A DNA stretch of 64,000 nucleotides. Origin: Pseudomonas sp. MUP55 (GTDB lineage Bacteria > Pseudomonadota > Gammaproteobacteria > Pseudomonadales > Pseudomonadaceae). Made by a program: the position numbers and the translations under genes. The stretch is taken from the NCBI RefSeq assembly GCF_034043515.1, contig NZ_CP138214.1, positions 2,480,001 to 2,544,000 on the forward strand, read 5' to 3'. This document shows positions 1-64,000 of the stretch, one piece after another (position 1 is the first letter of the stretch; each line of letters begins with the position of its first letter). A model generated the notes under the pieces. The model had not been told where the DNA came from and ran no database searches. It saw only the letters and a list, made by a program, of their open reading frames with translations.

Positions 1-2
1 CC

Positions 3-677
3 CTGGCCCTTACCGGTATCGAAGGCTACGAAGGCGTGATCCACGGTGACCAGGCGATCAGCGGTATTCGTGCGTTCGCGGCCAGCCTGGTGCGCCTGGC
101 GGTGGACCTGCAAGACCAGGCTTATTTCGACCTGGCCAAGCCGATCGTGACCGCTTCGGGTTCGGCCTGGTATGACCTGATCGCCGAGTCGTTCGAGGCG
201 CAGAATGCCGCCGGCCGCTTCCTCAGCGTGTTGCGCCCCGGCAGCTACGTGGCCCACGACCATGGCATCTACAAGGAAGCGCAATGTTGCGTGCTCGACC
301 GTCGCAGCGACCTCACCGAGGGCTTGCGTCCGGCCCTGGAAGTCTGGGCTCATGTGCAATCGATGCCGGAACCGGGCTTTGCGGTGATCGCCCTGGGCAA
401 GCGCGACGTGGCCTACGACGCCGGCTTGCCGGTGCCACTCAAGCGCTACAGGGCCGGCGTGGTGCCGGCCGAAGGCGATGATGTCAGCGCGTGCAAGGTC
501 ACTGCGGTAATGGACCAGCATGCGTTCATGAGCGTGGCGCCGGGGGTTGAGCTGCGCATCGGTGACATCATCTCGTTCGGCACCTCCCACCCGTGCCTGA
601 CCTTCGACAAGTGGCAGGTGGGGTGCCTGGTGGATGAACAACTGCAGGTGATCGAGTCCCTGCGTACCTGCTTCTAG
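3..677 (+). CDS. D-amino-acid deaminase / D-threonine aldolase-like (DSD1 family), 3' part
   Basis: The frame is open from the left edge, so this is the C-terminal 224 residues of a PLP-dependent alanine-racemase-fold enzyme of the D-serine dehydratase-like (DSD1) group, which removes the amino group of D-Ser/D-Thr-type or related amino acids. What is visible is the C-terminal beta domain: a YVAHDHGIYK segment near residue 80 and the conserved HPCLTFDKW segment near the end, whose His and Cys are metal ligands in this family. The PLP lysine lies outside the window. A GTG at 36 is internal and not the start. In fluorescent pseudomonads such genes usually sit with a RidA, a D-aminoacylase and a sugar kinase; here the kinase follows after a repeat. 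Exact substrate unknown. Confidence 0.8.
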   Translation: MALTGIEGYEGVIHGDQAISGIRAFAASLVRLAVDLQDQAYFDLAKPIVTASGSAWYDLIAESFEAQNAAGRFLSVLRPGSYVAHDHGIYKEAQCCVLDRRSDLTEGLRPALEVWAHVQSMPEPGFAVIALGKRDVAYDAGLPVPLKRYRAGVVPAEGDDVSACKVTAVMDQHAFMSVAPGVELRIGDIISFGTSHPCLTFDKWQVGCLVDEQLQVIESLRTCF

Positions 678-690
678 ACCGAGTCGCGCC

Positions 691-756
691 CATCGGGGGC
701 AGCCCCCTCCCCACATGTTGCATGCATTTCCCTGTGGGAGGGGGCTTGCCCCCGAT
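691..756. repeat. REP doublet (REPIN-like)
   Basis: Two inverted copies of the Pseudomonas GGGAGGGGGCTTGCCCCC palindrome with ATCGGGGGC outer ends, about 66 bp overall. The left copy is a variant lacking one A (GGGGGCAGCCCCC). It lies between the deaminase stop and the kinase start, so the apparent 5' extension of the kinase reading frame into it is not real coding sequence. Confidence 0.92.
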
Positions 757-786
757 GAGTCCACCAGCCCCACCGAGACAGCAGCC

Positions 787-1695
787 ATGAACAGCCAACC
801 CCGCATCGCCCTCATCGGCGAATGCATGATCGAACTGCAACACCGCGCCGATGGCAGCCTGCACCAGAGCTTCGGCGGCGATACCCTGAATACGGCCGTG
901 TACCTGCGCCGCGAGCTGGGCGATATCGGCACCGTTGACTATGTCACGGCGTTGGGCGATGACAGCTTCAGCGATGCCATGTGCCAGCAGTGGGCCGACG
1001 AAGGCCTGGGTCTGGGCATGGTGCAACGTTTGCCCGGACGCCTGCCGGGTTTGTACTGCATCCAGACCGACGCCAACGGCGAGCGCAAATTTCTGTATTG
1101 GCGCAACGAAGCCGCGGTGCGCGACTGTTTCACCACGCCGGCCGCCGAGCCGATCCTGGCCGCTTTGCCGGGCTATGACCTGGTGTATTTCAGCGGTATC
1201 ACCCTGGCGGTGTTGGGCGAAGTCGGCCGCGAGCGCTTGCTGCAAGCCCTGAAAGAAACCCGTGATCGCGGCGCCAAGGTGGTGTTCGACAACAATTACC
1301 GGCCGCGTTTGTGGGCCAGCGTCGAGGCGGCGCGGGTGGCGTATCGCAAGGTGTTGGCAGCGGTGGACATCGCCTTGCTGACTGAAGACGACGAGCGCGC
1401 ACTGTTTGGCTATGAAGACGATGAACAGGTGTTTGCGGCGTATCCGCAGATCGAAGAAGTGGTGCTCAAGCGCGGCGCGGACGCGTGCCTGATTCGCTGC
1501 GCAGGCGAGCGCTTTGCCGTGCCGGCGTTAAAGGTGGAGAAGGTGGTGGACACCACAGCGGCCGGCGATTCGTTCAGTGCAGCGTACTTGGCCAGTCGGC
1601 TCCAGGGTGGGTCGCCTGCGCAGGCGGCATTGGCTGGGCATCGGTTGGCGAGCCAGGTCATCCAGGTGCCTGGGGCCTTGATCCCCAAGAGGTGA
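787..1695 (+). CDS. kdgK: PfkB-family sugar kinase, probably 2-dehydro-3-deoxygluconokinase
   Basis: A 302-residue ribokinase/PfkB-fold cytoplasmic kinase that phosphorylates a sugar or sugar acid with ATP; KDG is the most likely substrate from overall resemblance. The N-terminal signature has GGDTLNTA at residues 30-37 (substrate lid and Asn), and the C-terminal PfkB signature DTTAAGDSF is near 255-263, with the catalytic Asp in AGD at about 260. The frame is open further upstream, but that part is the REP doublet; ATG 787 gives the normal family length (about 300) and starts directly with the RIALIGECMIEL strand. It follows the deaminase on the same strand. A second REP doublet follows its stop. 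Kinase activity is secure; the KDG assignment is inference. Confidence 0.85.
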   Translation: MNSQPRIALIGECMIELQHRADGSLHQSFGGDTLNTAVYLRRELGDIGTVDYVTALGDDSFSDAMCQQWADEGLGLGMVQRLPGRLPGLYCIQTDANGERKFLYWRNEAAVRDCFTTPAAEPILAALPGYDLVYFSGITLAVLGEVGRERLLQALKETRDRGAKVVFDNNYRPRLWASVEAARVAYRKVLAAVDIALLTEDDERALFGYEDDEQVFAAYPQIEEVVLKRGADACLIRCAGERFAVPALKVEKVVDTTAAGDSFSAAYLASRLQGGSPAQAALAGHRLASQVIQVPGALIPKR

Positions 1696-1711
1696 ATGGC
1701 CGCCTGCGGCG

Positions 1712-1797
1712 GATCGGGGGCAAGCCCCCTCCCACAGTTAACCGCGCTTTAACTGAAGGAATGCAGCCGAATGTGGGAGGGGGCTTGCCCCCGATGG
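1712..1797. repeat. REP doublet (REPIN-like)
   Basis: Inverted pair of GGGAGGGGGCTTGCCCCC-type palindromes separated by about 35 bp, 86 bp in all. It lies between the convergent kinase and parvulin genes, where it may also act as a transcription or mRNA-end structure. Confidence 0.93.
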
Positions 1798-1814
1798 CGA
1801 TCTAAAGACAACCC

Positions 1815-2090
1815 TCAATCGCGGTAAAACACCTGCACCAGGTGATACCCAAACTTGCTCTTGATCGGCCCGTGAACCACCTTCACTGGCTTCTTGAAGA
1901 TCACCGCATCAATAGCCCCCACCATCTGCCCCGGCCGCACTTCACCCAGGTCTCCACCGCGTTTGCCCGACGGGCAGGTGGAGTACTTCTTGGCCAGCAC
2001 ATCAAAGGCTTCGCCCTTGGCGATGCGCTGTTTGAGCTGTTCGGCTTCTTCACTGGTTTTCACCAGGATATGACGGGCTTGGGCTTTCAT
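1815..2090 (-). CDS. ppiC: Small parvulin peptidyl-prolyl cis-trans isomerase
   Basis: A 91-residue single-domain parvulin, the same size as E. coli PpiC (93 aa). It isomerises Xaa-Pro bonds and, lacking a signal peptide, should be cytoplasmic. Visible parvulin features are the N-terminal ARHILVKT strand, the central GGDLGEVRPGQMV loop and the C-terminal SKFGYHLVQV strand with its His. The first His and the Cys in YSTCPSGKRGGDLG match the family active site. It lies 43 bp downstream of the hybrid kinase on the same strand. A second, diverged parvulin occurs at 16510..16791. Confidence 0.93.
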   Translation of the reverse strand: MKAQARHILVKTSEEAEQLKQRIAKGEAFDVLAKKYSTCPSGKRGGDLGEVRPGQMVGAIDAVIFKKPVKVVHGPIKSKFGYHLVQVFYRD

Positions 2091-2133
2091 TCATCTCTAC
2101 CAGGTGTGCGTCGGCGCGCGATTATGCCTGAAC

Positions 2134-4671
2134 TCAGGCATCGACGCCGATCATGCTGCGGATTTTGGTCGCCAGCAGGTCAATCGAAAACGGCTTGGCC
2201 ACCATGTCCATGCCGTGTTCCAGGAAGCCCTGGCGCTCGGCGGCTTTTTCGGCGTAACCGGTCATGAACAGCACGCGCAAACCCGGCCGATGCTGGCGGG
2301 CGATTTCCGCCAGTTGCCGACCGTTCATGCCTGGCAGGCCGACGTCGGTGACCAGCAGGTCCACGCGCAAGTCCGATTCCAGCAACGGCAGCGCCGTACG
2401 CGCGTCCGCGGCCTGGTGCGCGGTGTACCCCAGCTCGTCGAGCACATTGACCACCAGCATGCGCACCGCCGGGTCGTCCTCGACCACCACCACCGCTTCG
2501 CCGGCCAGGGCCACCGGCGCCTCGGTCAGGCTGACGGGCAGGCTGCTTTCCAGTGCAGTGCCATGCAGGCGCGGCAGGTACAGGCGCACGCAGGTGCCCT
2601 GGCCCGGTTCGCTCTGGATGGTCACATGGCCACCGGACTGCTGGGCAAAGCCGTAAATCATCGACAAGCCCAGGCCGGTGCCCTGGCCGATGGGTTTGGT
2701 GGTGAAGAACGGGTCGAAGGCCTTGGCCAGGATTTTCGGCGCCATGCCGCTGCCGTTATCGCTCACGCCGAGCATCACGTAGTCACCGGCCATGACCGGC
2801 TCCAGGGTGGTGATGTCGGTGCCATCGAGGTAGCTGTTGGCCGTTTCGATCAGCAGTTCGCCGCCATCGGGCATGGCGTCGCGGGCATTGATCACCAGGT
2901 TGAGCAGGGCGTTTTCCAGCTGGCTGGCGTCGGTGTTCACCGGCCAGATGTCCTTGCCCAGTTGCACCTTGAGCTCGATGTGCGCGCCCTTGGTGCGGCG
3001 GAACAGGTCTTCCAGAGACGCCACCAACTGGTTGGGGTCGGTGGGGCGGCGGTCCAGCGACTGGCGCCGCGAGAACGCCAGCAGCCGATGGGTGAGGGCA
3101 GCGGCGCGGTGGGCAGAGGCCACGGCGGCATTGGCGAAGCGGCCAATGTCCTCGCTGCGGCCGTCGGCAATGTAGCGTTGCATCAGGTCGAGGCTGCCGA
3201 TGATGCCGGTGAGCATATTGTTGAAGTCGTGGGCGATACCGCCCGTGAGCTGGCCCACCGCTTCCATTTTCTGCGCATGGCGCAGGGCGTCTTCGGCCCG
3301 CTCGCGTTCGAACATTTCGTTCTGCAGGCGCTGGTTCGCCTCGGCCAGCGCCTGGGTCCGCTGGGCCACGCGTTCTTCGAGGTTCTCGTTGAGATGGCGC
3401 AGGGCTTCTTCGGTGAGTTTGCGTTCGGTCTCGTCGATCACAAAGATGTAGAAACCGTTGACCGAACCGTCATTGCTGAAGCGCGGCAGGTACTTCATCA
3501 ACGCATGGCGTGCGCGCCCGTCACGATGCGGCGTGACCGTCATGAAGCTGCAGGCCTTGCCGTTGAGCGCGGCGGCGATCTTGTCTTCGCGCCCCGCATA
3601 CACGTCGTCGCCCAGCACTTCGCGGATGGTCTTGCCGTACAGCTCCTGGGGCGTCTTGCCGTACCAGTCGAGGTAGGCGCTGTTATTGAGGCGAAAGCGC
3701 TGCTCGTGGTCAACGTAGCCGATCAGTACCGGCATGGCGTTGATGATCAGTTGCAGCTCGGTCTGGCTTTGACGCAGCGCCTGCTCGGTGTGCTTGCGCT
3801 CGGTGAGGTCCAGCGCGGCGCCGAGGAAGCGTGCCGGGCGACCTTGCGCATCCTTGTAGCAACGGCCACGGGCAAACACCCAGCGCACCTGGCCGTCGGC
3901 CTGCAGCAGGCGGTATTCCTCGGCGTATTCGGTGCCGAAGGTGATGCAATGCTTGATGCTGCGCGTGACCATGCCGCGGTCTTCGGGATGCACGCCGAGC
4001 AGGTAGGCGCTGATGGGCAGCAGGCTGGATTGAGTCGGGTCGACGCCATGCAGGTAAGCGAAATGCGCGTCGGCGATAAACCGGTCTTCGCCGATGTCCC
4101 AGTCCCAGGTGCCCACCGCGTCGGTCGCCGCCAGGGCAAGCTGCAGACGTTGCTCGGTGCTGTGCTGGGCCTTGAGACTGTCTTCGGAGCGCTGTTGCAG
4201 TTCAAGGGCTTTGCTGCGTCGCTCGTTGGTTTCGATGGCGGTGACCAGGATCCCGGCCACGCGGCCACTTTCATCGCGCACCGGGCTGTAGGTCAGGTCG
4301 AGCCAGATTTCAGTGTCGCGGTGGTTGCGCTGCAGCACGAAACGCTGCTCGCTGAAGGTGCGCACCTGGCCACCGAGCACCGCGTCGTAGATCGGCGCGG
4401 CGAAGCTTTGCAGTTCCGGCCAGGTGGTATGGACCGGCTGGCCCAATGCATCGGGGTGCTTGTTGCCGGCCAGCAGGGCGAAACCATCGTTGTAGAGCTG
4501 GGTGAGCTGCTCGCCCCAGAGCAGCAGCATCGGCATGGGCGAGTGCACCACGATATCCACGGCGGTGCGCAGACTTTGCGGCCAATCATTGGCCTCACCG
4601 AGGGGGCTTTGCGCCCAGTCCAGCCGCTGGATCATTGCAGCGGCTTCGCTACCGGTGGATGTTCCATTCAT
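2134..4671 (-). CDS. PAS-containing hybrid sensor histidine kinase with receiver domain
   Basis: An 845-residue hybrid two-component kinase. There is no transmembrane segment, so it is probably a cytoplasmic sensor. Order: three PAS-type modules (about 40-150, 170-295, 300-418, each ending in a PAC-like D-TER/IET-ER segment), a coiled coil (about 420-465), HisKA with GGIAHDFNN (phospho-accepting His481), HATPase with [10 protein letters not shown] (about 595), DNGSGM (about 638) and GTGLGL (about 664), and a C-terminal receiver with EDD near 731, phospho-acceptor Asp776 in [12 protein letters not shown], and a MAKPF Lys. No separate response regulator is adjacent, so partner and output are unknown. 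The kinase core is of the type whose nearest relatives couple to a phosphorelay or a stand-alone regulator. Signal not predictable. Confidence 0.92.
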
Positions 4672-4814
4672 AAAAAGCCCTACGCATCACGCTTTGAAAA
4701 AAAATGACAACACCCATTATCCCAAGACAGCGCAACGGGTGGCTACCTCGAAAAATAGCATGCATTTTCAAGTTTTCTTCAAAACGGCGCATCAGGGCCC
4801 AAAGCTTTGCTCTG

Positions 4815-6767
4815 TCACGCCAGCTCGGGGCGGTCGCGAAAGTGTTCGAGTGCCTGGGGATTAGCCAGCGCATCGGTGTTCTTCACCGGTTCCCCATGCA
4901 CCACGTTGCGTACCGCCAATTCGACGATCTTGCCGCTGATGGTGCGCGGAATATCGCTGACCGCAAGGATCTTCGCCGGCACATGGCGCGGCGTGGTGTT
5001 GGCGCGGATCACCTGCCGAATCTGCTGCTGCAGCGCCTCATCCAGCTCGACACCGTCCTCAAGGCGCACGAACAGCACCACCCGCACATCGTCCTGCCAG
5101 CGCTGGCCGATGGCCAGGCTTTCCAGCACCTGCGGGACTTTTTCCACCTGGCGATAGATTTCGGCGGTGCCAATGCGCACGCCGCCAGGGTTGAGCACCG
5201 CATCGGAGCGGCCATGGATCAGCAGGCTGCCGTTGGGGCGCTGTTCGGCGTAGTCGCCCTGGGCCCACACGCCGGGAAACTGGCTGAAATACGAGGCGCG
5301 CAACGTCTTTTGTTGTGGGTCGTTCCACAGCCCGATAGGCATGGCGGGGAAATGCCGGGTGCACACCAGCTCGCCTTTTTCACCGATCAGTGGGCGGCCC
5401 TGGTCGTCCCACACTTCGATGGCCATGGCCAGGCTCTTGCACTGCATTTCGCCACGGCGCACCGGCAGCACCGGGTTGCCGATCACGAAGCAGGAGACGA
5501 TGTCGGTACCGCCGGACATCGACGACAGGCACAGCTCGGCCTTGATCTCGCGGTACACGTAGTCGTAGCTCTGGGGCGACAGCGGCGACCCGGTGGAGAT
5601 CAAGCCTTTGAGGCTGCGCAGATCATGGGTCAGGCGCGGTTGCAGCCCGGCCTTCTCCAGCGTGGCGAGGAACTTGGGGCTGGTGCCGAATACGCTGATG
5701 CGTTCGGCGTCGATCAGGTCGATCAAACGCTGCGGCCCGGGATGAAACGGCGAACCGTCATACAGCACCGCCGTGGCGCCCAGGGCCAGCACCGACACCA
5801 GCCAGTTCCACATCATCCAGCCACAGGTGGTGTAGTAGAACAGGCAGTCCTCGCGGGACAGGTCGGCATGCAGGCCGTGTTCCTTGAGATGGGTGAGCAA
5901 TACGCCGCCAGTGCCGTGAATGATGCACTTGGGCACGCCGGTGGTGCCGCTGGAGTAGAGGATATACAGCGGATGATCGAAGGGCACCGCGACGAACTCG
6001 GGCGTGCCGCCGGGTTGGTAGAAGTCGTTCCACAGCGCTACCCGTGCCTGGGTTCGATAATCCTCGACCTGCGCCTGAGGGCGGGCGTAGGGCACGATGA
6101 TCAACTGTTCCAGAGACGGCAGCCGCTTAAGGATTTCATCGAGTTTGGCGCTTTGGTCGATGGCCTTGCCGGCGTAGCGATAACCGGCGCAGGTGATCAG
6201 CACCTTGGGCTCGATTTGGCCGAAACGATCGATCACGCCCTGGGTGCCGAAGTCGGGGGAGGAGCACGACCAGATCGCGCCGAGGCTGGTGGTGGCGAGC
6301 ATGCCGACCAGGGTTTGCCAGGTGTTGGGCATGCACGCCGCCACCCGGTCGCCTTTGCCGACACCGGCCGCGCGCAGGCTTGTTTGCAGGCCGGCGACGT
6401 GCTCGGCCAGTTGTGCGTAGCTCAGTTGCTCACGCTGGCCGTCTTCGCTGATGGCAACCACCGCCGGGTGCTCGTCGCGACGGCGCAGCAAGTGTTCGGC
6501 GAAGTTCAGGGTGGCGCCGGGAAACCACTGGGCGCTGGGCATTTCGCCGGTTTCGACCAGCGTGGCGCTGGGCGGGCTGCGAAATTGCACGTCGAAGAAC
6601 GCCACAATGGCCTGCCAGAAGTCGGCGCGCTGGTCGATGCTCCACTGGTGCAGGGCAGGGTAGTCGCGCAGCTGCAGGTGGTGGCGGGCATTGATGTAGC
6701 GGCGGAACTGGTCCATGCGCGTGTTGGCGATGCGCTCTGGGGAGGGTTGCCAAAGGATGTCGGACAT
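4815..6767 (-). CDS. aacS: Acetoacetyl-CoA synthetase
   Basis: A 650-residue adenylate-forming enzyme that activates acetoacetate to acetoacetyl-CoA (acetoacetate + ATP + CoA). Seen: the N-terminal ACAS-type domain, the AMP-binding P-loop YSSGTTGVPKCIIHG near residues 270-285, GRSDAVLNPGGVRIG near 518, and the C-terminal catalytic Lys in ISGKIVE near 611. Length matches the AACS family (about 650). The frame stays open through the upstream REP, but ATG 6767 (MSDILWQPSPERI) gives the family N-terminus. It is last in the operon permease - 3-hydroxybutyrate dehydrogenase - this gene, giving the final step of (R)-3-hydroxybutyrate assimilation. A REP doublet separates it from hbdH by about 150 bp. 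Confidence 0.93.
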   Translation of the reverse strand: MSDILWQPSPERIANTRMDQFRRYINARHHLQLRDYPALHQWSIDQRADFWQAIVAFFDVQFRSPPSATLVETGEMPSAQWFPGATLNFAEHLLRRRDEHPAVVAISEDGQREQLSYAQLAEHVAGLQTSLRAAGVGKGDRVAACMPNTWQTLVGMLATTSLGAIWSCSSPDFGTQGVIDRFGQIEPKVLITCAGYRYAGKAIDQSAKLDEILKRLPSLEQLIIVPYARPQAQVEDYRTQARVALWNDFYQPGGTPEFVAVPFDHPLYILYSSGTTGVPKCIIHGTGGVLLTHLKEHGLHADLSREDCLFYYTTCGWMMWNWLVSVLALGATAVLYDGSPFHPGPQRLIDLIDAERISVFGTSPKFLATLEKAGLQPRLTHDLRSLKGLISTGSPLSPQSYDYVYREIKAELCLSSMSGGTDIVSCFVIGNPVLPVRRGEMQCKSLAMAIEVWDDQGRPLIGEKGELVCTRHFPAMPIGLWNDPQQKTLRASYFSQFPGVWAQGDYAEQRPNGSLLIHGRSDAVLNPGGVRIGTAEIYRQVEKVPQVLESLAIGQRWQDDVRVVLFVRLEDGVELDEALQQQIRQVIRANTTPRHVPAKILAVSDIPRTISGKIVELAVRNVVHGEPVKNTDALANPQALEHFRDRPELA

Positions 6768-6810
6768 TGGGGATTCTCTTGTTCTTCTCTTCCAGACAAT
6801 ACAGTTCCAA

Positions 6811-6900
6811 TGTGGGAGGGGGCTTGCCCCCGATGGCGGCTTCGCAGCTGGCACATGTGGCCCTGACCCACTGCTATCGGGGGCAAGCCCCCTCCCACAT
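6811..6900. repeat. REP doublet inside an operon
   Basis: Inverted pair of GGGAGGGGGCTTGCCCCC palindromes, 90 bp overall, between hbdH and aacS, which are transcribed leftward together. The hairpins may stabilise the upstream message or reduce expression of aacS. Confidence 0.93.
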
Positions 6901-6921
6901 TTTGATCTCCAGTGTCTGGGG

Positions 6922-7695
6922 TTATTGGGCCAACCAGCCACCATCGATATTCCACGCCGCGCCCCGTACCTGGCTGCCGGCCTCGCTGCATAAAAACAAT
7001 ACCAGCTCACCCAACTGCGGTGGCGTCACGAACTCCAGCGACGGCTGTTTCTCCGCCAGCAGATCATGCTGCGCCTGCTGCGGGTCCACCCCGCTGGCCG
7101 CGCGATCATCGATCTGCTTCTGCACCAGCGGCGTCAGCACCCAGCCCGGGCAGATGGCGTTGCACGTCACGTTGCTGGTCGCGGTTTCCAGGCCCACCAC
7201 CTTCGTCAGGCCGATCACCCCGTGCTTGGCCGCCACATAGGCCGCCTTGCCCACCGAGCCGACCTGGCCGTGCACCGAGGCAATATTGACGATCCGCCCC
7301 CAGCCCTTGGCCTTCATGCCCGGCAGGCTCAAGCGCGTGCTGTGGAACACCGACGACAGGTTGATGGCGATGATCGAGTCCCAGCGCTCCACCGGAAAGT
7401 CTTCCACCGCCGCCACGTGCTGGATGCCGGCGTTATTGACCAGAATGTCCACGCCGCCGAACTCGCGCTCGGCATAGGCCAGCATCTCGGCGATCTGCGC
7501 CGGGTCGCTGACGTCTGCCGGGTGATGCCCGACCTTGCCGCCAAACGCCTGCACCTGGGCGATCACCGCGCTGGCATCGCCGAAGCCGTTGAGGATCAGG
7601 TTGGCGCCGGCCTTGGCCAGGCTCAGGGCAATGCCCAGGCCGATGCCGCTGGTGGAGCCGGTGACCAGGGCGGTCTTGCCGTTCAATGTCGTCAT
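6922..7695 (-). CDS. hbdH: 3-hydroxybutyrate dehydrogenase (SDR)
   Basis: A 257-residue classical short-chain dehydrogenase that oxidises (R)-3-hydroxybutyrate to acetoacetate with NAD+ in the cytoplasm. Cofactor motif TGSTSGIG at residues 12-19, NNAG at 87-90, catalytic Ser140, Tyr153 and Lys157 (YVAAKHG), and the family C-terminus GAAWNIDGGWLAQ. Length agrees with BdhA/HbdH enzymes (about 257-260). It starts 7 bp after the permease stop and feeds acetoacetate to the acetoacetyl-CoA synthetase downstream. The substrate call rests on both sequence type and operon context. Confidence 0.93.
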   Translation of the reverse strand: MTTLNGKTALVTGSTSGIGLGIALSLAKAGANLILNGFGDASAVIAQVQAFGGKVGHHPADVSDPAQIAEMLAYAEREFGGVDILVNNAGIQHVAAVEDFPVERWDSIIAINLSSVFHSTRLSLPGMKAKGWGRIVNIASVHGQVGSVGKAAYVAAKHGVIGLTKVVGLETATSNVTCNAICPGWVLTPLVQKQIDDRAASGVDPQQAQHDLLAEKQPSLEFVTPPQLGELVLFLCSEAGSQVRGAAWNIDGGWLAQ

Positions 7696-7702
7696 GAAAA
7701 CC

Positions 7703-9094
7703 TCACACTATGCCGGTGGCGTAGAAAGTACCGATCACCACGAACACCGCGAGGGTCTTGATGATCGTGATGCCGAAAATATCCTTGTAGGCTTCGCGGT
7801 GGGTCAACCCGGTCACCGCCAGCAGCGTGATCACCGCGCCGTTGTGGGGCAGGGTGTCCATGCCGCCGCTGGCCATGGCCGCCACCCGGTGCAGCACTTC
7901 AAGGGGGATATTGGCCGCATGGGCCGCTGAAATAAAGCTCTCGGACATCGCGGCCAGGGCGATGCTCATACCGCCGGACGCGGAGCCGGTGATGCCCGCC
8001 AGCAGGGTCACGGTAATGGCTTCGTTGACCAGCGGGTTGGGAATGCCCTTGAGCCAGTCCGCCAGTACCAGGAACCCCGGCAGCGAGGCGATCACAGCAC
8101 CAAACCCGTATTCGGAGGCGGTGTTCATCGCCGCCAGCAGCGCGCCGCTGACCGCACTCTTGCTGCCTTCGGCCAGTTTGCTTTTAATCGCCGAAAAACC
8201 GCACGCCAATACCACGATGATCCCCACCAGCAGCGCCGCCTGCACCGCCCAGATCGCGGTGAGCTTGGCAATGTCGGTGGTCACCGGGGTGCTCATGCCC
8301 GGCAGGCTGAGGCTGTGGGTCTTGCCGTACCACTGCGGGATCCAGTGGGTGAACAGCAGGTTCATCACCCCCACCAGAATCAGCGGCGACAGCGCGACCC
8401 ATGGGTTGGGCAGCGTGAGGTTCTCGGCCGTCTCCGGCTCGTTGCGCAGCTCGGTGCCATAGCCTTCACCCGCGCGCTGGGCCTTGTTGCGCTGGCGCGA
8501 CAGGTAGAGCATGCCGGCACAGAACACGAAGATCGTGCCGATCAGCCCCAGCCAAGGCGCCGCCCAGGCGGTGGTGTTGAAGAAGGTGCTGGGGATGATG
8601 TTCTGGATCTGCGGCGTGCCGGGCAGGGCGTCCATGGTGAACGAGAACGCACCGAGGGCGATGGTCGCCGGGATCAGGCGCTTGGGAATATTGCTCTGGC
8701 GGAACATCTCCGCGGCAAACGGGTACACCGCAAATACCACCACAAACAGCGACACGCCGCCGTAGGTGAGCAGGGCGCAGACCAGCACGATCACCAGCAT
8801 CGCCTGACGCGTGCCGAGCAAACGAATCGCGGCGGCGACAATCGAGCGCGAGAACCCCGACAGCTCGATCAGCTTGCCGAACACCGCACCGAGCAGGAAC
8901 ACCGGGAAATACAGTTTGATGAAACCAACCATTTTCTCCATGAACACCCCGGTAAAGGCCGGTGCGACAGCGGACGGGTCGGTCAACAGAACAGCGCCGA
9001 GGGCGGCGATCGGGGCAAACAGGATAACGCTGTAGCCACGGTAGGCAGCCAGCATCAGCAGCGCCAGGGCTGCCAGGGCAATGATCACACTCAT
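7703..9094 (-). CDS. GntP-family permease, probable 3-hydroxybutyrate importer
   Basis: A 463-residue inner-membrane carrier with about 12 hydrophobic segments from the N-terminus onward, of the GntP (gluconate:H+ symporter) family. The conserved GASGSASGGMSIAL-like stretch is seen near residue 370 as GITGSASGGMSIAL. It is the first gene behind the sigma-54 promoter at 9150..9165. The linked dehydrogenase and AACS suggest (R)-3-hydroxybutyrate as substrate rather than gluconate. RBS GGAGA lies 5-10 bases before the ATG. Family secure; substrate by context. Confidence 0.88.
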   Translation of the reverse strand: MSVIIALAALALLMLAAYRGYSVILFAPIAALGAVLLTDPSAVAPAFTGVFMEKMVGFIKLYFPVFLLGAVFGKLIELSGFSRSIVAAAIRLLGTRQAMLVIVLVCALLTYGGVSLFVVVFAVYPFAAEMFRQSNIPKRLIPATIALGAFSFTMDALPGTPQIQNIIPSTFFNTTAWAAPWLGLIGTIFVFCAGMLYLSRQRNKAQRAGEGYGTELRNEPETAENLTLPNPWVALSPLILVGVMNLLFTHWIPQWYGKTHSLSLPGMSTPVTTDIAKLTAIWAVQAALLVGIIVVLACGFSAIKSKLAEGSKSAVSGALLAAMNTASEYGFGAVIASLPGFLVLADWLKGIPNPLVNEAITVTLLAGITGSASGGMSIALAAMSESFISAAHAANIPLEVLHRVAAMASGGMDTLPHNGAVITLLAVTGLTHREAYKDIFGITIIKTLAVFVVIGTFYATGIV

Positions 9095-9149
9095 GGTGTG
9101 TCTCCATCGAATTGTTATTTTTGTGGGGGTAGCGGTTAAGGGGTGCTAT

Positions 9150-9165
9150 AGCGAGATATGTGCCA
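9150..9165 (-). promoter_or_regulatory. Sigma-54 (-24/-12) promoter of the 3-hydroxybutyrate operon
   Basis: On the minus strand the site reads TGGCACATATCTCGCT against the consensus TGGCACG-N4-TTGCW. The invariant GG and GC are separated by exactly 10 bases, and only the last -24 base and one T of the -12 element differ. Predicted transcription start is near 9138, about 45 nt before the permease ATG at 9094. The neighbouring activator gene at 9390..10781 is of the sigma-54 class, which fits. Confidence 0.85.
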
Positions 9166-9227
9166 GATACTTAACGTATTGAAATCAAAAGATATTTATT
9201 CTTTTGGCTCAGTGGATTTCAGAGTTT

Positions 9228-9243
9228 GTCTCAATTTTGAGAC
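9228..9243. promoter_or_regulatory. Proximal candidate enhancer site, GTCTCA-N4-TGAGAC
   Basis: A 16-bp inverted repeat (GTCTCAATTTTGAGAC) with perfect 6-bp arms. Its centre is about 71 bp upstream of the -24 element and about 97 bp upstream of the predicted start, a standard distance for sigma-54 activators. The same arms and spacing recur at 9374..9391. Confidence 0.72.
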
Positions 9244-9257
9244 CAGCGCTGAACAAA

Positions 9258-9347
9258 TGTGGGAGGGGGCTTGCCCCCGATGGCGGTCGGTCAGCGGGCA
9301 AAAATATTGACTGGACTATTGCTATCGGGGGCAAGCCCCCTCCCACA
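9258..9347. repeat. REP doublet between promoter and distal enhancer site
   Basis: Inverted pair of GGGAGGGGGCTTGCCCCC palindromes, 90 bp overall, placed exactly between the two GTCTCA-N4-TGAGAC sites, downstream of the activator gene and upstream of the operon promoter. Confidence 0.93.
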
Positions 9348-9373
9348 GGGGTCAGTCTTGATAGTGGGATTTG

Positions 9374-9391
9374 AGTCTCATTAATGAGACT
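9374..9391. promoter_or_regulatory. Distal candidate enhancer site, perfect 18-bp palindrome
   Basis: AGTCTCATTAATGAGACT is a perfect 18-bp palindrome containing the same GTCTCA-N4-TGAGAC pattern as the proximal site. It overlaps the end of the activator's stop codon. Centre-to-centre distance to the proximal site is 147 bp, 14.0 turns at 10.5 bp per turn, so both would face the same side of the helix. It could alternatively act as a small 3'-end hairpin. Confidence 0.7.
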
Positions 9392-10781
9392 AGGCGATCC
9401 CCAACGCCACCATCTTCTTGTACAACGTCGACCGCCCGAGCCCCAGCCGCTGCGCCGCTTCCACCACATTGCCCCCGCAGGCTTGCAGCGCCGCACCAAT
9501 CACCTGCCGATCAAAGCGCTCCCTGGCGGCGCTGAACGTTTCTGCCTCTACCAACATCACCGTACTGCGCTCAACCGGTGTAAAGGTGCCAATCGCCGCT
9601 CGAATTTCCCCGGCATTCAACACCAGGTCATCACTCAGCAACGCCGCCCGCTCCAGCACGTTGCGCAGCTCACGGATATTCCCCGGCCACGCATGCTGCG
9701 CCAACAGCGTCAGCGCTTCGCGGTCCAGTTCATGCTGGCTGCGCAGTTCTTCAAGGATGGCTTCGCTCAGCGCCGGAATATCCTCCAGCCGTTCCCGCAG
9801 CGGCGGCACCTGGATCGGCAACACGTTCAGGCGGTAGTACAAGTCCGCTCGGAATTCGCCACGCTTGATCGCCGCTTCCAGGTCCATGGAGGTCGCCGCG
9901 ATGACCCGCACATCGCTGTGCAGCATTTCGTTGGAGCCCACCGGCTCGAATTCCTTCTCCTGCAAAACCCGCAGCAGTTTGCTCTGCAGCGGCAGCGGCA
10001 TATCGCCGATTTCGTCGAGGAACAGCGTGCCGCCCTGGGCAATCTGAAACTTGCCCGGACGGCCCTTGCGATCCGCGCCGGTAAAGGCGCCTGGCGCGGT
10101 GCCGAAGAATTCGGCTTCGAGCAGGTCGTGGGGAATCGCTGCGCTGTTGATGCTGACAAAGGCCTTGTGCGCACGCGGCGACGCGCCGTGAATGGCCTGG
10201 GCGAGCAGTTCCTTGCCAGTGCCGGTTTCGCCCAGCAGCAACACCGGCGATTCGGCGCTGGCGCTGCGCCGCGCACGGCGTTTGACTTCAAGGCTGGCGG
10301 CGCTGGTGCCGATAAAATGCGCAAAGTTGTATTTGCTCTGGCGTGAGCGCAGCAACGAGCGGGTGGACGCCAGTTCCTGCTGCATGCTCAGGTAGCGCTC
10401 GATCAGCGGCGACAGGTTGCGCAGCTCATCGAACAACGCGAAGCCGATCGCACCAATCACCGCGCCCGCATCGTCGTGGATCGGCAGGCGCATCACCACC
10501 AACGGGCCCTTGGGCGTGTCCTGGATGTCCAGCAGAATCGGTCGGTCGTTGCGCACCACCTGGCGCAACAGGCTGTTGGAAATCACCTGCTCGCAGGGTT
10601 GGCCGATGGCCTGCTCGGCGCTCTTGAGGCCGAAACGCTTGGCGTAGCGCTCGTTCATCCAGACGATATTCGCATCACGGTCAACGATCACCGTGCCTTC
10701 GCTGGACTGCTCGATAATCTCGAACAGCGACTGAATGGCCAGGCCGCGAACGTGTGGGTAGTCCTTGAGGCTGGTACTCAT
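9390..10781 (-). CDS. Sigma-54-dependent activator, HbcR (PA2005)-type, of 3-hydroxybutyrate genes
   Basis: A 463-residue enhancer-binding protein. An N-terminal PAS-type sensor domain (about 15-125) is followed by an AAA+ domain with Walker A GETGTGKE at 184-191, the sigma-54 contact loop GAFTGA at 231-236 and Walker [13 protein letters not shown], and a C-terminal Fis-type helix-turn-helix (ACGGNVVEAAQRLGLGRSTLYKKM). There is no receiver domain, so the PAS region probably senses a ligand directly. It lies upstream of, and on the same strand as, the permease-hbdH-aacS operon. I recall PA2005 (HbcR) of P. aeruginosa controlling the equivalent genes with RpoN. The two palindromes at 9228 and 9374 are its likely binding sites. 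Confidence 0.9.
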   Translation of the reverse strand: MSTSLKDYPHVRGLAIQSLFEIIEQSSEGTVIVDRDANIVWMNERYAKRFGLKSAEQAIGQPCEQVISNSLLRQVVRNDRPILLDIQDTPKGPLVVMRLPIHDDAGAVIGAIGFALFDELRNLSPLIERYLSMQQELASTRSLLRSRQSKYNFAHFIGTSAASLEVKRRARRSASAESPVLLLGETGTGKELLAQAIHGASPRAHKAFVSINSAAIPHDLLEAEFFGTAPGAFTGADRKGRPGKFQIAQGGTLFLDEIGDMPLPLQSKLLRVLQEKEFEPVGSNEMLHSDVRVIAATSMDLEAAIKRGEFRADLYYRLNVLPIQVPPLRERLEDIPALSEAILEELRSQHELDREALTLLAQHAWPGNIRELRNVLERAALLSDDLVLNAGEIRAAIGTFTPVERSTVMLVEAETFSAARERFDRQVIGAALQACGGNVVEAAQRLGLGRSTLYKKMVALGIA

Positions 10782-10794
10782 GCGTGCAGAATCC

Positions 10795-10862
10795 TGTAGG
10801 CGCGAGCGTGCTCGCGAAGGTCGTCAACGATAATGCGGTGCATCTGGAGGCACGCGCCTACA
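10795..10862. repeat. Second-type Pseudomonas repetitive palindrome overlapping the yejF stop
   Basis: Ends in inverted TGTAGGCGCG / CGCGCCTACA arms 48 bp apart, with an internal GCGAGCGTGCTCGC palindrome. It matches the widespread TGTAGGAGCGAGCTTGCTCG-type repeat of fluorescent pseudomonads, as I know it. The TAG stop codon of yejF (10858..10860, minus strand) lies inside the right arm. Confidence 0.75.
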
Positions 10863-12429
10863 AGGGGATATGCGCCGCTGCCATAAGCTCCTTGGTGTAG
10901 GGGTGCTGCGGCGCTTCGAACACGCTATGGCTGGGGCCGCGCTCCACCACCTTGCCGTCCTTGACCACGATCATATCGTGGGCCATCGCCCGCACCACCG
11001 CCAGGTCATGGCTGATGAACAGGTAGGTCAGGCCGTATTTCTCCTGCAGTTCGCGCAACAAGGCCACCACTTGTTTTTGCACCGTACGGTCCAGCGCGGA
11101 GGTCGGTTCATCCAGCAGCATCAACGCCGGCTTGAGCACCAGCGCCCGCGCAATCGCAATGCGCTGGCGCTGGCCGCCGGAAAATTCGTGGGGGTAACGG
11201 TGCCGGCTGGCGGGGTCAAGGCCCACGTCCTTGAGCACCTGGATGACCTGCGCTTCGCGTTCGTCGAGGCTGCACGGCGCGTGAACCTCCAGGCCCTCGC
11301 TGATGATTTGCTGCACCGACATGCGCGGGCTGAGGCTGCCATAGGGGTCCTGAAACACCACCTGCATCTGCTTGCGCCATGGGCGCATTTGACGGTGGTT
11401 GAGCGGGTCGAGGGCTTCACCCTGAAAGCGAATACTGCCGGTGGAGTCGAGCAAGCGCAGGATCGCCTGGCCCAGGGTCGACTTGCCCGAGCCGGACTCG
11501 CCGACAATCCCCAGGGTCTTGCCGCGTTGCACGCTGAGGTTGATCCCGTCCACCGCCTGCAGGTAGCGCTTGCGCCGCAACAGCCCGCCGCCAAGGGCAA
11601 ACTGCACGCTCAGGTCGTCCACCTGCAACACCGTCTCGCGCTCCTCGCCGCACAACACTTCCGCCGAGGGCTCGGCGTCCAGCAGCAGGCGGCTGTAGGG
11701 GTGTTGCGGCGCGGTGAACAAGGTCTGGCAGTCGGCCTGCTCGACAATCTCGCCGGCGCGCATCACGCACACGCGCTGGGCAATGCTGCGCACCATATTG
11801 AGGTCGTGGCTGATCAGCAGCAGTGACATGCCCAGGCGTTGCTGCAAAGACTTGAGCAACAGCAGGATCTTGCGCTGCACGGTCACGTCCAGCGCGGTGG
11901 TGGGTTCGTCAGCGATCAGCAGCTCCGGCTCGCAGGCTAGGGCCATGGCGATCATCACCCGCTGGCGCTGGCCACCGGAGAGTTGGTGCGGATAGGCCTT
12001 GAGCCGCTCCTGGGGTTTCTGAATGCCCACCAGGTCGAGCAGTTCGAGGATCCTTGCCTGCGCCGCCTTGCCGCCCAGGCCCTTGTGCAGCAGCAGGGTT
12101 TCGCCGATCTGCTTTTCGATGGTGTGCAGCGGGTTCAGCGAGGTCATCGGTTCCTGGAAGATCATCGCAATGCGGTTGCCCCGCAGCTTTTGCAGGGCCG
12201 CAGGCGACGCGCCCATCAGTTCCTGGCCGCGATACTTCACCGAGCCGGTGCTGTGCGTGCCGGCTTCGGGCAGCAGCTGCAGGATCGAGTGGGCGGTCAC
12301 CGACTTGCCCGAGCCCGACTCGCCTACCAGCGCCAGGCATTCGCCGGGGCGCACGTCCAGGTTCACATTGCGCACCACGGTGTGGCCGCTGAAGGCCACG
12401 CTGAGGTCACGGATTTCGATCAGGTTCAT
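10858..12429 (-). CDS. yejF: YejF-type ABC transporter, fused double ATPase
   Basis: A 523-residue protein with two complete ABC ATPase modules. Module 1 has Walker A GESGSGKS near 35-42 and signature LSGGQRQRV near 155; module 2 has Walker A GESGSGKS near 315 and signature [12 protein letters not shown] near 425. Each module ends with the oligopeptide-transporter C-terminal motif ([16 protein letters not shown]). It energises the YejABE importer, in E. coli the uptake route for microcin C and peptides. It is last in yejA-yejB-yejE-yejF, starting 10 bp after yejE. The stop codon falls in a repetitive element (10795..10862). Confidence 0.93.
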
Positions 12430-12439
12430 ACGCAGTCAC

Positions 12440-13462
12440 TCATGAGCGAGGGTCGAAGGCATCACGCAACGCCTCGCCGATAAACACCAGCAGCGACAGA
12501 ATCAGCGCCAGGGTAAAAAACGCCGTCAGGCCCAGCCAGGGCGCTTGCAGGTTCTGTTTGCCCTGGGCGATCAGCTCGCCCAGTGAAGCACTGCCGGCCG
12601 GCATGCCGAAGCCGAGGAAATCCAGGGCGCTCAAGGTCGAAATCGCCCCGGTCAGGATGAACGGCAAATAGCTCAGGGTGGCAGTCATCGCATTGGGCAG
12701 GATATGCCGGCCAATGATCTTGCCGTCGCCAAGGCCCAATGCGCGTGCGGCCTTGACGTACTCCAGGTTGCGCCCGCGCAGGAACTCGGCGCGCACCACG
12801 TCCACCAGCGCCAGCCAGGAAAACAGCGCCATGATGCCCAGCAACCACCAGAAATTGGGCTCGACAAAGCCCGACAGGATAATCAGCAGGTACAGCACCG
12901 GCAGCCCGGACCACACCTCCAGGATGCGTTGCCCCAGCAAGTCCACCCAGCCACCGTAGTAACCCTGCAACGCCCCGGCGGCGATGCCGATGGCGGCGCT
13001 GATCGCGGTCAGCGCCAAGGCAAACAGGATCGACACCCGTGCGCCGAAGATCACCCGCGCCAACACATCCCGCGACTGGTCATCGGTGCCCAGCCAGTTC
13101 ACCGTCGACGGCGGGCTGGGGGCAGGGCGGGTCAGCTCGTAATTGGGCGTGTCGTCGCTGAACGGGATCGGTGGAAACAGCATCCAGCCGCCGTCCTGCT
13201 TGATCAGCTGCTGCACGTAGTCACTGCGGTAGTCGGCCTGGAACGGCAATTGCCCGCCGAACTGCTGTTCGGTGTAGCGCTTGAACACCGGGAAATACAG
13301 CTCGTTCTTGAAGCTGAGCACCAGGGGCTTGTCGTTGGCGATCAATTCGCCACCCAGGGTCAGGATAAACAAGCCGATGAACAGCCAGAGAGACCACCAG
13401 CCCCGGCGGTTCTTCTTGAAACGCTCGAAACGCCGACGGGCCACGGGAGACAGGTTGAGCAT
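12440..13462 (-). CDS. yejE: YejE-type ABC transporter permease
   Basis: A 340-residue inner-membrane permease of the DppC/OppC group. An N-terminal TM anchor (about 22-42) is followed by a large periplasmic stretch, then five TM segments and the EAA loop (EYVKAARALGLGDGKIIGRHILPNA). The start at 13462 gives the [22 protein letters not shown]-terminus typical of YejE and overlaps the yejB stop as TGATG, indicating translational coupling. Longer upstream starts would run inside yejB. Confidence 0.92.
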   Translation of the reverse strand: MLNLSPVARRRFERFKKNRRGWWSLWLFIGLFILTLGGELIANDKPLVLSFKNELYFPVFKRYTEQQFGGQLPFQADYRSDYVQQLIKQDGGWMLFPPIPFSDDTPNYELTRPAPSPPSTVNWLGTDDQSRDVLARVIFGARVSILFALALTAISAAIGIAAGALQGYYGGWVDLLGQRILEVWSGLPVLYLLIILSGFVEPNFWWLLGIMALFSWLALVDVVRAEFLRGRNLEYVKAARALGLGDGKIIGRHILPNAMTATLSYLPFILTGAISTLSALDFLGFGMPAGSASLGELIAQGKQNLQAPWLGLTAFFTLALILSLLVFIGEALRDAFDPRS

Positions 13463-14520
13463 CAGGCGTTCCTCGCGGCGAAGTCGATACGCGGGTCCAC
13501 CAGGGTGTAACACAGGTCACCGATGAGTTTTATCAAGAGCCCGAACAGGGTGAAGATGAACAGCGAACCAAACACCACCGGGTAGTCCCGCGACACCGCC
13601 GCCTCATAACTCATGCGGCCCAGGCCATCGAGGGAAAAGATCACTTCGATCAGCAGGGAACCGGCGAAGAACACGCTGATGAACGCCTGGGGAATCCCGG
13701 AAATCACCAGCAGCATCGCGTTGCGAAACACATGGCCGTAGAGCACGCGGCGTTCGCTCAAGCCCTTGGCGCGCGCGGTGACCACGTACTGCCGAGTGAT
13801 TTCGTTGAGGAACGAGTTTTTGGTGAGGATGGTCAGCGTGGCGAAACCACCGATCACCAGCGACGTGACCGGCAATACCAAGTGCCAGAAGTAGTCGGCG
13901 ATCTTGCCCACGGTGCTCAGCTCTTCAAAGTTCTCCGACACCAGTCCGCGCACCGGGAACCAGTTCAGGGATGTGCCGCCGGCAAATACCACGATCAGGA
14001 ACATCGCGAACAGGAACGCCGGCATGGCATAGCCGATCACGATGGCGGTGCTGCTCCACACATCAAAGCTGCTGCCATGGCGCACCGCCTTGCGGATGCC
14101 CAAGGGGATCGACACCAGGTAAGTAATCAGTGTGGCCCACAGGCCAAGGGAAATGGTGACCGGCATCTTCTCCAGGATCAGGTCGATCACCGTCGAGCCG
14201 CGAAAGAAACTGTTGCCGAAGTCCAGTTGGGCGTAGCTCTTGAGCATCAACCACAAACGCTCCGGCGCAGGCTTGTCGAAGCCGTATTGCTTTTCGATGT
14301 CCTTGATCAGTTTCGGGTCCAGGCCGCGGCTGGCCCGCGAGCCGCTGATGCCTTCGCCTGAGCCACCGCCGACACCGCCGCCGCCGATGCCTTGCAGGTG
14401 GGCAATGGCTTGTTCGACCGGCCCGCCCGGCGCGGCCTGCACGATCACGAAATTCACCAGCAGGATGATGACCAGGGTCGGGATGATCAGCAGCAGGCGC
14501 CGCACGATATAGGCAAACAT
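13462..14520 (-). CDS. yejB: YejB-type ABC transporter permease
   Basis: A 352-residue permease of the DppB/OppB group: N-terminal TM ([20 protein letters not shown]), a periplasmic stretch with a Gly-rich insertion ([14 protein letters not shown], about 50-63), then five TM segments with the EAA loop ending [16 protein letters not shown]. It forms the translocation pore with YejE. The start at 14520 overlaps the yejA stop as TGATG, as at the yejB/yejE junction. Confidence 0.92.
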
Positions 14521-16379
14521 CAGTGCGCACCCCCGCGTTTTTCCAGCTCGGCTTGCATCTGCGCGTTGGTCAGTGGTGTCGGGCTGACTTCCCACCAGGT
14601 TTCCAGGGCTTCATCGTTTTTCGCCTCGATGGCCGGGCGGCCAAAGCGGTTCCACCACGCAGCGGACGTGCCGGGCGGGTAGTAGTTGGGAATCCACAGG
14701 TAGTTCCATTGCAGCACGCGGTCCAGCGCGTGGGCATAGGTGAGCATCTGTGCCTGGGTGTCGGCCTTGACCAGACCCTTGATCAGGCGGTCGACGGCCG
14801 GGTCCTGGAGCGCCATGTAATTGTTGGCACCCGGATCGAACGCCGCGGCGGAGCCGAAGAAATTGTACAGCTCCATGCCCGGCGAGGTGGTGACCGGAAA
14901 ACCGGTGACGATCATGTCGTAGTCCCGTGCCATCAAGCGGTTGACGTACTGGGAGGAATCGATGCGGCGGATATTCAAGGTGATGCCGATTTGCGCCAGG
15001 TTGCGTTTGTACGGCAGCAGCAGACGTTCCACGCCCGCCTGGGCATTAAGGAATGTAAACGTCAGCGGCTCGCCCTCGGCGTTGACCAGTTGGTCGCCTT
15101 CAGGCTTCCAGCCGGCTTGCTCCAGCAGGGCCAGGGCCTGCAACTGCTTGTCGCGGATCATGCCGCTGCCATCGGTGACGGGCGCCTTGAACACCTGGGT
15201 AAATACTTCATCGGGGATCTGCCCGCGCAGGGGCTCAAGGATCGCCAGTTCTTCCCGGGTCGGTAGCTGGGTGGCGGCGAGCGGGCTGTTGGAGAAAAAG
15301 CTCTGCTGGCGGATGTACAGGTTGCGCATCATCTGCCGGTTGGCCCATTCGAAATCCCACAGCATGGCCAGGGCCTGGCGCACCCTGCGGTCCTTGAACA
15401 TCGGCTTTTGCACATTGAACACATAGCCCTGGGCCGGTTGCGGCATTTCCTTGGCCAGATGCGCACGTTGCAGACGGCCATCGTCGAGCGCCGGGCCGTT
15501 ATAGCCGATGGAATAGCCCGTGGCGGAAAATTCCCGATTGAAATCGTAGGCGCCGCCACGCAGCACCTGGCGCGCCACTTCGGTGTCGCCGAAATACTCA
15601 AGGCTCAGGTGATCGAAGTTGTACAGGCCCCGGCTGACCGGCAAATCCTTGCCCCACCAGTCGGGGTCACGGGTAAAGGTGATGGTATTGCCCGAGTCGA
15701 TCTTGCTGACCTTGTACGGGCCGCTGCCCAGCGGGGCTTCATAGCCGCCGCCGTTTGCAAAGTCGCGGGTCTTCCACCAGTGCTCGGGGAACACCGGCAG
15801 CGTGGCGATATCCAGGGGCAGGGTACGGTTTTCATTGCTGGAGAAGTCGAAACGCACCTGGCGCTCGCTTTCCACTTCGACGTGCTTGACGTCGGCGAAC
15901 AGCGTGCGAAAGCGCAGGCTGCCTTGGGTCATCAACAGATCGAAACTGTAACGCACGTCTTCGGCGGTGATGGGCTTGCCATCGGCAAACCGCGCCTTGG
16001 GGTTGAGGTAGAAACGCAGCGACAGACCGTCGTCGGCGCGCTCCATCTTTTGCGCGACCAGGCCGTAGACCGTGTAGGGCTCGTCCAGGGAGCGCTGGGC
16101 CAGCGGCGCATAGAGCCAGCCATCGACCTGGGAAACACCGATGCCTTTATCGATATACGGCAATACATGGTCAAAGCGCCCGATTTCCAGGGCGGAGCGG
16201 CGCAGGCTGCCACCTTTGGGGGCATTGGGGTTGGCATAGTCGAAATGGCTGAAGCCATCGGCGTACTTGGCCGGCTCGCCGTACACCGTGAGGGATGTTT
16301 GTGGCGCCGCGATCACAGCGCTGCTGGTCAGGAACAAGACCAGGGTGACGCGGAGCAGTGTTGGAAAAGCCAGTCGCAT
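14520..16379 (-). CDS. yejA: YejA-type periplasmic peptide-binding protein
   Basis: A 619-residue extracellular solute-binding protein (family 5). The cleavable signal peptide ends near AVIAA (about 25), followed by the mature SBP_bac_5 fold ([24 protein letters not shown] through [15 protein letters not shown]). It captures peptides or peptide-linked compounds for YejBEF. It is the first gene of the operon; its promoter should lie in the 130-bp gap before the parvulin gene at 16510, though no promoter was picked with confidence. Confidence 0.93.
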
Positions 16380-16456
16380 TATCAGCCTTGAGCGCGGATG
16401 AACAGGAATAGAAGAGCTGTACGTTAACGGCTTAAGCGTCGTCAGTCACCACATGC

Positions 16457-16486
16457 ACAACGGCCCGCCAAATGGCGGGCCGTTGT
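16457..16486. terminator. Strong hairpin after ppiC-2
   Basis: A perfect 13-bp stem (ACAACGGCCCGCC / GGCGGGCCGTTGT) with a 4-base loop, 24 bp beyond the parvulin stop. There is no long U tract on either side, so it may be a 3'-end stabiliser or weak bidirectional terminator rather than a canonical one. Confidence 0.65.
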
Positions 16487-16509
16487 TTACAGCATCAGCA
16501 CAGACAGGA

Positions 16510-16791
16510 TCAGTCCTGGCGGCTGGTGACTTCCAGCAGGTGATAACCGAACTGGGTTTTCACCGGGCCTTGTACGGTATTGACCGGGGCGCTGAACACG
16601 ACGGTGTCGAATTCCTTGACCATCTGGCCTGGGCCGAACGAACCCAGGTCGCCGCCTTGACGGCTGGACGGGCAGCTGGAGTTGGCTTTGGCGATTTCTG
16701 CGAAATCAGCGCCGCCTTCGATCTGAGCCTTGAGTTCGTTGCACTTGTCTTCAGTGGAAACGAGGATGTGGCGGGCGGTGGCTTTGGCCAT
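16510..16791 (-). CDS. ppiC: Small parvulin peptidyl-prolyl isomerase (second copy)
   Basis: A 93-residue single-domain parvulin, the PpiC length, with ARHILVSTEDKCNELK at the N-terminus, the SCPSSRQGGDLGSFGPGQMV core, and TQFGYHLLEV at the C-terminus. Compared with the paralogue at 1815..2090, the fold and active-site positions are kept but many surface residues differ, so the copies are old paralogues rather than a recent duplication. No signal peptide. A SD-like GGAG is seen before the ATG. It is monocistronic, with a strong hairpin downstream. Confidence 0.94.
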   Translation of the reverse strand: MAKATARHILVSTEDKCNELKAQIEGGADFAEIAKANSSCPSSRQGGDLGSFGPGQMVKEFDTVVFSAPVNTVQGPVKTQFGYHLLEVTSRQD

Positions 16792-16906
16792 GGGGAATAA
16801 CTCCTTGAGTGAAAAAACGGTGAGCCTACCGGATTCAGGCGGTTATTTCCCGGCAAAGTTCCCGCTGGTTGCCTGAGCGGGTCGGGAACCGCCGGGCACA
16901 TGGGGT

Positions 16907-17401
16907 TCAAGCCAGAACGATGTAGTCGTTCTGCTGGACAATCGCTGCGTGCGGGCCTTGCACGAGATGGATATAGCGACCGTCCACCAGGTCGATGGGC
17001 AGGCAATCGTCAATATCCATTACCGCGTCGGTATGCCCCTGGGACCAGTGGCGCAACAGCTGCTGCTTGCCCTTGCTCATCGCTTCGCGTTTGTCGCGCG
17101 CGACCAGTAACAGGTAGTGATGGGCCTCGCCGAAGCTGTTGGCCTCGTAGCCGCCGAGGTTGATGAAATACAAGTGAGGTGCATCGCCGTGTGGGGCCAG
17201 TGGGCTGAGTTCGACCTTCCAGCCGTCGACGCCATCGACCGCCATCCACGAATCGATGTGCAGGCCCTTGGGGCTGCCGAACCAGGCCTCGCGCAATTGC
17301 GGGTAGGTGGCGTGCAGCGTGTCAGCCACAGCAAACGCCACATCATGTACTTCGATCCGGGCCCTGGGGTGTTTGCCCCCGAGCATCACGACAAACAGCA
17401 T
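16907..17401 (-). CDS. DUF1543 domain protein
   Basis: A 164-residue soluble protein. Two similar halves are visible: an N-terminal MLGGKHPRARIEVHDVAFAVADTLHATYPQLREAWFG segment, and a second one with HHYLLLVARDKREAMSKGKQQLLRHW. This is the DUF1543 pattern, a domain of unknown function. No catalytic motif is recognised. Single gene between a parvulin and a divergent aldo/keto reductase; context gives no clue to function. Confidence 0.8.
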   Translation of the reverse strand: MLFVVMLGGKHPRARIEVHDVAFAVADTLHATYPQLREAWFGSPKGLHIDSWMAVDGVDGWKVELSPLAPHGDAPHLYFINLGGYEANSFGEAHHYLLLVARDKREAMSKGKQQLLRHWSQGHTDAVMDIDDCLPIDLVDGRYIHLVQGPHAAIVQQNDYIVLA

Positions 17402-17507
17402 TGCGGGTGATTCCTGGCGATTGATCAGAGGCCAACCATACTGCGATTGAACCCTTTTGTCCGGTCAATGCCACACTGTTAATCCGCGAACTGATCAGGA
17501 GGTTGTC

Positions 17508-18329
17508 ATGCGTACTATCGATCTGGCCGGCGTTCCCGTGCCTGTCATCGGCCAGGGAACCTGGCGCATGGGCGAAGACCCGAACCAGCGCCGCGCCGAA
17601 GTGGGCGCATTGCAACTGGGTATCGACGAGGGCCTGACCCTGATCGACACTGCCGAAATGTATGGCGAGGGCGGTGCAGAGGAGGTGGTCGGTGAAGCCA
17701 TCAAGGGCAGGCGCGACCGGGTGTTCCTGGTGAGCAAGGTCTACCCCCACAATGCCAGCAGCCAGGGCGTGCCCCGCGCCTGCGAAGCGAGCCTTCAGCG
17801 CCTGGGCACCGACTACATTGATCTGTACCTGTTGCACTGGCGCGGTCACTACCCCCTTGCCGAAACCGTCGAAGCGTTTGAGCGGCTGCGCGAAGCGGGC
17901 AAGATCGGCCGTTGGGGCGTCTCCAACTTTGATGTGGCAGACCTGCAGGAGCTGGCGTCCCCTGCCTGTGCGACTAACCAGGTGCTCTACAACATTGAAG
18001 AGCGGGGTATCGAATTCGACCTGCTGCCATGGTGGCAACAGCACCATTTGCCATTGATGGCGTACTGTCCCATTGCCCAGGGCGGTGAGCTGCTGGCGAG
18101 CCCGACCCTCAAGCAGATTGCCCATCGTCATGAGGCCACCCCCGCGCAGGTCGCACTCGCCTGGGTTCTGCGACAACAAGGCGTGATCGCCATACCCAAG
18201 GCAGTATCGCCTGAGCACATTCGACAAAATGCCGCTGCCGCGAAGCTGGTACTGGATGAGCATGACCTGGACGCGATCGACCGCGTATTTGGCGCGCCCA
18301 AACGCAAACACCCGCTGGCGATGGTGTAG
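17508..18329 (+). CDS. Aldo/keto reductase
   Basis: A 273-residue NADPH-dependent reductase with the (beta/alpha)8 fold. The catalytic tetrad is visible: Asp and Tyr in LIDTAEMYGEGG (about 46-53), Lys in VFLVSKVYP (about 78), and His in LYLLHWRGHYP (about 109). The C-terminal cofactor region has VIAIPKAVSPEHIRQN. Start chosen at 17508 because an AGGAGG RBS sits 5 bp upstream. Substrate unknown; family members reduce methylglyoxal, 2,5-diketogluconate and similar carbonyls. It converges with hcp. Confidence 0.92.
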   Translation: MRTIDLAGVPVPVIGQGTWRMGEDPNQRRAEVGALQLGIDEGLTLIDTAEMYGEGGAEEVVGEAIKGRRDRVFLVSKVYPHNASSQGVPRACEASLQRLGTDYIDLYLLHWRGHYPLAETVEAFERLREAGKIGRWGVSNFDVADLQELASPACATNQVLYNIEERGIEFDLLPWWQQHHLPLMAYCPIAQGGELLASPTLKQIAHRHEATPAQVALAWVLRQQGVIAIPKAVSPEHIRQNAAAAKLVLDEHDLDAIDRVFGAPKRKHPLAMV

Positions 18330-18337
18330 CGCCAACA

Positions 18338-18364
18338 GGAACGGTGCCGTCCCTGGACCGTTCC
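18338..18364. terminator. Hairpin between convergent aldo/keto reductase and hcp
   Basis: Perfect 8-bp arms GGAACGGT / ACCGTTCC with an 11-base loop, in the 49-bp gap between two convergent genes. No U tract, so termination strength is uncertain. Confidence 0.45.
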
Positions 18365-18378
18365 CGCCAGCGCCGCGG

Positions 18379-18894
18379 TTAACCGGCTACCGGGCTGCGC
18401 CAGTCGTCCGAGCCGGAAGTGCCGGCCACTTCATGCGTCCAGACGATCTTGCGATAGGTGAAATGCACGTCCTCCAGATGGGTGAAATGGGCATTGCCCG
18501 GGTCCTGACAGTTGGGCATGCGCGACTGAATGTCCACGATCGTTGCGCCTTCCAGTTCAATGGTGAAGTAGTGCTCCTGGGTGCCTGCCGAAGAGGTACG
18601 GAACCATTCCAGCCGGCATGACACCTCTTCCCCCGAGGTCAGCGCGCTGAAAAGCAGCGGCGAGGACTTGTCGAAGACCTTGCTGATCATCAGCGGTTTA
18701 TGCACGCGCTGGCCGGTAGGCTGACCCGATTGCGGATCGCGGGGAATGATCACCTGGTGCGCAAACGCCTGCACCAGGATCTGGTCCTCATGGCCTTCCT
18801 GATAAATGTTTCCTACCGAGTCCTGGGTAAATGTACCTGCGGTGATCAAGCCTTGTTTGACACCGGTGATGGAGAGGTACGCGGGTGTTGGCAT
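18379..18894 (-). CDS. hcp: Hcp, type VI secretion tube protein
   Basis: A 171-residue Hcp of the H2-T6SS (HcpA/HcpB) kind; hexamers stack to form the T6SS inner tube and are secreted. The sequence begins MPTPAYLSITGVKQGLITAGTF, followed by SVGNIYQEGHEDQILVQAF, IPRDPQSGQPTGQRVHKPL and KVFDKSSPLLFSALTSGE, all hallmarks of this group. A longer frame exists to 19026, but ATG 18894 gives the family start. It is transcribed divergently from the tss cluster. A sigma-54-like promoter lies about 70 bp upstream (18965..18980). It appears intact even though the adjoining tss cluster is deleted internally. Confidence 0.95.
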   Translation of the reverse strand: MPTPAYLSITGVKQGLITAGTFTQDSVGNIYQEGHEDQILVQAFAHQVIIPRDPQSGQPTGQRVHKPLMISKVFDKSSPLLFSALTSGEEVSCRLEWFRTSSAGTQEHYFTIELEGATIVDIQSRMPNCQDPGNAHFTHLEDVHFTYRKIVWTHEVAGTSGSDDWRSPVAG

Positions 18895-18964
18895 GACGGG
18901 TTTCCTTGTCTGATTGAGTAGGTGCTGCCGAACGGCGAGCTTGCCGGTCGGGCAAATGCCTATA

Positions 18965-18980
18965 ACAAAAAGCGTGCCTG
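18965..18980 (-). promoter_or_regulatory. Sigma-54-like promoter of hcp (variant -12)
   Basis: The minus strand reads CAGGCACGCTTTTTGT, aligning with TGGCACG-N4-TTGCW. The -24 GGCACG is intact and GG is separated by 10 bases from GT, where the usual GC is expected. Predicted start is about 60 nt before hcp. The linked cluster encodes a sigma-54 activator. The GT at -12 weakens the call. Confidence 0.42.
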
Positions 18981-19264
18981 AAAGTGTGAGGGTCAATGAA
19001 ATAAGGGTGCGGGCTATTAGCGCCATAAATGTGCTGGGAAGTTGCTGGTGATTTTGCAGGGTTTTAGTAACTTAAGTTGCGCGCAAGTGTGCATTTAATT
19101 GCTCATAAGTGTGAACTAGCGATTAGGCGAAGGTAGAACTGATTGAGGGTTATTTTATTTTTTTTGAGTGCGCAAATAACTGCGCAGGCCCTGTTTTTAG
19201 AGGTGCGTAGGAAATTCCTTAATTGCGCGGCTATCGCTTGCTGATCGTTTTTCTGATGGCTAAG

Positions 19265-19295
19265 GTTCGTTCACTTCGCTGTGTATTGAACGAAC
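19265..19295. promoter_or_regulatory. 9-bp inverted repeat upstream of tssA
   Basis: Perfect arms GTTCGTTCA and TGAACGAAC separated by 13 bp. Its centre is about 70 bp upstream of the start predicted from the sigma-54-like element at 19324, so it could be an activator site for the cluster's own Sfa-type regulator. The rest of the 463-bp hcp-tssA gap (18895..19357) is AT-rich and holds no gene I can support. Confidence 0.5.
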
Positions 19296-19323
19296 GTTAA
19301 TCGGCAATCTGCTGTGCACCTCA

Positions 19324-19339
19324 CGGCGTTTAGCTTGCC
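19324..19339 (+). promoter_or_regulatory. Candidate sigma-54 promoter of the tss operon
   Basis: CGGCGTTTAGCTTGCC: GG and GC are separated by exactly 10 bases and the -12 TTGC is perfect, but only GGC of the -24 element matches. Predicted start is about 19350, which would leave too short a leader for the GTG at 19358 but about 23 nt for the ATG at 19373. Confidence 0.42.
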
Positions 19340-19372
19340 TGTCCAGCCTTCATAGTTGTGTGCGACTCAAAA

Positions 19373-20926
19373 ATGGTTCATTCAGAAAAGCTCTGCACTT
19401 ATTACCAGGAACTTGCCCGAACCCCTTGTTCGCCAGGCAGCTTCGTCGGCAATGACGTGCGCTTTTCGAGTGAGTTTGAGAGCGTGGAAGCCGAGGTTGC
19501 CAAGACACACTCACTGCATGGCGCGAGCCCCCCGGATTGGCAGCAGGTCTGCGACATCAGCGAGCACCTGCTGCGTGAGCAGTCCAAGGATCTGCGCGTG
19601 GCTGTGTGGCTCACCTGGGCACTGCACCAGCGTGATTCATTTGCCGGCTTGCTGGCCGGGCTCGGGCTGCTGGTTTACCTCTGCGAGCATCACTGGGTGG
19701 CGGTCTATCCCACCAAGCGGCGTACCCGTGTTGCCGCGTTGGGTTGGCTGGTGACACGCCTCGACCTGCTCCTTTCGCAAAACTTTTCTGTCGTCGACCA
19801 ACTGCCCGTGTTCCAGGCGCTGCAGGCAGACCTGGTGCGCCTTGATGAGCTCTTGAACACGCATCTTGGCAGCGACGCCCCATTGTTATTGCCGGTCAGG
19901 CGACAGCTGGCGGAGCGTCTGACGCGTGCTACGCAAGGCGGTGGGGAGCCAGCGGGCATTGCCGGCGTCATTGCCCAGGTCAAGCAGGCGACCACGCAGT
20001 TGCTCAAGCCCGAGGCGCCGATCAGCAACGAAAAAGAGGCGCAAAAAGTACTGCGCAACGTGCAGGAACTGTCGCGTGGCTTGTGTGCCTGGTGGTTGCG
20101 CCAGAATGCCACCGACCTGCGTGCCCTGCGTTTGGGACGAACGCTGGCCTGGCTGAGCCTGGTCAACTATCCCGATGCCGACAGTGAGGGCGTAACGGCA
20201 TTGCGCCCGCTGGCTCCCGACAAGCTCAAACGTTACCAGGAGCGTCTCGAGAACGGCCATCACGCCGAGCTGTTGCCGGAGCTTGAGGTCAGCCTGGGGG
20301 GCGCGTTGTTCTGGTTCGATGGGCTGCGCATGGTCTGGGAATGCCTTGAGGCCTTGCAGGCGAACCTGGCCATGACGGAACTGGAAACCAGCTTCGCCCT
20401 GTTATTGCAACGGTTACCGAATTTGCCTGAATTGCGCTTCGCCGACGGTACGCCCTTTGCGGCCCCGCAGACCAGTGAGTGGATCACGCACCACGTGGTT
20501 CGCCACCTGCACAAAGCCGAACCTTTCAATACGCCTGTCGATGGCAGCGGCGAGCCCTGGGAAACCGCGTTGCAGGCGGTCATGCCCAGCTTGCGCAGGG
20601 AGGGGCTCAAGGCTGCGGTCGGCGTGCTCAAGCAAGGTTTGCACAGCGCATGCAGCGAACGCGCACGCTTTCATTGGCGGCTGGCGCTGGCCAGGTTGTG
20701 TGTGCGCGCGGGCAAGCCTGACCTGGGCAGGATCCAACTGGAACAACTGGACCTTGAATTACAGCACGGCGGCCTGGACCGCTGGGAGCCGGAGCTGGCC
20801 CAGCAGGTCGGTCGGCTCCTGTATCGCTGCTACGACCTGTTGCCACAAAGCCATGCCGTGCGCGAAAGCAAGGACGCCACGCACCGCCGGTTGTGCCATT
20901 TCGATCTGCAAGCAGTACTCGAATAA
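19373..20926 (+). CDS. tssA: TssA, T6SS cap/chaperone protein
   Basis: A 517-residue T6SS TssA with an N-terminal ImpA_N domain (DWQQVCDISEHLLREQSKDLRVAVWLTWAL, about 50-80), a linker, and a VasJ-like C-terminal region ending WEPELAQQVGRLLYRC..., the long TssA form. TssA primes sheath polymerisation and contacts the baseplate and membrane complex. First gene of the operon, 24 bp before tssB. An in-frame GTG at 19358 is possible; I prefer ATG 19373 because of the promoter position. Neither has a clear RBS. In P. aeruginosa H2-T6SS the equivalent is hsiA2. Confidence 0.9.
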   Translation: MVHSEKLCTYYQELARTPCSPGSFVGNDVRFSSEFESVEAEVAKTHSLHGASPPDWQQVCDISEHLLREQSKDLRVAVWLTWALHQRDSFAGLLAGLGLLVYLCEHHWVAVYPTKRRTRVAALGWLVTRLDLLLSQNFSVVDQLPVFQALQADLVRLDELLNTHLGSDAPLLLPVRRQLAERLTRATQGGGEPAGIAGVIAQVKQATTQLLKPEAPISNEKEAQKVLRNVQELSRGLCAWWLRQNATDLRALRLGRTLAWLSLVNYPDADSEGVTALRPLAPDKLKRYQERLENGHHAELLPELEVSLGGALFWFDGLRMVWECLEALQANLAMTELETSFALLLQRLPNLPELRFADGTPFAAPQTSEWITHHVVRHLHKAEPFNTPVDGSGEPWETALQAVMPSLRREGLKAAVGVLKQGLHSACSERARFHWRLALARLCVRAGKPDLGRIQLEQLDLELQHGGLDRWEPELAQQVGRLLYRCYDLLPQSHAVRESKDATHRRLCHFDLQAVLE

Positions 20927-20950
20927 CCATCATCAAAAAGGAGAAATACC

Positions 20951-21460
20951 GTGGCCAAAGACGCTTCGGTGGCACCCAAGGAACGTATCAATATCACCTT
21001 CAAGCCCGCAATCGGTGGTGCCCAGGAGGAAGTCGAGCTGCCGTTGAAACTGCTGGTGCTGGGGGATTTCTCGCAACGCGAGGACCCGCGCAAGCTAGAG
21101 GACCGCAAGCCTATCGGGATCGACAGGAACAGCCTCGACGAGGTGTTGGCCAAACAGGCCCTGAACCTGACCTTGAGCGTGCCCAATCGCCTTCAGGAGG
21201 AAACTGACGTTGAAGAGCTGGCGGTCCAGGTCCGCATCAACGCGATGAAAGACTTCAACCCCGCGAACCTGGTCGAGCAAATACCGCAGCTGCAAAAGCT
21301 GATGGTGCTGCGCGAGGCATTGGTGGCGCTCAAGGGGCCGCTGGGCAACACCCCAAGCTTTCGCAAAGCCATTGAGCAGGCACTGGCCGATGACGACTCC
21401 CGTGCGCGGGTACTGGCCGAGTTGGGGTTGAGCGGCGCCGATGCCGAACCTATTCAGTAA
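20951..21460 (+). CDS. tssB: TssB (VipA), T6SS contractile sheath small subunit
   Basis: A 169-residue sheath subunit that pairs with TssC. The family N-terminus is visible (VAPKERINITFKP, EEVELPLKLLVLGDFSQREDPRKLEDRKP), as are FNPANLVEQIPQLQKLMVLREALVALKGPLGN and the C-terminal helix. Length is typical (about 168). It starts with GTG preceded by an AAAAGGAG RBS 8 bp upstream. tssC begins 16 bp later. Confidence 0.96.
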   Translation: MAKDASVAPKERINITFKPAIGGAQEEVELPLKLLVLGDFSQREDPRKLEDRKPIGIDRNSLDEVLAKQALNLTLSVPNRLQEETDVEELAVQVRINAMKDFNPANLVEQIPQLQKLMVLREALVALKGPLGNTPSFRKAIEQALADDDSRARVLAELGLSGADAEPIQ

Positions 21461-21475
21461 AAGGACACTGACACC

Positions 21476-22957
21476 ATGACAGCTACCCAGTACAACCCGC
21501 AGTCCCGGTCAAAAGTCAACGACGAGGGCAGCATTCTCGACAACATCATTGCCCAGACCTTACTGAATGCCGATGACGAGGCGTACAGCATCGCCAAGCG
21601 GGGGGTGTCGGCGTTTATCGAAGAGCTGGTCAAGCCTCACAACCGTGAAGAGCCCGTCAAGAAACGTCTGGTCGACCGGATGATCGCCGAGATCGATGCC
21701 AAGCTCAGCCAGCAGATGGACGAGATTCTGCACCACCCGGACTTCCAGGCATTGGAGTCGGCCTGGCGAGGGCTGCAACTGCTGATCGAGCGCACCGATT
21801 TTCGCGAGAACATCAAGATAGAGCTCCTGAATGTTTCAAGGCAGGACCTGCTGGACGACTTCGAGGATTCCCCGGAGGTCACCCAGTCGGGGCTTTACAA
21901 GCATATCTACAGTGCCGAATACGGCCAGTTTGGCGGCCAGCCGGTCGGGGCGATCATCGCCAACTACTTCCTGTCACCCAGCGCGCCTGATGTGAAACTC
22001 ATGCAGTACGTGTCCAGTGTTGCCGGCATGGCTCATGCGCCGTTCATCGCTGCCGCCGGGCCAGGTTTCTTTGGCCTGGAAAGCTTCACCGGTCTACCTG
22101 ACCTCAAGGACCTCAGGGATCATTTCGAAGGACCGCAGTTTGCCAAATGGCAGAGCTTTCGCCAGAGCGAAGACGCCCGCTACATCGGCCTCACGGTGCC
22201 GCGTTTTCTGCTGCGCACGCCCTACGATCCTCTTGAGTGCCCGGTTAAAACCTTTGCCTACCAGGAAAATGTGGTCAACAGCCACGAGCACTACCTGTGG
22301 GGCAATACGGCCTACGCCTTCGCCACTCGCCTGACGGACAGTTTCGCGCGCTTTCGCTGGTGCCCGAACATCATTGGCCCCCAGAGTGGCGGGGCGGTCG
22401 AGGACCTACCGTTGCATCATTTCCAGAGCATGGGTGAAATTGAAACCAAGATTCCGACCGAGGTGCTGGTGTCGGATCGGCGCGAATACGAGCTGGCACA
22501 GGAAGGGTTCATCGCCCTGACCATGCGCAAGGGCAGTGACAATGCAGCTTTCTTTTCCGCCAGCTCCGTGCAGAAGCCCAAGACGTTCGGCATCAGCGAA
22601 GAGGGCAGGGCCGCAGAGCTGAACTACCGGCTCGGCACCCAGTTGCCGTACATGATGGTGGTCAACCGGCTGGCTCACTACCTCAAGGTTCTACAGCGTG
22701 AACAGCTGGGCTCGTGGAAGGAGCGGACCGACCTGGAGTTGGAACTCAACAAATGGATTCGCCAATACGTGGCGGATCAGGAAAACCCCAGTGCAGAAGT
22801 CCGCGGTCGCCGCCCGCTGCGTGCGGCGCGCATTGTCGTCAGTGACGTCGAAGGTGAGCCGGGCTGGTACCGCGTCAGTTTGAGTGTGCGGCCGCATTTC
22901 AAGTACATGGGGGCGGACTTCACCCTGTCCCTCGTTGGCAAGCTCGACAAAGAATGA
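21476..22957 (+). CDS. tssC: TssC (VipB), T6SS contractile sheath large subunit
   Basis: A 493-residue sheath subunit with the expected motifs: DEILHHPDFQALESAWRGLQ (about 82-101), FGGQPVGAIIANY (about 158-170), VPRFLLRTPYDP, the YLWGNTAYAFATRL segment and the C-terminal IVVSDVEGEPGWYRVSLSVRPHFKYMGADFTLSL. Length and start are typical of the family. Its TGA overlaps the ATG of the tssE remnant (ATGA), preserving the ancestral coupling. Confidence 0.97.
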   Translation: MTATQYNPQSRSKVNDEGSILDNIIAQTLLNADDEAYSIAKRGVSAFIEELVKPHNREEPVKKRLVDRMIAEIDAKLSQQMDEILHHPDFQALESAWRGLQLLIERTDFRENIKIELLNVSRQDLLDDFEDSPEVTQSGLYKHIYSAEYGQFGGQPVGAIIANYFLSPSAPDVKLMQYVSSVAGMAHAPFIAAAGPGFFGLESFTGLPDLKDLRDHFEGPQFAKWQSFRQSEDARYIGLTVPRFLLRTPYDPLECPVKTFAYQENVVNSHEHYLWGNTAYAFATRLTDSFARFRWCPNIIGPQSGGAVEDLPLHHFQSMGEIETKIPTEVLVSDRREYELAQEGFIALTMRKGSDNAAFFSASSVQKPKTFGISEEGRAAELNYRLGTQLPYMMVVNRLAHYLKVLQREQLGSWKERTDLELELNKWIRQYVADQENPSAEVRGRRPLRAARIVVSDVEGEPGWYRVSLSVRPHFKYMGADFTLSLVGKLDKE

Positions 22958-23100
22958 GCCGTGGCCAGGGGATGCGCCACCCCAGCAGCCTTTTCGAGCG
23001 CCTTGAGTCCTATACGTCCCCCGGCGCGTGCCGCTTGACGTCTGTCGCCGCGCATTTGACGAAAATGCTCAGCACCCGTGCAGGCAGCGTGCAAACGCTT
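22954..23100 (+). pseudogene. tssE: TssE remnant (T6SS gp25-like baseplate protein), 3' part deleted
   Basis: Only the first 48-49 codons resemble TssE: SSLFERLESYTSPGA near the N-terminus and the conserved AHLTKMLSTRAGSVQTL. In intact TssE this is followed by a YGLPD-type motif and about 85 more residues. Here, after SVQTL, the frame runs about 40 codons through out-of-frame clpV sequence and stops at 23223. The start keeps its ATGA overlap with tssC, showing the operon was normal up to this point. The baseplate gp25 core, including the family's ExxR-type motif, is absent. The exact breakpoint lies at about 23095-23103. Confidence 0.87.
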
Positions 23101-25088
23101 CTGAGCATCAGCCGATGGCCACAGAGTCGCTGTTGCAGCGCTTTACCCAGGACCTCACCCATCAGGCCCGCGAGGGCCGGATCGACCCGGTGCTGTGCCG
23201 TGAGCGCGAGGTGCGCCAGCTGATCGATATTCTGGTGCGCCGGCGCAAGAACAATCCGATTCTGGTGGGGGAGGCTGGGGTAGGGAAGACCGCGATCGTG
23301 GAAGGGCTGGCTTTGCAGATCGTCGCGTTGCAGGTGCCCGAGGTCCTCAAGGCTGTTCGCGTGCTGACCCTCGATATGGGCTTGCTGCAAGCGGGCGCCG
23401 GCCTCAAGGGTGAATTCGAGCGGCGTCTCAAGGGGGTGATCGATGAAGCGAGCGCCTCGCCCGAGCCGGTAATCCTGTTTATCGACGAAGCCCATACCTT
23501 GGTGGGTGCCGGTGGCCAGCCGGGTGGGCTGGACGCGGCCAACCTGCTCAAGCCGGCGTTGGCGCGCGGCGCGCTGCGTACGATCGCCGCGACGACCTGG
23601 TCGGAATACAAGCAGTACATCGAAAAGGACCCGGCCTTGGCGCGGCGGTTCCAGCCGGTAAAGGTCGGCGAGCCCGGTGTCGAGCAGGCTGTGTCGATTC
23701 TGCGGGGGCTGGTGCCTGCCTACGAAGCGAGTCATGGCGTGTATGTCCGCGATGATGCGGTGGTGGCGGCGGCGCACATGAGCGCCCGCTATCTGGTGGG
23801 CCGACAGCTGCCGGACAAGGCGGTGGACGTGCTGGACACTGCGTGTGCCAGTGCTCGCACGCGTCAGGCAATGCCGCCCGAGGCATTGCAGGCGCTGCGC
23901 ATCCAACTGATCGAGGGGCAACGGCAGGCGCGGGCGCTGACTCGAGATGCCGAGATCGGGTTGCCGGTGGATGCGCAGGCCTTGCAGGCGTTGAAGCTGC
24001 GCCTGGAAACCCTCGAGTCCGAGCGCCAGGTGCTTGAGCAGCATTGGCTTGAGCACAGCGGGCAACCGTTGCTCAAACCTGAGGTATGCCCGCGTGGCGT
24101 AGCTCAGGTCATCAGCGCCTGGACCGGCATTCCTGCCGAGCAGTTGGCCCTTGAACCGAATGAAAAGGTGCTGGGGTTTGCCGAGGCCTTGCGCGCCCGC
24201 GTGCTTGGGCAGGAACATGCGGTACAGGCCCTGGATCGCGCCTTGCGTGCGGTCGCCGCCGGGCTGAACAAGGTCGATGCACCGGTCGGGGTGTTTCTGC
24301 TGGTGGGGCCAAGCGGTGTCGGCAAGACAGAAACGGCGCTGGCCCTGGCGGATCTCCTGTACGGCGGGGAACGCTTTGTCACCACGATCAATATGTCCGA
24401 ATACCAGGAGAAGCACGCGCTCTCTCGATTGATCGGTGCGCCACCGGGCTATGTCGGTTACGGCGAGGGCGGGGTGCTGACCGAAGCCGTGCGCCAGCGT
24501 CCCTATTCGGTTGTGCTGCTCGACGAGGTGGAGAAAGCCGACCCTGAAGTGTTGAACCTGTTTTACCAGGTCTTTGACAAAGGTCGCGCCAATGATGGCG
24601 AAGGGCGGGAAATCGACTTTCGCAACACCGTACTGCTAATGACCTCCAACCTCGCAAGCGACTGTATCAACGCGCTTTGCGCAGGCGGTCAACGACCTGA
24701 ACCCCAAGTACTGCAAGACGCAATTTATCCGGTGCTGCGTGCGCACTTCAAGCCCGCATTGCTCGCCCGTATGCGCGTCGTACCGTATTACCCGATCGCA
24801 GAGAAGGTGCTGCGCGACGTGGCAGAACTCAAGCTTGCGAACCTGGGGCAACGTTTGCAATCACGCAATCTGGGATTCACCTATACGCCAGAACTGGTTG
24901 CACACATAACCGAGCGTTGTGCTGACGGCGACAGCGGTGCGCGGTACATCGACCAATGGCTTGAGCGACATTTAGTGCCGCAGATGGTGGATGGTCTGCT
25001 GGGCGCCATGGCCGTGGATGCACCCGTCAACCTGGTGCATGCCCGACTGGATGGCAATCGTCTGCCTGTCTGCGAGTTCAGCCAATGA
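23101..25088 (+). pseudogene. tssH: ClpV (TssH) remnant lacking the N-terminal domain
   Basis: Encodes the two AAA+ rings of ClpV, the ATPase that recycles contracted sheath, but not its N-terminal sheath-binding domain. Homology begins at LLQRFTQDLTHQAREGRIDPV, which in complete ClpV is about residue 180. Seen: Walker A1 GEAGVGKT, Walker B1 VILFIDEAHT, a middle-domain coiled coil, Walker A2 GPSGVGKTE, Walker B2 VVLLDEVEKA and a ClpB-type C-terminus. Usual ClpV length is about 870-900 aa; only about 657 remain from the first in-frame ATG (23115), which has no convincing RBS. Upstream it is fused out of frame to tssE. The AAA+ frame itself is uninterrupted, so the loss may be recent, or the fragment may still be made. 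Confidence 0.85.
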
Positions 25089-26617
25089 GCGAAAACAACC
25101 TGGACCAACTGCCTGACCCGCTTGCCCATGCCAGCGCCCTGATCGGCTGTATCACACGGATAGGCCTGGACAGTGACGACGCTTCCTTGCCCGGTGCGTG
25201 TGTCGCGGCAGCGGCACACCTGAGCCACTGTGAACTCTGCCAGCTGTACCGACTGGATGATGCGACTGGGCGGCTTGATCTGATCGCCCAGCACCCGAGC
25301 GCGACGCTCCCGCTGGCGGATACCCCTTCAGGAGTCGATCTGCGACACGTGCGTTTGCTGCGTGACACCGTGGACCAGCGCGTTGCCGTCAGTATGGATG
25401 ATGTATGGAACAGCACCTGTGACACGGCTTTTCTGCCGGCGCTCGGGTCACCTTGGCGCGCCCTCTTGAGTGTGCCGTTGTTCGATCGTTTCAATACCGT
25501 GACTGGCGTGCTGCTATGCGCCGCCCAGCGCCCGGCAGCGTTGCAGGCTTACGCATTCTCCCTGGGCCAGTTGGGCAGCTTCGCCTTGCACCAATTGGCA
25601 CTGTTGCGCAGCCTGCGGTGTATGCCGGTTGTTGTACCGCAGGATCGCGCAGTCCCGCTGGCCGGCATGTATGGCCTGATTGGCAGCAGCACAGCGATGG
25701 CGCACACCTGCCAATTGATCAGCAAGGTGCTGCATACCCCTTATACCGTCCTGCTGCGCGGCGAAACCGGCACCGGCAAGGAAGTGGTGGCACGGGCCAT
25801 CCACCAGGCAGGGCCGCGTGCGGACAAGGCGTTTGTGGTGCAAAACTGCGCTGCGTTCCCGGAAGGCTTGTTGGAGAGCGAGCTGTTCGGCTACCGAAAA
25901 GGCGCCTTTACCGGTGCCGAGCGCAACTATGCCGGGCTGTTCGACGCTGCGCACGGGGGCACGCTGCTGCTCGATGAAATAGGCGATATGCCGCTGCCCC
26001 TGCAAGCCAAGTTGTTGCGGGTCCTGCAGGAAGGAGAGGTTCGCCCATTGGGCGCCAGTGCTGCGCACAAGGTCGATGTACGCATCATCGCAGCGACGCA
26101 CCGTGACCTGGCCGCCATGGTCGCCCAAGGCAGCTTCCGTGAAGACCTGTATTACCGGCTTGCCCAGTTCCCCATCCAGCTGCCGGCCTTGCGTGAGCGA
26201 GAAGGGGATGTGCTGCAACTGGCACGGCATTTCGCCGACAAGGCGTGCGCAAACCTGGGGAGGACGCCGGTGCAATGGTCGAATATCGCCCTTGATCAGC
26301 TGTCCAGTCACCCATTTCCCGGCAACGTGCGCGAACTCAAGTGCCTGGTGGAGCGCGCCGTGCTGCTGTGCGACGACAACCTGATTCTGCCGGCGCACCT
26401 GTCGCTGCCTCTGGCGCCGGTTGCAACCGCCGTGGATGACGTAACGCTGCGCCAGCGCATGGAGCGGGTAGAGCGCGTGTTCCTGCTCGACTGCCTGCAG
26501 AAGAATCGCGGCAACCGAACCCGTACGGCGCGTGAGCTGGGCGTCGCACGGCGCACGCTGCTGTATCGGCTCGCCCGCTTGAACATTCCCTGCGGTGATG
26601 CCAGTGCGGAGCGTTGA
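25085..26617 (+). CDS. Sigma-54-dependent T6SS regulator (Sfa/VasH type)
   Basis: A 510-residue enhancer-binding protein: N-terminal GAF-like domain (about 20-165), AAA+ domain with Walker A GETGTGKE at 226-233, GAFTGA at 273-278 and [12 protein letters not shown], and a C-terminal Fis HTH ([23 protein letters not shown]). It has no receiver. VasH/Sfa proteins activate hcp and tss promoters with RpoN. Its ATG overlaps the clpV stop (ATGA), matching the clpV2-sfa2 order of P. aeruginosa H2-T6SS. Candidate target promoters: 18965..18980 and 19324..19339. Confidence 0.93.
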
Positions 26618-26695
26618 GCCATGTGCCGAAAATTTGCCGACATCGCCGCCGCCAACGATAGCAGGCGGGCGGCCTTTCTACCTTGGAGAAACCTG

Positions 26696-26827
26696 ATGCC
26701 TGACCGTCCATGGCGCGTCGTCGTGCTTGTGTTGTGTTTGCTCGGCGGTTGTCACGCCAACTATGTATTCGATGATGCCCGGTACCGTCCGCTGGGTGAG
26801 CCGCAGGCGGTGACCCGTGGTCGATGA
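26696..26827 (+). CDS. Small lipoprotein (OrfX position of H2-T6SS)
   Basis: A 43-residue product with Arg near the N-terminus, a hydrophobic stretch and the lipobox LLGGC (Cys about 19), leaving a mature peptide of about 25 residues. It lies between sfa and fha, exactly where the H2-T6SS locus of P. aeruginosa has the short orfX2. A TTGGAG-like RBS precedes the ATG. Function unknown. Its stop overlaps an ATG (26824) that could extend fha by seven codons. Confidence 0.6.
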   Translation: MPDRPWRVVVLVLCLLGGCHANYVFDDARYRPLGEPQAVTRGR

Positions 26828-26844
26828 AAAGAGGGAGCCTGACC

Positions 26845-27639
26845 ATGCAGCTTGTATTTGAAGTATGTGAGACCGCAGGCGGTAACCCTGTGTCCATGGT
26901 GCGCAAAATCTTTGACGGAGCGGGCGGCGTGATCGGCCGTGGCTCTGGCTGCGACTGGGTAATCCACGACCCCAGCCGTTTGCTCTCCAGTCACCACGGT
27001 TTGGTGGGTTACCGGGAAGGTCGGTACTTCCTCACGGATATCAGCAGTAACGGTATCCGTATGGCCAGCACTCGCGAACGCCTGCGCAAAGGGCAGGCGC
27101 ACTTGATCGAGGAGGGTGACGTGTTCGAACTCGGAGCGCTGTCGATACGCGCGCGGTTGATAGAGCCGATCCAGCCTTATTCTGAGCAGCCGATCATCAC
27201 GGGCGTACCGATTCCCGATGATGCGTTCCTGGCGCTGGACCCGTTGCAGGCACTGGACCTCGAACAGCAGCGGCATAACGCATCGGATGAGCTGGGGGCG
27301 TTGAGTGCCGGCATTGCAATGGGCGAGTCCGAAACCTGGGCCGACCGGCATGCCGCCGACCGCGAACACGTGGCGATGCCGCGCCGGGTTGAGTCTCTCA
27401 AGGAGCCTCCCAAGGCTGATCCCGCCGCCATGGCGCCGCCATCCGACGACGTCTTCTGGATGGAGTTTGCCGCAGCGCTGGGGCTTGACCTGGGCAGGCT
27501 TGACCACGTTGCCCGAAAGACGCTGGCGATCAAGGTGGCAGGCCTGTTTCGGCTGGAGGTTGAACGGTTGCAGCACAGCCGCGCCTACGAAGAACAGGTA
27601 CGCCTGATCTCGACCCTGCACAGCGATTATCCAGGATGA
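26845..27639 (+). CDS. fha: FHA-domain T6SS protein (TagH/Fha type), short form
   Basis: A 264-residue protein with an N-terminal forkhead-associated phosphothreonine-binding domain (IGRGSGCDWVIHD, SSHHGLVGYREGRYFLTDISSNG, about 30-100). It probably reads Stk phosphorylation and links it to the TssM/L complex. Start chosen at 26845 because a GAGGGAG RBS is 8 bp upstream; ATG 26824 overlapping orfX is the alternative. T6SS Fha proteins often run to about 400 residues with a conserved C-terminal helical domain. Here only an abbreviated version (FWMEFAAALGLDLGRLDHVARKTL...) is present and the protein ends early. Confidence 0.85.
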   Translation: MQLVFEVCETAGGNPVSMVRKIFDGAGGVIGRGSGCDWVIHDPSRLLSSHHGLVGYREGRYFLTDISSNGIRMASTRERLRKGQAHLIEEGDVFELGALSIRARLIEPIQPYSEQPIITGVPIPDDAFLALDPLQALDLEQQRHNASDELGALSAGIAMGESETWADRHAADREHVAMPRRVESLKEPPKADPAAMAPPSDDVFWMEFAAALGLDLGRLDHVARKTLAIKVAGLFRLEVERLQHSRAYEEQVRLISTLHSDYPG

Positions 27640-27661
27640 TGCTCATGTATCGATCACCCTT

Positions 27662-28129
27662 ATGCCTCTGTTGCTCCTGCTCGGCCTGTTGACTGGTTGC
27701 AGCGCTGTATCACCTTTCTCGACATTGACCAAACTGGACCTGGTACTGACCGCCAGTGACCAGGTCAACCCGGACATTCATGGCCGACCCTCTCCGGTCG
27801 TGCTGCAACTGATCGAACTGCGTCATGGCGTGGCCTTCGAGAATGCCGATTTTTTCAGCATGTACGAGCACGCCGAGCAGGTATTGCCAAAGGACTGGGT
27901 GAGCAGCGAGGAAATCGAACTGCGCCCGGGCGATCGGCGGGCGCTCAAGCTCAGTGTCGGGCCAAAGAGTCATTTTGTGGGGGTGCTGGCGGCGTATCGC
28001 GACTTGCCCCACGTTCAATGGCGCCTGCTCGTTCCGCTCGCCGCTCAACAAGTGAACCGTGTAGAGCTGGTGCTGGAACGAGATGGTATCCGACTGGCCG
28101 ACGCGCATTCCGACAAAGAGGTGCAGTGA
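27662..28129 (+). CDS. tssJ: TssJ outer-membrane lipoprotein, possible 5' frameshift
   Basis: A 155-residue T6SS lipoprotein that anchors the TssL-TssM complex to the outer membrane. Lipobox LLTGC (Cys about 12) is followed by the transthyretin-like TssJ fold (LVLTASDQVNPDIHGRPSPVVLQLIELRHG, FFSMYEHAEQVLPKDW). ATG 27662 gives MPLLLLLGLLTGC, with no positive residue before the hydrophobic core and no RBS. An ATG at 27645 with a CAGGA RBS encodes MYRSPL in another frame; one base change in between would give a normal signal peptide. So the native start may have been lost by frameshift. Confidence 0.88.
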   Translation: MPLLLLLGLLTGCSAVSPFSTLTKLDLVLTASDQVNPDIHGRPSPVVLQLIELRHGVAFENADFFSMYEHAEQVLPKDWVSSEEIELRPGDRRALKLSVGPKSHFVGVLAAYRDLPHVQWRLLVPLAAQQVNRVELVLERDGIRLADAHSDKEVQ

Positions 28130-28130
28130 T

Positions 28131-29459
28131 ATGCACACCCATAAGGTCATTTGGCAGGAAGGCATGCTGCTGCGGCCACAGCACTTGCAGCACAACGACC
28201 GTCATTACCGGCAGCAGCTTAACCAGACGCGTTTGCTGAGCCCGGACGCCTGGGGGTTCCTCACGCTGGAACTCGATGTGCAGTACCTCAACCTCGGCAA
28301 ATTGGTGGTCACTCAAGCCAGCGGAGTGTTGCCGGACGGCAGCCTGTTCGAACACGGCGCCGCCATGGAACCGCTGGTGTTGCAGGTGCCGGCCAACTCG
28401 GGGGAACAGGCTGTTTACCTGGGACTGCTGCTGGCGACAGGCAATCAGACCGAAACCCGCCAACCGGATCAGCACGATGTGCTGGCGCGTTACCTTACCT
28501 GTGAGGTGGAGATCGCAGATTCCAACGCCGGGGCCGACTCTCGTTGCCTGATTCACTGCGCAAGGCCTGACCTGCGCCTGCTGTTGGGTGAGCAGCACAG
28601 AGAGCAGGGCTTTGTCAGGCTCAAGGTTGCCCAGGTGCTGGAATCTACCGAGGCGGGGGGTGTGCGCCTGGATGCGGGATTCGTCCCGACGTTCATTTTC
28701 ATGCAGGACCGCGGGTATGTAGCGTCTTGCCTGAAGGAGGTGATCGGCTTGCTTGCATCGCGAGGCGATGCCATCGCGGCGCGCATCCGCGGCGAGAGCA
28801 CCGCCGCCGGCACGCAGGTTGGCGATTTTCTGATGCTGCAAGTGATCAACCGTAGCGAGCTGGAGCTGCGCCACTGCTTGAGCCAGGCTCAGGTTCGTCC
28901 TGAAGCCGTATTTCGTGCCCTGTTGGCGCTGCTCGGCGAATTGTCGACCTTCGCCAGCGACAGCAAGCGCGCAGTGCTGGATGTGCATTACCGGCACGCC
29001 GACCAGGGAGCAAGTTTTCGTGGGCTGATGGAAGCTGTTCGCGGCGTACTGTCGGTCGTGCTGGAACAACACGCTATCGAATTGGCGCTGCAACCCCGTC
29101 AGTACGGCGTGTTGGTATGTCCGGTAAGCGATCTGAAATTGCTGGGTACCGCAACGTTCATCCTGGCGGCCACGGCGCAATCCGATTCGCAAGAGTTACG
29201 CCAACGCCTGCCAGCGCATCTGAAAGTCGGCCCCGTTGAGCGCATACGCGAGCTGGTCAATCTGCACCTGGCGGGTATCAAGGTCAAACCACTGCCCGTG
29301 GCGCCGCGCCAGATCCCGTTTCACGCCGCCAAGACCTACTTCATGCTTGATATGACTGCTCGCGACATCGCGCAGTTGGAGCAATCGGGTGGGTTCGCCT
29401 TTCATGTGGGGGGCGAATTTTCAGGGCTTGAGCTTACCTTCTGGGCCATCAGGAATTGA
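28131..29459 (+). CDS. tssK: TssK, T6SS baseplate-membrane connector
   Basis: A 442-residue protein with the hallmark N-terminus MHTHKVIWQEGMLLRPQHLQ and the GxFPDGxxF-like stretch GVLPDGSLFEHGAAMEPL. TssK trimers link the TssF/TssG wedge to TssL/TssM. ATG 28131, 1 bp after the tssJ stop, is chosen over an in-frame upstream ATG inside tssJ because it gives the family start. Its direct partners TssF and TssG are missing from this locus. Confidence 0.96.
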   Translation: MHTHKVIWQEGMLLRPQHLQHNDRHYRQQLNQTRLLSPDAWGFLTLELDVQYLNLGKLVVTQASGVLPDGSLFEHGAAMEPLVLQVPANSGEQAVYLGLLLATGNQTETRQPDQHDVLARYLTCEVEIADSNAGADSRCLIHCARPDLRLLLGEQHREQGFVRLKVAQVLESTEAGGVRLDAGFVPTFIFMQDRGYVASCLKEVIGLLASRGDAIAARIRGESTAAGTQVGDFLMLQVINRSELELRHCLSQAQVRPEAVFRALLALLGELSTFASDSKRAVLDVHYRHADQGASFRGLMEAVRGVLSVVLEQHAIELALQPRQYGVLVCPVSDLKLLGTATFILAATAQSDSQELRQRLPAHLKVGPVERIRELVNLHLAGIKVKPLPVAPRQIPFHAAKTYFMLDMTARDIAQLEQSGGFAFHVGGEFSGLELTFWAIRN

Positions 29460-29464
29460 ATGCC

Positions 29465-30325
29465 ATGGACAGCGAATACTCGCAGGATGAAAAAACCGTC
29501 CTGCTCGACCGTGACGGCCACGGGCCCGCACAGGGCCCGCTCACGCAGTTCCCATCGCCGCCGCGCTATGAGCAGTTGCAGGACCGGATGATCTACGCGA
29601 GCCACGTGTTGGGCGCACACAGCTTCACGATGTCGCTCAACCCGCTTGTGACCGCGGCCTGGGAAATATTGTCGCAAGTGGTCCAGCTCAAGGGCTGCAC
29701 CGGTCGAGAAAACCTCATTGCGATCAGCGACCGATTGTCATCAGCGGTAATGCAGTTCGAAACCCGTGCCTTGCAAGGTGGCATTGAAGACAGCCAGGTG
29801 ATGTCTGCGCGCTACGTGCTGTGCAGTGTGATCGACGAAGCCGTCGTGACCACGACGTGGGGGGCTCGAAGCGACTGGTCGAAGGTGAGCCTGTTGAGCC
29901 GCTTTCACCATGAGACCTTCGGCGGCGAGAAGGTATTCCAGTTGCTGGAACGCCTGGCGCGTGACCCGGTAAAACACTTGGCGATGCTGGAACTGGTGTA
30001 CCTGTGCCTGTCCCTGGGGTTCGAAGGCAAATACCGAGTGATGGAGCGCGGAGTGTTACAGCTCGAGGCCGTTCGTGATGGCCTGTATCGGCAGATCAGG
30101 CATGTGCGTGGCAACCCGTCGTCGGCGCCCGTTGTGCCGGCAGGGAAGGGGCAGGTGCGTCGCAGGCGCGTACGCGTTATTCCCGCCCGCTGGTGTGTCG
30201 CCTTCACGCTGTGCTGCCTGCTCGCAATGTACGCAGGGTTCGCCTGGGTGTTGGAGCGAGAAAGGGTGAGTGCACTGCAACACCTTCCATTTTCGGCGTC
30301 GGACCTTACCCGGACGCCCATGTAA
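29465..30325 (+). CDS. tssL: TssL (DotU/IcmH), T6SS inner-membrane protein
   Basis: A 286-residue short-form TssL: DotU cytoplasmic domain (NPLVTAAWEILSQV, RYVLCSVIDEAVVTT, W-SLLSRFHHETFGGEKVFQLLERL, ELVYLCLSLGFEGKYR) and a C-terminal TM segment (about 240-262), with no OmpA/peptidoglycan-binding extension. It partners TssM. Start chosen at ATG 29465 with an AGGAA RBS; a TTG three codons upstream overlaps tssK. Confidence 0.95.
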   Translation: MDSEYSQDEKTVLLDRDGHGPAQGPLTQFPSPPRYEQLQDRMIYASHVLGAHSFTMSLNPLVTAAWEILSQVVQLKGCTGRENLIAISDRLSSAVMQFETRALQGGIEDSQVMSARYVLCSVIDEAVVTTTWGARSDWSKVSLLSRFHHETFGGEKVFQLLERLARDPVKHLAMLELVYLCLSLGFEGKYRVMERGVLQLEAVRDGLYRQIRHVRGNPSSAPVVPAGKGQVRRRRVRVIPARWCVAFTLCCLLAMYAGFAWVLERERVSALQHLPFSASDLTRTPM

Positions 30326-30341
30326 ACGCAGGGAGCAATGA

Positions 30342-33300
30342 ATGAACACATTCTTCAAGGGCGTGGGCGCCGTGCTGGGCAGGATTTGGGTATGGAGCCT
30401 GTTGCTGGTGCTTTGCTGCGCTGCACTGGTGTGGTGGGTCGGACCGCTGCTGGCGGTGGACGACTACCGGTTCTGGCAAGGCGCAAGTGCCCGCCTGTTC
30501 AGCATCAGCGTGCTGTTCCTGCTGTGGGGACTGGCAATGGTTTCGGCCGGTGGGCGACGCGCCGCCGGGCGCCAAAGGTCGGGGCCACCAGCGGGGCATC
30601 GGTCATTGCAAGCGCTGGAGAACGAACGCAAGCACGTGCGCGGCCGCTTCAAGGAAGCCCGGCAGCACTTGAGCACATCGCCCCGCTATGGGGAGCGCAA
30701 CGCGCGTTGGCGCCACGACCTGCCCTGGTACCTGGTGATCGGTGAACCGCGCAGTGGCAAGACCCAGTTGCTGGCGGCAGCCGGCTTGCAGTCACCGCTC
30801 GATCAGGTGGACACGCGGCCCAATGGCAGTGGCACGCAGTGTGACTGGTACTTCGCCGACGAAGGCGTGCTCATCGAAACGCCAGGGCGCTATCTGACTC
30901 AGCCGGACCGTTCGGTGGATGCCGCCGGCTGGACCACGCTGTTGGCCAGCCTGAGGCGCCGGCATCGAGTGCGCCCGCTCAATGGCGTGGTGGTAACGCT
31001 GTCGGCAGACAGGCTGCTGGCGGGCAACGAGCACGAGCTGGAGCAACTGGCACGCCATGTTCACTCGCGTGTGCAGGAAATTCAGCAGGTGCTGCATGTG
31101 GATGTGCCGCTGTATCTGGTATTGACCCAGGCTGACCGACTGCCGGGGTTCATCGAGTACTTCGACTCCCCCTCAGGGGACGATGCCAATGCGGTGCTGG
31201 GCCAGCCGCTGGATACGGACACGGTGGGCAATGACATCAACCAGGTTCGTCAGGCGTTCGAGCAGTTACTGCAACGTTTGCACGGCGAGTTGATTGAGCG
31301 GTTGCACCAGGAGAGAGACGTCGAGCGCCGGGGGCAGATGCTCGAGTTTCCCCCGCAGACGGCGCGAATAGGCGAGCGTTTATGCCTGTTCATCGAGTGG
31401 GCGTTTTCCGCCCATCGCTACCAGCGCATCAACGGATTGCGCGGGTTCTACCTGACCTGCGCCAGCGAAACGCGCAGCCATTTTGTGCAGGGGCTGTTCA
31501 GTCGAGTGATCTTTGCTGAAGCGGATCTGGCCGCTTTGCAGACCCGCGAGCAACAACGTATCTGGCGGCGCAACGCGTTGCTGGGGATGGCCGCCGGGCT
31601 GGTTCTGGCAGGTGCCGGGGGGCTGTGGATGCACAGTTATGCGTTCAACAGTCAACGTTTGGCCCACATCGCTGCACTCAGTGCACCTGTGACGCTGACC
31701 AGCGATGAAACCCTGACACGCTTGGCGCTGCTGGACGCTCGCTGGGCCGCAACCCAGGTGTTTCCAGCTTCCGGCGACACTGCGCTGATCGAGCGAGCCG
31801 GCCTTTACCAAGGTGAGGTCAGCCGCTCGCGACTGGAACATGCCTATGAGCAGGCGTTGCAACAGCACCTGCTGGGCCATGTGGTTGGCCTGCTGCAAGA
31901 GCAGGTGAGCGCCAGCCTCGGCGATCGCGAGCGCTTGCTCGACAACCTGCGTGCGTACCTGATGCTCAATCTGCGTGAGCGCCGCGATACCGCCTGGCTG
32001 GCGCAGCATATGGCCACCTATTGGTCGCTGCGGTTTCCCGGTGACAGGCCGGTACAGAAGCGCCTGAATGAACATTGGGCACGACTGCTCAAGCAGCCGT
32101 TTGCAGCGCCCCTCAATGACGAACTGGTGGCTCAGGCGCGCGCTGCTCTGCGGGGTGAATCACTGGCCGATGTGGTGTATCGAGTGCTGCGCGAACAGGC
32201 GCGGGACCTCGAACCGTTGCGGCTGGCCGAGGGCAAGGTGTTCGCTGCGATGGAAGCGTCCGTGCCGGGCTTCTACACCAAACGCTATGTGCAGTACTTC
32301 GAGGCGCAAGGCCCACGACTGGTGAATGCCATCGCCCAGGATAACTGGGTACTGGGGGAGGGCACCGATCTGAGTAGTCAGGATTTGCAGCGCCTGATGG
32401 CCCAACTGCAACAGCGCTACTTCAGTGAATATGCCCAGGCCTGGAGCGATGCCCTGGGGCGCGTCAGGCTGTTGCCAACCGACAATCTGCGCGAGGACGC
32501 CGAACGGCTGGCGGGGCTGACCTCGGCCCAATCGCCTGTCAGTCTGCTGTTGCAGCAACTGCGTGAGAATACCCGCTTACTGCCGGGCCTTGAGCTGCCG
32601 GCCACGCTGGCCGAGCCGTCAGGCGCGTTGGCGGGCATCGCCACTGCTGCCGTGGCGAAAGGGCAGGCAGCCTTGGGCGACCCGGCTCGTCGGGCCTTGC
32701 AGCGGCGTTTTGAACCCCTGCATCAATTGCTGGATGAGCAGCACAACCCAAGCGCCGAGCTGAGCCAGGGGCTGCACCTGCTGAGTCAATTGCACCTGCA
32801 ATTGGCGGCGCTGAACCGTGAGGGTTCACCGGAGCAGGCGGCCTTCATGCAGGCAAAGCGACGTATGGACGGCCAGCAGGACGTACTGGGTAACCTGCGT
32901 GAAGCGTCCTCCCGGTTGCCGCTGCCGCTTGCCGGTTGGTTTGAAGGGGTGGCCGATGAAGCCTGGCGCCACTTGTTGGACCAGGCCTACGCCCATGTCA
33001 ATCAGCGCTATCAGAGCGAGGTGCAGGGTCTTTACGCCAAGGCGATTCGCCAACGGTACCCGTTCAATGCCCATGCGAGCAGTGATGTGGCCCTTGACGA
33101 TTTCCGTGAGTTCTTTAAACCCCAGGGCGTGTTGGCGCGTTTTTACGAGGGGCATTTGCGCTCTTTTGTCGGCGCAGAGGGCACTCGCTACCGGTTGCGT
33201 GGACTGGACGGGCAGAGTTTGCCCATCTCGCGCTCGCTGCTGGAGCAACTGACGAAAGCCCACATCATCCGACGCAGCTTTTTCAGCGAAGATCAGGGCG

Positions 33301-33698
33301 AGTTGGCTGTGCGCTTTACCTTGGCACCCTACAGCCTGGATCAGGCGGTGAACCGGGCGACCCTGCGATTGGGGGAAAAGCAGCTGGAATACCGGCACGG
33401 CCCGATCATACCCATGACGTTCCGCTGGCCCATCGAAGCAGACAACGGCCGCGCCAGCCTGGTGCTGGAGAGGGACGCTGAACTGCGCCCCCTGGGTATC
33501 GAGAAAAACGCCGGCGCCTGGTCGTTGTTCCGGTTCTTCGACTTGCTGCACCGAGAACCTGCAAGTGACCGCAACGCGCAGATCGTCAAGGCCGACCTGG
33601 CCGGGTTGCGCGCCAATTACCTGCTGACCAGCCAACGCACGCCCAGCCCATTTGAAATGGACACCTGGCGCACCTTCCGTTTGCCGGAGCAGCTGTGA
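30342..33698 (+). CDS. tssM: TssM (IcmF), T6SS inner-membrane scaffold
   Basis: A 1118-residue protein with two N-terminal TM segments (about 13-37, 50-69), a cytoplasmic NTPase-like domain with Walker A GEPRSGKTQ at 134-142, and a third TM at about 409-432, followed by a long periplasmic part with the IcmF-related and C-terminal TssJ-binding domain. Length is near the usual 1100-1200. It bridges the inner membrane to TssJ. It starts 16 bp after tssL and its stop overlaps the phosphatase start (ATGA-type). No frameshift seen. Confidence 0.96.
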   Translation: MNTFFKGVGAVLGRIWVWSLLLVLCCAALVWWVGPLLAVDDYRFWQGASARLFSISVLFLLWGLAMVSAGGRRAAGRQRSGPPAGHRSLQALENERKHVRGRFKEARQHLSTSPRYGERNARWRHDLPWYLVIGEPRSGKTQLLAAAGLQSPLDQVDTRPNGSGTQCDWYFADEGVLIETPGRYLTQPDRSVDAAGWTTLLASLRRRHRVRPLNGVVVTLSADRLLAGNEHELEQLARHVHSRVQEIQQVLHVDVPLYLVLTQADRLPGFIEYFDSPSGDDANAVLGQPLDTDTVGNDINQVRQAFEQLLQRLHGELIERLHQERDVERRGQMLEFPPQTARIGERLCLFIEWAFSAHRYQRINGLRGFYLTCASETRSHFVQGLFSRVIFAEADLAALQTREQQRIWRRNALLGMAAGLVLAGAGGLWMHSYAFNSQRLAHIAALSAPVTLTSDETLTRLALLDARWAATQVFPASGDTALIERAGLYQGEVSRSRLEHAYEQALQQHLLGHVVGLLQEQVSASLGDRERLLDNLRAYLMLNLRERRDTAWLAQHMATYWSLRFPGDRPVQKRLNEHWARLLKQPFAAPLNDELVAQARAALRGESLADVVYRVLREQARDLEPLRLAEGKVFAAMEASVPGFYTKRYVQYFEAQGPRLVNAIAQDNWVLGEGTDLSSQDLQRLMAQLQQRYFSEYAQAWSDALGRVRLLPTDNLREDAERLAGLTSAQSPVSLLLQQLRENTRLLPGLELPATLAEPSGALAGIATAAVAKGQAALGDPARRALQRRFEPLHQLLDEQHNPSAELSQGLHLLSQLHLQLAALNREGSPEQAAFMQAKRRMDGQQDVLGNLREASSRLPLPLAGWFEGVADEAWRHLLDQAYAHVNQRYQSEVQGLYAKAIRQRYPFNAHASSDVALDDFREFFKPQGVLARFYEGHLRSFVGAEGTRYRLRGLDGQSLPISRSLLEQLTKAHIIRRSFFSEDQGELAVRFTLAPYSLDQAVNRATLRLGEKQLEYRHGPIIPMTFRWPIEADNGRASLVLERDAELRPLGIEKNAGAWSLFRFFDLLHREPASDRNAQIVKADLAGLRANYLLTSQRTPSPFEMDTWRTFRLPEQL

Positions 33699-34426
33699 AC
33701 CCGGTGTTCCCCCCATGGCGCAGCGCCGGGCGTACCCAGCGCGGGCAGGCCCGCCCGCGCAACGAGGACGCCTTGCTCGATTGCCCGCAACGAGGTTGCT
33801 GGGCCGTGGCGGACGGCATGGGTGGCCATCGTCACGGCGATGTCGCCAGCCAGTGGGTGGTCGCCAGCCTGGCGTTGTTGCCTGCGCAGGGCAGCCTTGA
33901 TCAGCGAGTCGGTGCGGTCCGGCGCAGCTTGCAAGGTGTGAACCAGCGGCTGGCGGATGCGTGCAGGCGGTCTGGGCCAACCGGCAGTTCCATGATGGGC
34001 AGCACGGTGGTTGCGCTATTGCTGGAGAATGGACGTGCGGCCTGTGTGTGGGCGGGGGACAGCCGCTGTTATTTGTGGCGCGAGCGCAGCCTGTACCAGT
34101 TGTCCAGAGATCATTCGCTGTTGCAGCGCCTGATGGACGAACGTCAGTTGAGTGCCACCCAGGCCCGTGCTCACCCCGAGGCCAGAGCCCTGACCCGCGC
34201 CATTGGCGCGCACTCGCCATTGCGGCTTGAGGTACTGGAGCTCAGTACCCGCCCTGGCGATGTGTTTTTATTGTGCAGCGACGGCCTGTACCAGGCACTC
34301 AGCCCTGTGGAACTGGGCCTGGCGTTGAGTGCAGGCGGACCGCAGCAGGTCGTGGAACGCTTGTTCGCCAGCGCGCTGCACACCCCGGCACGCGATGATC
34401 TGACCGCTGTCGTGGTGCAGCCATGA
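33695..34426 (+). CDS. stp1: PP2C-type Ser/Thr phosphatase (Stp1/PppA) of T6SS
   Basis: A 243-residue PPM/PP2C phosphatase: RPRNEDA at the N-terminus, the metal site VADGMGGH (about 36-43), STVVALLL, WAGDSRCYLWR, the LLCSDGLYQAL Asp, and the C-terminal ARDDLTAVVV motif. It dephosphorylates targets of the following kinase in the threonine-phosphorylation switch of T6SS. Coupled by 4-bp overlaps to tssM upstream and the kinase downstream. Confidence 0.93.
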   Translation: MNPVFPPWRSAGRTQRGQARPRNEDALLDCPQRGCWAVADGMGGHRHGDVASQWVVASLALLPAQGSLDQRVGAVRRSLQGVNQRLADACRRSGPTGSSMMGSTVVALLLENGRAACVWAGDSRCYLWRERSLYQLSRDHSLLQRLMDERQLSATQARAHPEARALTRAIGAHSPLRLEVLELSTRPGDVFLLCSDGLYQALSPVELGLALSAGGPQQVVERLFASALHTPARDDLTAVVVQP

Positions 34427-35265
34427 GCGCGACACCAGCCTTTCCTGTGCTGCTCGCCGGGCGCTACCACCTTGAGCATGTATTGGGCCGTGGTGCGATG
34501 GGCGTGGTGTACCGCGCACGCGACCTGTTACACGAGCAATTTGGCGAGCCTTGCTCCGGTGTGGCGATCAAGGTGTTGGGCGAGTCTTTATCAGCCTGTC
34601 CGGATGCTCACGTCCTGCTGTACAGCGAGTTTGCGTTGGCGCGTCGCCTGCGGCATGAGCACGTGGTGAGGATGTATTCGTTTGAGGTGGATACGGGTAG
34701 CCAGATGGCCTTTTTTACCATGGAGCTGCTGCACGGCCTGACGCTGGACCGGCTGATTCTGGAATGCCCCGAGGGAGTGCCTTGGCGGGAGCTGCAGCCG
34801 ATTGCCGTGCAACTGCTGGATGCGTTGGCGTACGCCCACCGACACAACGTTCTGCATGGCGATATCAAGCCGGCCAACGTGATGCTGGGTGAAGAGGGCG
34901 TGCGCTTGTTTGATTTCGGCTTGGGGCAACTACTGGCGCAGACCACGGCGGACCTGGCCAGTGTGAGTCGCAGCCGAGTGAATGCCTGGACTCGTGCCTA
35001 TGCGGCGCCTGAACTACTGGCAGGTGGCGAGTTGACCCTCGCCACCGACCTTTATGCCGCGGCGTGCGTGCTGTATGAACTGGCTCATGGGGCTCGCCTG
35101 GGTGAATGCCCTCCCGGCCAAGGGCTGACCCGGCCCAGGCAGTTGCCGCGACGCTGCTGGCCGGCATTGCAGGTTGCCTTGGCGCACGACCCGCAACGCC
35201 GGGCCCTGACGGTTGCCGAATTGGGCGAGGTCATTAGTTGCCGGCGGTCTCGCTGGTTAAGCTGA
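34423..35265 (+). CDS. stk1: Ser/Thr protein kinase (Stk1/PpkA) of T6SS
   Basis: A 280-residue Hanks-type kinase domain: Gly loop LGRGAMGVVYRARD (about 19-32), ATP Lys in GVAIKVLG (about 50), catalytic loop HGDIKPANVML (Asp about 147; HGD rather than HRD), DFG as FDFGL, and an APE-like AAPE. There is no transmembrane segment and no periplasmic sensor, unlike PpkA of H1-T6SS; Stk1 of H2-T6SS is likewise cytosolic as I recall. Probable substrate: the Fha protein or TssL. Last gene of the T6SS run, 8 bp from a convergent unrelated gene. Confidence 0.92.
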   Translation: MSATPAFPVLLAGRYHLEHVLGRGAMGVVYRARDLLHEQFGEPCSGVAIKVLGESLSACPDAHVLLYSEFALARRLRHEHVVRMYSFEVDTGSQMAFFTMELLHGLTLDRLILECPEGVPWRELQPIAVQLLDALAYAHRHNVLHGDIKPANVMLGEEGVRLFDFGLGQLLAQTTADLASVSRSRVNAWTRAYAAPELLAGGELTLATDLYAAACVLYELAHGARLGECPPGQGLTRPRQLPRRCWPALQVALAHDPQRRALTVAELGEVISCRRSRWLS

Positions 35266-35273
35266 GTAAAACT

Positions 35274-35603
35274 TCAGCCGGCCAGGTCATGCAGTTGGCA
35301 GTAGTCGGCCCAACTCATGCCGGCCATCTGGGCGACTTCCTTGTGCACCTCCAAGCGCTGGGCTTCAAAGGCTTCGCTGGACTCGGCAGTCAGCTTGAGG
35401 GTCAGCTCCCAAGCGAACAGGCCCAGGCGCTCGGCCTGTGCCTCGAAGGCTTCATACAGACGCTCGGTACGATACTGCGCCACCGTTTCACCCCTGGCTT
35501 GGGCTGCCAGCGGGTTGAGATTGTTCAGCTCGGCGGCCACGTCGGGGTTATCGCGCAGGAACCGGTCCAGTGCGCGTTGGTAAATATCGCCAGGTGCTGA
35601 CAA
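35274..35603 (-). CDS. DUF6388-like hypothetical protein
   Basis: A 109-residue, largely helical soluble protein (NPDVAAELNNLNPLAAQARG, RTERLYEAFEAQAERLGLFAWELTLKL). It resembles small proteins annotated DUF6388 that I know from Pseudomonas. No signal peptide, TM or catalytic motif. It ends 8 bp from the T6SS kinase on the opposite strand and may form an operon with the membrane protein gene upstream (10-bp gap). Confidence 0.65.
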   Translation of the reverse strand: MSAPGDIYQRALDRFLRDNPDVAAELNNLNPLAAQARGETVAQYRTERLYEAFEAQAERLGLFAWELTLKLTAESSEAFEAQRLEVHKEVAQMAGMSWADYCQLHDLAG

Positions 35604-35613
35604 TGGCCGGCCC

Positions 35614-35892
35614 TCAGTGAGAGGGGTGGGAGTCGACGTCGGGCGCGTGACTGCCCACGTGGCGCCGAGCGCGCTTGCGCGATCTGCGCTGGATCCAGCG
35701 TTGCAGGGGCGCCAGTAAAAAGAACATCAGGTAGGCGACGAGCACCAGCGTCAGGTCGATCCAGGTCTCTGCGACAGGCCCCGTGTACAGCTCGATGACA
35801 TTCTTGATGATAAATAGCAGCGCCACGCTGCACAGCCACAACAGGATGGTGACAAACAGGGGGCGCATGGTGCTGGACCGCTTATCGTGCAT
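35614..35892 (-). CDS. Small two-TM membrane protein, unknown function
   Basis: A 92-residue protein with two hydrophobic segments (about 10-30 and 43-63) and a strongly basic tail (RWIQRRSRKRARRH), so the C-terminus is probably cytoplasmic. ATG 35892 chosen because an AAGGAGAG RBS precedes it; the frame is open further upstream without RBS. Family not recognised. Confidence 0.68.
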   Translation of the reverse strand: MHDKRSSTMRPLFVTILLWLCSVALLFIIKNVIELYTGPVAETWIDLTLVLVAYLMFFLLAPLQRWIQRRSRKRARRHVGSHAPDVDSHPSH

Positions 35893-36208
35893 GGTAAGAC
35901 TCTCTCTCTCCTTTGTGCCTGCTTGTCGAGGCAAGATTCCCTGAGTAGGCACTTGGTGTTCACCAGGTCGTAACATCCTTTAACACACGGGCCAACCGCG
36001 GATAATACCGACTCAGACCGGTTTAGGGGTTAGATCACGTCGGAAAGTTCGATTTTTTATATAAGAAATTATCCCGCACCCCGGATTTTCTCCGAATAAT
36101 CCCGGGGACATGGCGAAAAGCTTTCGCTCCGAGTATCAGGGCGTGTAGCGTTGACGCGTATTCCGGCGCTGATCTCCAGCCCTCGTGAATACGGGCGGAG
36201 GGCGGCTC
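35893..36208. other. Intergenic region, no gene seen
   Basis: About 316 bp between divergent genes. It is AT-rich around 36045-36075 (possible promoter DNA) and has a small GCGAAA-AGC-TTTCGC hairpin at 36113..36127. An in-frame GTG at 36185 could extend the EAL protein by eight residues. No operator, RNA or repeat identified. Confidence 0.5.
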
Positions 36209-38278
36209 ATGAGGCAAACGCTGTTCAAACTTTTCCTTACCCGGCGCCTGGCGACCCTGGCCAGTATCGAATCGTTGCGTGCGATTCGGGAGGGATTGTT
36301 GTGGATCCTGCCCTGCCTGCTGGTGTCTGCCGGTTTTCTGATCCTGTCCGAGTGCGCCAGAGTGCTGGGTTTCAGCCCGCAGGCGGTGAGCTTTCTGGCG
36401 GGCCTTCATGACCGCATCAGTTCGGTGATTCCGCTGCTGGTCGCTGCCTCCATTGGTTATATGCTGGCCATCCAGCACCGCCTGCCACAGTTGCCGGTCG
36501 CTTTTTTGTGCCTTGCCCATGTCGTGGTCGCCACGTATCTGTTGCGCGACTATCCCCGGGCTTCGGCCACCTTCCTGCTGTTTATCGCCATTGCATCGCC
36601 GCTGATCAACGTGCCCGCCATCGCCTGGCTGCACCGTTTGCGCTGGACACGTCTGGTCCATGAAGACCTGATCGGGCACAACCTCAAGGGCACGATCAAC
36701 ATGGTGGTTCCCGGCGCGATCACCGCGCTGGTGTTGGTGGTGGTGCTGTCGTTGCTGCTGCAGATTCCCTATGTGGCGCAACTGCAAGGGCCGCAGGTGC
36801 TCAATGTGCTGCAGACGCCTTATGGCAGCGGTTTGTTTGTGACCTTGATGAACTCGCTGTTGTGGTTTTTCGGGGTTCACGGCGTGTACGCCATGCAGCC
36901 GCTGTTCGATGTGCTGGATCAGGCCGTGGTGCTCAATGGTGCCGCGTTGGCGGCGGGTGAGCCGGTCCAGTACCTGCTTAACAGCGGCCTGTTGGGCAGC
37001 TTCGCGTTTATCGGTGGATCGGGCGGCGCGTTGTGCCTGCTTCTGGCGATCCTGCTGTTTTCCAGGAGCACGTCCATGCGGTTGCTGGCGATGGCCAGCT
37101 TGCCGCTCTCGTTATTCAACGTCAGCGAAGTGTTGCTGTTCGGTCTGCCGATCATCCTCAACCCGCGGTTGTTCATACCGTTTCTGTTGGTGCCGGCATT
37201 GAACGCAACCCTGGCGTTGGCGGCGGTGCAGCTGGGCTGGGTGTCGCCGGCAGTGGCCAGTGTGCCGTTCACCGCACCGGTGTTGCTCAATGCTTACCTC
37301 AGTACCCAGGGCGACTTGGCCGCCGTGGTGCTGCAAGTTGGGCTGATGGGCCTGGGAACGCTGGTGTATGCGCCGTATGTACGTGCGATTCATCGCCAGT
37401 CCAGCGAAGGCGGCACGGTGTACCTCAAGTCGCTGGACATGACCTTTCGCGGCCTTGAGGAGAAAGGCCGGTTGCTGGAGTTCGACCCGGTCCTGGCTTC
37501 GCACCGCACCCTCGCTCGGCAGGCCACGCAATTGAACCGGATCCAGCAGATCAGCGACTACGAGTTCTATCTCGAGTTTCAACCGCAGATCTCCACCCGC
37601 ACAGGGCTGTGCACCGGCTGCGAAGCCTTGATGCGCGCCCGGGACAGCCAGGGCAGGGTGCATTCGCCCTGGGAGTTCCTGCAATGGTTGGCGCAGGCCC
37701 GGTTGATGCCGGATGTGGACGTGTGGGTGGCGTCCCAGGCGGTACGCCAATACCAGAAGTGGAAGAAGGCCGGGTTTGAATTGCCCATGACCATCAATGT
37801 CTCCAGCGTCACGCTCAAGGACGCGGCGTACGGTGATCGCCTGGTGGAAATTCTCGCCCAGGCCCAGGGCTGGGTGTCGGTGGAAATCACCGAAGACGCG
37901 CTGGTCAGCGATATTCAGGCCACCCGCCAGACCATCCAGAAACTGCAGGCCTTGGGGGCAAAGGTGTACATCGATGACTTCGGCACCGGGTTTTCGGCGT
38001 TGAGTTATCTGCACCAGTTTCCGGTCGACTTCATCAAGATCGATCGCAGCTTTGTGGTTGCCCAGCACGACCCCAAGGGCGCTCAGGTGCTGACCGGCAT
38101 GCTGCGTTTCTGTGAGGCACTGAACCTGGGCGTGGTGGTGGAAGGGGTCGAGACTGCCGAGCAATTGGCGTTTTTGAACACGGGGGCTGAGCTGTTCATT
38201 CAGGGGTGGTATTTCAGCAGGGCGTTGCCGGGGGATGAGGTGCCGCAGTTTGTACGCAAGCGGGCGGCGCTGGCGTGA
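36209..38278 (+). CDS. Membrane protein: PTS EIIC-like domain fused to an EAL phosphodiesterase
   Basis: A 689-residue protein whose first ~390 residues contain about 9-10 TM segments resembling a PTS EIIC sugar-porter domain, followed by a C-terminal EAL c-di-GMP phosphodiesterase domain. Catalytic residues are present: EAL in GCEALMR (Glu about 471), NVSS, ITEDAL, DDFGTG (about 589-594), FIKID, VEGVET and the QGW/Y end motif, so it should hydrolyse c-di-GMP to pGpG. The EIIC part lacks attached EIIA/EIIB, suggesting a sensor rather than a transporter. Start ATG 36209; GTG 36185 is possible. Single gene; ligand unknown. Confidence 0.88.
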   Translation: MRQTLFKLFLTRRLATLASIESLRAIREGLLWILPCLLVSAGFLILSECARVLGFSPQAVSFLAGLHDRISSVIPLLVAASIGYMLAIQHRLPQLPVAFLCLAHVVVATYLLRDYPRASATFLLFIAIASPLINVPAIAWLHRLRWTRLVHEDLIGHNLKGTINMVVPGAITALVLVVVLSLLLQIPYVAQLQGPQVLNVLQTPYGSGLFVTLMNSLLWFFGVHGVYAMQPLFDVLDQAVVLNGAALAAGEPVQYLLNSGLLGSFAFIGGSGGALCLLLAILLFSRSTSMRLLAMASLPLSLFNVSEVLLFGLPIILNPRLFIPFLLVPALNATLALAAVQLGWVSPAVASVPFTAPVLLNAYLSTQGDLAAVVLQVGLMGLGTLVYAPYVRAIHRQSSEGGTVYLKSLDMTFRGLEEKGRLLEFDPVLASHRTLARQATQLNRIQQISDYEFYLEFQPQISTRTGLCTGCEALMRARDSQGRVHSPWEFLQWLAQARLMPDVDVWVASQAVRQYQKWKKAGFELPMTINVSSVTLKDAAYGDRLVEILAQAQGWVSVEITEDALVSDIQATRQTIQKLQALGAKVYIDDFGTGFSALSYLHQFPVDFIKIDRSFVVAQHDPKGAQVLTGMLRFCEALNLGVVVEGVETAEQLAFLNTGAELFIQGWYFSRALPGDEVPQFVRKRAALA

Positions 38279-38290
38279 TCTGGCAGTCCT

Positions 38291-38318
38291 GGGGCCGACC
38301 CGTTTGGCAGCCGGCCCC
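38291..38318. terminator. Hairpin between convergent EAL and hydrolase genes
   Basis: Stem GGGGCCG / CGGCCCC around a 14-base loop, in the 64-bp gap between convergent genes. No U tract; may serve both directions weakly. Confidence 0.45.
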
Positions 38319-38342
38319 GTTCAAACGCAGCAAGCCGCCTTG

Positions 38343-39185
38343 CTAGATCGCCTCGTAGCTGCGATTGGTCCGCTCAATTTCCTCAACCAGTCCGTCTATG
38401 GCGTTCAACCGTGCCCGATTGTCATGTCCCCAGGGATGAAAGCTCGGTTTGAAATAGTCCAGCCACGGCCGCAGCATACGTGGAAAGACCCCCCTGGGCC
38501 GATACAGAAACTTGAGCATGCGCCAGAAGCCTTTGAGATACCCACCGGATTTGCGGTCAGCAATCAACAGGCGCACGTGGAAGTCGAACACCACCAGCCA
38601 GAACAGCAGCGTGGTAAACAGCATGGTGCCGGTGCGCAGCAGGTAGCGCTTGGGCCCAGGCTTGATCACGGTGTTCCACACATCGAAGGCCACCGCTTTA
38701 TGTTCGGTTTCTTCAAGGGCGTGCCAGTACCACATCTGTCGATAGCCCTTGAGTGAGTCGCCAAAACGCGATGGATCGCTCAGCAGGATTTCCGCGAGCA
38801 TCGCCGTGTAGTGCTCAAGGGCGATGGTCACCGCGAGGTTGAAGGAAGGCGGCAGGTGTTTCTTTTGCAGGTCCAGGAAGAACTTCAAGCGACGGTCGAG
38901 GCTGTGGGCCGGCAGGCCCGCCGTGTGCAGCAGGTTGTTGTAGGCCACGTGTTCGCGGCTGTGCATTGCCTCCTGGCCGATAAAACCCTGGATCTCCTTT
39001 TTCAGAGCCGGATCGTCGATGCGCGACCGGTAGTGGCGCACGCTGTCCATGAAGAACAGCTCGCCCTGGGGAAACAGCAGCGACAGGGCATTGAAAAAAT
39101 GCGTGATGAACGGGCCTTGTTCGTGCCAGTTGGTAATGCGCTCGGCGGGCAGGGCGAAGCGGATGTCACGGCGAATCGGCAACAT
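38343..39185 (-). CDS. Predicted metal-dependent hydrolase (PF10118 type)
   Basis: A 280-residue protein of the predicted metal-dependent hydrolase family: FFMDSVRHYR, the FIGQEAMHSREH segment near 90, ALEHYTAMLAEILL, and WHALEETEHKAVAFDVW, with His/Glu pairs likely to bind a dinuclear metal in a ferritin-like helical bundle. One or two hydrophobic segments occur near 200-220. In hydrocarbon and steroid degraders this family accompanies flavin monooxygenases and SDRs, as here. It lies 15 bp downstream of the SDR, and probably forms an operon BVMO-SDR-hydrolase. Substrate unknown. Confidence 0.75.
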   Translation of the reverse strand: MLPIRRDIRFALPAERITNWHEQGPFITHFFNALSLLFPQGELFFMDSVRHYRSRIDDPALKKEIQGFIGQEAMHSREHVAYNNLLHTAGLPAHSLDRRLKFFLDLQKKHLPPSFNLAVTIALEHYTAMLAEILLSDPSRFGDSLKGYRQMWYWHALEETEHKAVAFDVWNTVIKPGPKRYLLRTGTMLFTTLLFWLVVFDFHVRLLIADRKSGGYLKGFWRMLKFLYRPRGVFPRMLRPWLDYFKPSFHPWGHDNRARLNAIDGLVEEIERTNRSYEAI

Positions 39186-39200
39186 AGTGAGTGCTCCTGT

Positions 39201-40091
39201 TCAGAGGCGAGGCTCGTCGTTGGTTTCAAACACGGGCGTGCGCGGTTTGGGGGCCATGCGCTTGCTGGCAAACACCACCAGCGCTTGATAGGCCGCCGGC
39301 AGGCAACGGGCGAGCAGGTCGAGGAAATACGCATCGCGGCCGATCAGCACGCGGCGTTTGTTTTTGCGCACACTTTGCAGAATCACCTTGGCGGCCTGAT
39401 CGGCATCGGTGATAAACAGCTTTTCGAAATCGGCGCGCGCTTGCTGTTCGCTGTGAATCAAAAAGCCGGTCATGTTCGCGTCGATACGGCTGCTGCGGCA
39501 GATATCGGTACGAATCCCGCCGGGATGCACGCAGGTGGCGCTGACGCCGCAGCGCTGCAAGTCCAGCTCCTGGCGCAGCGCTTCGGTAAAACCGCGTACC
39601 GCGAACTTGCTGGCGTTATAGCCACTCATCCCGGGCTGGGCGAACAGGCCGAACACACTGGAGGTGTTGATGATATGCCCTTCGCCGCTGGCCTTGAGGT
39701 AAGGCAGGAACGCCTTGGTGCCGTGCACCACCCCCCAGAAATTGATGCCGACAATCCACTCCAGGTCGGCATAGTCCACGCCTTCCACGGTGCTCGACAG
39801 CGCCACCCCGGCATTATTGAAGATCAGGTTGACCTGGCCATGCTCGGCTGCGCACCGCGCCGCCCAGTCGAGCATGGCTTGGCGGTCGGCGACATCCAGT
39901 ACCTGGGTGGTAACGCTCACCGGCGACAGGGTCGACGTCCTGATCAGGTCTCGTGTGTGCTCCAGTCCCTGGCTGTTCTTGTCGGCCAGGGCCAGGTGGC
40001 AGCCTTCCCGTGCCAGGGCCAGGGCCAGTGCACGGCCCATGCCGGAGGCCGCTCCCGTAATCGCCGCGACGCGGCCGCTGAATGACTTCAT
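39201..40091 (-). CDS. Short-chain dehydrogenase, probable secondary-alcohol dehydrogenase
   Basis: A 296-residue SDR with cofactor motif TGAASGMGRALA (about 12-23), NNAGVAL (about 92), catalytic Ser and Tyr-x3-Lys in SGYNASKFAVRGF (about 159-163), and an extended C-terminus (SKRMAPKPRTPVFE) seen in SDRs linked to BVMOs. Start at 40091 overlaps the BVMO stop (ATGA), so translation is coupled. Likely oxidises a secondary alcohol to the ketone that the BVMO uses. I recall a comparable ADH/BVMO/esterase set in P. fluorescens DSM 50106. Confidence 0.85.
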   Translation of the reverse strand: MKSFSGRVAAITGAASGMGRALALALAREGCHLALADKNSQGLEHTRDLIRTSTLSPVSVTTQVLDVADRQAMLDWAARCAAEHGQVNLIFNNAGVALSSTVEGVDYADLEWIVGINFWGVVHGTKAFLPYLKASGEGHIINTSSVFGLFAQPGMSGYNASKFAVRGFTEALRQELDLQRCGVSATCVHPGGIRTDICRSSRIDANMTGFLIHSEQQARADFEKLFITDADQAAKVILQSVRKNKRRVLIGRDAYFLDLLARCLPAAYQALVVFASKRMAPKPRTPVFETNDEPRL

Positions 40092-41626
40092 GACAGACTG
40101 CCTTCCGGGGCGCAATGAGGGGTTTGCACTGTGCGCGGGATGGACGCAACCGGTGCCCGGCTGACGTCATAATCCTTGAGCGCAAACTGCCGGGTGACCT
40201 GCTTGAAACGCCACGTCGAGGCGGGCCACAGCGTGGTGTTCTTGCCGGTGCGCGGGTCGAGGTACCAGCTCTGGCAACCGCCAGTATTCCAGATGGTGCG
40301 CTTGAGCTTGTCCTGCAGTTGCGCGTTGTAGGCCTGCTCCACGGCGGGTTTGACGTCCACCACGGCGATGCGCTGGCGCTGCATCTGTTGCAACGCATCC
40401 AGGATGTAAGTGACCTGGGCCTCGATCATCAGGATCATCGAGTTGTGCCCCAGGCCGGTATTGGGTCCGACGATGAGGAACAGGTTGGGATAGCCCGGCA
40501 CCGTCGTGCCCTTGTAGGCATGGGCGCCGTCGCGCCAGGTGTCCATCAGGTCGACGCCGTTGCGCCCGATGATGCAATCACGGGGCAGGGGATCGGCGGC
40601 CTGGAACCCGGTGCCGAAAATCAGGCAATCGGCGGGGTGCTTGATGCCGTCGCGGGTGATCACGCCATCGGCTTCGATGCGCAGCACGGCGTCGGTCACT
40701 ACCTCGACATTGCTGCGCGACAGCGCGGGGTAGTAGTCGTTGGAGATCAGCACGCGCTTGCAGCCGATGGTGTAGTCCGGTGTGAGGATCTTGCGCAGGG
40801 AAGGGCGGGCCACCTGTTTGCGCAAATGACGCAGGGCGATTTTCTGCACCATTTTCATCAGGCGTGGGTGCAGGGCAAAGCCCACCACGCGGCCTTCCAA
40901 CGTCCAATAAAAGGCGCCGCGCACCAGTTTTTGGGTAAACGGCAGATGCTTGAACAGCCAGCGCTCGACCCTTGAGATCGGCCGGTCGGGCTTGGGCATG
41001 ATCCAGGGCGGGGTGCGCTGGAACAGGTCAAGATGCGCCACGTGCGGCGCGATCTGCGGAACGAACTGTATCGCACTGGCGCCGGTGCCGATCACTGCCA
41101 CGCGCTTGCCCTTGAGACTGTAGTCATGGTCCCACTGCTGCGAGTGAAAACGCTTGCCCCTGAAACTCTCCAAACCGGGAATATCCGGCAGTGCCGGGCG
41201 CGACAGGCCGCCCATGCCCGACACCAGGACTCGCGCACTGACCTGTCGACCATCGCTGAACGTCAGTTGCCAGCGCTGCTGCTGTTCATCGAACACCGCC
41301 CGTTGCAGGCCTGTACCGAAACGCAGGTACGGCGCCAGCTCGAAACGCTGGGCGCAGTGCTCCAGGTAAGCGCGAATCTCCGCTTGCGGGGCAAATTGGC
41401 GCGTCCAGTCGGGGTTGGGGGCGAAGGAAAACGAGTAGACATGGGACTGCACGTCGCAGGCACAGCCAGGGTAGTGGTTGTCCCGCCACGTACCGCCAAG
41501 CGTATCGGCCTGCTCGGCAACGAAGAAATCGGTCAATCCTGCCTGCTTGAGTTTGATCGCCATGCACAGGCCGGCGAAGCCTGAGCCGATGATGGCGATG
41601 TCGATGGTGTCGCTGTGGGCGTTCAT
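40088..41626 (-). CDS. Flavin-dependent Baeyer-Villiger monooxygenase
   Basis: A 512-residue class B flavoprotein that inserts oxygen next to a ketone carbonyl with NADPH and O2. FAD site GSGFAGLCMA (about 13-22), second Rossmann motif GTGASAIQ (about 181), and the BVMO fingerprint FRGKRFHSQQWD (about 156-167, the FxGxxxHxxxW form with Asp in place of Pro). Length matches about 510-residue type I BVMOs active on aliphatic ketones. First gene of a leftward set followed by the SDR and the metal-dependent hydrolase; an alpha/beta hydrolase that could cleave its ester product is divergent. Confidence 0.9.
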   Translation of the reverse strand: MNAHSDTIDIAIIGSGFAGLCMAIKLKQAGLTDFFVAEQADTLGGTWRDNHYPGCACDVQSHVYSFSFAPNPDWTRQFAPQAEIRAYLEHCAQRFELAPYLRFGTGLQRAVFDEQQQRWQLTFSDGRQVSARVLVSGMGGLSRPALPDIPGLESFRGKRFHSQQWDHDYSLKGKRVAVIGTGASAIQFVPQIAPHVAHLDLFQRTPPWIMPKPDRPISRVERWLFKHLPFTQKLVRGAFYWTLEGRVVGFALHPRLMKMVQKIALRHLRKQVARPSLRKILTPDYTIGCKRVLISNDYYPALSRSNVEVVTDAVLRIEADGVITRDGIKHPADCLIFGTGFQAADPLPRDCIIGRNGVDLMDTWRDGAHAYKGTTVPGYPNLFLIVGPNTGLGHNSMILMIEAQVTYILDALQQMQRQRIAVVDVKPAVEQAYNAQLQDKLKRTIWNTGGCQSWYLDPRTGKNTTLWPASTWRFKQVTRQFALKDYDVSRAPVASIPRTVQTPHCAPEGSLS

Positions 41627-41892
41627 AGGCTGTCCTTGGTGGGCATCGGATGCGCTCCGGTTTTTGTTTTGCGTTTTAGATAGAACACCATTGCAAAGGA
41701 AAATTGAATTAATTATTTTAAAAAAGATTTTAAATAATCTACCTGAAAATTTCGCCTACGCTAGGACCTTGTTCGATCTGTGGGACTTGTCCGACAGACG
41801 ACACTGAAGTTGAGTCCAGGGTGTGGACGAAGGCTGAGGCCATGATCAATCCCGATCAGGTCGTCAGCGGCAGGGAAGCAGAGGACCGAACT
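41627..41892. promoter_or_regulatory. Divergent promoter region of the BVMO and hydrolase genes
   Basis: 266 bp between divergent genes, with a strongly AT-rich core (about 41695-41750) unlike the GC-rich surroundings. It carries a single TTGAAT half-site at 41704 similar to the motif upstream of alkB, but no full TTTCAA-N8-TTGAA copy. Promoter elements were not assigned. Confidence 0.45.
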
Positions 41893-42891
41893 ATGGCTGT
41901 CGAGTGGGTTGTCGCTGCGGGTGTGGTGGTAGCTGCGAGCGCTGTGTTGTGGGCGTTCAGCGCCTGGATGACAGGGCGCATTGAAGCGGCCGTTCCGATC
42001 AACGGGCGCTTGGTCGAAGTGAATGGCGAGCGCTTTCATTATGTAGAAGAAGGCCAGGGCCCGGCGCTGGTGATGATTCACGGGCTGATGGGCAGCAGCC
42101 GCAATCTGACCTACGCGTTATCCGCTCAGTTACGCGGGCAATTTCGCGTGATCAGCGTGGACCGCCCAGGGTCGGGCTATTCCAGTCGGCGCAGTGGCAC
42201 GGCGGCAGACCTTCCCGCCCAGGCACGCCAGATGGCCGCCTTTATCAAGACCCTCGACCTGGACCAACCGCTGGTGCTCGGGCACTCCCTGGGCGGTGCG
42301 ATTGCCCTGGCATTGGCCCTCGATCATCCCCACGCGGTGTCCGGCCTGATCCTGGTGGCGCCGCTGACCCATCCCCAGCGCATGTTGCCGTTGGTGTTCC
42401 TGGCATTGGCGGTGCGCCCCGCCTGGTTGCGACGCTGGATGTCGCGCACCGTGACGATGCCCGTCGGCCTGCTGACCCAGGGCTCGGTGGTCAAGGGCGT
42501 ATTCGCCCCCGATGCCGCCCCGCCAGACTTCGCCACCCGTGGTGGTGGTTTGCTGGGTATGCGTCCCGACAATTTCTACGCAGCGTCCACTGAGATCAAC
42601 CGGGTGAACGATCACTTGCCCGGCATGCTCAAGCGCTACCCGCAACTGACGCTGCCGATCGGCCTTATCTACGGCGCCAGGGACAACGTGCTCGACTTCC
42701 AGAAACACGGTCAGGGCTTGGCCAGCACGGTGCCAGGGCTGAAGCTGCAAGTGGTAGAGAACCGCGGGCACATGTTGCCGATTACCGCCCCGGAACGCGT
42801 GGCGGCGTTGGTTGAACAGGTTGCCAAACGGGTTCGACCTGCGCCAGGCGCCACCGTATTGCAGGCGCCGTTTGCCATGGCGAGCAAATAA
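41893..42891 (+). CDS. Alpha/beta hydrolase, probable esterase, membrane-anchored
   Basis: A 332-residue alpha/beta hydrolase with an N-terminal TM anchor (about 5-26), oxyanion region IHGLMGSS (about 59-66), nucleophile elbow GHSLGG (about 134-139), an Asp in GARDNVLD and a catalytic His in NRGHMLP. ATG 41893 chosen for an AGAGGA RBS 8 bp upstream; ATG 41842 is a possible longer start. Divergent from the BVMO; the pairing suggests it hydrolyses esters made by Baeyer-Villiger oxidation. Confidence 0.85.
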   Translation: MAVEWVVAAGVVVAASAVLWAFSAWMTGRIEAAVPINGRLVEVNGERFHYVEEGQGPALVMIHGLMGSSRNLTYALSAQLRGQFRVISVDRPGSGYSSRRSGTAADLPAQARQMAAFIKTLDLDQPLVLGHSLGGAIALALALDHPHAVSGLILVAPLTHPQRMLPLVFLALAVRPAWLRRWMSRTVTMPVGLLTQGSVVKGVFAPDAAPPDFATRGGGLLGMRPDNFYAASTEINRVNDHLPGMLKRYPQLTLPIGLIYGARDNVLDFQKHGQGLASTVPGLKLQVVENRGHMLPITAPERVAALVEQVAKRVRPAPGATVLQAPFAMASK

Positions 42892-43043
42892 ACATGCCAT
42901 CCGATCCGCGGTTCCAACCCGTCAACGCCTGCCCTAGACACCTGACCGCAGCACTTGAAAAGAGACTGTCCGGTCACGGGAAAAAGGCGTGGATAAACCT
43001 GTTGACGACCTAACGATTCCGCGCTATTTATTTAAAAAAATTA

Positions 43044-43063
43044 TTTCAATTTCTATTTTGAAA
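43044..43063. promoter_or_regulatory. TTTCAA-N8-TTGAAA inverted repeat upstream of alkB
   Basis: In the 300-bp gap before alkB (42892..43191) there is an AT-rich block (43025-43115) containing TTTCAA and TTGAAA arms 8 bp apart. A further TTTTGAAA lies 12 bp on, making a direct repeat. The same TTTCAA-N8-TTGAA pattern recurs upstream of the fadE-like gene (47386). The rest of the gap holds nothing recognised. Confidence 0.45.
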
Positions 43064-43191
43064 CAGTTTTTGAAATGCCTAAGAGCGAATAAAATAATGA
43101 AAAAAACGCCTTTTATCGCATGTATGACTTCTCGCAGTGTTCAGCGCTGCGTAACCCTCTCGGCCGCCTTCGTACGCGTTCGGAGGTTGCC

Positions 43192-44472
43192 ATGAACGCC
43201 ACCCTCGCTGCGCCAAATGTGTGGGCCGACGGCAAGCGTCACCTCTGGTGGCTCGGCATCATGCCCCTGGCGACCCCACTGCTCTCAGGTGCCCTGGCCA
43301 TCGGCACCGGTATTCAGCAACTGTGGTGGGTCGGTGTACTGGTGATCTTCGGCTTGATCCCTCTGATCGACGGCCTGTTGGGTGAAGACATCAGCAACCC
43401 GCCTGAATCCGCCGTCAGCCACCTTGAATCCCAAAGCTACTACCGCTGGATCGTCTACACCGGCGTGCTGTTTGTGATCGCCTCGGTGGTGGTCACCGGT
43501 TGGCTCGCCGCCGGCGGCATCGACTGGATTATCGGCGGCGGGCTCATGCACGCGACCGCCTCGCTCGACCCGTCGAGTTGGGCGGCAAAAGCCGCTGCTT
43601 TCATCACCGCACGCACTGAGCTGCACGGTGAAGTCGGCGTGTTTACCTATCTGGGCATGGCGATGTCCACCGGCGCCGCTACCGGCATCGCCATCAATAC
43701 TGCCCATGAACTGGGGCACAAACCCAAGCCGCTGGAAGTGTTCCTGGCCAAGGTCACCCTGGCACCGACGTTCTACGGGCACTTCTACACCGAACACAAT
43801 CGGGGCCATCACGTACGCGTTGCCACACCGGAAGACCCCGCCAGTTCGCGCCTGGGTGAAAGCTTCTGGGCCTTCCTGCCGCGTTCGGTATGGTTCAGCG
43901 CACGCTCGGCCTGGAACCTGGAGCGCGAACGCCTGCGCAAACTCGGCCTGCCAGCCTGGCACTGGAAGAACGCCGTGCTCAGCGCCTGGATGTACAGCGT
44001 GCTGCTGTGGGGCGCGATGATTGCCTGGCTTGGCGTGGCCGTGATTCCGTTCCTGATCATCCAGGGCATCTACGGTTTCTCCTTGCTGGAAGTGGTGAAC
44101 TATGTCGAGCATTACGGCCTCAAGCGCCAGAAGTTACCCAATGGTCGTTATGAGCGCTGTTCGCCGCGGCACTCCTGGAACAGTAATCGGATTGTCACCA
44201 ACATCTTTTTATTTCAATTGCAGCGGCATTCCGATCACCATGCCAATCCAACCCGTAGTTATCAGTCGTTGCGCCACTTTGATGAGTCGCCGCAACTTCC
44301 CTATGGTTATGCAAGCATGATTGTCTGGGCCTATGTTCCGTACTTGTGGCGGCGGCGCATGGATCATCGAGTGTTAAATCATTATGCCGGTGATATCAGC
44401 CTGGCCAATCTGCAGCCGTCGCAGCGCTTGAAGTATCTGGAGAAGTACAGCGGCAGCGCCACACCGTTCTGA
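43192..44472 (+). CDS. alkB: Alkane 1-monooxygenase (AlkB)
   Basis: A 426-residue integral-membrane non-haem di-iron hydroxylase converting n-alkanes to 1-alkanols with rubredoxin-supplied electrons. The three His boxes are present: HELGHK at 172-177, EHNRGHH at 201-207 and HSDHH at 346-350, with a NYVEHYGL box (about 303-310) that in AlkB carries an additional His. Six TM segments expected. ATG 43192 chosen with a GGAGG RBS; the frame is open to 43120. No rubredoxin or rubredoxin reductase gene is in the window. Followed by praB genes and fadL on the same strand. Confidence 0.96.
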   Translation: MNATLAAPNVWADGKRHLWWLGIMPLATPLLSGALAIGTGIQQLWWVGVLVIFGLIPLIDGLLGEDISNPPESAVSHLESQSYYRWIVYTGVLFVIASVVVTGWLAAGGIDWIIGGGLMHATASLDPSSWAAKAAAFITARTELHGEVGVFTYLGMAMSTGAATGIAINTAHELGHKPKPLEVFLAKVTLAPTFYGHFYTEHNRGHHVRVATPEDPASSRLGESFWAFLPRSVWFSARSAWNLERERLRKLGLPAWHWKNAVLSAWMYSVLLWGAMIAWLGVAVIPFLIIQGIYGFSLLEVVNYVEHYGLKRQKLPNGRYERCSPRHSWNSNRIVTNIFLFQLQRHSDHHANPTRSYQSLRHFDESPQLPYGYASMIVWAYVPYLWRRRMDHRVLNHYAGDISLANLQPSQRLKYLEKYSGSATPF

Positions 44473-44595
44473 TTTGAAATAAGACGCCCCATCGGCCATA
44501 GGTCGAGATGGACGCTTTCGCCCACTGTTTTCTGATTCAGACGCAAGAAAGTTGTTTAACCCGAACAAAAATAATTTCAAGGGAAGGGCGCACAG

Positions 44596-45090
44596 ATGCA
44601 AGTAACTGCCAGGTTCACCACCCACATCGTATTGGCCGCGCTGGGCCTGATTGCCTATCAGCAGGCGCAGGCTGCGCGCATTGAGCCGGCCGGCAGCGCC
44701 TTCACCGCGCAGGGCCCCATCAGCTTTTCCAAGGGCAAGCTGATCAGCGCGGACTGCACCATCAAGGTGGCCGGCAAGGTGGCGGCCGATGGCGCATCGG
44801 TGAATGTCGACAAGGTTGAATTCGAGGGTGGGCTCAAATGCAGCCGAGTTGAAGCCATCAACTTGCCCTGGGTATTAGTTGCAAAAAACACCAAGAGCGG
44901 CTCGATGTCGAACATCAGCGTAGATGTGCATGCCTTTGGCCTGGGCGGCAAGTGTGGTCCTTCTACGGCAGAGGGGACTTGGGATAATGCCACCGGAAAG
45001 TTGGAAGCCGCGAATGTACCCATTGGTGATGACTGTCAGATAAAAACGGTGTCGATCAAGATGCCGCCCAGCTTCAAGGTCGTCGAATAA
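44596..45090 (+). CDS. praB: PraB-like alkane-oxidation activator protein, copy 1
   Basis: A 164-residue exported protein: signal peptide cleaved after AQA (26), then a mature beta-rich domain beginning RIEPAGSAFTAQGPISF, with three Cys positions (DCTI, LKCSR, GKCGP, DCQI) suggesting disulfides. It resembles proteins annotated as activator of alkane oxidation PraB, a small extracellular factor that promotes growth on hydrocarbon, probably at the oil-water interface. A GGAAGGG RBS precedes the ATG. 124 bp after alkB; followed by a second copy. Confidence 0.82.
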   Translation: MQVTARFTTHIVLAALGLIAYQQAQAARIEPAGSAFTAQGPISFSKGKLISADCTIKVAGKVAADGASVNVDKVEFEGGLKCSRVEAINLPWVLVAKNTKSGSMSNISVDVHAFGLGGKCGPSTAEGTWDNATGKLEAANVPIGDDCQIKTVSIKMPPSFKVVE

Positions 45091-45208
45091 ATCAATCGAA
45101 TTGAAATGAATTTGGCTGGTGTGCGTCGTTCTGCAGTTTCACCGTAACTTCGTGCTCATGGCCATTACCCAGGCGAAATCATTCGCCATTCACTGTGAGG
45201 CAAAAATA

Positions 45209-45712
45209 ATGAAAAGTTTGAAAACCCTCGTTTGTGCTACTTCGTTCGCCCTGTGCTTTGGTGCAGTTTCGGTGGCCAATGCAGCCACCATCGCGCCTGC
45301 CGGTACCGCATTCACCACCGCCGGTTCCATCACGGTAACGTCGCCCGCTTCGTTGAACCTGCCAGTCACTTGCAACATCGTCTTCACCGGTTCCGTAGCT
45401 GCCAATGGGGCGAGTGCCGCGATTACCGGTGCACAGGTCAGCGGTTCCAACGCGCTGTGTGGTGTCCCTCAGTTGCTGGGCCTGCCATGGACCTTGAATG
45501 TGGCCAGTGGCGGTCCTGACGCCTTCAACGGTACGGTTTCGGGTGTGAATTTCAAAATTCTCAACAACTGCTCGGCGTCGCCGGTGACCATCAACGTCGG
45601 CTTCAAAAACTCCACCAACACGCTGTCCGTACCCAGCGCACAAACGGTTGGTTCCTGCAAGATTACGGCTCTGACCGCTACACCAAGCCCGGCCTTTACC
45701 GTAACCCCGTAA
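45209..45712 (+). CDS. praB: PraB-like alkane-oxidation activator protein, copy 2
   Basis: A 167-residue exported protein, signal cleaved after ANA (25), mature part ATIAPAGTAFTTAGSITV, the same APAGxAFTxxGxI start as copy 1 but with clearly diverged sequence and a Ser/Thr/Asn-rich, low-charge composition typical of a surface-active or amyloid-like secreted protein. Cys residues occur in similar positions. ATG 45209 gives the signal peptide (MKSLKTLVCATSFALCF); the upstream frame to 45119 is spurious. Followed by a strong hairpin. Confidence 0.82.
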   Translation: MKSLKTLVCATSFALCFGAVSVANAATIAPAGTAFTTAGSITVTSPASLNLPVTCNIVFTGSVAANGASAAITGAQVSGSNALCGVPQLLGLPWTLNVASGGPDAFNGTVSGVNFKILNNCSASPVTINVGFKNSTNTLSVPSAQTVGSCKITALTATPSPAFTVTP

Positions 45713-45754
45713 GTGCAGTGAGTATTTGACGTGATGATCACACGTTGAAAGACG

Positions 45755-45778
45755 CCAGTGCCTCGCAAGAGGCACTGG
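45755..45778. terminator. Hairpin between praB copy 2 and the FadL gene
   Basis: Perfect 10-bp stem CCAGTGCCTC / GAGGCACTGG with a GCAA tetraloop, 42 bp after praB and 60 bp before the FadL-type gene. No U tract; could be a partial terminator or mRNA stabiliser separating the abundant PraB message from downstream. Confidence 0.6.
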
Positions 45779-45838
45779 CTGCGGGAAGCCAGGTCGGGAC
45801 AACCGATCTCGGAGGATAAAAACAATAAGGAGTGGAGC

Positions 45839-47248
45839 ATGAATAATAAGAAGCAACAGGCACGTACGTTATTGAGCCTGGCAATTCTCGGCGGTCTGAT
45901 CACGGCAACCGGGTACGCACACGCCGGCGGTTTTTCCACGCCGACCTTCGGCGCTCCGGGATGGGGACGTGCCTTCGGTGGTGGCTCACTGTTCCAGAAC
46001 GATCCTTCTTCGGCCTACAACAACCCGGCCGGCATGGCTTTCATCGACCGCACGATTTCGCAATTCACCGTCGATTACGCGCGTATCAATGTTAAATACA
46101 AGGGCACGGCCACGGACTATGCCGGCAACGCACCGGTGGCAGTCGACCCCACGGATCTGAGTTCCACGCCCCGCACGGGCGATGGCGGACAAGGCGGCTT
46201 TACCGCCTGGTTGCCAACCGGCTTCATGGTGATACCGATCAACGACCGTTTTGCGTTCGGGCTCAGCCAGGTGGTACCACTGGGTGCGCGCACCACCTGG
46301 GATGAGGACTGGATCGGGCGCGATTTTGCCGTCGACACACGCATTGAAACGGTAGGGGTCACAGGCTCCCTGTCGTTCAAGGTCAATGACCAGTTTTCGG
46401 TGGGTGCCGGTGCAATTGTCCAGCACACCAAAGGCTTCGTCAGTCAGAACCTCGACCTGTATTCTGCGGCGGCGTTGTCGCCTGAAATCGGCATTGCATT
46501 CCCGTCCGGCGTAGGCTCGTCACTGATGCGGGTCAAGGTGGACAACACCTCGGTCGGCTGGTTTGCCGGTGTGGTCTGGAAGCCGACCGAGTTCGATACC
46601 CTGGGCCTGAACTACCACGCCAAGATCAAAAACAAACTGGAAGGCAAGTACAGCATCTATGCCGACGAGGCCAACAAGTCGCTCATCGAAGGCGGCTTGC
46701 CAGCGCTTGCGTACCCCGGGCTGGACCTCAACGTCAACGGCGCCAAGGCCTCGACGCAACTGGACGTTCCCGCCAACGCGTCCATCGACTGGGTGCACCA
46801 GTTCAATGACCGCCTCACGCTGGGCGCCAGCGTCACCTGGACGCAATGGTCGTCGTTCAAGGCGCTGACCTTGAAGTCCGAGGGCACGCAGATTGTGTCG
46901 ATTCCCTATAACTACAAGGACGCCTGGATGGTGTCGCTGGGTGGCGACTACAAATTTACCGACGACTTCACCTTCCGCGCGGGTGTGGCGACCGACCAGA
47001 CGCCCACTCGCAACTCGACGCGTGACCCGCGTATCCCGGACGGTGATCGTATTTTTGCCTCCCTGGGGTTTGGCTACAACATCCGTGCCGTTCCTGGTCT
47101 GAGCATCGACGGTGCCTACTCGCGGCAATTCGTCGAGAAGGCCAAGCTCAGGACGCACAACCAGGATCGTCTGGGCGGCGCAACGCTTGATGGTAAAGCA
47201 GACGCCAAGGGTGAGGTTGTCAGCCTTTCAGCGACCTACGCATTTTGA
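45839..47248 (+). CDS. FadL/TodX-family outer-membrane hydrocarbon transporter
   Basis: A 469-residue outer-membrane beta-barrel protein. Signal peptide (about 1-29, cleaved after AHA) then the FadL N-terminal hatch GGFSTPTFGAPGWGRAF...DPSSAYNNPAGMAF with the conserved NPAG, and a barrel ending VSLSATYAF with the terminal Phe needed for outer-membrane assembly. It imports long-chain fatty acids or alkanes. ATG 45839 follows an AAGGAG RBS. Position next to alkB and praB points to alkane uptake. Confidence 0.92.
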   Translation: MNNKKQQARTLLSLAILGGLITATGYAHAGGFSTPTFGAPGWGRAFGGGSLFQNDPSSAYNNPAGMAFIDRTISQFTVDYARINVKYKGTATDYAGNAPVAVDPTDLSSTPRTGDGGQGGFTAWLPTGFMVIPINDRFAFGLSQVVPLGARTTWDEDWIGRDFAVDTRIETVGVTGSLSFKVNDQFSVGAGAIVQHTKGFVSQNLDLYSAAALSPEIGIAFPSGVGSSLMRVKVDNTSVGWFAGVVWKPTEFDTLGLNYHAKIKNKLEGKYSIYADEANKSLIEGGLPALAYPGLDLNVNGAKASTQLDVPANASIDWVHQFNDRLTLGASVTWTQWSSFKALTLKSEGTQIVSIPYNYKDAWMVSLGGDYKFTDDFTFRAGVATDQTPTRNSTRDPRIPDGDRIFASLGFGYNIRAVPGLSIDGAYSRQFVEKAKLRTHNQDRLGGATLDGKADAKGEVVSLSATYAF

Positions 47249-47287
47249 TCTGCCACAGGCGAAGTGCTTGAAACACGCCTGTGATCA

Positions 47288-47309
47288 ACGGGTCGCATAG
47301 GCGACCCGT
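47288..47309. terminator. Hairpin after the FadL-type gene
   Basis: Perfect 9-bp stem ACGGGTCGC / GCGACCCGT with an ATAG loop, extendable by flanking ATCAA/TTGAT, 40 bp after the stop. No U run follows, so efficiency is uncertain. Confidence 0.6.
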
Positions 47310-47385
47310 GTTGATGCAATCGGATTTGAGTGGAGAAGGCTGGCCTGTTCAGCCGATATTTTTTCGTCCAATCATTAAATAAAAA

Positions 47386-47405
47386 TTTCAAAACAAAATT
47401 TGAAT
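47386..47405. promoter_or_regulatory. TTTCAA-N8-TTGAAT inverted repeat upstream of the fadE-like gene
   Basis: Within an AT-rich block (47375-47415) about 95-110 bp before the fadE-like start, arms TTTCAA and TTGAAT are 8 bp apart, with an inner TTCAAA-N6-TTTGAA dyad. It matches the pattern upstream of alkB at 43044. Probable operator or activator site of a shared, unidentified regulator. Confidence 0.45.
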
Positions 47406-47497
47406 TTGTCTTTCCGAGTTTGTAGTGTGGCGCTACGCCGTCGCTCAATCGGAGCGACCCACGCGGGTGTCACGCCCTGAATCAAGTGAGGTATCCC

Positions 47498-50023
47498 ATG
47501 GTTATCTGGTTATTGGTGGGTTTCGCCGCGGCGACGGCCCTGGCGTATCGACAAGCCGCTGCCACCTCGTGGCTGGTCGCCGGCCTGGCATGGTTGGCGG
47601 CTGGCTATCTGTTCAACGCAGTCGGCGCATTCGGCGCCGGCGTTGCGGCGGTGCTGGTGGTGCTACCGGCCTTGCTGCTGGCGATCAAACCCCTGCGCCG
47701 GGCGCTGTTGACCAGCAAGGCCCTGGGGCTGTTTCGGACGATCATGCCGGCAATGTCCGACACCGAACGGGCGGCCATCGAGTCCGGCACCGTGTGGTGG
47801 GACGCCGAGCTGTTCAGCGGCACGCCCAACTGGCAGCGCCTGCTGCAAGCCGCACCGGCCAGCCTGAGTGCCGAAGAGCAGGCGTTCCTCGACAACGAAG
47901 TCGAAACCCTGTGCGACATCGCCAATGACTGGGAAACCACCCAGGTATGGCAAGACATGTCCCCCGAGGGCTGGCAGTACACCAAGGACGCCGGCTTTCT
48001 CGGCATGATCATTCCCAAGCAATACGGCGGCAAGGGCTTCTCCCACTACGCCCACTCCCAGGTGGTGATGAAGCTGTCGACGCGTTGCTCGGCGGCGGCT
48101 ATTTCGGTGATGGTGCCCAATTCCCTGGGCCCCGCCGAACTGTTGCTGCATTACGGCACCGATGCCCAGCGCAACTACTACCTCCCGCGTCTGGCCCGAG
48201 GTGAGGACATCCCGTGCTTTGCCTTGACCAGCCCCTACGCCGGCTCCGACGCCGGGGCCATCCCCGACGTAGGCGTTGTGTGCAAGGGCTTGCACGAAGG
48301 CGAGGAGGTGCTGGGCTTCAGCGTGACCTGGGACAAGCGCTACATCACCCTCGGTCCGATTGCCACGGTGCTGGGCCTGGCCTTCCGTGCCGAAGACCCG
48401 GACGGCTTGCTCGGCGTTGCAGGCTCACTGGGTATTACCTGCGCGCTGATTCCCACCTCACATCCGGGCGTGAACAGCGGCCGGCGTCATTGGCCGCTGA
48501 ACGCGGTATTCCAGAACGGCCCCACCACCGGCAAGGATGTGTTCATCCCGCTGGAGTGGGTGATCGGCGGCCGCGAACAAGTCGGCAACGGCTGGCGCAT
48601 GCTGATGGAATGCCTGGCGGCGGGGCGGGCGATTTCGCTGCCGTCGGCCAACGTCGGCCTGGGCAAAGTCGCGGTACGTGGCACCACCGCCTACGCCGCG
48701 ATGCGTAAACAGTTCGGCCTGCCCATCGGCAAGTTCGAAGGCGTGCAGGCGCCACTGGCGCGCATGGCCGGGCACCTGTATGCCTGTGATGCGGTGCGCA
48801 AGGTGTCGGTGGCGTCCCTGGATGCCGGCGAGAAACCTTCGGTCATCTCCGCCATCGCCAAGTACCACGTCACCGAGCGCGCGCGCATGATCGTCAACGA
48901 CGGCATGGACATTGTCGCGGGCAAGGGCATCTGCATGGGGCCCAACAACTTCCTGGCCCGTGCCTACCAGCAAAGCCCCATCGCCATCACGGTGGAAGGC
49001 GCGAACATCATGACCCGCTGCCTGATCATCTACGGCCAGGGCCTGATCCGCTGCCATCCCTATGTGTTCCGCGAAATGGAAGCGGCGCGCAACCCGGATC
49101 GGCGCAAGGCCCTGGAGGCGTTCGACAGCGCGATGTTCGGCCATGTGAGTTTCGTGCTGGCCAATACCGTGCGCGCGGCGGTGCATGCGCTGACCGGCGG
49201 TCGACTGCTGGCTGCCCCGGCCAAGACCGACCCGGCGCTGGCGTCCTACTACCGCCAGGCCAATCGTCTGTCGGTGGTGCTGGCGTTGGTCTCGGACGTG
49301 TCCATGGGCGTGCTGGGAGGCGCCCTCAAGCGCAAGGAAAGTATCACCGGGCGCCTGGGCGATGTGCTGTCGCAGTTGTACATCCTCTCCTGCGTGCTCA
49401 AGCGCTTTGAGGACGATGGCCGGCCCCAGGCCGATTTGCCGCTGGTGCATTGGGCGGCTCAGGATGCCTTGCTGCGTGCCCATGAGGCGCTGGCCGAGGT
49501 ACTCGACAATTACCCCTCCAAAGCCGCTGCGGCAGTGCTGCGTACCTTGAGTTTTCCGTTTGGCATACCGCTGCGCAAACCGTCGGATCAGCTGTTGGCG
49601 CAAGTCGCCGAGGTGGTGCAGACCCCCGGCGAAACCCGCGACCGTCTGCTGGCCAATTCCTACATCCCCCGTCCGGAAATCGACAAGCTGGCGTATGGCG
49701 AACTGGGTTTTCGCTTGTTACCCCAGGTGGAGTTGATCGAGGCGCGGCTCAAGCCCGCCGTCAAGCAAGGCCTGCTCGCGCCGATGCCGATCTCGTCTGC
49801 GGCCTTTACCGGCTGGCGCGTCAAGGCGCGGGCGCTGGACCTGATCAGCGACGACGAAGACGCGTTGCTTGCACGCTATGTGGAATACGCCGACCACGGC
49901 ATCCAGGTCGACGATTTCCCTCAGGACTTCGGGTTGCTGGAGGCCCTGCAGCAGCGCAAACAAGCGTTGGAACCGGTCACCAAGCGTCGTACCAGCCAAA
50001 GCGAAAACGCCTCGGTGAACTAA
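47498..50023 (+). CDS. Large acyl-CoA dehydrogenase (FadE type)
   Basis: An 841-residue enzyme of the long FadE architecture (E. coli FadE, 814 aa): two short N-terminal hydrophobic segments (about 3-30 and 34-75), the acyl-CoA dehydrogenase N, middle (FALTSPYAGSDAG near 245) and C domains (RGTTAYAAMRKQFGLPIGKFEG near 390-411; GKGICMGPNNFLARAYQ near 470), and the DUF1974-like C-terminal extension. It makes trans-2-enoyl-CoA. First gene of a run with FabG, MaoC, thiolase and FadD. ATG 47498 is used; an ATG four codons earlier is possible. Confidence 0.92.
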   Translation: MVIWLLVGFAAATALAYRQAAATSWLVAGLAWLAAGYLFNAVGAFGAGVAAVLVVLPALLLAIKPLRRALLTSKALGLFRTIMPAMSDTERAAIESGTVWWDAELFSGTPNWQRLLQAAPASLSAEEQAFLDNEVETLCDIANDWETTQVWQDMSPEGWQYTKDAGFLGMIIPKQYGGKGFSHYAHSQVVMKLSTRCSAAAISVMVPNSLGPAELLLHYGTDAQRNYYLPRLARGEDIPCFALTSPYAGSDAGAIPDVGVVCKGLHEGEEVLGFSVTWDKRYITLGPIATVLGLAFRAEDPDGLLGVAGSLGITCALIPTSHPGVNSGRRHWPLNAVFQNGPTTGKDVFIPLEWVIGGREQVGNGWRMLMECLAAGRAISLPSANVGLGKVAVRGTTAYAAMRKQFGLPIGKFEGVQAPLARMAGHLYACDAVRKVSVASLDAGEKPSVISAIAKYHVTERARMIVNDGMDIVAGKGICMGPNNFLARAYQQSPIAITVEGANIMTRCLIIYGQGLIRCHPYVFREMEAARNPDRRKALEAFDSAMFGHVSFVLANTVRAAVHALTGGRLLAAPAKTDPALASYYRQANRLSVVLALVSDVSMGVLGGALKRKESITGRLGDVLSQLYILSCVLKRFEDDGRPQADLPLVHWAAQDALLRAHEALAEVLDNYPSKAAAAVLRTLSFPFGIPLRKPSDQLLAQVAEVVQTPGETRDRLLANSYIPRPEIDKLAYGELGFRLLPQVELIEARLKPAVKQGLLAPMPISSAAFTGWRVKARALDLISDDEDALLARYVEYADHGIQVDDFPQDFGLLEALQQRKQALEPVTKRRTSQSENASVN

Positions 50024-50040
50024 AGGGATACACGGGGCAG

Positions 50041-50130
50041 TGTGGGAGGGGGCTTGCCCCCGATAGCCGTGTGTCAGCCCAAGCAGATGTGCCTGATAGA
50101 CCGCCATCGGGGGCAAGCCCCCTCCCACAT
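50041..50130. repeat. REP doublet between fadE-like and fabG-like genes
   Basis: Inverted pair of GGGAGGGGGCTTGCCCCC palindromes, 90 bp overall, starting 17 bp after the fadE-like stop. First REP of this type after a 40-kb stretch without any. Confidence 0.93.
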
Positions 50131-50160
50131 TCGATTGGGTTTTCAACGCAGGAGGGTGAT

Positions 50161-51504
50161 ATGAGTGACCGCTACCTTACTTTCGTCAATTCCCCTTGGG
50201 GGCGCCGTGTGGCCCAGGCCGTCGGCTTGCCGCAACCCTTGGCACTGCAACGCCATCGCAGCGGCCAGCCAGGGCTGGTCAACCCGGTGATTCTCGCCGG
50301 GGCAGGGCGCCTGGCTGAGTCTGTACAGCGCCTTTTCAGCGCCACTGACACCGTCGCGGCCACCCCGGCAACCCTGCGGGCGCCGTCCACGGTCAAGGTA
50401 CAGGGCGCGGTGTTCGATGCCACGAACGTGGCCGACCTGGCGCATCTGGACGAGCTCTATGCCTTCTTTCACAGCAACGCCAAACGCCTTGGCCAACACG
50501 CCCGCGTGGTGGTGCTCGGCACCGCGCCGGAACACTGCCAGGACCTGCCCCAAGTCGTTGCCCAGCGTGCGCTCGAAGGCCTGGTGCGCTCATTGGCCAA
50601 GGAGTTGCGCCGGGCGATCACCGTGCAGCTGATCTACGTGGCGCCCGGCGCCGAAGACGCGCTGGACAGCAGCCTGCGCTTCTTTCTGTCACGTCGTTCG
50701 GCCTATGTGTCGGGGCAAGTGATCCGCCTGGAGCCGCCTGTCGACAGCACTACCGCCATCCACTGGGACACGCCGCTGGCCGGCCGTCGCGCCCTGGTGA
50801 CCGGCGCGTCCCGTGGTATTGGCCTGGCCATCGCCCAGGTGCTGGCGCGCGACGGTGCCCACGTGGTGTGCGTCGACGTGCCCCAAGCGCAGCAGGCGCT
50901 GCAACAGGCCGCCGACAGCGTGAACGGCTCGGCGTTGCCCCTGGACATCACCGCGCCGGATGCCGCCGCGTTACTGCAGGCGCATGTCAGCCAATACGGC
51001 GCCTTCGATGTGGTGGTGCACAACGCCGGCATTACCCGCGACAAGACCATCGCCAAGATGACCGACGCCGCCTGGCGCAGTGTGCTGGCGGTGAACCTTC
51101 AAGCACCGTTGCAGCTCAGCCAGGCGCTGCTGGACCACCAGGGCCTGAACCCCGGCGGGCGCATCGTGTGCGTCTCGTCGATTTCCGGGATCGCCGGCAA
51201 CCTTGGGCAAAGCAACTACGCCACGTCCAAGGCCGGGGTGATCGGCCTGGTGCAAGGCCTGGCCCCGCGCGCGGCGGTGCGGCAAGTGACGGTGAATGCC
51301 GTGGCGCCGGGCTTTATCGAGACGCAGATGACCGCGAAAATCCCGCTGCTGATCCGTGAGGCCGGGCGGCGCATGAATTCCCTGTCCCAGGGCGGCCAAC
51401 CGGTGGACGTGGCCGAGACCATCGCCTGGCTGGCGCATCCGGCGTCCGGTGGGGTCAATGGCCAGGTGGTGCGGGTGTGCGGGCAAAGCCTGCTGGGGGC
51501 CTGA
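50161..51504 (+). CDS. High-molecular-weight FabG-type 3-hydroxyacyl-CoA/3-oxoacyl reductase
   Basis: A 447-residue SDR of the long FabG4 kind. The N-terminal ~200 residues form a degenerate Rossmann domain (FDATNVADLAHLDELYAFF...). The C-terminal catalytic SDR has TGASRGIGLAIA (about 214-225), NAGITRDKTIAKM (about 287), Ser in SSISGIAGN, and Tyr353-x3-Lys357 (YATSKAG). It interconverts 3-oxoacyl- and (R)-3-hydroxyacyl-CoA. ATG 50161 with a GGAGG RBS; the apparent upstream extension is REP sequence. The next gene's ATG directly follows the stop. Confidence 0.9.
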   Translation: MSDRYLTFVNSPWGRRVAQAVGLPQPLALQRHRSGQPGLVNPVILAGAGRLAESVQRLFSATDTVAATPATLRAPSTVKVQGAVFDATNVADLAHLDELYAFFHSNAKRLGQHARVVVLGTAPEHCQDLPQVVAQRALEGLVRSLAKELRRAITVQLIYVAPGAEDALDSSLRFFLSRRSAYVSGQVIRLEPPVDSTTAIHWDTPLAGRRALVTGASRGIGLAIAQVLARDGAHVVCVDVPQAQQALQQAADSVNGSALPLDITAPDAAALLQAHVSQYGAFDVVVHNAGITRDKTIAKMTDAAWRSVLAVNLQAPLQLSQALLDHQGLNPGGRIVCVSSISGIAGNLGQSNYATSKAGVIGLVQGLAPRAAVRQVTVNAVAPGFIETQMTAKIPLLIREAGRRMNSLSQGGQPVDVAETIAWLAHPASGGVNGQVVRVCGQSLLGA

Positions 51505-52413
51505 ATGGACTACGTGACGCAGATCATCGACCCGCCGCCTTCGCGCGCCCAACTGTTGCTCGCCGGTGCGCGCGGCGTGCGCAAGCCCAAGCCAGATGCC
51601 GCGCCGGTATTGCCCAGGGAGCGTCTGGTACGCCCGGCGGTGGAGGTGTCGGGCGGCGCAATCGCCGCCTATGGCCGTGCCTGTGGTTTTCGCCCCGAGC
51701 AGGGCGTGCCGCTGTCCTATCCCCATGTGCTGGCGTTCCCGTTGCACTTGATGCTGCTGATCCGGCCCAGCTTCCCGTACCCGGCCAGCGGCATGGTGCA
51801 CCTGGCCAATCGTATTCGTCAGCACCAGCGCCTGCATGAAGGCCAGGCGCTGCGCCTGGAAGTGTTCTGCGAGCGCTGGGTCGCCCACCCCAAAGGGCAG
51901 GCGTTGAGCATCGCGACCCGTGCCTACGGCGCCGAGACCCTGGTGTGGGAAAGTGACAGCCTGTACCTGCGCCGTGGCGTGAAAGATCCGCTGGGAGAGC
52001 AGTGGGTCAATGCACTGCCGTTGCAGGAAGATGGCTTGCTGCGCACCCAGCGCTGGGTATTGCCCGCCGATCTGGGGCGCCGATTTGCCAAGGTCTCGGG
52101 GGATTTCAATCCGATCCATACCTCGGTGATGGGCGCGAAGCTCTTCGGCTTTCGCCGCGCCATCGCCCACGGCATGTGGACCCTGGGCCGCGCACTGGCG
52201 GCACAGCAGCCACCGGGCGGCCTGGACCGCGCCGAGGCCCACTGCGATTTCAAGGTGCCGATCTTCCTGCCCGGCCAGGTCGCCCTGTGGAGTCGCCCGG
52301 TGACGGGCCCGCTCCGTGAGTTCGAAGTGCGCAATGCCGCTGGCGACACACCGCATATGCGCGGGTTGTTGCTGTGGGATCAAACGCCTGGAATGAGAGC
52401 CTTACATGAGTGA
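51505..52413 (+). CDS. MaoC-like (R)-specific enoyl-CoA hydratase
   Basis: A 302-residue double hot-dog protein. The C-terminal MaoC half has the hydratase motif SGDFNPIH (about 198-205), followed by FRRAIAHGMWTLGRALA; the N-terminal half is a degenerate hot dog. It resembles HtdX-type hydratases and should convert trans-2-enoyl-CoA to (R)-3-hydroxyacyl-CoA. Adjacent to the FabG (no gap) and overlapping the thiolase by 8 bp, so the three are co-translated. Confidence 0.88.
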   Translation: MDYVTQIIDPPPSRAQLLLAGARGVRKPKPDAAPVLPRERLVRPAVEVSGGAIAAYGRACGFRPEQGVPLSYPHVLAFPLHLMLLIRPSFPYPASGMVHLANRIRQHQRLHEGQALRLEVFCERWVAHPKGQALSIATRAYGAETLVWESDSLYLRRGVKDPLGEQWVNALPLQEDGLLRTQRWVLPADLGRRFAKVSGDFNPIHTSVMGAKLFGFRRAIAHGMWTLGRALAAQQPPGGLDRAEAHCDFKVPIFLPGQVALWSRPVTGPLREFEVRNAAGDTPHMRGLLLWDQTPGMRALHE

Positions 52414-53704
52414 ATACAGCTTCAATCCGCCGCCGACTCGACGCGTGGCGATCATCGGCGGCAACCGCCTGCCGTTTGCGCGATCCAACACCGTCTATGC
52501 CCAGGACAGCAATCAGGACTTGCTGGTGGCCGCGCTGCAAGGCCTGGTGGATCGCTACAACCTGCACGGCCAGTGCCTGGGTGAATTCGTCGCTGGCGCG
52601 GTGATCAAGCATTCGCGCGATTTCAACCTGGCCCGTGAGTCACTGCTGTCCACCACATTGTCGGCGCAGACGCCGGCCTACGATGTGCAGCAAGCCTGCG
52701 GCACGGGCCTGGAAGCGGCGTTGCTGGTGGCCAATAAAATCGCCCTTGGCCAGATCGAGGTGGGCATTGCAGGCGGCGCGGACACCACCTCCGATGCGCC
52801 GATTGGCATCAACGAGTCCCTGCGCCACACCTTGCTCGCGGCCAATCGGGCCAAGGGCATGGGCGACACGCTGAAAAGCCTGCTGAAGGTGCGCCCGTCG
52901 ATGTTCTTCAAGCCGCTGCTGCCGCGCAATGGCGAACCCCGCACCGGCCTGTCGATGGGTGAGCACTGCGAAGAAATGGCCAAGCGCTGGCAGATCAAGC
53001 GCCTGGCCCAGGATGAATTGACCCTGTGCAGTCATCAACGCCTCGACGCGGCGTACCAGCGCGGCTTTTTCGATGACCTGATCAGCCCTCATCGCGGCCT
53101 GGCCCGTGATAACAACCTGCGCCGCGATATCAGCCTGGAAAAACTCGCCAGCCTGGCGCCGGCATTCGACCGCCAGAGCGGCACCCTCACCGCCGGCAAC
53201 TCAACGCCCCTGACCGACGGCGCGTCGGTGGTGCTGCTGGCCAGCGAAGCCTGGGCCGCTGCAAATGGCTGGCCCGTGCTGGCCTACCTGCGCACTGGCG
53301 AAACGGCGGCGGTGAATTTTGTCGACGGCACCGAAGGCCTGTTGATGGCCCCGGCCTACGCCGTACCGCGCATGCTCAAGCGCGAAGGCCTGGGGCTGGC
53401 AGACTTTGATTTTTTCGAGATTCACGAAGCCTTCGCCGCCCAGGTGCTGTGCACGCTCAAGGCCTGGGAAGACCCCGACTACTGCCGCGAGCGGCTTGGC
53501 CTGGATGCACCGCTGGGCGTCATTGACCGCACCAAGATGAACGTCAACGGTGGCTCGCTTGGCTGCGGTCATCCGTTTGCCGCCACGGGTGGGCGGCAAC
53601 TGGCGGCATTGGCCAAGGCCATCCATGAGCGCGGCGGCGGACGCGGCTTGATCTCGATCTGTGCGGCGGGCGGGCTGGGTATTACCGCCATCGTCGAAAA
53701 GTAG
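52406..53704 (+). CDS. Thiolase (FadI/FadA2-type acetyl-CoA acyltransferase)
   Basis: A 432-residue thiolase that cleaves 3-oxoacyl-CoA with CoA. The nucleophilic Cys lies in QQACGTGLEAA (about 98), the His in EIHEAFAAQVL (about 341), and the second Cys in LGCGHPFAATGGRQ (about 387). Length about 430 matches FadI-type trifunctional-complex thiolases rather than the 390-residue FadA. Its ATG overlaps the MaoC stop. Confidence 0.93.
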   Translation: MSEYSFNPPPTRRVAIIGGNRLPFARSNTVYAQDSNQDLLVAALQGLVDRYNLHGQCLGEFVAGAVIKHSRDFNLARESLLSTTLSAQTPAYDVQQACGTGLEAALLVANKIALGQIEVGIAGGADTTSDAPIGINESLRHTLLAANRAKGMGDTLKSLLKVRPSMFFKPLLPRNGEPRTGLSMGEHCEEMAKRWQIKRLAQDELTLCSHQRLDAAYQRGFFDDLISPHRGLARDNNLRRDISLEKLASLAPAFDRQSGTLTAGNSTPLTDGASVVLLASEAWAAANGWPVLAYLRTGETAAVNFVDGTEGLLMAPAYAVPRMLKREGLGLADFDFFEIHEAFAAQVLCTLKAWEDPDYCRERLGLDAPLGVIDRTKMNVNGGSLGCGHPFAATGGRQLAALAKAIHERGGGRGLISICAAGGLGITAIVEK

Positions 53705-53735
53705 CCCAACCCACAACAACAATAAGGACACTGCC

Positions 53736-55439
53736 ATGAACGCCATCAGCCTGGAACACACCGAACGTATCTGGTTGAACGCCTACCTGCCCGGCGTGCC
53801 GGCGGACATCGATGCGGCTATCGAGGAATATCCCTCATTGCGCGAAGTGTTCCTGGAACATCTGGAAAAATTCAGTGAGCGGGTGGCGTATGTCAGCATT
53901 GGCACGCCCATGACCTACGCCGACTGGCACCTGCAGGGCAACGCCGTTGCCGCCTGGCTGCAGGGCCAGGGGGTGAAGAAGGGCGACCGCGTCGCGCTGA
54001 TGATGCCTAATTGCTTGCAGTACCCCATCTGCCTGTTGGGCACCATTCTGGCCGGCGCGGTGGTGGTCAATGTCAACCCGCTGTACACCTCCCATGAGCT
54101 CAAGCACCTGCTCAAGGACAGCGGCGCCGAGACCGTGGTGATCTTCGAAAACTTCGCCCACACCCTGGAAAAAGTCATCGCCGGCAGCAGCGTCAAGCGC
54201 GTGGTGGTGGCGGCCATCGGCGACTTGCTCGGCACCTTCAAGGGCGCGGCGATGAACTTCATCCTGCGCAGCGTGCAGAAGCAGGTGCCGGCCTTCAGGC
54301 TGCCCGGCGCGGTACGCTTCAACCAGGTGCTCAAGCAGGGGCGGGCGCTCACTTATCTGCCCGTCAGCCTGAACCGCGATGAACTGGCTTTCCTTCAATA
54401 CACCGGCGGCACCACCGGCGATGCCAAGGGCGTGATGCTCAGCCATCGCAATATCATTGCCAACCTGTTGCAAGCCAAGGCCTGGGTCGGTGACCAACTG
54501 GACCAGGACCAGCAGGAGACCAACGTCACCTTGCTGCCGCTGTACCACATCTTTTCCCTCACGGTGAACTGCCTGATGTTCATGTGCCTGGGCGGGCGCA
54601 ATATCCTGATCGCCAACCCACGGGACGTGAAGCGGGTGCAGATGATCCTGCGCAAGGAGCGCTTCAACGGCATTGCCGGGGTCAACACGCTGTTCAACGG
54701 TTTGCTGGAGAACAAGGAGTTCTGCGCGCGGGACTTTTCCGACCTGCGCATGGTGATCGCCGGCGGCATGGCCACGCACACGGCGGTGGCCAAGCGCTGG
54801 AAGGAAGTCACCGGGTTGCCGATCATCGAGGGCTACGGGCTGACCGAGTGTTCACCGGTGGTGAGCATCAGCCCCATCGACATCAGCCGCATGCGCGAAA
54901 TGGAATTCACCGGCAGCATCGGCGTGCCATTGCCGTCGACCTGGGTGCGCTTTGTGCGTGAAGACGGCGAGTTGGCCGAGGTCGGCGAGCAGGGCGAACT
55001 GCAGGTGCGCGGCCCGCAAGTGATGCAGGGGTACTGGAAACGCCCCAGGGAAACCGCCGAGGTGCTGGATGCTGAGGGCTGGTTGTCCACCGGTGACATC
55101 GGGGTGATGGATGAGCGCGGCTACATCCGGCTGGTGGACCGCAAGAAGGACATGATCCTGGTCTCGGGCTTCAACGTGTACCCGAACGAAATCGAGGACG
55201 TGGTGGCGATGCACCCCGGTGTGGCGGAAGTGGCGGCGATTGGCGTGGAAGATGGCGTGACCGGCGAGAAGGTCAAGATCATCGTGGTGCGCAAGGACCC
55301 GAGCCTGACCCAGGCGCAGATCCTCGCCCATTGCCGGGAGTATCTGACCGGCTACAAGGTGCCGCGCTACGTGGAATTTCGCACCACCGAACTGCCCAAA
55401 ACCACGGTAGGCAAAGTGCTGCGCCGCGCCTTGCGCTAA
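53736..55439 (+). CDS. Long-chain fatty-acid-CoA ligase (FadD type)
   Basis: A 567-residue adenylate-forming enzyme that activates fatty acids to acyl-CoA. P-loop YTGGTTGDAKGV (about 222-233), GYGLTECSP (about 367-375), STGDIG (Asp about 452), the GFNVYPNEIED linker, and the C-terminal catalytic Lys in LPKTTVGKVLRR. Length matches FadD (about 560). It starts 31 bp after the thiolase with an AAGGA RBS and closes the acyl-CoA oxidation set. A REP doublet follows. Confidence 0.94.
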   Translation: MNAISLEHTERIWLNAYLPGVPADIDAAIEEYPSLREVFLEHLEKFSERVAYVSIGTPMTYADWHLQGNAVAAWLQGQGVKKGDRVALMMPNCLQYPICLLGTILAGAVVVNVNPLYTSHELKHLLKDSGAETVVIFENFAHTLEKVIAGSSVKRVVVAAIGDLLGTFKGAAMNFILRSVQKQVPAFRLPGAVRFNQVLKQGRALTYLPVSLNRDELAFLQYTGGTTGDAKGVMLSHRNIIANLLQAKAWVGDQLDQDQQETNVTLLPLYHIFSLTVNCLMFMCLGGRNILIANPRDVKRVQMILRKERFNGIAGVNTLFNGLLENKEFCARDFSDLRMVIAGGMATHTAVAKRWKEVTGLPIIEGYGLTECSPVVSISPIDISRMREMEFTGSIGVPLPSTWVRFVREDGELAEVGEQGELQVRGPQVMQGYWKRPRETAEVLDAEGWLSTGDIGVMDERGYIRLVDRKKDMILVSGFNVYPNEIEDVVAMHPGVAEVAAIGVEDGVTGEKVKIIVVRKDPSLTQAQILAHCREYLTGYKVPRYVEFRTTELPKTTVGKVLRRALR

Positions 55440-55461
55440 CGTGAGGCCACTGGTGCTCTAA

Positions 55462-55552
55462 GTGTGGGAGGGGGCTTGCCCCCGATAGCGGTACACCAGT
55501 CACCACATCCAGTGAATGACCCACCGCCATCGGGGGCAAGCCCCCTCCCACA
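55462..55552. repeat. REP doublet between convergent FadD and Gfo/Idh genes
   Basis: Inverted pair of GGGAGGGGGCTTGCCCCC palindromes, about 91 bp. It ends 2 bp before the stop codon of the convergent oxidoreductase and may act as the end structure for both transcripts. Confidence 0.93.
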
Positions 55553-55554
55553 GT

Positions 55555-56670
55555 TCAGACGGTGTTCACATTGACCCAGCGATCTTGCTGAGCGGCGTGG
55601 CGAATCGCCGTCGCCAGCCGCTCCACCGCCCACGCCGCCTCGAAATCAGTGCCGTGGGCTCCTTGCCCCGCCAGCGCCATGATCAATTCCTGAACCTCCA
55701 GCGTCTTCAACTCGTTGTACCCAAGCTGATGGCCCGCCGCCGGGCTGAACGCGGCGTAACCGGGCAGGGCTGGGCCGGCAAGCAGGCGCTGGAAGCCGTC
55801 CTGGCCGACGCGGCACAGGCGCAGTTCGTTCAGGCGCTCCTGATCGAACGCCAGCGTGCCCAGGGTGCCGCTGATTTCAAAACTCAGGTGGTTCTTGTAG
55901 CCATGCTTGAGCCAACTGCTGCTCACCGTGCCGCGCGCGCCGTTGGCAAAACGCAAGAGGGCATGGACCTGATCATCCACGGCGATGGCCTTCAGCTCGT
56001 GGCTGCCTTTGAGGGCCGGCCGTTGCCCGTGGACGGTCTGGGTGTCGGCGCACACGCTGACCACATCGCCCACCAGGTAGTGGGCCATCGACAGCAAATG
56101 ACTGCCCAGGTCGGCCAGCGCGCCGCCAGCGTGTTCCACCTCGCAGCGCCACGACCAGGGCGAGGTCGGGTCGGCCATGAAGTCTTCGCTGAACTCGCCC
56201 TGGAAACTGATGATCTGGCCAAGCTCGCCGCTGGCGATCATCTGACGCGCCAGCACGATCATCGGGTTGTGCTGGTAGTTGTAGCCTACCCGCGTCACCA
56301 CCCCGGCCGCGCTGGCGGCGCGACGCATGGCATCGGCCTGTTCCAGGCTGACGGCCAGCGGCTTCTCGCAATACACCGCCTTGCCCGCCGCGATCGCTGC
56401 CATGGCCATGGGGTAGTGCAGATGATTAGGCGTGGTGATGGCCACGACATCGACCTTGGGATCGTCGATCAATGCCTGCCAGTCCGCATGGGCCTGGGCA
56501 AAGCCCCAAGCGCTGGCGCAACGTTGCGCCCGCTCGGTGTCGGCATCGGCCAGCGCAGCCAGCTTGAGCGTGACGGGCAGTTCGAACACCGCCCTGGCAT
56601 TGTTGAACGCCAGCGCGTGGGCGCGCCCCATGAAGCCTGTGCCGATCAAGCCGATTCCGAGTTCACGCAT
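55555..56670 (-). CDS. Gfo/Idh/MocA-family oxidoreductase
   Basis: A 371-residue NAD(P)-dependent sugar or cyclitol dehydrogenase: N-terminal Rossmann motif GLIGTGFMGRAHA (about 7-19), CEKPLA in the EKP motif (about 97-100), then the Gfo/Idh C-terminal alpha/beta domain with DLGSHLLSMAHYLVGD. ATG 56670 chosen for an AGGACC RBS and family start; the upstream frame is not coding. IolR-like operator repeats upstream suggest control by an RpiR-family regulator and a role with inositol or a related sugar, though no iol genes are adjacent. Confidence 0.88.
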   Translation of the reverse strand: MRELGIGLIGTGFMGRAHALAFNNARAVFELPVTLKLAALADADTERAQRCASAWGFAQAHADWQALIDDPKVDVVAITTPNHLHYPMAMAAIAAGKAVYCEKPLAVSLEQADAMRRAASAAGVVTRVGYNYQHNPMIVLARQMIASGELGQIISFQGEFSEDFMADPTSPWSWRCEVEHAGGALADLGSHLLSMAHYLVGDVVSVCADTQTVHGQRPALKGSHELKAIAVDDQVHALLRFANGARGTVSSSWLKHGYKNHLSFEISGTLGTLAFDQERLNELRLCRVGQDGFQRLLAGPALPGYAAFSPAAGHQLGYNELKTLEVQELIMALAGQGAHGTDFEAAWAVERLATAIRHAAQQDRWVNVNTV

Positions 56671-56713
56671 CGCCGTGGTCCTTTGGATTATTATTGTCAG
56701 GAGGCGTATTAAT

Positions 56714-56727
56714 GGAATAAATATTCC
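56714..56727. promoter_or_regulatory. GGAA-N6-TTCC operator-like site (IolR type), site 1
   Basis: GGAATAAATATTCC: inverted arms GGAATA / TATTCC, fitting the GGAA-N6-TTCC consensus that I know for RpiR-type IolR repressors. It lies 44 bp upstream of the oxidoreductase ATG, where a repressor would block transcription. Confidence 0.55.
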
Positions 56728-56742
56728 CAAAACTCAATAGAT

Positions 56743-56756
56743 GGAATAAAAATTCA
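56743..56756. promoter_or_regulatory. GGAA-N6-TTC operator-like site, site 2
   Basis: GGAATAAAAATTCA, one mismatch from GGAA-N6-TTCC, offset by 29 bp from site 1 (just under three helical turns). Together they form a likely double operator. The remaining gap (56671..57030) otherwise holds only a repetitive element and no gene. Confidence 0.42.
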
Positions 56757-56777
56757 CCTTTCTCGCGACGACCCGAT

Positions 56778-56826
56778 CGTTCCCACACTCCGCGTGGTAA
56801 CGCCGCATGAGACGCTCCGCGTCCTG
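56778..56826. repeat. Intergenic GC-rich dispersed repeat of Pseudomonas
   Basis: CGTTCCCACACTCCGCGTGG followed by a GACGCTCCGCGTC palindrome. It matches the widespread CGTTCCCACGCTCTGCGTGG-type intergenic repeat I know from fluorescent pseudomonads. Single copy here. Confidence 0.65.
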
Positions 56827-57030
56827 TAGCACCATCATTTCCACTGATGCAGCTATATTCAGCGAGTGGCCAAACGCCGCCAGTTAACAAAAGATAACGT
56901 AGCGCCGATTGTCAGACGATTCCAAAGCCCGATAGGATGGCCCGAGCTTGCTTGCGGCGCTCTAGATTGCAGGTTTCAGAGCCCCGCGCAAAGCACCGCG
57001 ACCTAACAATAATAAATGGGAGAAAGGTCT

Positions 57031-58086
57031 ATGAGTGAGCCTGTCATGGGTTGGGTTGTTTGCCGCCCACGCGCCGCACGCACGCTTGCGTTGCTGGCCA
57101 CAGCGCTCTCGCTGTTTGGAGCCGTTGCGTTACCCGGCGTCGTCCAGGCCGCCAGCGATACCCCCGCCGCGGCGGTGTTTGCGATTGAATCCCCCAAGGC
57201 CGCCAAAGGCCTGATGATTGACGTGGTCCACGCCGGCCAGCGCCTGGTGGCGGTGGGTGATCGCGGCCACATCCTCTATTCCGATGACCAGGGCAGCACC
57301 TGGACCCAAGCCAAAGTGCCCACCCGGCAACTGCTCACGGCGGTGTTTTTCGTCGATGCCAAGCACGGCTGGGCGGTCGGCCATGATGCGCAGATCCTTG
57401 CCAGCAGCGACGGCGGCGCCAACTGGACCCAGCAATACCAGGACCTCAAGCGCGAAGCGCCGTTGCTCGACCTGTGGTTCAACGACGCCAATCACGGCCT
57501 GGCCGTGGGCGCCTACGGTGCGCTGGTCGAGACCAACGACGGCGGCAAGACCTGGGAAGACGTCAGCGAGCGCCTCGACAACGAAGACCAGTTCCACCTC
57601 AATGCCATCGCCTCCATCAAGGACGCCGGCCTGTTTATCGTCGGCGAGCAGGGCAGCATGTTCCGCTCCAGCGATGACGGCCAGACCTGGGAAAAGCTCG
57701 AAGGCCCCTACGAGGGCTCGCTGTTTGGCGTGATCGGCACCGCTCAACCGCACACCCTGTTGGCCTACGGCCTGCGCGGCAACCTTTACCGCTCCACCGA
57801 CTTCGGCAGCACTTGGGAGCAGGTTGAGTTGAATGCGGCCCGTGGCGCCCTCGAATTCGGCCTGTCGGGCGCCACCTTGTTGGACGACGGTTCCATCGTG
57901 GTGGTGGGCAATGGCGGCAGCGTGGTAGTCAGCCACGACGACGGCCAGAGCTTCAGCGTATTCAACCGCCCGGACCGCATTTCGCTGTCGGCGGTGACGG
58001 CGGCGGGTAACGGTAATTTGATTCTGGCCGGACAGGGTGGTGTTCGCGTCGCAATGCCCACTGGCGCAGAACCGATAAAACAATAA
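57031..58086 (+). CDS. Exported YCF48/BNR-repeat beta-propeller protein
   Basis: A 351-residue secreted protein: signal peptide ending near VVQAA (about 37), then about six BNR/Asp-box-type repeats (SDDQGSTW, SSDGGANW, TNDGGKTW, SSDDGQTW, STDFGSTW, SHDDGQSF), which form a YCF48-like beta propeller. Such proteins are assembly or accessory factors rather than hydrolases. ATG 57031 with a GGAGAAAGG RBS. It is followed 15 bp later by an MMPL/RND exporter; in other Pseudomonas these two commonly travel with DUF1302 and DUF1329 genes, which are not adjacent here. Confidence 0.85.
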   Translation: MSEPVMGWVVCRPRAARTLALLATALSLFGAVALPGVVQAASDTPAAAVFAIESPKAAKGLMIDVVHAGQRLVAVGDRGHILYSDDQGSTWTQAKVPTRQLLTAVFFVDAKHGWAVGHDAQILASSDGGANWTQQYQDLKREAPLLDLWFNDANHGLAVGAYGALVETNDGGKTWEDVSERLDNEDQFHLNAIASIKDAGLFIVGEQGSMFRSSDDGQTWEKLEGPYEGSLFGVIGTAQPHTLLAYGLRGNLYRSTDFGSTWEQVELNAARGALEFGLSGATLLDDGSIVVVGNGGSVVVSHDDGQSFSVFNRPDRISLSAVTAAGNGNLILAGQGGVRVAMPTGAEPIKQ

Positions 58087-58101
58087 GAAGGCGGGGCAAG
58101 C

Positions 58102-60477
58102 ATGAGCAGTCATCACAACGATAAAGCGACCTTCCTTGAGCGCCTGATCTTCAACAACCGCCCGGCAGTGATCGTTATCTGCCTGCTGGTGAGCATTTTC
58201 CTGTTCTGGCAGGCGACCTTGATTCGCCCGTCCACCAGCTTTGAAAAAATGATCCCCCTCAAGCACCCCTTCATCGAAAAGATGATGGAGCACCGCAACG
58301 ACCTGGCCAACCTGGGCAACACGGTGCGTATTTCGGTAGAAGCCAGGGACGGTGACATCTTTACCCAGGCGTACATGGAGACCCTGAGGCAGATCAACGA
58401 CGAGGTGTTCTACATCTCCGGCGTCGACCGCTCGGGCCTCAAGTCGCTGTGGAGCCCCAGCGTGCGCTGGACCGAAGTGACCGAGGAAGGCTTTGCCGGC
58501 GGGGAAGTGATCCCGCAGAGCTACAACGGCTCGCCGCAAAGCCTCGACCAGTTGCGAAACAACGTGCTCAAGTCCGGCCAGGTCGGCCGCCTGGTGTCCA
58601 ACGATTTCAAGTCGAGCATCGTCGATATCCCGCTGCTGGAGTCCTATCCGGACCCGCAGGACCAGGGCAAGTTGCTGGCCCTGGACTACCGCAAGTTCTC
58701 CCATGAACTGGAAGAGAAGATCCGCGACAAGTTCGAAGCGCAGAACCCCAACGTCAAGATTCACATCGTCGGCTTCGCCAAAAAGGTGGGTGACCTGATC
58801 GATGGCCTGGTGATGGTGGTGATGTTCTTCGGCATCGCCTTCGTCATCACCCTGATCCTGCTGCTGTGGTTCACCAACTGCCTGCGCAGCACCATCGCGG
58901 TGCTGAGCACCACGCTGGTGGCGGTGGTCTGGCAGCTCGGCCTGATGCACTTCTTCGGCTTCGGGCTCGATCCGTATTCGATGCTGGTGCCGTTTCTGAT
59001 CTTCGCCATCGGTATCTCCCACGGGGTCCAGAAGATCAACGGCATCGCCCTGCAGTCCAGCGAGGCGGACAACGCCCTGACCGCCGCGCGGCGCACCTTC
59101 CGCCAACTGTTCCTGCCGGGCATGATCGCGATCCTCGCCGACGCGGTCGGCTTTATCACCTTGCTGATCATCGACATCGGCGTGATCCGCGAACTGGCCA
59201 TCGGTGCGTCCATCGGCGTGGCGGTGATCGTGTTCACCAACCTGATCCTGCTGCCGGTGGCGATTTCCTATGTGGGCATCAGCCCGCGGGCCATCGCCAA
59301 AAGCAAGAAAGACGCGAACCGCGAACACCCGTTCTGGCGCCTGCTGTCGAACTTCGCCAGCCCGAAAGTCGCGCCGATTTCCATCGCGCTGGCGCTGGTC
59401 GCCTTTGGCGGCGGCCTCTGGTACAGCCAGAACCTCAAGATCGGCGACCTGGACCAGGGCGCGCCGGAACTGCGCCCGGATTCGCGCTACAACAAGGACA
59501 ACAACTTCATCATCAGCAACTACTCCACCAGCTCCGACGTGCTGGTGGTGATGGTCAAGACGAAAGCCGAAGGCTGCTCGCGCTATGAAGCCATGGCGCC
59601 GATCGACCAGTTGATGTGGAAAATGCAGAACACCGAGGGCGTGCAGTCGGCGATCTCGCTGGTGACCGTGTCCAAGCAGATGATCAAGGGCATGAACGAG
59701 GGCAACCTGAAATGGGAAACCCTGTCGCGCAACCCTGACGTGCTGAACAACTCCATCGCCCGCGCCGATGGCCTGTACAACAACAACTGCTCCCTGGCCC
59801 CGGTGCTGGTGTTCCTCAACGATCACAAGGCTGAGACCCTCGACCGCGCGGTGCATGCGGTGCAGGACTTCGCCAAGGAGAACAACAAGGAAGGCCTGGA
59901 ATTCATCCTCGCCGCCGGTAACGCCGGGATCGAGGCGGCCACCAACGAGGTGATCAAGGAATCGGAGCTGATCATCCTGATCCTGGTGTACCTGTGCGTG
60001 GCCACCATGTGCATGATCACCTTCCGCTCCTGGGCGGCCACCCTGTGCATCGTGCTGCCGTTGGTGCTGACCTCGGTGCTGGGCAACGCGCTGATGGCGT
60101 TCATGGGCATCGGCGTCAAGGTTGCGACCCTGCCGGTGGTGGCGTTGGGCGTGGGCATCGGCGTGGACTACGGCATCTACATCTACAGCCGCCTGGAAAG
60201 CTTCCTGCGTGCGGGCTTGCCGTTGCAGGAAGCCTATTACCAGACGCTGAAGTCCACCGGCAAAGCCGTGCTGTTCACCGGCCTGTGCCTGGCCATCGGC
60301 GTGTGCACCTGGATCTTCTCGGCCATCAAGTTCCAGGCCGACATGGGCCTGATGCTCACCTTCATGCTGCTGTGGAACATGTTCGGTGCGCTATGGCTGC
60401 TGCCGGCGCTGGCGCGGTTTTTGATCAAGCCCGAGAAGCTGGCCGGGCAGAAAGGCAACTCGCTGTTCGCCCATTGA
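58102..60477 (+). CDS. MMPL/RND-superfamily exporter
   Basis: A 791-residue inner-membrane protein with the two-fold RND pattern: one N-terminal TM, a periplasmic loop, a five-TM cluster (about 225-405), a second periplasmic loop and a C-terminal five-TM cluster (about 620-775). TM4-like GVGIGVDYGIYIYSRL resembles MMPL/SSD transporters. At about 790 residues it is the hydrophobe-exporter (HpnN/MMPL-like) rather than the drug-efflux (about 1040) class. Probably moves lipids or sterol-like compounds with the upstream YCF48 protein. Substrate unknown. Confidence 0.88.
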   Translation: MSSHHNDKATFLERLIFNNRPAVIVICLLVSIFLFWQATLIRPSTSFEKMIPLKHPFIEKMMEHRNDLANLGNTVRISVEARDGDIFTQAYMETLRQINDEVFYISGVDRSGLKSLWSPSVRWTEVTEEGFAGGEVIPQSYNGSPQSLDQLRNNVLKSGQVGRLVSNDFKSSIVDIPLLESYPDPQDQGKLLALDYRKFSHELEEKIRDKFEAQNPNVKIHIVGFAKKVGDLIDGLVMVVMFFGIAFVITLILLLWFTNCLRSTIAVLSTTLVAVVWQLGLMHFFGFGLDPYSMLVPFLIFAIGISHGVQKINGIALQSSEADNALTAARRTFRQLFLPGMIAILADAVGFITLLIIDIGVIRELAIGASIGVAVIVFTNLILLPVAISYVGISPRAIAKSKKDANREHPFWRLLSNFASPKVAPISIALALVAFGGGLWYSQNLKIGDLDQGAPELRPDSRYNKDNNFIISNYSTSSDVLVVMVKTKAEGCSRYEAMAPIDQLMWKMQNTEGVQSAISLVTVSKQMIKGMNEGNLKWETLSRNPDVLNNSIARADGLYNNNCSLAPVLVFLNDHKAETLDRAVHAVQDFAKENNKEGLEFILAAGNAGIEAATNEVIKESELIILILVYLCVATMCMITFRSWAATLCIVLPLVLTSVLGNALMAFMGIGVKVATLPVVALGVGIGVDYGIYIYSRLESFLRAGLPLQEAYYQTLKSTGKAVLFTGLCLAIGVCTWIFSAIKFQADMGLMLTFMLLWNMFGALWLLPALARFLIKPEKLAGQKGNSLFAH

Positions 60478-60481
60478 CCCG

Positions 60482-60514
60482 CCGGCAGGCGCGATACCTC
60501 TTCGCGCCTGCCGG
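60482..60514. terminator. Bidirectional hairpin between convergent MMPL and toxin genes
   Basis: Perfect 13-bp stem CCGGCAGGCGCGA / TCGCGCCTGCCGG with a 7-base loop, 5 bp after the MMPL stop and 10 bp from the toxin stop. No U tract on either strand. Confidence 0.65.
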
Positions 60515-60523
60515 TGTGCCGTC

Positions 60524-63500
60524 TCAGGGGTTGGCAGGTTGCGGGGCGATCTCGAGAAACAGCTGATCCAGCGGCGGCTTGATCAGCACGTACACGATCT
60601 GCTTGACCGGTTCCTCGCTTGACGACGCGCCGCTCAATTGTTCCTGCACGTGCTGCTTGAGCAAATCCTTCTGCGTGAATTTGCGCTGCTCGCGCAGCTT
60701 GAGGTGCGCCCGGCTGTAGTTGGCCGGCGCGGTGGTGGCCGACGGGTAGTGGAAGTGCGCGTACCACAGCACCTGCGGCGGCCGGGTAGCTTTGTCGTAT
60801 ACCGCGTATTCGGTGAAGAAGTCGCCGCTGAGGGTAGGGCGCTCCGGGTCCGCCGCGCTGGTCAGGTTGATGTCGATCTGCTGGTGATCCCAGAGGTACG
60901 TCACGCTTTGCGGCGTCGGCCACTGCTGCTTGTACGCGGCGCTGCAGTCGCGCTCGGCCTGGCGCGCCAGTTCTCTGGCCTGGGCGCGATACTCAGCGAT
61001 CAGCCCCTGGGCGTTCGGGCTGTTGCCATGATCACGCTGCAGGCGGTCGGCGAGATCAATGAACTTGCGCGCATGGCCGGTGAGCAAGGTGTCCCAATCA
61101 GCCGGGTCGACCTGTTGCCGAGTGAGAGGCGAGTCGAGCTGGCGCTTCTGGGCGTTGATCTGCTGTTCTATGCCCGTTCGCTGGCTGATCAACTCCTGAC
61201 CCCGCGTGCGTAGCTCCACCACTGTCTGAAGCGGCGGCGCGGCTGGCGGTTCGGCCTCGGCCTTTGGCGCCGAATCGACCCACTCGCCATCGAGCTGCTG
61301 GAACGAGGCGACGGCTTCTCCGGTGAGCGGATCGCTGATGGTCATCTGTTCGTGGCTGACCGGCCCGGCAGGCGCACGCACGTCACCGATCAGGTAGCCC
61401 CGCCGACGGGATTTGAACACTCGCCGTGTGGACGCCTTGGGACGCAGGGTTTTCGATACCGGCAGCGCAACGTCCAATTGTTCCTGTTTGCTGACCACTG
61501 TTTCCAGCTCGCTTTCGGCCAGGGCCTGGGCGTTTGCGAGCGCCTTCAGCAGGCGTTCCGCAGCTGGGTACAGGTGCTTGGAATTCAGCGTTTTCAAGGC
61601 CTGGAGGGCGTTTGCATAGCTGCGGTACTTGTCGATGATGGATTCGTAAACATTACGTTGGTCCTCAAGGGCGTAGTCGTTGCTGCTGCGCACCTCTATG
61701 TGCGTGTACACGGTTTGCGTCAGACCAAGGCCCCGCAGGCGGTCGTAATACAGCTTTTCATGGGGAGACAGGATGACGTTCGATACATCCACGCTCGCGC
61801 GCGCCAGCGGCACCAGGGCATTGAGTTTCAGGTTCGCCGAAAAGAACAGCCGCACGTCGGTGATTCTCTGCAGCCAGGCCAGTCGTTTGGCGGCGCCGCC
61901 GAGAGAGAACTGCGCCAGTTCTTCAAACGTGGTTTCCATCCTGGCGGTGGCATTCGCCATGCGCTGCCAGGTGTCCGCCGACTCGTCCGACTTGGCGATG
62001 TACTCATCGTAGGTGGTCCGATCATCGAGCAAGATATCCAGGAACATGCGCTGGACCAGATCGCTCATGGCCTGGCCGGTGCGGGAGGTCTGCAGGCCTT
62101 GTAACCATTCACGTTCATATTCATAGACGGCAAAGGCGTCATCCACCGACTGCTCGAGGATTTTTTCCATGTCCCTGATATCGGCGCCGGCGAGGGTGAC
62201 CTTTTTCAGTTCCTGTGCCAGGGGCAAGAGCGACTGACGCGTCTCGATCAACGGCGTCACACGCTCCGTGAGAATGTCCAGTAACCTGCGGTAGAGGGCG
62301 CTGCGGGTGGCGTAGTCCTTGATTTCCCTCTGATGACTGGCCTCCAGCGCGGGTCGCTGCGCGGGGGTGGCCCGTTGCACTGCGTCCCAGGCCAGTACCA
62401 GCGCGTCGCGCTGGGCCCTGAGGGTGTCGCGCATTTTATGCATCTGAGTGAAAGACTGCCTGACAGGGGGTTCCAGGGTCCCGACCAGTTCAGCGTTGAT
62501 CTGCCCGATACGGGTGAGCAGCTGGGTTTTTTGTTCAAGCTTCTGCTCGCGCAGTTCGGCCATGCGCTTGGGGCCCGAGCCGAGCAGGCGCAGGCCGCGA
62601 TCCAGGCGCCAGTGGCCGCTGCCGTCGGTCCTGATCGGGATGCCGGGGTGGTCGATCTTTTCGGGGTGAACGATGAATACCTCGCCAAAACCCGGCACGA
62701 CATTGACACGGAACAGCAGGCTGCCCACCGAGGCATGCAACTTGCCGTCGATCTGGTACAGGCCTTTGTAAAGGCCGGTGTCGATGGGCGCCGGTACCGG
62801 GTCCGGCCAGCGCACGTTGTAGGCCAGCAATTTTTCCAGCATGCGCGCTACCGCGCTGTCGCCGGCAACGCTGAGGTCAAAGTCCAGCAAGGTGCGACCG
62901 CCTCCCGGGGGTTCGCTGGGCAGGCCCACCGCGCCTCGTCGGATCTGCGTGGCCGGTGTGCTCGAGGGTGCATCCAACGGACGCCGAAAGGGCAGCCTGG
63001 CCAGGGCCTGTTCGGTACCAGATTCCTCGCGCGGCGCAATCACGGCCGGCTCATCGGGCGCACGCTGATGCAGCAACAGCATGGCGATGTTCATCAGCAC
63101 ATCCACCCAGGCCAGTTCCCGGGTGGTGGGGTCTGTGCTTTCCAGGGCAGGCAGGTCCTGTTTCAGGCTTTGCATCACCTGAACCAGCCAACCCACCACC
63201 GCAAGCGGCCCGCGCACGGCCATCAGCAGCGTGTTGAAACCCAGTTGCATGCCTTCCACGATCAGCTCCCAGCGGCTCTCGGTATTGGAGGTGGATTCTC
63301 CCTCGGCCTGGTCCAGCAGTTGATGCGCTTCGCACTCGAACAGGTATTCCAGCAGCGTGCCGGTGTTCAATGCAAGCAGCACCTGCGCAGCACTTTCGTC
63401 GTCGGCGCCGGCCAATGCTGCCGGTGCCGGCACCCTGGGCAGCAGGTCGAATTCCGAACCGATGCCGACCCGAACATAATGGGGTTCGAGGAACCCGCCA

Positions 63501-64000
63501 TTGCTGTAGATCGCGCTGGCGTGCTCCGGCAACCAGGCCAGCACGCTGGCCTGCAGCTCGCCGGTCTGGACAATCGCGGCGAGCAGGTCGGCACGGCTGC
63601 TGAACTCGCGCAACGCCTGGGCACAGGCGGGGCGGTACAAAACATGAGGCCCGGCCTGCGGGTCCCGGGCCTCGATGATGAACATGTTTTGCACCACATC
63701 GGCGTTCGCACCGGGTTTGCGCAGGAATCCCAGGGGGCGCATGACGATTTCCGTTTCGCCGACCCAGCGACCAGCGCGCTGCTCATTGAGCACCGCCGCC
63801 ACATAACGCGCACCGCGTGCGGTCAGCCCGTTAAGCCCCTGAAGTTTGTATTGCAGCGCCTGCATCTTGAGTTGCAACGGGCGTTGCTGCTTGAACAGGC
63901 GCTGGCGTTTTTGCGCCGCCGTAATGTTGTCGATCAGTTCCTGGCGGATGTAGTTGGGGTAGTTCAGGCCGATGTTCAGCCGCTGGACCAGTTGGAAAAT
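60524..64000 (-). CDS. Very large dermonecrotic-toxin-like protein (DUF6543 type), C-terminal part
   Basis: At least 1158 residues and still open at the window edge; the apparent TTG start at 63877 is internal. The visible N-part (NIGLNYPNYIRQELI, KMQALQYKLQGLNGLTARGARYV, MRPLGF, NMFIIEARDPQAGPHVLYRPA, LAWLPEHASAIYSNGG) matches the large Pseudomonas proteins annotated dermonecrotic toxin domain or DUF6543, which usually exceed 1500 residues and may be membrane-targeting toxins. The C-terminal half is helical/coiled-coil (residues about 500-1000) with no catalytic motif I recognise. No signal peptide or immunity gene is seen downstream; the gene upstream is outside the window. Role in host or microbe interaction is inference. 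Confidence 0.7.
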   Translation of the reverse strand: MFQLVQRLNIGLNYPNYIRQELIDNITAAQKRQRLFKQQRPLQLKMQALQYKLQGLNGLTARGARYVAAVLNEQRAGRWVGETEIVMRPLGFLRKPGANADVVQNMFIIEARDPQAGPHVLYRPACAQALREFSSRADLLAAIVQTGELQASVLAWLPEHASAIYSNGGFLEPHYVRVGIGSEFDLLPRVPAPAALAGADDESAAQVLLALNTGTLLEYLFECEAHQLLDQAEGESTSNTESRWELIVEGMQLGFNTLLMAVRGPLAVVGWLVQVMQSLKQDLPALESTDPTTRELAWVDVLMNIAMLLLHQRAPDEPAVIAPREESGTEQALARLPFRRPLDAPSSTPATQIRRGAVGLPSEPPGGGRTLLDFDLSVAGDSAVARMLEKLLAYNVRWPDPVPAPIDTGLYKGLYQIDGKLHASVGSLLFRVNVVPGFGEVFIVHPEKIDHPGIPIRTDGSGHWRLDRGLRLLGSGPKRMAELREQKLEQKTQLLTRIGQINAELVGTLEPPVRQSFTQMHKMRDTLRAQRDALVLAWDAVQRATPAQRPALEASHQREIKDYATRSALYRRLLDILTERVTPLIETRQSLLPLAQELKKVTLAGADIRDMEKILEQSVDDAFAVYEYEREWLQGLQTSRTGQAMSDLVQRMFLDILLDDRTTYDEYIAKSDESADTWQRMANATARMETTFEELAQFSLGGAAKRLAWLQRITDVRLFFSANLKLNALVPLARASVDVSNVILSPHEKLYYDRLRGLGLTQTVYTHIEVRSSNDYALEDQRNVYESIIDKYRSYANALQALKTLNSKHLYPAAERLLKALANAQALAESELETVVSKQEQLDVALPVSKTLRPKASTRRVFKSRRRGYLIGDVRAPAGPVSHEQMTISDPLTGEAVASFQQLDGEWVDSAPKAEAEPPAAPPLQTVVELRTRGQELISQRTGIEQQINAQKRQLDSPLTRQQVDPADWDTLLTGHARKFIDLADRLQRDHGNSPNAQGLIAEYRAQARELARQAERDCSAAYKQQWPTPQSVTYLWDHQQIDINLTSAADPERPTLSGDFFTEYAVYDKATRPPQVLWYAHFHYPSATTAPANYSRAHLKLREQRKFTQKDLLKQHVQEQLSGASSSEEPVKQIVYVLIKPPLDQLFLEIAPQPANP

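What the first reader, a model, noticed from the sequence alone, without database searches (positions are those of the whole stretch)
22954..25088. T6SS cluster has lost tssE 3' end, tssF, tssG and the 5' end of clpV by one apparent internal deletion
Seen: TssE homology ends abruptly after SVQTL (about codon 48), and within a few bases the next frame continues as ClpV from its AAA1 domain (LLQRFTQDL). No tssF or tssG reading frame exists anywhere in the window. Known: in H2-type loci the order is tssC-tssE-tssF-tssG-clpV-sfa, so the missing segment is contiguous. Usual family sizes put the loss near 3-4 kb (estimate). TssE/F/G form the baseplate wedge and cannot be bypassed. Inference: a decaying or inactivated T6SS, yet tssA/B/C/K/L/M, hcp, sfa and the kinase/phosphatase remain open, implying a recent event or retained side functions. 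An assembly error is also possible.
Basis: partly seen in the sequence, partly recalled or inferred. Interest (0 to 1): 0.72.

Follow-up and report, generated by a model that had tools for sequence, protein, structure and literature searches.

The report
Deletion-broken type VI secretion cluster
One of this Pseudomonas's three molecular-syringe gene clusters has lost a single 3.5-kb piece holding the core of its baseplate and the start of its recycling motor, probably recently, so it almost certainly no longer works; the same cluster has broken in different ways in several related species.

Summary
Against seven relatives with the full stretch, 3,484-3,485 bp are missing at window 23099/23100: tssE codons 50-139, all of tssF and tssG, and about the first 153 codons of clpV. 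The junction has 2 bp of microhomology and no repeat at the breakpoints. The single-contig genome has tssE/F/G elsewhere only as parts of two other T6SS clusters, so this is not a displaced copy. Best reading: a fairly recent inactivating deletion in an H2 (HSI-II)-like T6SS. Retained genes show no clear relaxation (a weak hint in sfa), and a full-length ClpV 98% identical is known. The event is not unusual. Of the 57 best flank-matched relatives, 5 carry multi-gene internal deletions and one keeps only hcp and a stk1 fossil, while a full ClpV of the 5.80-Mb type is present in 18 of 18 genomes checked. A five-species clade lost clpV yet keeps the rest under normal constraint. Incomplete and clpV-less HSI-II loci in this group are already in print (Loper 2012), so this is a new member of a known kind. 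Misassembly is unlikely but not excluded without reads.

The parts
22954..23223 (+). tssE remnant: 49 native codons then 40 out-of-frame codons to a stop
   Evidence: tblastn to G122 TssE residues 1-49 of 139; 89-codon frame; intact TssE carries PF04965 at residues 29-111
23098..23103 (.). deletion junction; 3,484 bp missing relative to W4I3 and PfR37; 'CT' microhomology
23100..25088 (+). clpV remnant from about residue 154 of 815; keeps both AAA modules, lacks the N-terminal (TssC-binding) domain; in-frame start candidates GTG 23028 and ATG 23115
   Evidence: N-domain role from PMC5048182 (passages)
26824..27639 (+). fha (tagH), truncated: about 400 bp lost at about 27583, FHA domain kept, C-terminal T6SS_FHA_C (PF20232) no longer found; lesion shared with W4I3
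18379..18894 (-). hcp, intact, divergent from the cluster
   Evidence: 171-codon frame; 95-99% identical in the 8 loci that hold an orthologous hcp nearly whole, 77% in L191
19358..20926 (+). tssA, intact
   Evidence: TIGR03362
20951..21460 (+). tssB, intact
   Evidence: TIGR03358
21476..22957 (+). tssC, intact
   Evidence: TIGR03355
25085..26617 (+). sfa-like sigma-54 activator, intact
   Evidence: PF00158
27662..28129 (+). tssJ
   Evidence: PF12790; matches residues 20-164 of the 164 of G122
28083..29459 (+). tssK, intact
   Evidence: TIGR03353
29456..30325 (+). tssL, intact
   Evidence: PF09850, TIGR03349
30342..33698 (+). tssM, intact
   Evidence: TIGR03348
33695..34426 (+). stp1 phosphatase, intact
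   Evidence: matches NF033484, below its cut-off
34423..35265 (+). stk1 kinase, open frame
   Evidence: ORF list; orthologues in relatives; not scanned against a family library, the kinase name is recalled

Best explanation
The locus is an H2 (HSI-II)-like type VI secretion cluster broken by one illegitimate-recombination deletion of 3,484 bp, probably recent. It removed most of TssE, all of TssF and TssG (the baseplate wedge) and the N-terminal TssC-binding domain of ClpV. Shown: the deletion, its size and junction, the lack of a second copy of the lost genes, and open, still constrained remaining genes. Inferred: without TssF/TssG no sheath is nucleated, so this cluster no longer fires, and the remaining frames are open because the loss is young. 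Two other T6SS clusters in the genome presumably keep the cell armed. Loss of this cluster is repeatedly tolerated in the P. fluorescens subgroup.
For: One gap against seven relatives with the full stretch. Whole-genome searches show tssE/F/G only in the clusters at 5.80 and 2.21 Mb, 29-41% identical to this family's wedge proteins where they align. tssF and tssG are needed for sheath assembly and Hcp release in EAEC (PMC4604203, passages); the ClpV N-domain binds TssC (PMC5048182, passages). Window tip N/S 0.503 against 0.357 (W4I3), 0.447 (G122) and 0.592 (G168); Fisher p 0.61 against the three pooled. Full-length ClpV 98% identical in the database (P0001). Independent deletions of the same cluster elsewhere.
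Against: No reads were mapped, no other strain of the species was seen, no activity was tested. Against W4I3 alone the window tip has more amino-acid changes (p 0.038), and sfa is raised (N/S 0.75 against 0.33 in the three others pooled, p 0.038; against W4I3 p 0.012), both uncorrected for 12 genes: some relaxation is possible. Constraint on the rest fits a retained side function as well as a recent loss.
Confidence: 0.87

Rival explanations
1. Assembly error: the 3.5 kb is present in the organism but was dropped.
For: Reads were not available; no second genome with the same junction was found (none of the 120 listed proteins has the window frame's length; the window's own protein was not listed either).
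Against: Single-contig genome; breakpoints share only 2 bp, and none of the 20 repeat families shown of 21 in W4I3 pairs them, the nearest being a 15-nt pair 67 and 114 bp away; the lost sequence is not elsewhere in the assembly; similar but distinct deletions occur in other genomes.
Confidence: 0.05
2. Hybrid machine: wedge proteins and ClpV from the other two T6SS clusters serve this locus, so it still works.
For: Other tssE/F/G and an intact ClpV exist; the 2.21 Mb cluster is the closer one (TssC 63%, TssB 50% identical) and has no clpV of its own.
Against: Wedge identity only 38/29% (TssF) and 34/30% (TssG); ClpV1 and ClpV2 are not interchangeable in EAEC (PMC5048182).
Confidence: 0.03
3. 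The remaining genes are kept for side functions (Hcp or sheath parts lent to another T6SS, Stp1/Stk1 signalling), so the deletion may be older than it looks.
For: Most retained genes show no relaxation; in 4 of the 7 other deletion alleles laid out, and in the window, tssA-tssB-tssC, the seen part of hcp, and stk1 remain; in G176, which lost the cluster, hcp is still 95.6% identical over residues 14-171.
Against: Retention of end genes is what an internal deletion leaves; a young deletion explains the constraint with fewer assumptions; sfa may be relaxing.
Confidence: 0.15

Closest known systems
Incomplete or clpV-less HSI-II-like loci of the P. fluorescens group (Loper et al. 2012, PMC3390384)
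   Same: HSI-II-like cluster missing components; SBW25 has an incomplete copy; A506, SS101 and BG33R lack clpV (passages)
   Different: Here the missing set is tssE(part)-tssF-tssG-clpV(part), with the membrane-complex genes kept; the passage does not say what SBW25 lacks
H2-T6SS losses in P. aeruginosa (PMC11751169)
   Same: Repeated losses of clusters; the H2 deletion affects almost exclusively T6SS genes (passage)
   Different: There the cluster is described as missing; here a 3.5-kb internal segment
P. putida K2/K3-T6SS (group 1.2a, PMC12482989)
   Same: Clusters lacking clpV; K2 also has pseudogenes (passages)
   Different: That group is said to have no clpV at all; the window cluster's relatives do have it. 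The 2.21 Mb cluster of this genome resembles that clpV-less kind
Bee-gut T6SS loss (PMC8125069)
   Same: Loss of part of a locus described as a usual route (passage)
   Different: There followed by pseudogenes in the rest; here the rest, fha apart, is still open

Membership tests
H2/HSI-II-like T6SS cluster (as a locus) | gene order tssA-B-C-E-F-G-clpV-sfa-fha-tssJ-K-L-M-stp1-stk1 | tested here: met
   Order as in the full relatives except for the deleted piece; the label H2 rests on order and on PMC3390384, not on a tree with P. aeruginosa
Functional T6SS | sheath, membrane-complex and TssK genes | tested here: met
   tssB, C, J, K, L, M present and open
Functional T6SS | baseplate wedge TssE, TssF, TssG | tested here: not met
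   tssE 49 of 139 codons; tssF and tssG absent from the locus
Functional T6SS | ClpV with TssC-binding N domain | tested here: not met
   clpV begins at about residue 154 of 815; not strictly required in every system (PMC12482989)
Functional T6SS | Hcp secretion or sheath dynamics | not testable with these tools
   needs the strain
Decayed T6SS remnant | essential component deleted relative to an intact orthologous locus | tested here: met
Decayed T6SS remnant | relaxed selection or pseudogenes in the remaining genes | tested here: inconclusive
   only fha is truncated; pooled N/S not raised against three tips (p 0.61), raised against W4I3 alone (p 0.038) and in sfa (p 0.012-0.038, uncorrected)

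The most novel reading that the evidence does not exclude
The H2-like T6SS of the P. fluorescens subgroup is under recurrent loss while the other main system is kept. In one five-species clade it went on working, under full purifying selection, after its own clpV was deleted, by borrowing ClpV1 or running without ClpV. The window strain is a later, fully dead outcome of the same tendency.
Probability: 0.3. Interest if true: 0.5.

Novelty: new member of a known kind. Interest (0 to 1): 0.33.

Why it matters
It documents, at base resolution, a T6SS inactivated between the sheath genes and the motor gene while nearly everything else is still open, so loss can be seen before erosion. With the relatives it gives a natural series (intact, clpV-less but constrained, wedge-less, gutted, fossil) that could test which T6SS parts can be lent between systems in one cell, above all ClpV. 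As a single finding it is an ordinary inactivating deletion.

Tried and rejected
Rejected: a displaced tssEFGH set; a repeat-driven deletion or collapse. Not firm: dating by relaxed selection. The rough bound, at most 6-10% of the window tip spent without constraint, uses three tips as baseline and assumes that all constraint ended at the deletion; with W4I3 alone as baseline my own arithmetic on the same numbers gives about 10-16%. Led nowhere: a plasmid search with the junction (no match); a protein search with the junction frame: the 120 hits listed of 8,000 scored are all 713 residues or longer, so no second carrier was seen, but the window's own protein was not listed either, so absence means little. 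Whether end genes (hcp-tssABC, stp1-stk1) are kept more often than chance was not tested; too few events. Split genes in relatives (L146 tssM, L154 tssK, L193 clpV, L164 tssG, four genes in L187, W4I3 sfa and fha) may be sequencing errors and were not counted as deletions. Literature: 9 searches; papers were read only as passages found by term (PMC4672498 was not used). I found no paper describing this junction, in those searches only.

Full report
WHAT IS THERE. The window is G000:C1:2480001-2544000 of a 5,948,019-bp single-contig Pseudomonas genome. Among the 80 named loci returned by TssC, the closest are Pseudomonas sp. W4I3 (98% aa) and P. fluorescens PfR37 (96%) (records very near the window may be left out there). 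The cluster reads hcp (divergent), tssA, tssB, tssC, tssE remnant, clpV remnant, sfa-like activator, fha, tssJ, tssK, tssL, tssM, stp1, stk1. TssE homology stops after residue 49 of 139; the frame continues for 40 codons to a stop at 23221-23223. ClpV homology starts at about residue 154 of 815.

THE DELETION. Blastn of the window against six relatives (G122, G309, G188, G168, G350, G360) shows two collinear blocks around this place. The left one ends at window 23087-23099 and the right one starts at 23100-23107, depending on divergence. W4I3, 95% and 92% identical on the two sides, gives 23099 and 23098, a 2-bp overlap, CT. The block positions give 3,484 bp missing against five of the six and 3,485 against G350. 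3,484 is not a multiple of three. Of 21 direct-repeat families in the W4I3 stretch (20 shown) none pairs the breakpoints; the nearest is a 15-nt pair with one mismatch, 67 and 114 bp away and spaced 3,531 bp. Two bases of microhomology are expected by chance and say little about mechanism beyond 'not homologous recombination' (inference).

NOTHING REPLACES IT. Pfam TssF and TssG each match twice in the genome, at about 5.80 and 2.21 Mb; gp25/TssE likewise. Apart from the window remnant, one ClpV (5.80 Mb) passes the TIGR03345 cut-off. The 2.21 Mb locus has tssA, B, C, E, F, G, K, L, M, hcp, vgrG and an FHA-TssJ fusion but no clpV. Compared with the intact proteins of G122, the 2.21 Mb and 5.80 Mb TssF are 38% and 29% identical and TssG 34% and 30%; TssE gave 41% over a part at 2.21 Mb, where my fetched pieces cut the gene, and no match at 5.80 Mb. 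These are other systems, not a moved piece.

A SECOND, OLDER LESION. Fha here has 271 residues against 396 in G122. About 400 bp (401 against G122) are missing at about 27583, also with a 2-bp overlap. The FHA domain remains and the C-terminal T6SS_FHA_C domain (PF20232) is no longer found. W4I3 has the same loss, so it predates their split. W4I3, which has the full tssE-clpV stretch, shows frame breaks in sfa (codon 448) and early fha; these could be sequencing errors.

AGE. Pairwise dN/dS of window and W4I3 is 0.03-0.28 for the genes both hold (0.30 for the 49-codon tssE stub), inside the spread of the other pairs shown for most genes; stk1 (0.279) is above them (0.08-0.15, over fewer codons). 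Changes assigned to the window tip give N/S 136.5/271.5 = 0.503, against 0.357 (W4I3), 0.447 (G122) and 0.592 (G168); hcp, tssE, tssF and tssG were left out of these sums. Fisher test against the three pooled: p = 0.61. Against this reading: compared with W4I3 alone p = 0.038, and sfa stands out (0.75 against 0.33, p 0.038; against W4I3 p 0.012), uncorrected for 12 genes. A ClpV of 812 residues, 98% identical over 97% of the query, is known from a 40.7-kb contig (P0001), so a close relative still has the whole gene. The deletion is therefore probably young relative to the branch. Retained side functions would look the same.

HOW COMMON IS THIS. I took an upstream flank gene (aldo/keto reductase, 17457-18329) as an anchor independent of cluster content. 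It matched in 352 of 398 genus genomes, the window genome included. I fetched 20 kb downstream for the 57 best-matching relatives, not for the rest, and classified 14 genes with a fixed rule. Of 57: 37 have all 14 full length; 5 have multi-gene internal deletions (G119, G234, G219, G209, G171); 1 (G176) keeps hcp and a 44-residue stk1 fossil only; 2 lack clpV (G238, and G099 with a split tssG as well); 1 lacks stp1; 4 have one or more split genes, of which G359 has four; 5 have none of the 14 genes (in three of them, G305, G191 and G310, the downstream flank gene lies within about 1.1 kb of the upstream one); 1 has another T6SS; 1 runs out of the 20-kb stretch. Whether the empty sites are losses or never held the cluster I cannot say. 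On a tssA-B-C tree of 53 loci, the window and four other internal-deletion alleles (G119, G234, G219, P. simiae) each sit singly among loci that I had labelled intact (the label includes loci with a split gene). G209, G171 and G176 were not in it. The breakpoints differ, so the events look separate. In contrast a ClpV matching positions 1-851 of 852, of the type at 5.80 Mb in the window genome (my grouping by score, not a tree), is present in 18 of 18 genomes checked, decayed and intact ones alike.

THE CLPV-LESS CLADE. The five clpV-less loci are monophyletic (local support 1.0), and stubs of clpV of different length remain, so one loss followed by erosion is likeliest; separate losses are not excluded. 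Their other genes stay full length, except a split tssG in G099 and the part of P. haemolytica beyond the fetched end. Nearest-neighbour dN/dS within the clade is 0.12-0.13 for tssF+tssG and 0.14-0.16 for tssK+L+M, like 42 intact loci (medians 0.127 and 0.158). The TssC N-terminal region is as conserved as in loci with clpV (80% mean pairwise identity over residues 12-45, against 81% and 78% in two sets of 9 and 7 loci that I chose). So these systems look functional without their own ClpV. Whether ClpV1 serves them is open: EAEC ClpVs are not interchangeable (PMC5048182), while ClpV-free function is reported elsewhere (PMC12482989). In the internal-deletion alleles the same pairwise measure is also normal, but it is diluted by evolution before the deletion.

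WHAT IT MEANS FOR THE WINDOW. [quoted passage not shown] The ClpV remnant lacks the N domain that binds TssC. I conclude that this cluster cannot fire (inference, not assayed), that the loss is probably recent, and that it is one of several independent losses of this cluster in the subgroup.

AGAINST WHAT IS KNOWN. Loper et al. 2012 (passages) already report an incomplete HSI-II-like locus in SBW25 and clpV-less ones in A506, SS101 and BG33R. PMC11751169 reports H2 losses in P. aeruginosa, and PMC8125069 partial loss in bee symbionts. The kind is known; the junction, the fha lesion, the event count and the constraint on the clpV-less clade I did not find in print in the searches listed under Tried and rejected. 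The name H2 rests on gene order and on that paper; I made no tree with P. aeruginosa.

Noticed in passing
window 26824-27639: fha lost about 400 bp including its C-terminal domain, a lesion shared with W4I3 and so older than the tssE-clpV deletion.
   Followed up: yes
L059 and L060 (own genome, about 2.20-2.22 Mb): A further T6SS cluster with no clpV of its own and an FHA-TssJ fusion protein, like the clpV-less group 1.2a kind described for P. putida K2/K3.
   Followed up: partly
L152, L164, L198, L199, L066: Five-species clade whose H2-like cluster lacks clpV; the rest is under normal constraint (tssG split in L164). All five have alanine in TssC at reference position 49 where the 20 other loci printed have E or Q.
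   Followed up: partly
L078 13603-14418 (P. simiae CCUG 50988): In-frame fusion of the TssG N-terminal part to the Stp1 C-terminal part, with everything between deleted.
   Followed up: no
L202 and L166 (G176): The whole cluster is gone except hcp and a 44-residue stk1 fossil between conserved flank genes; hcp is still 95.6% identical.
   Followed up: partly
L186 440-3062 (G171): Beside loss of the tssA-sfa half, tssK alone is missing between tssJ and tssL.
   Followed up: no
L061 17094-19614 (W4I3): Frame breaks in sfa (codon 448) and early fha in the sister strain that has the full tssE-clpV stretch; could be sequencing errors.
   Followed up: no
window 25085-26617: sfa has more amino-acid changes on the window tip than in three relatives (N/S 0.75 against 0.33, p 0.038, uncorrected); could be early relaxation of the regulator.
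   Followed up: partly
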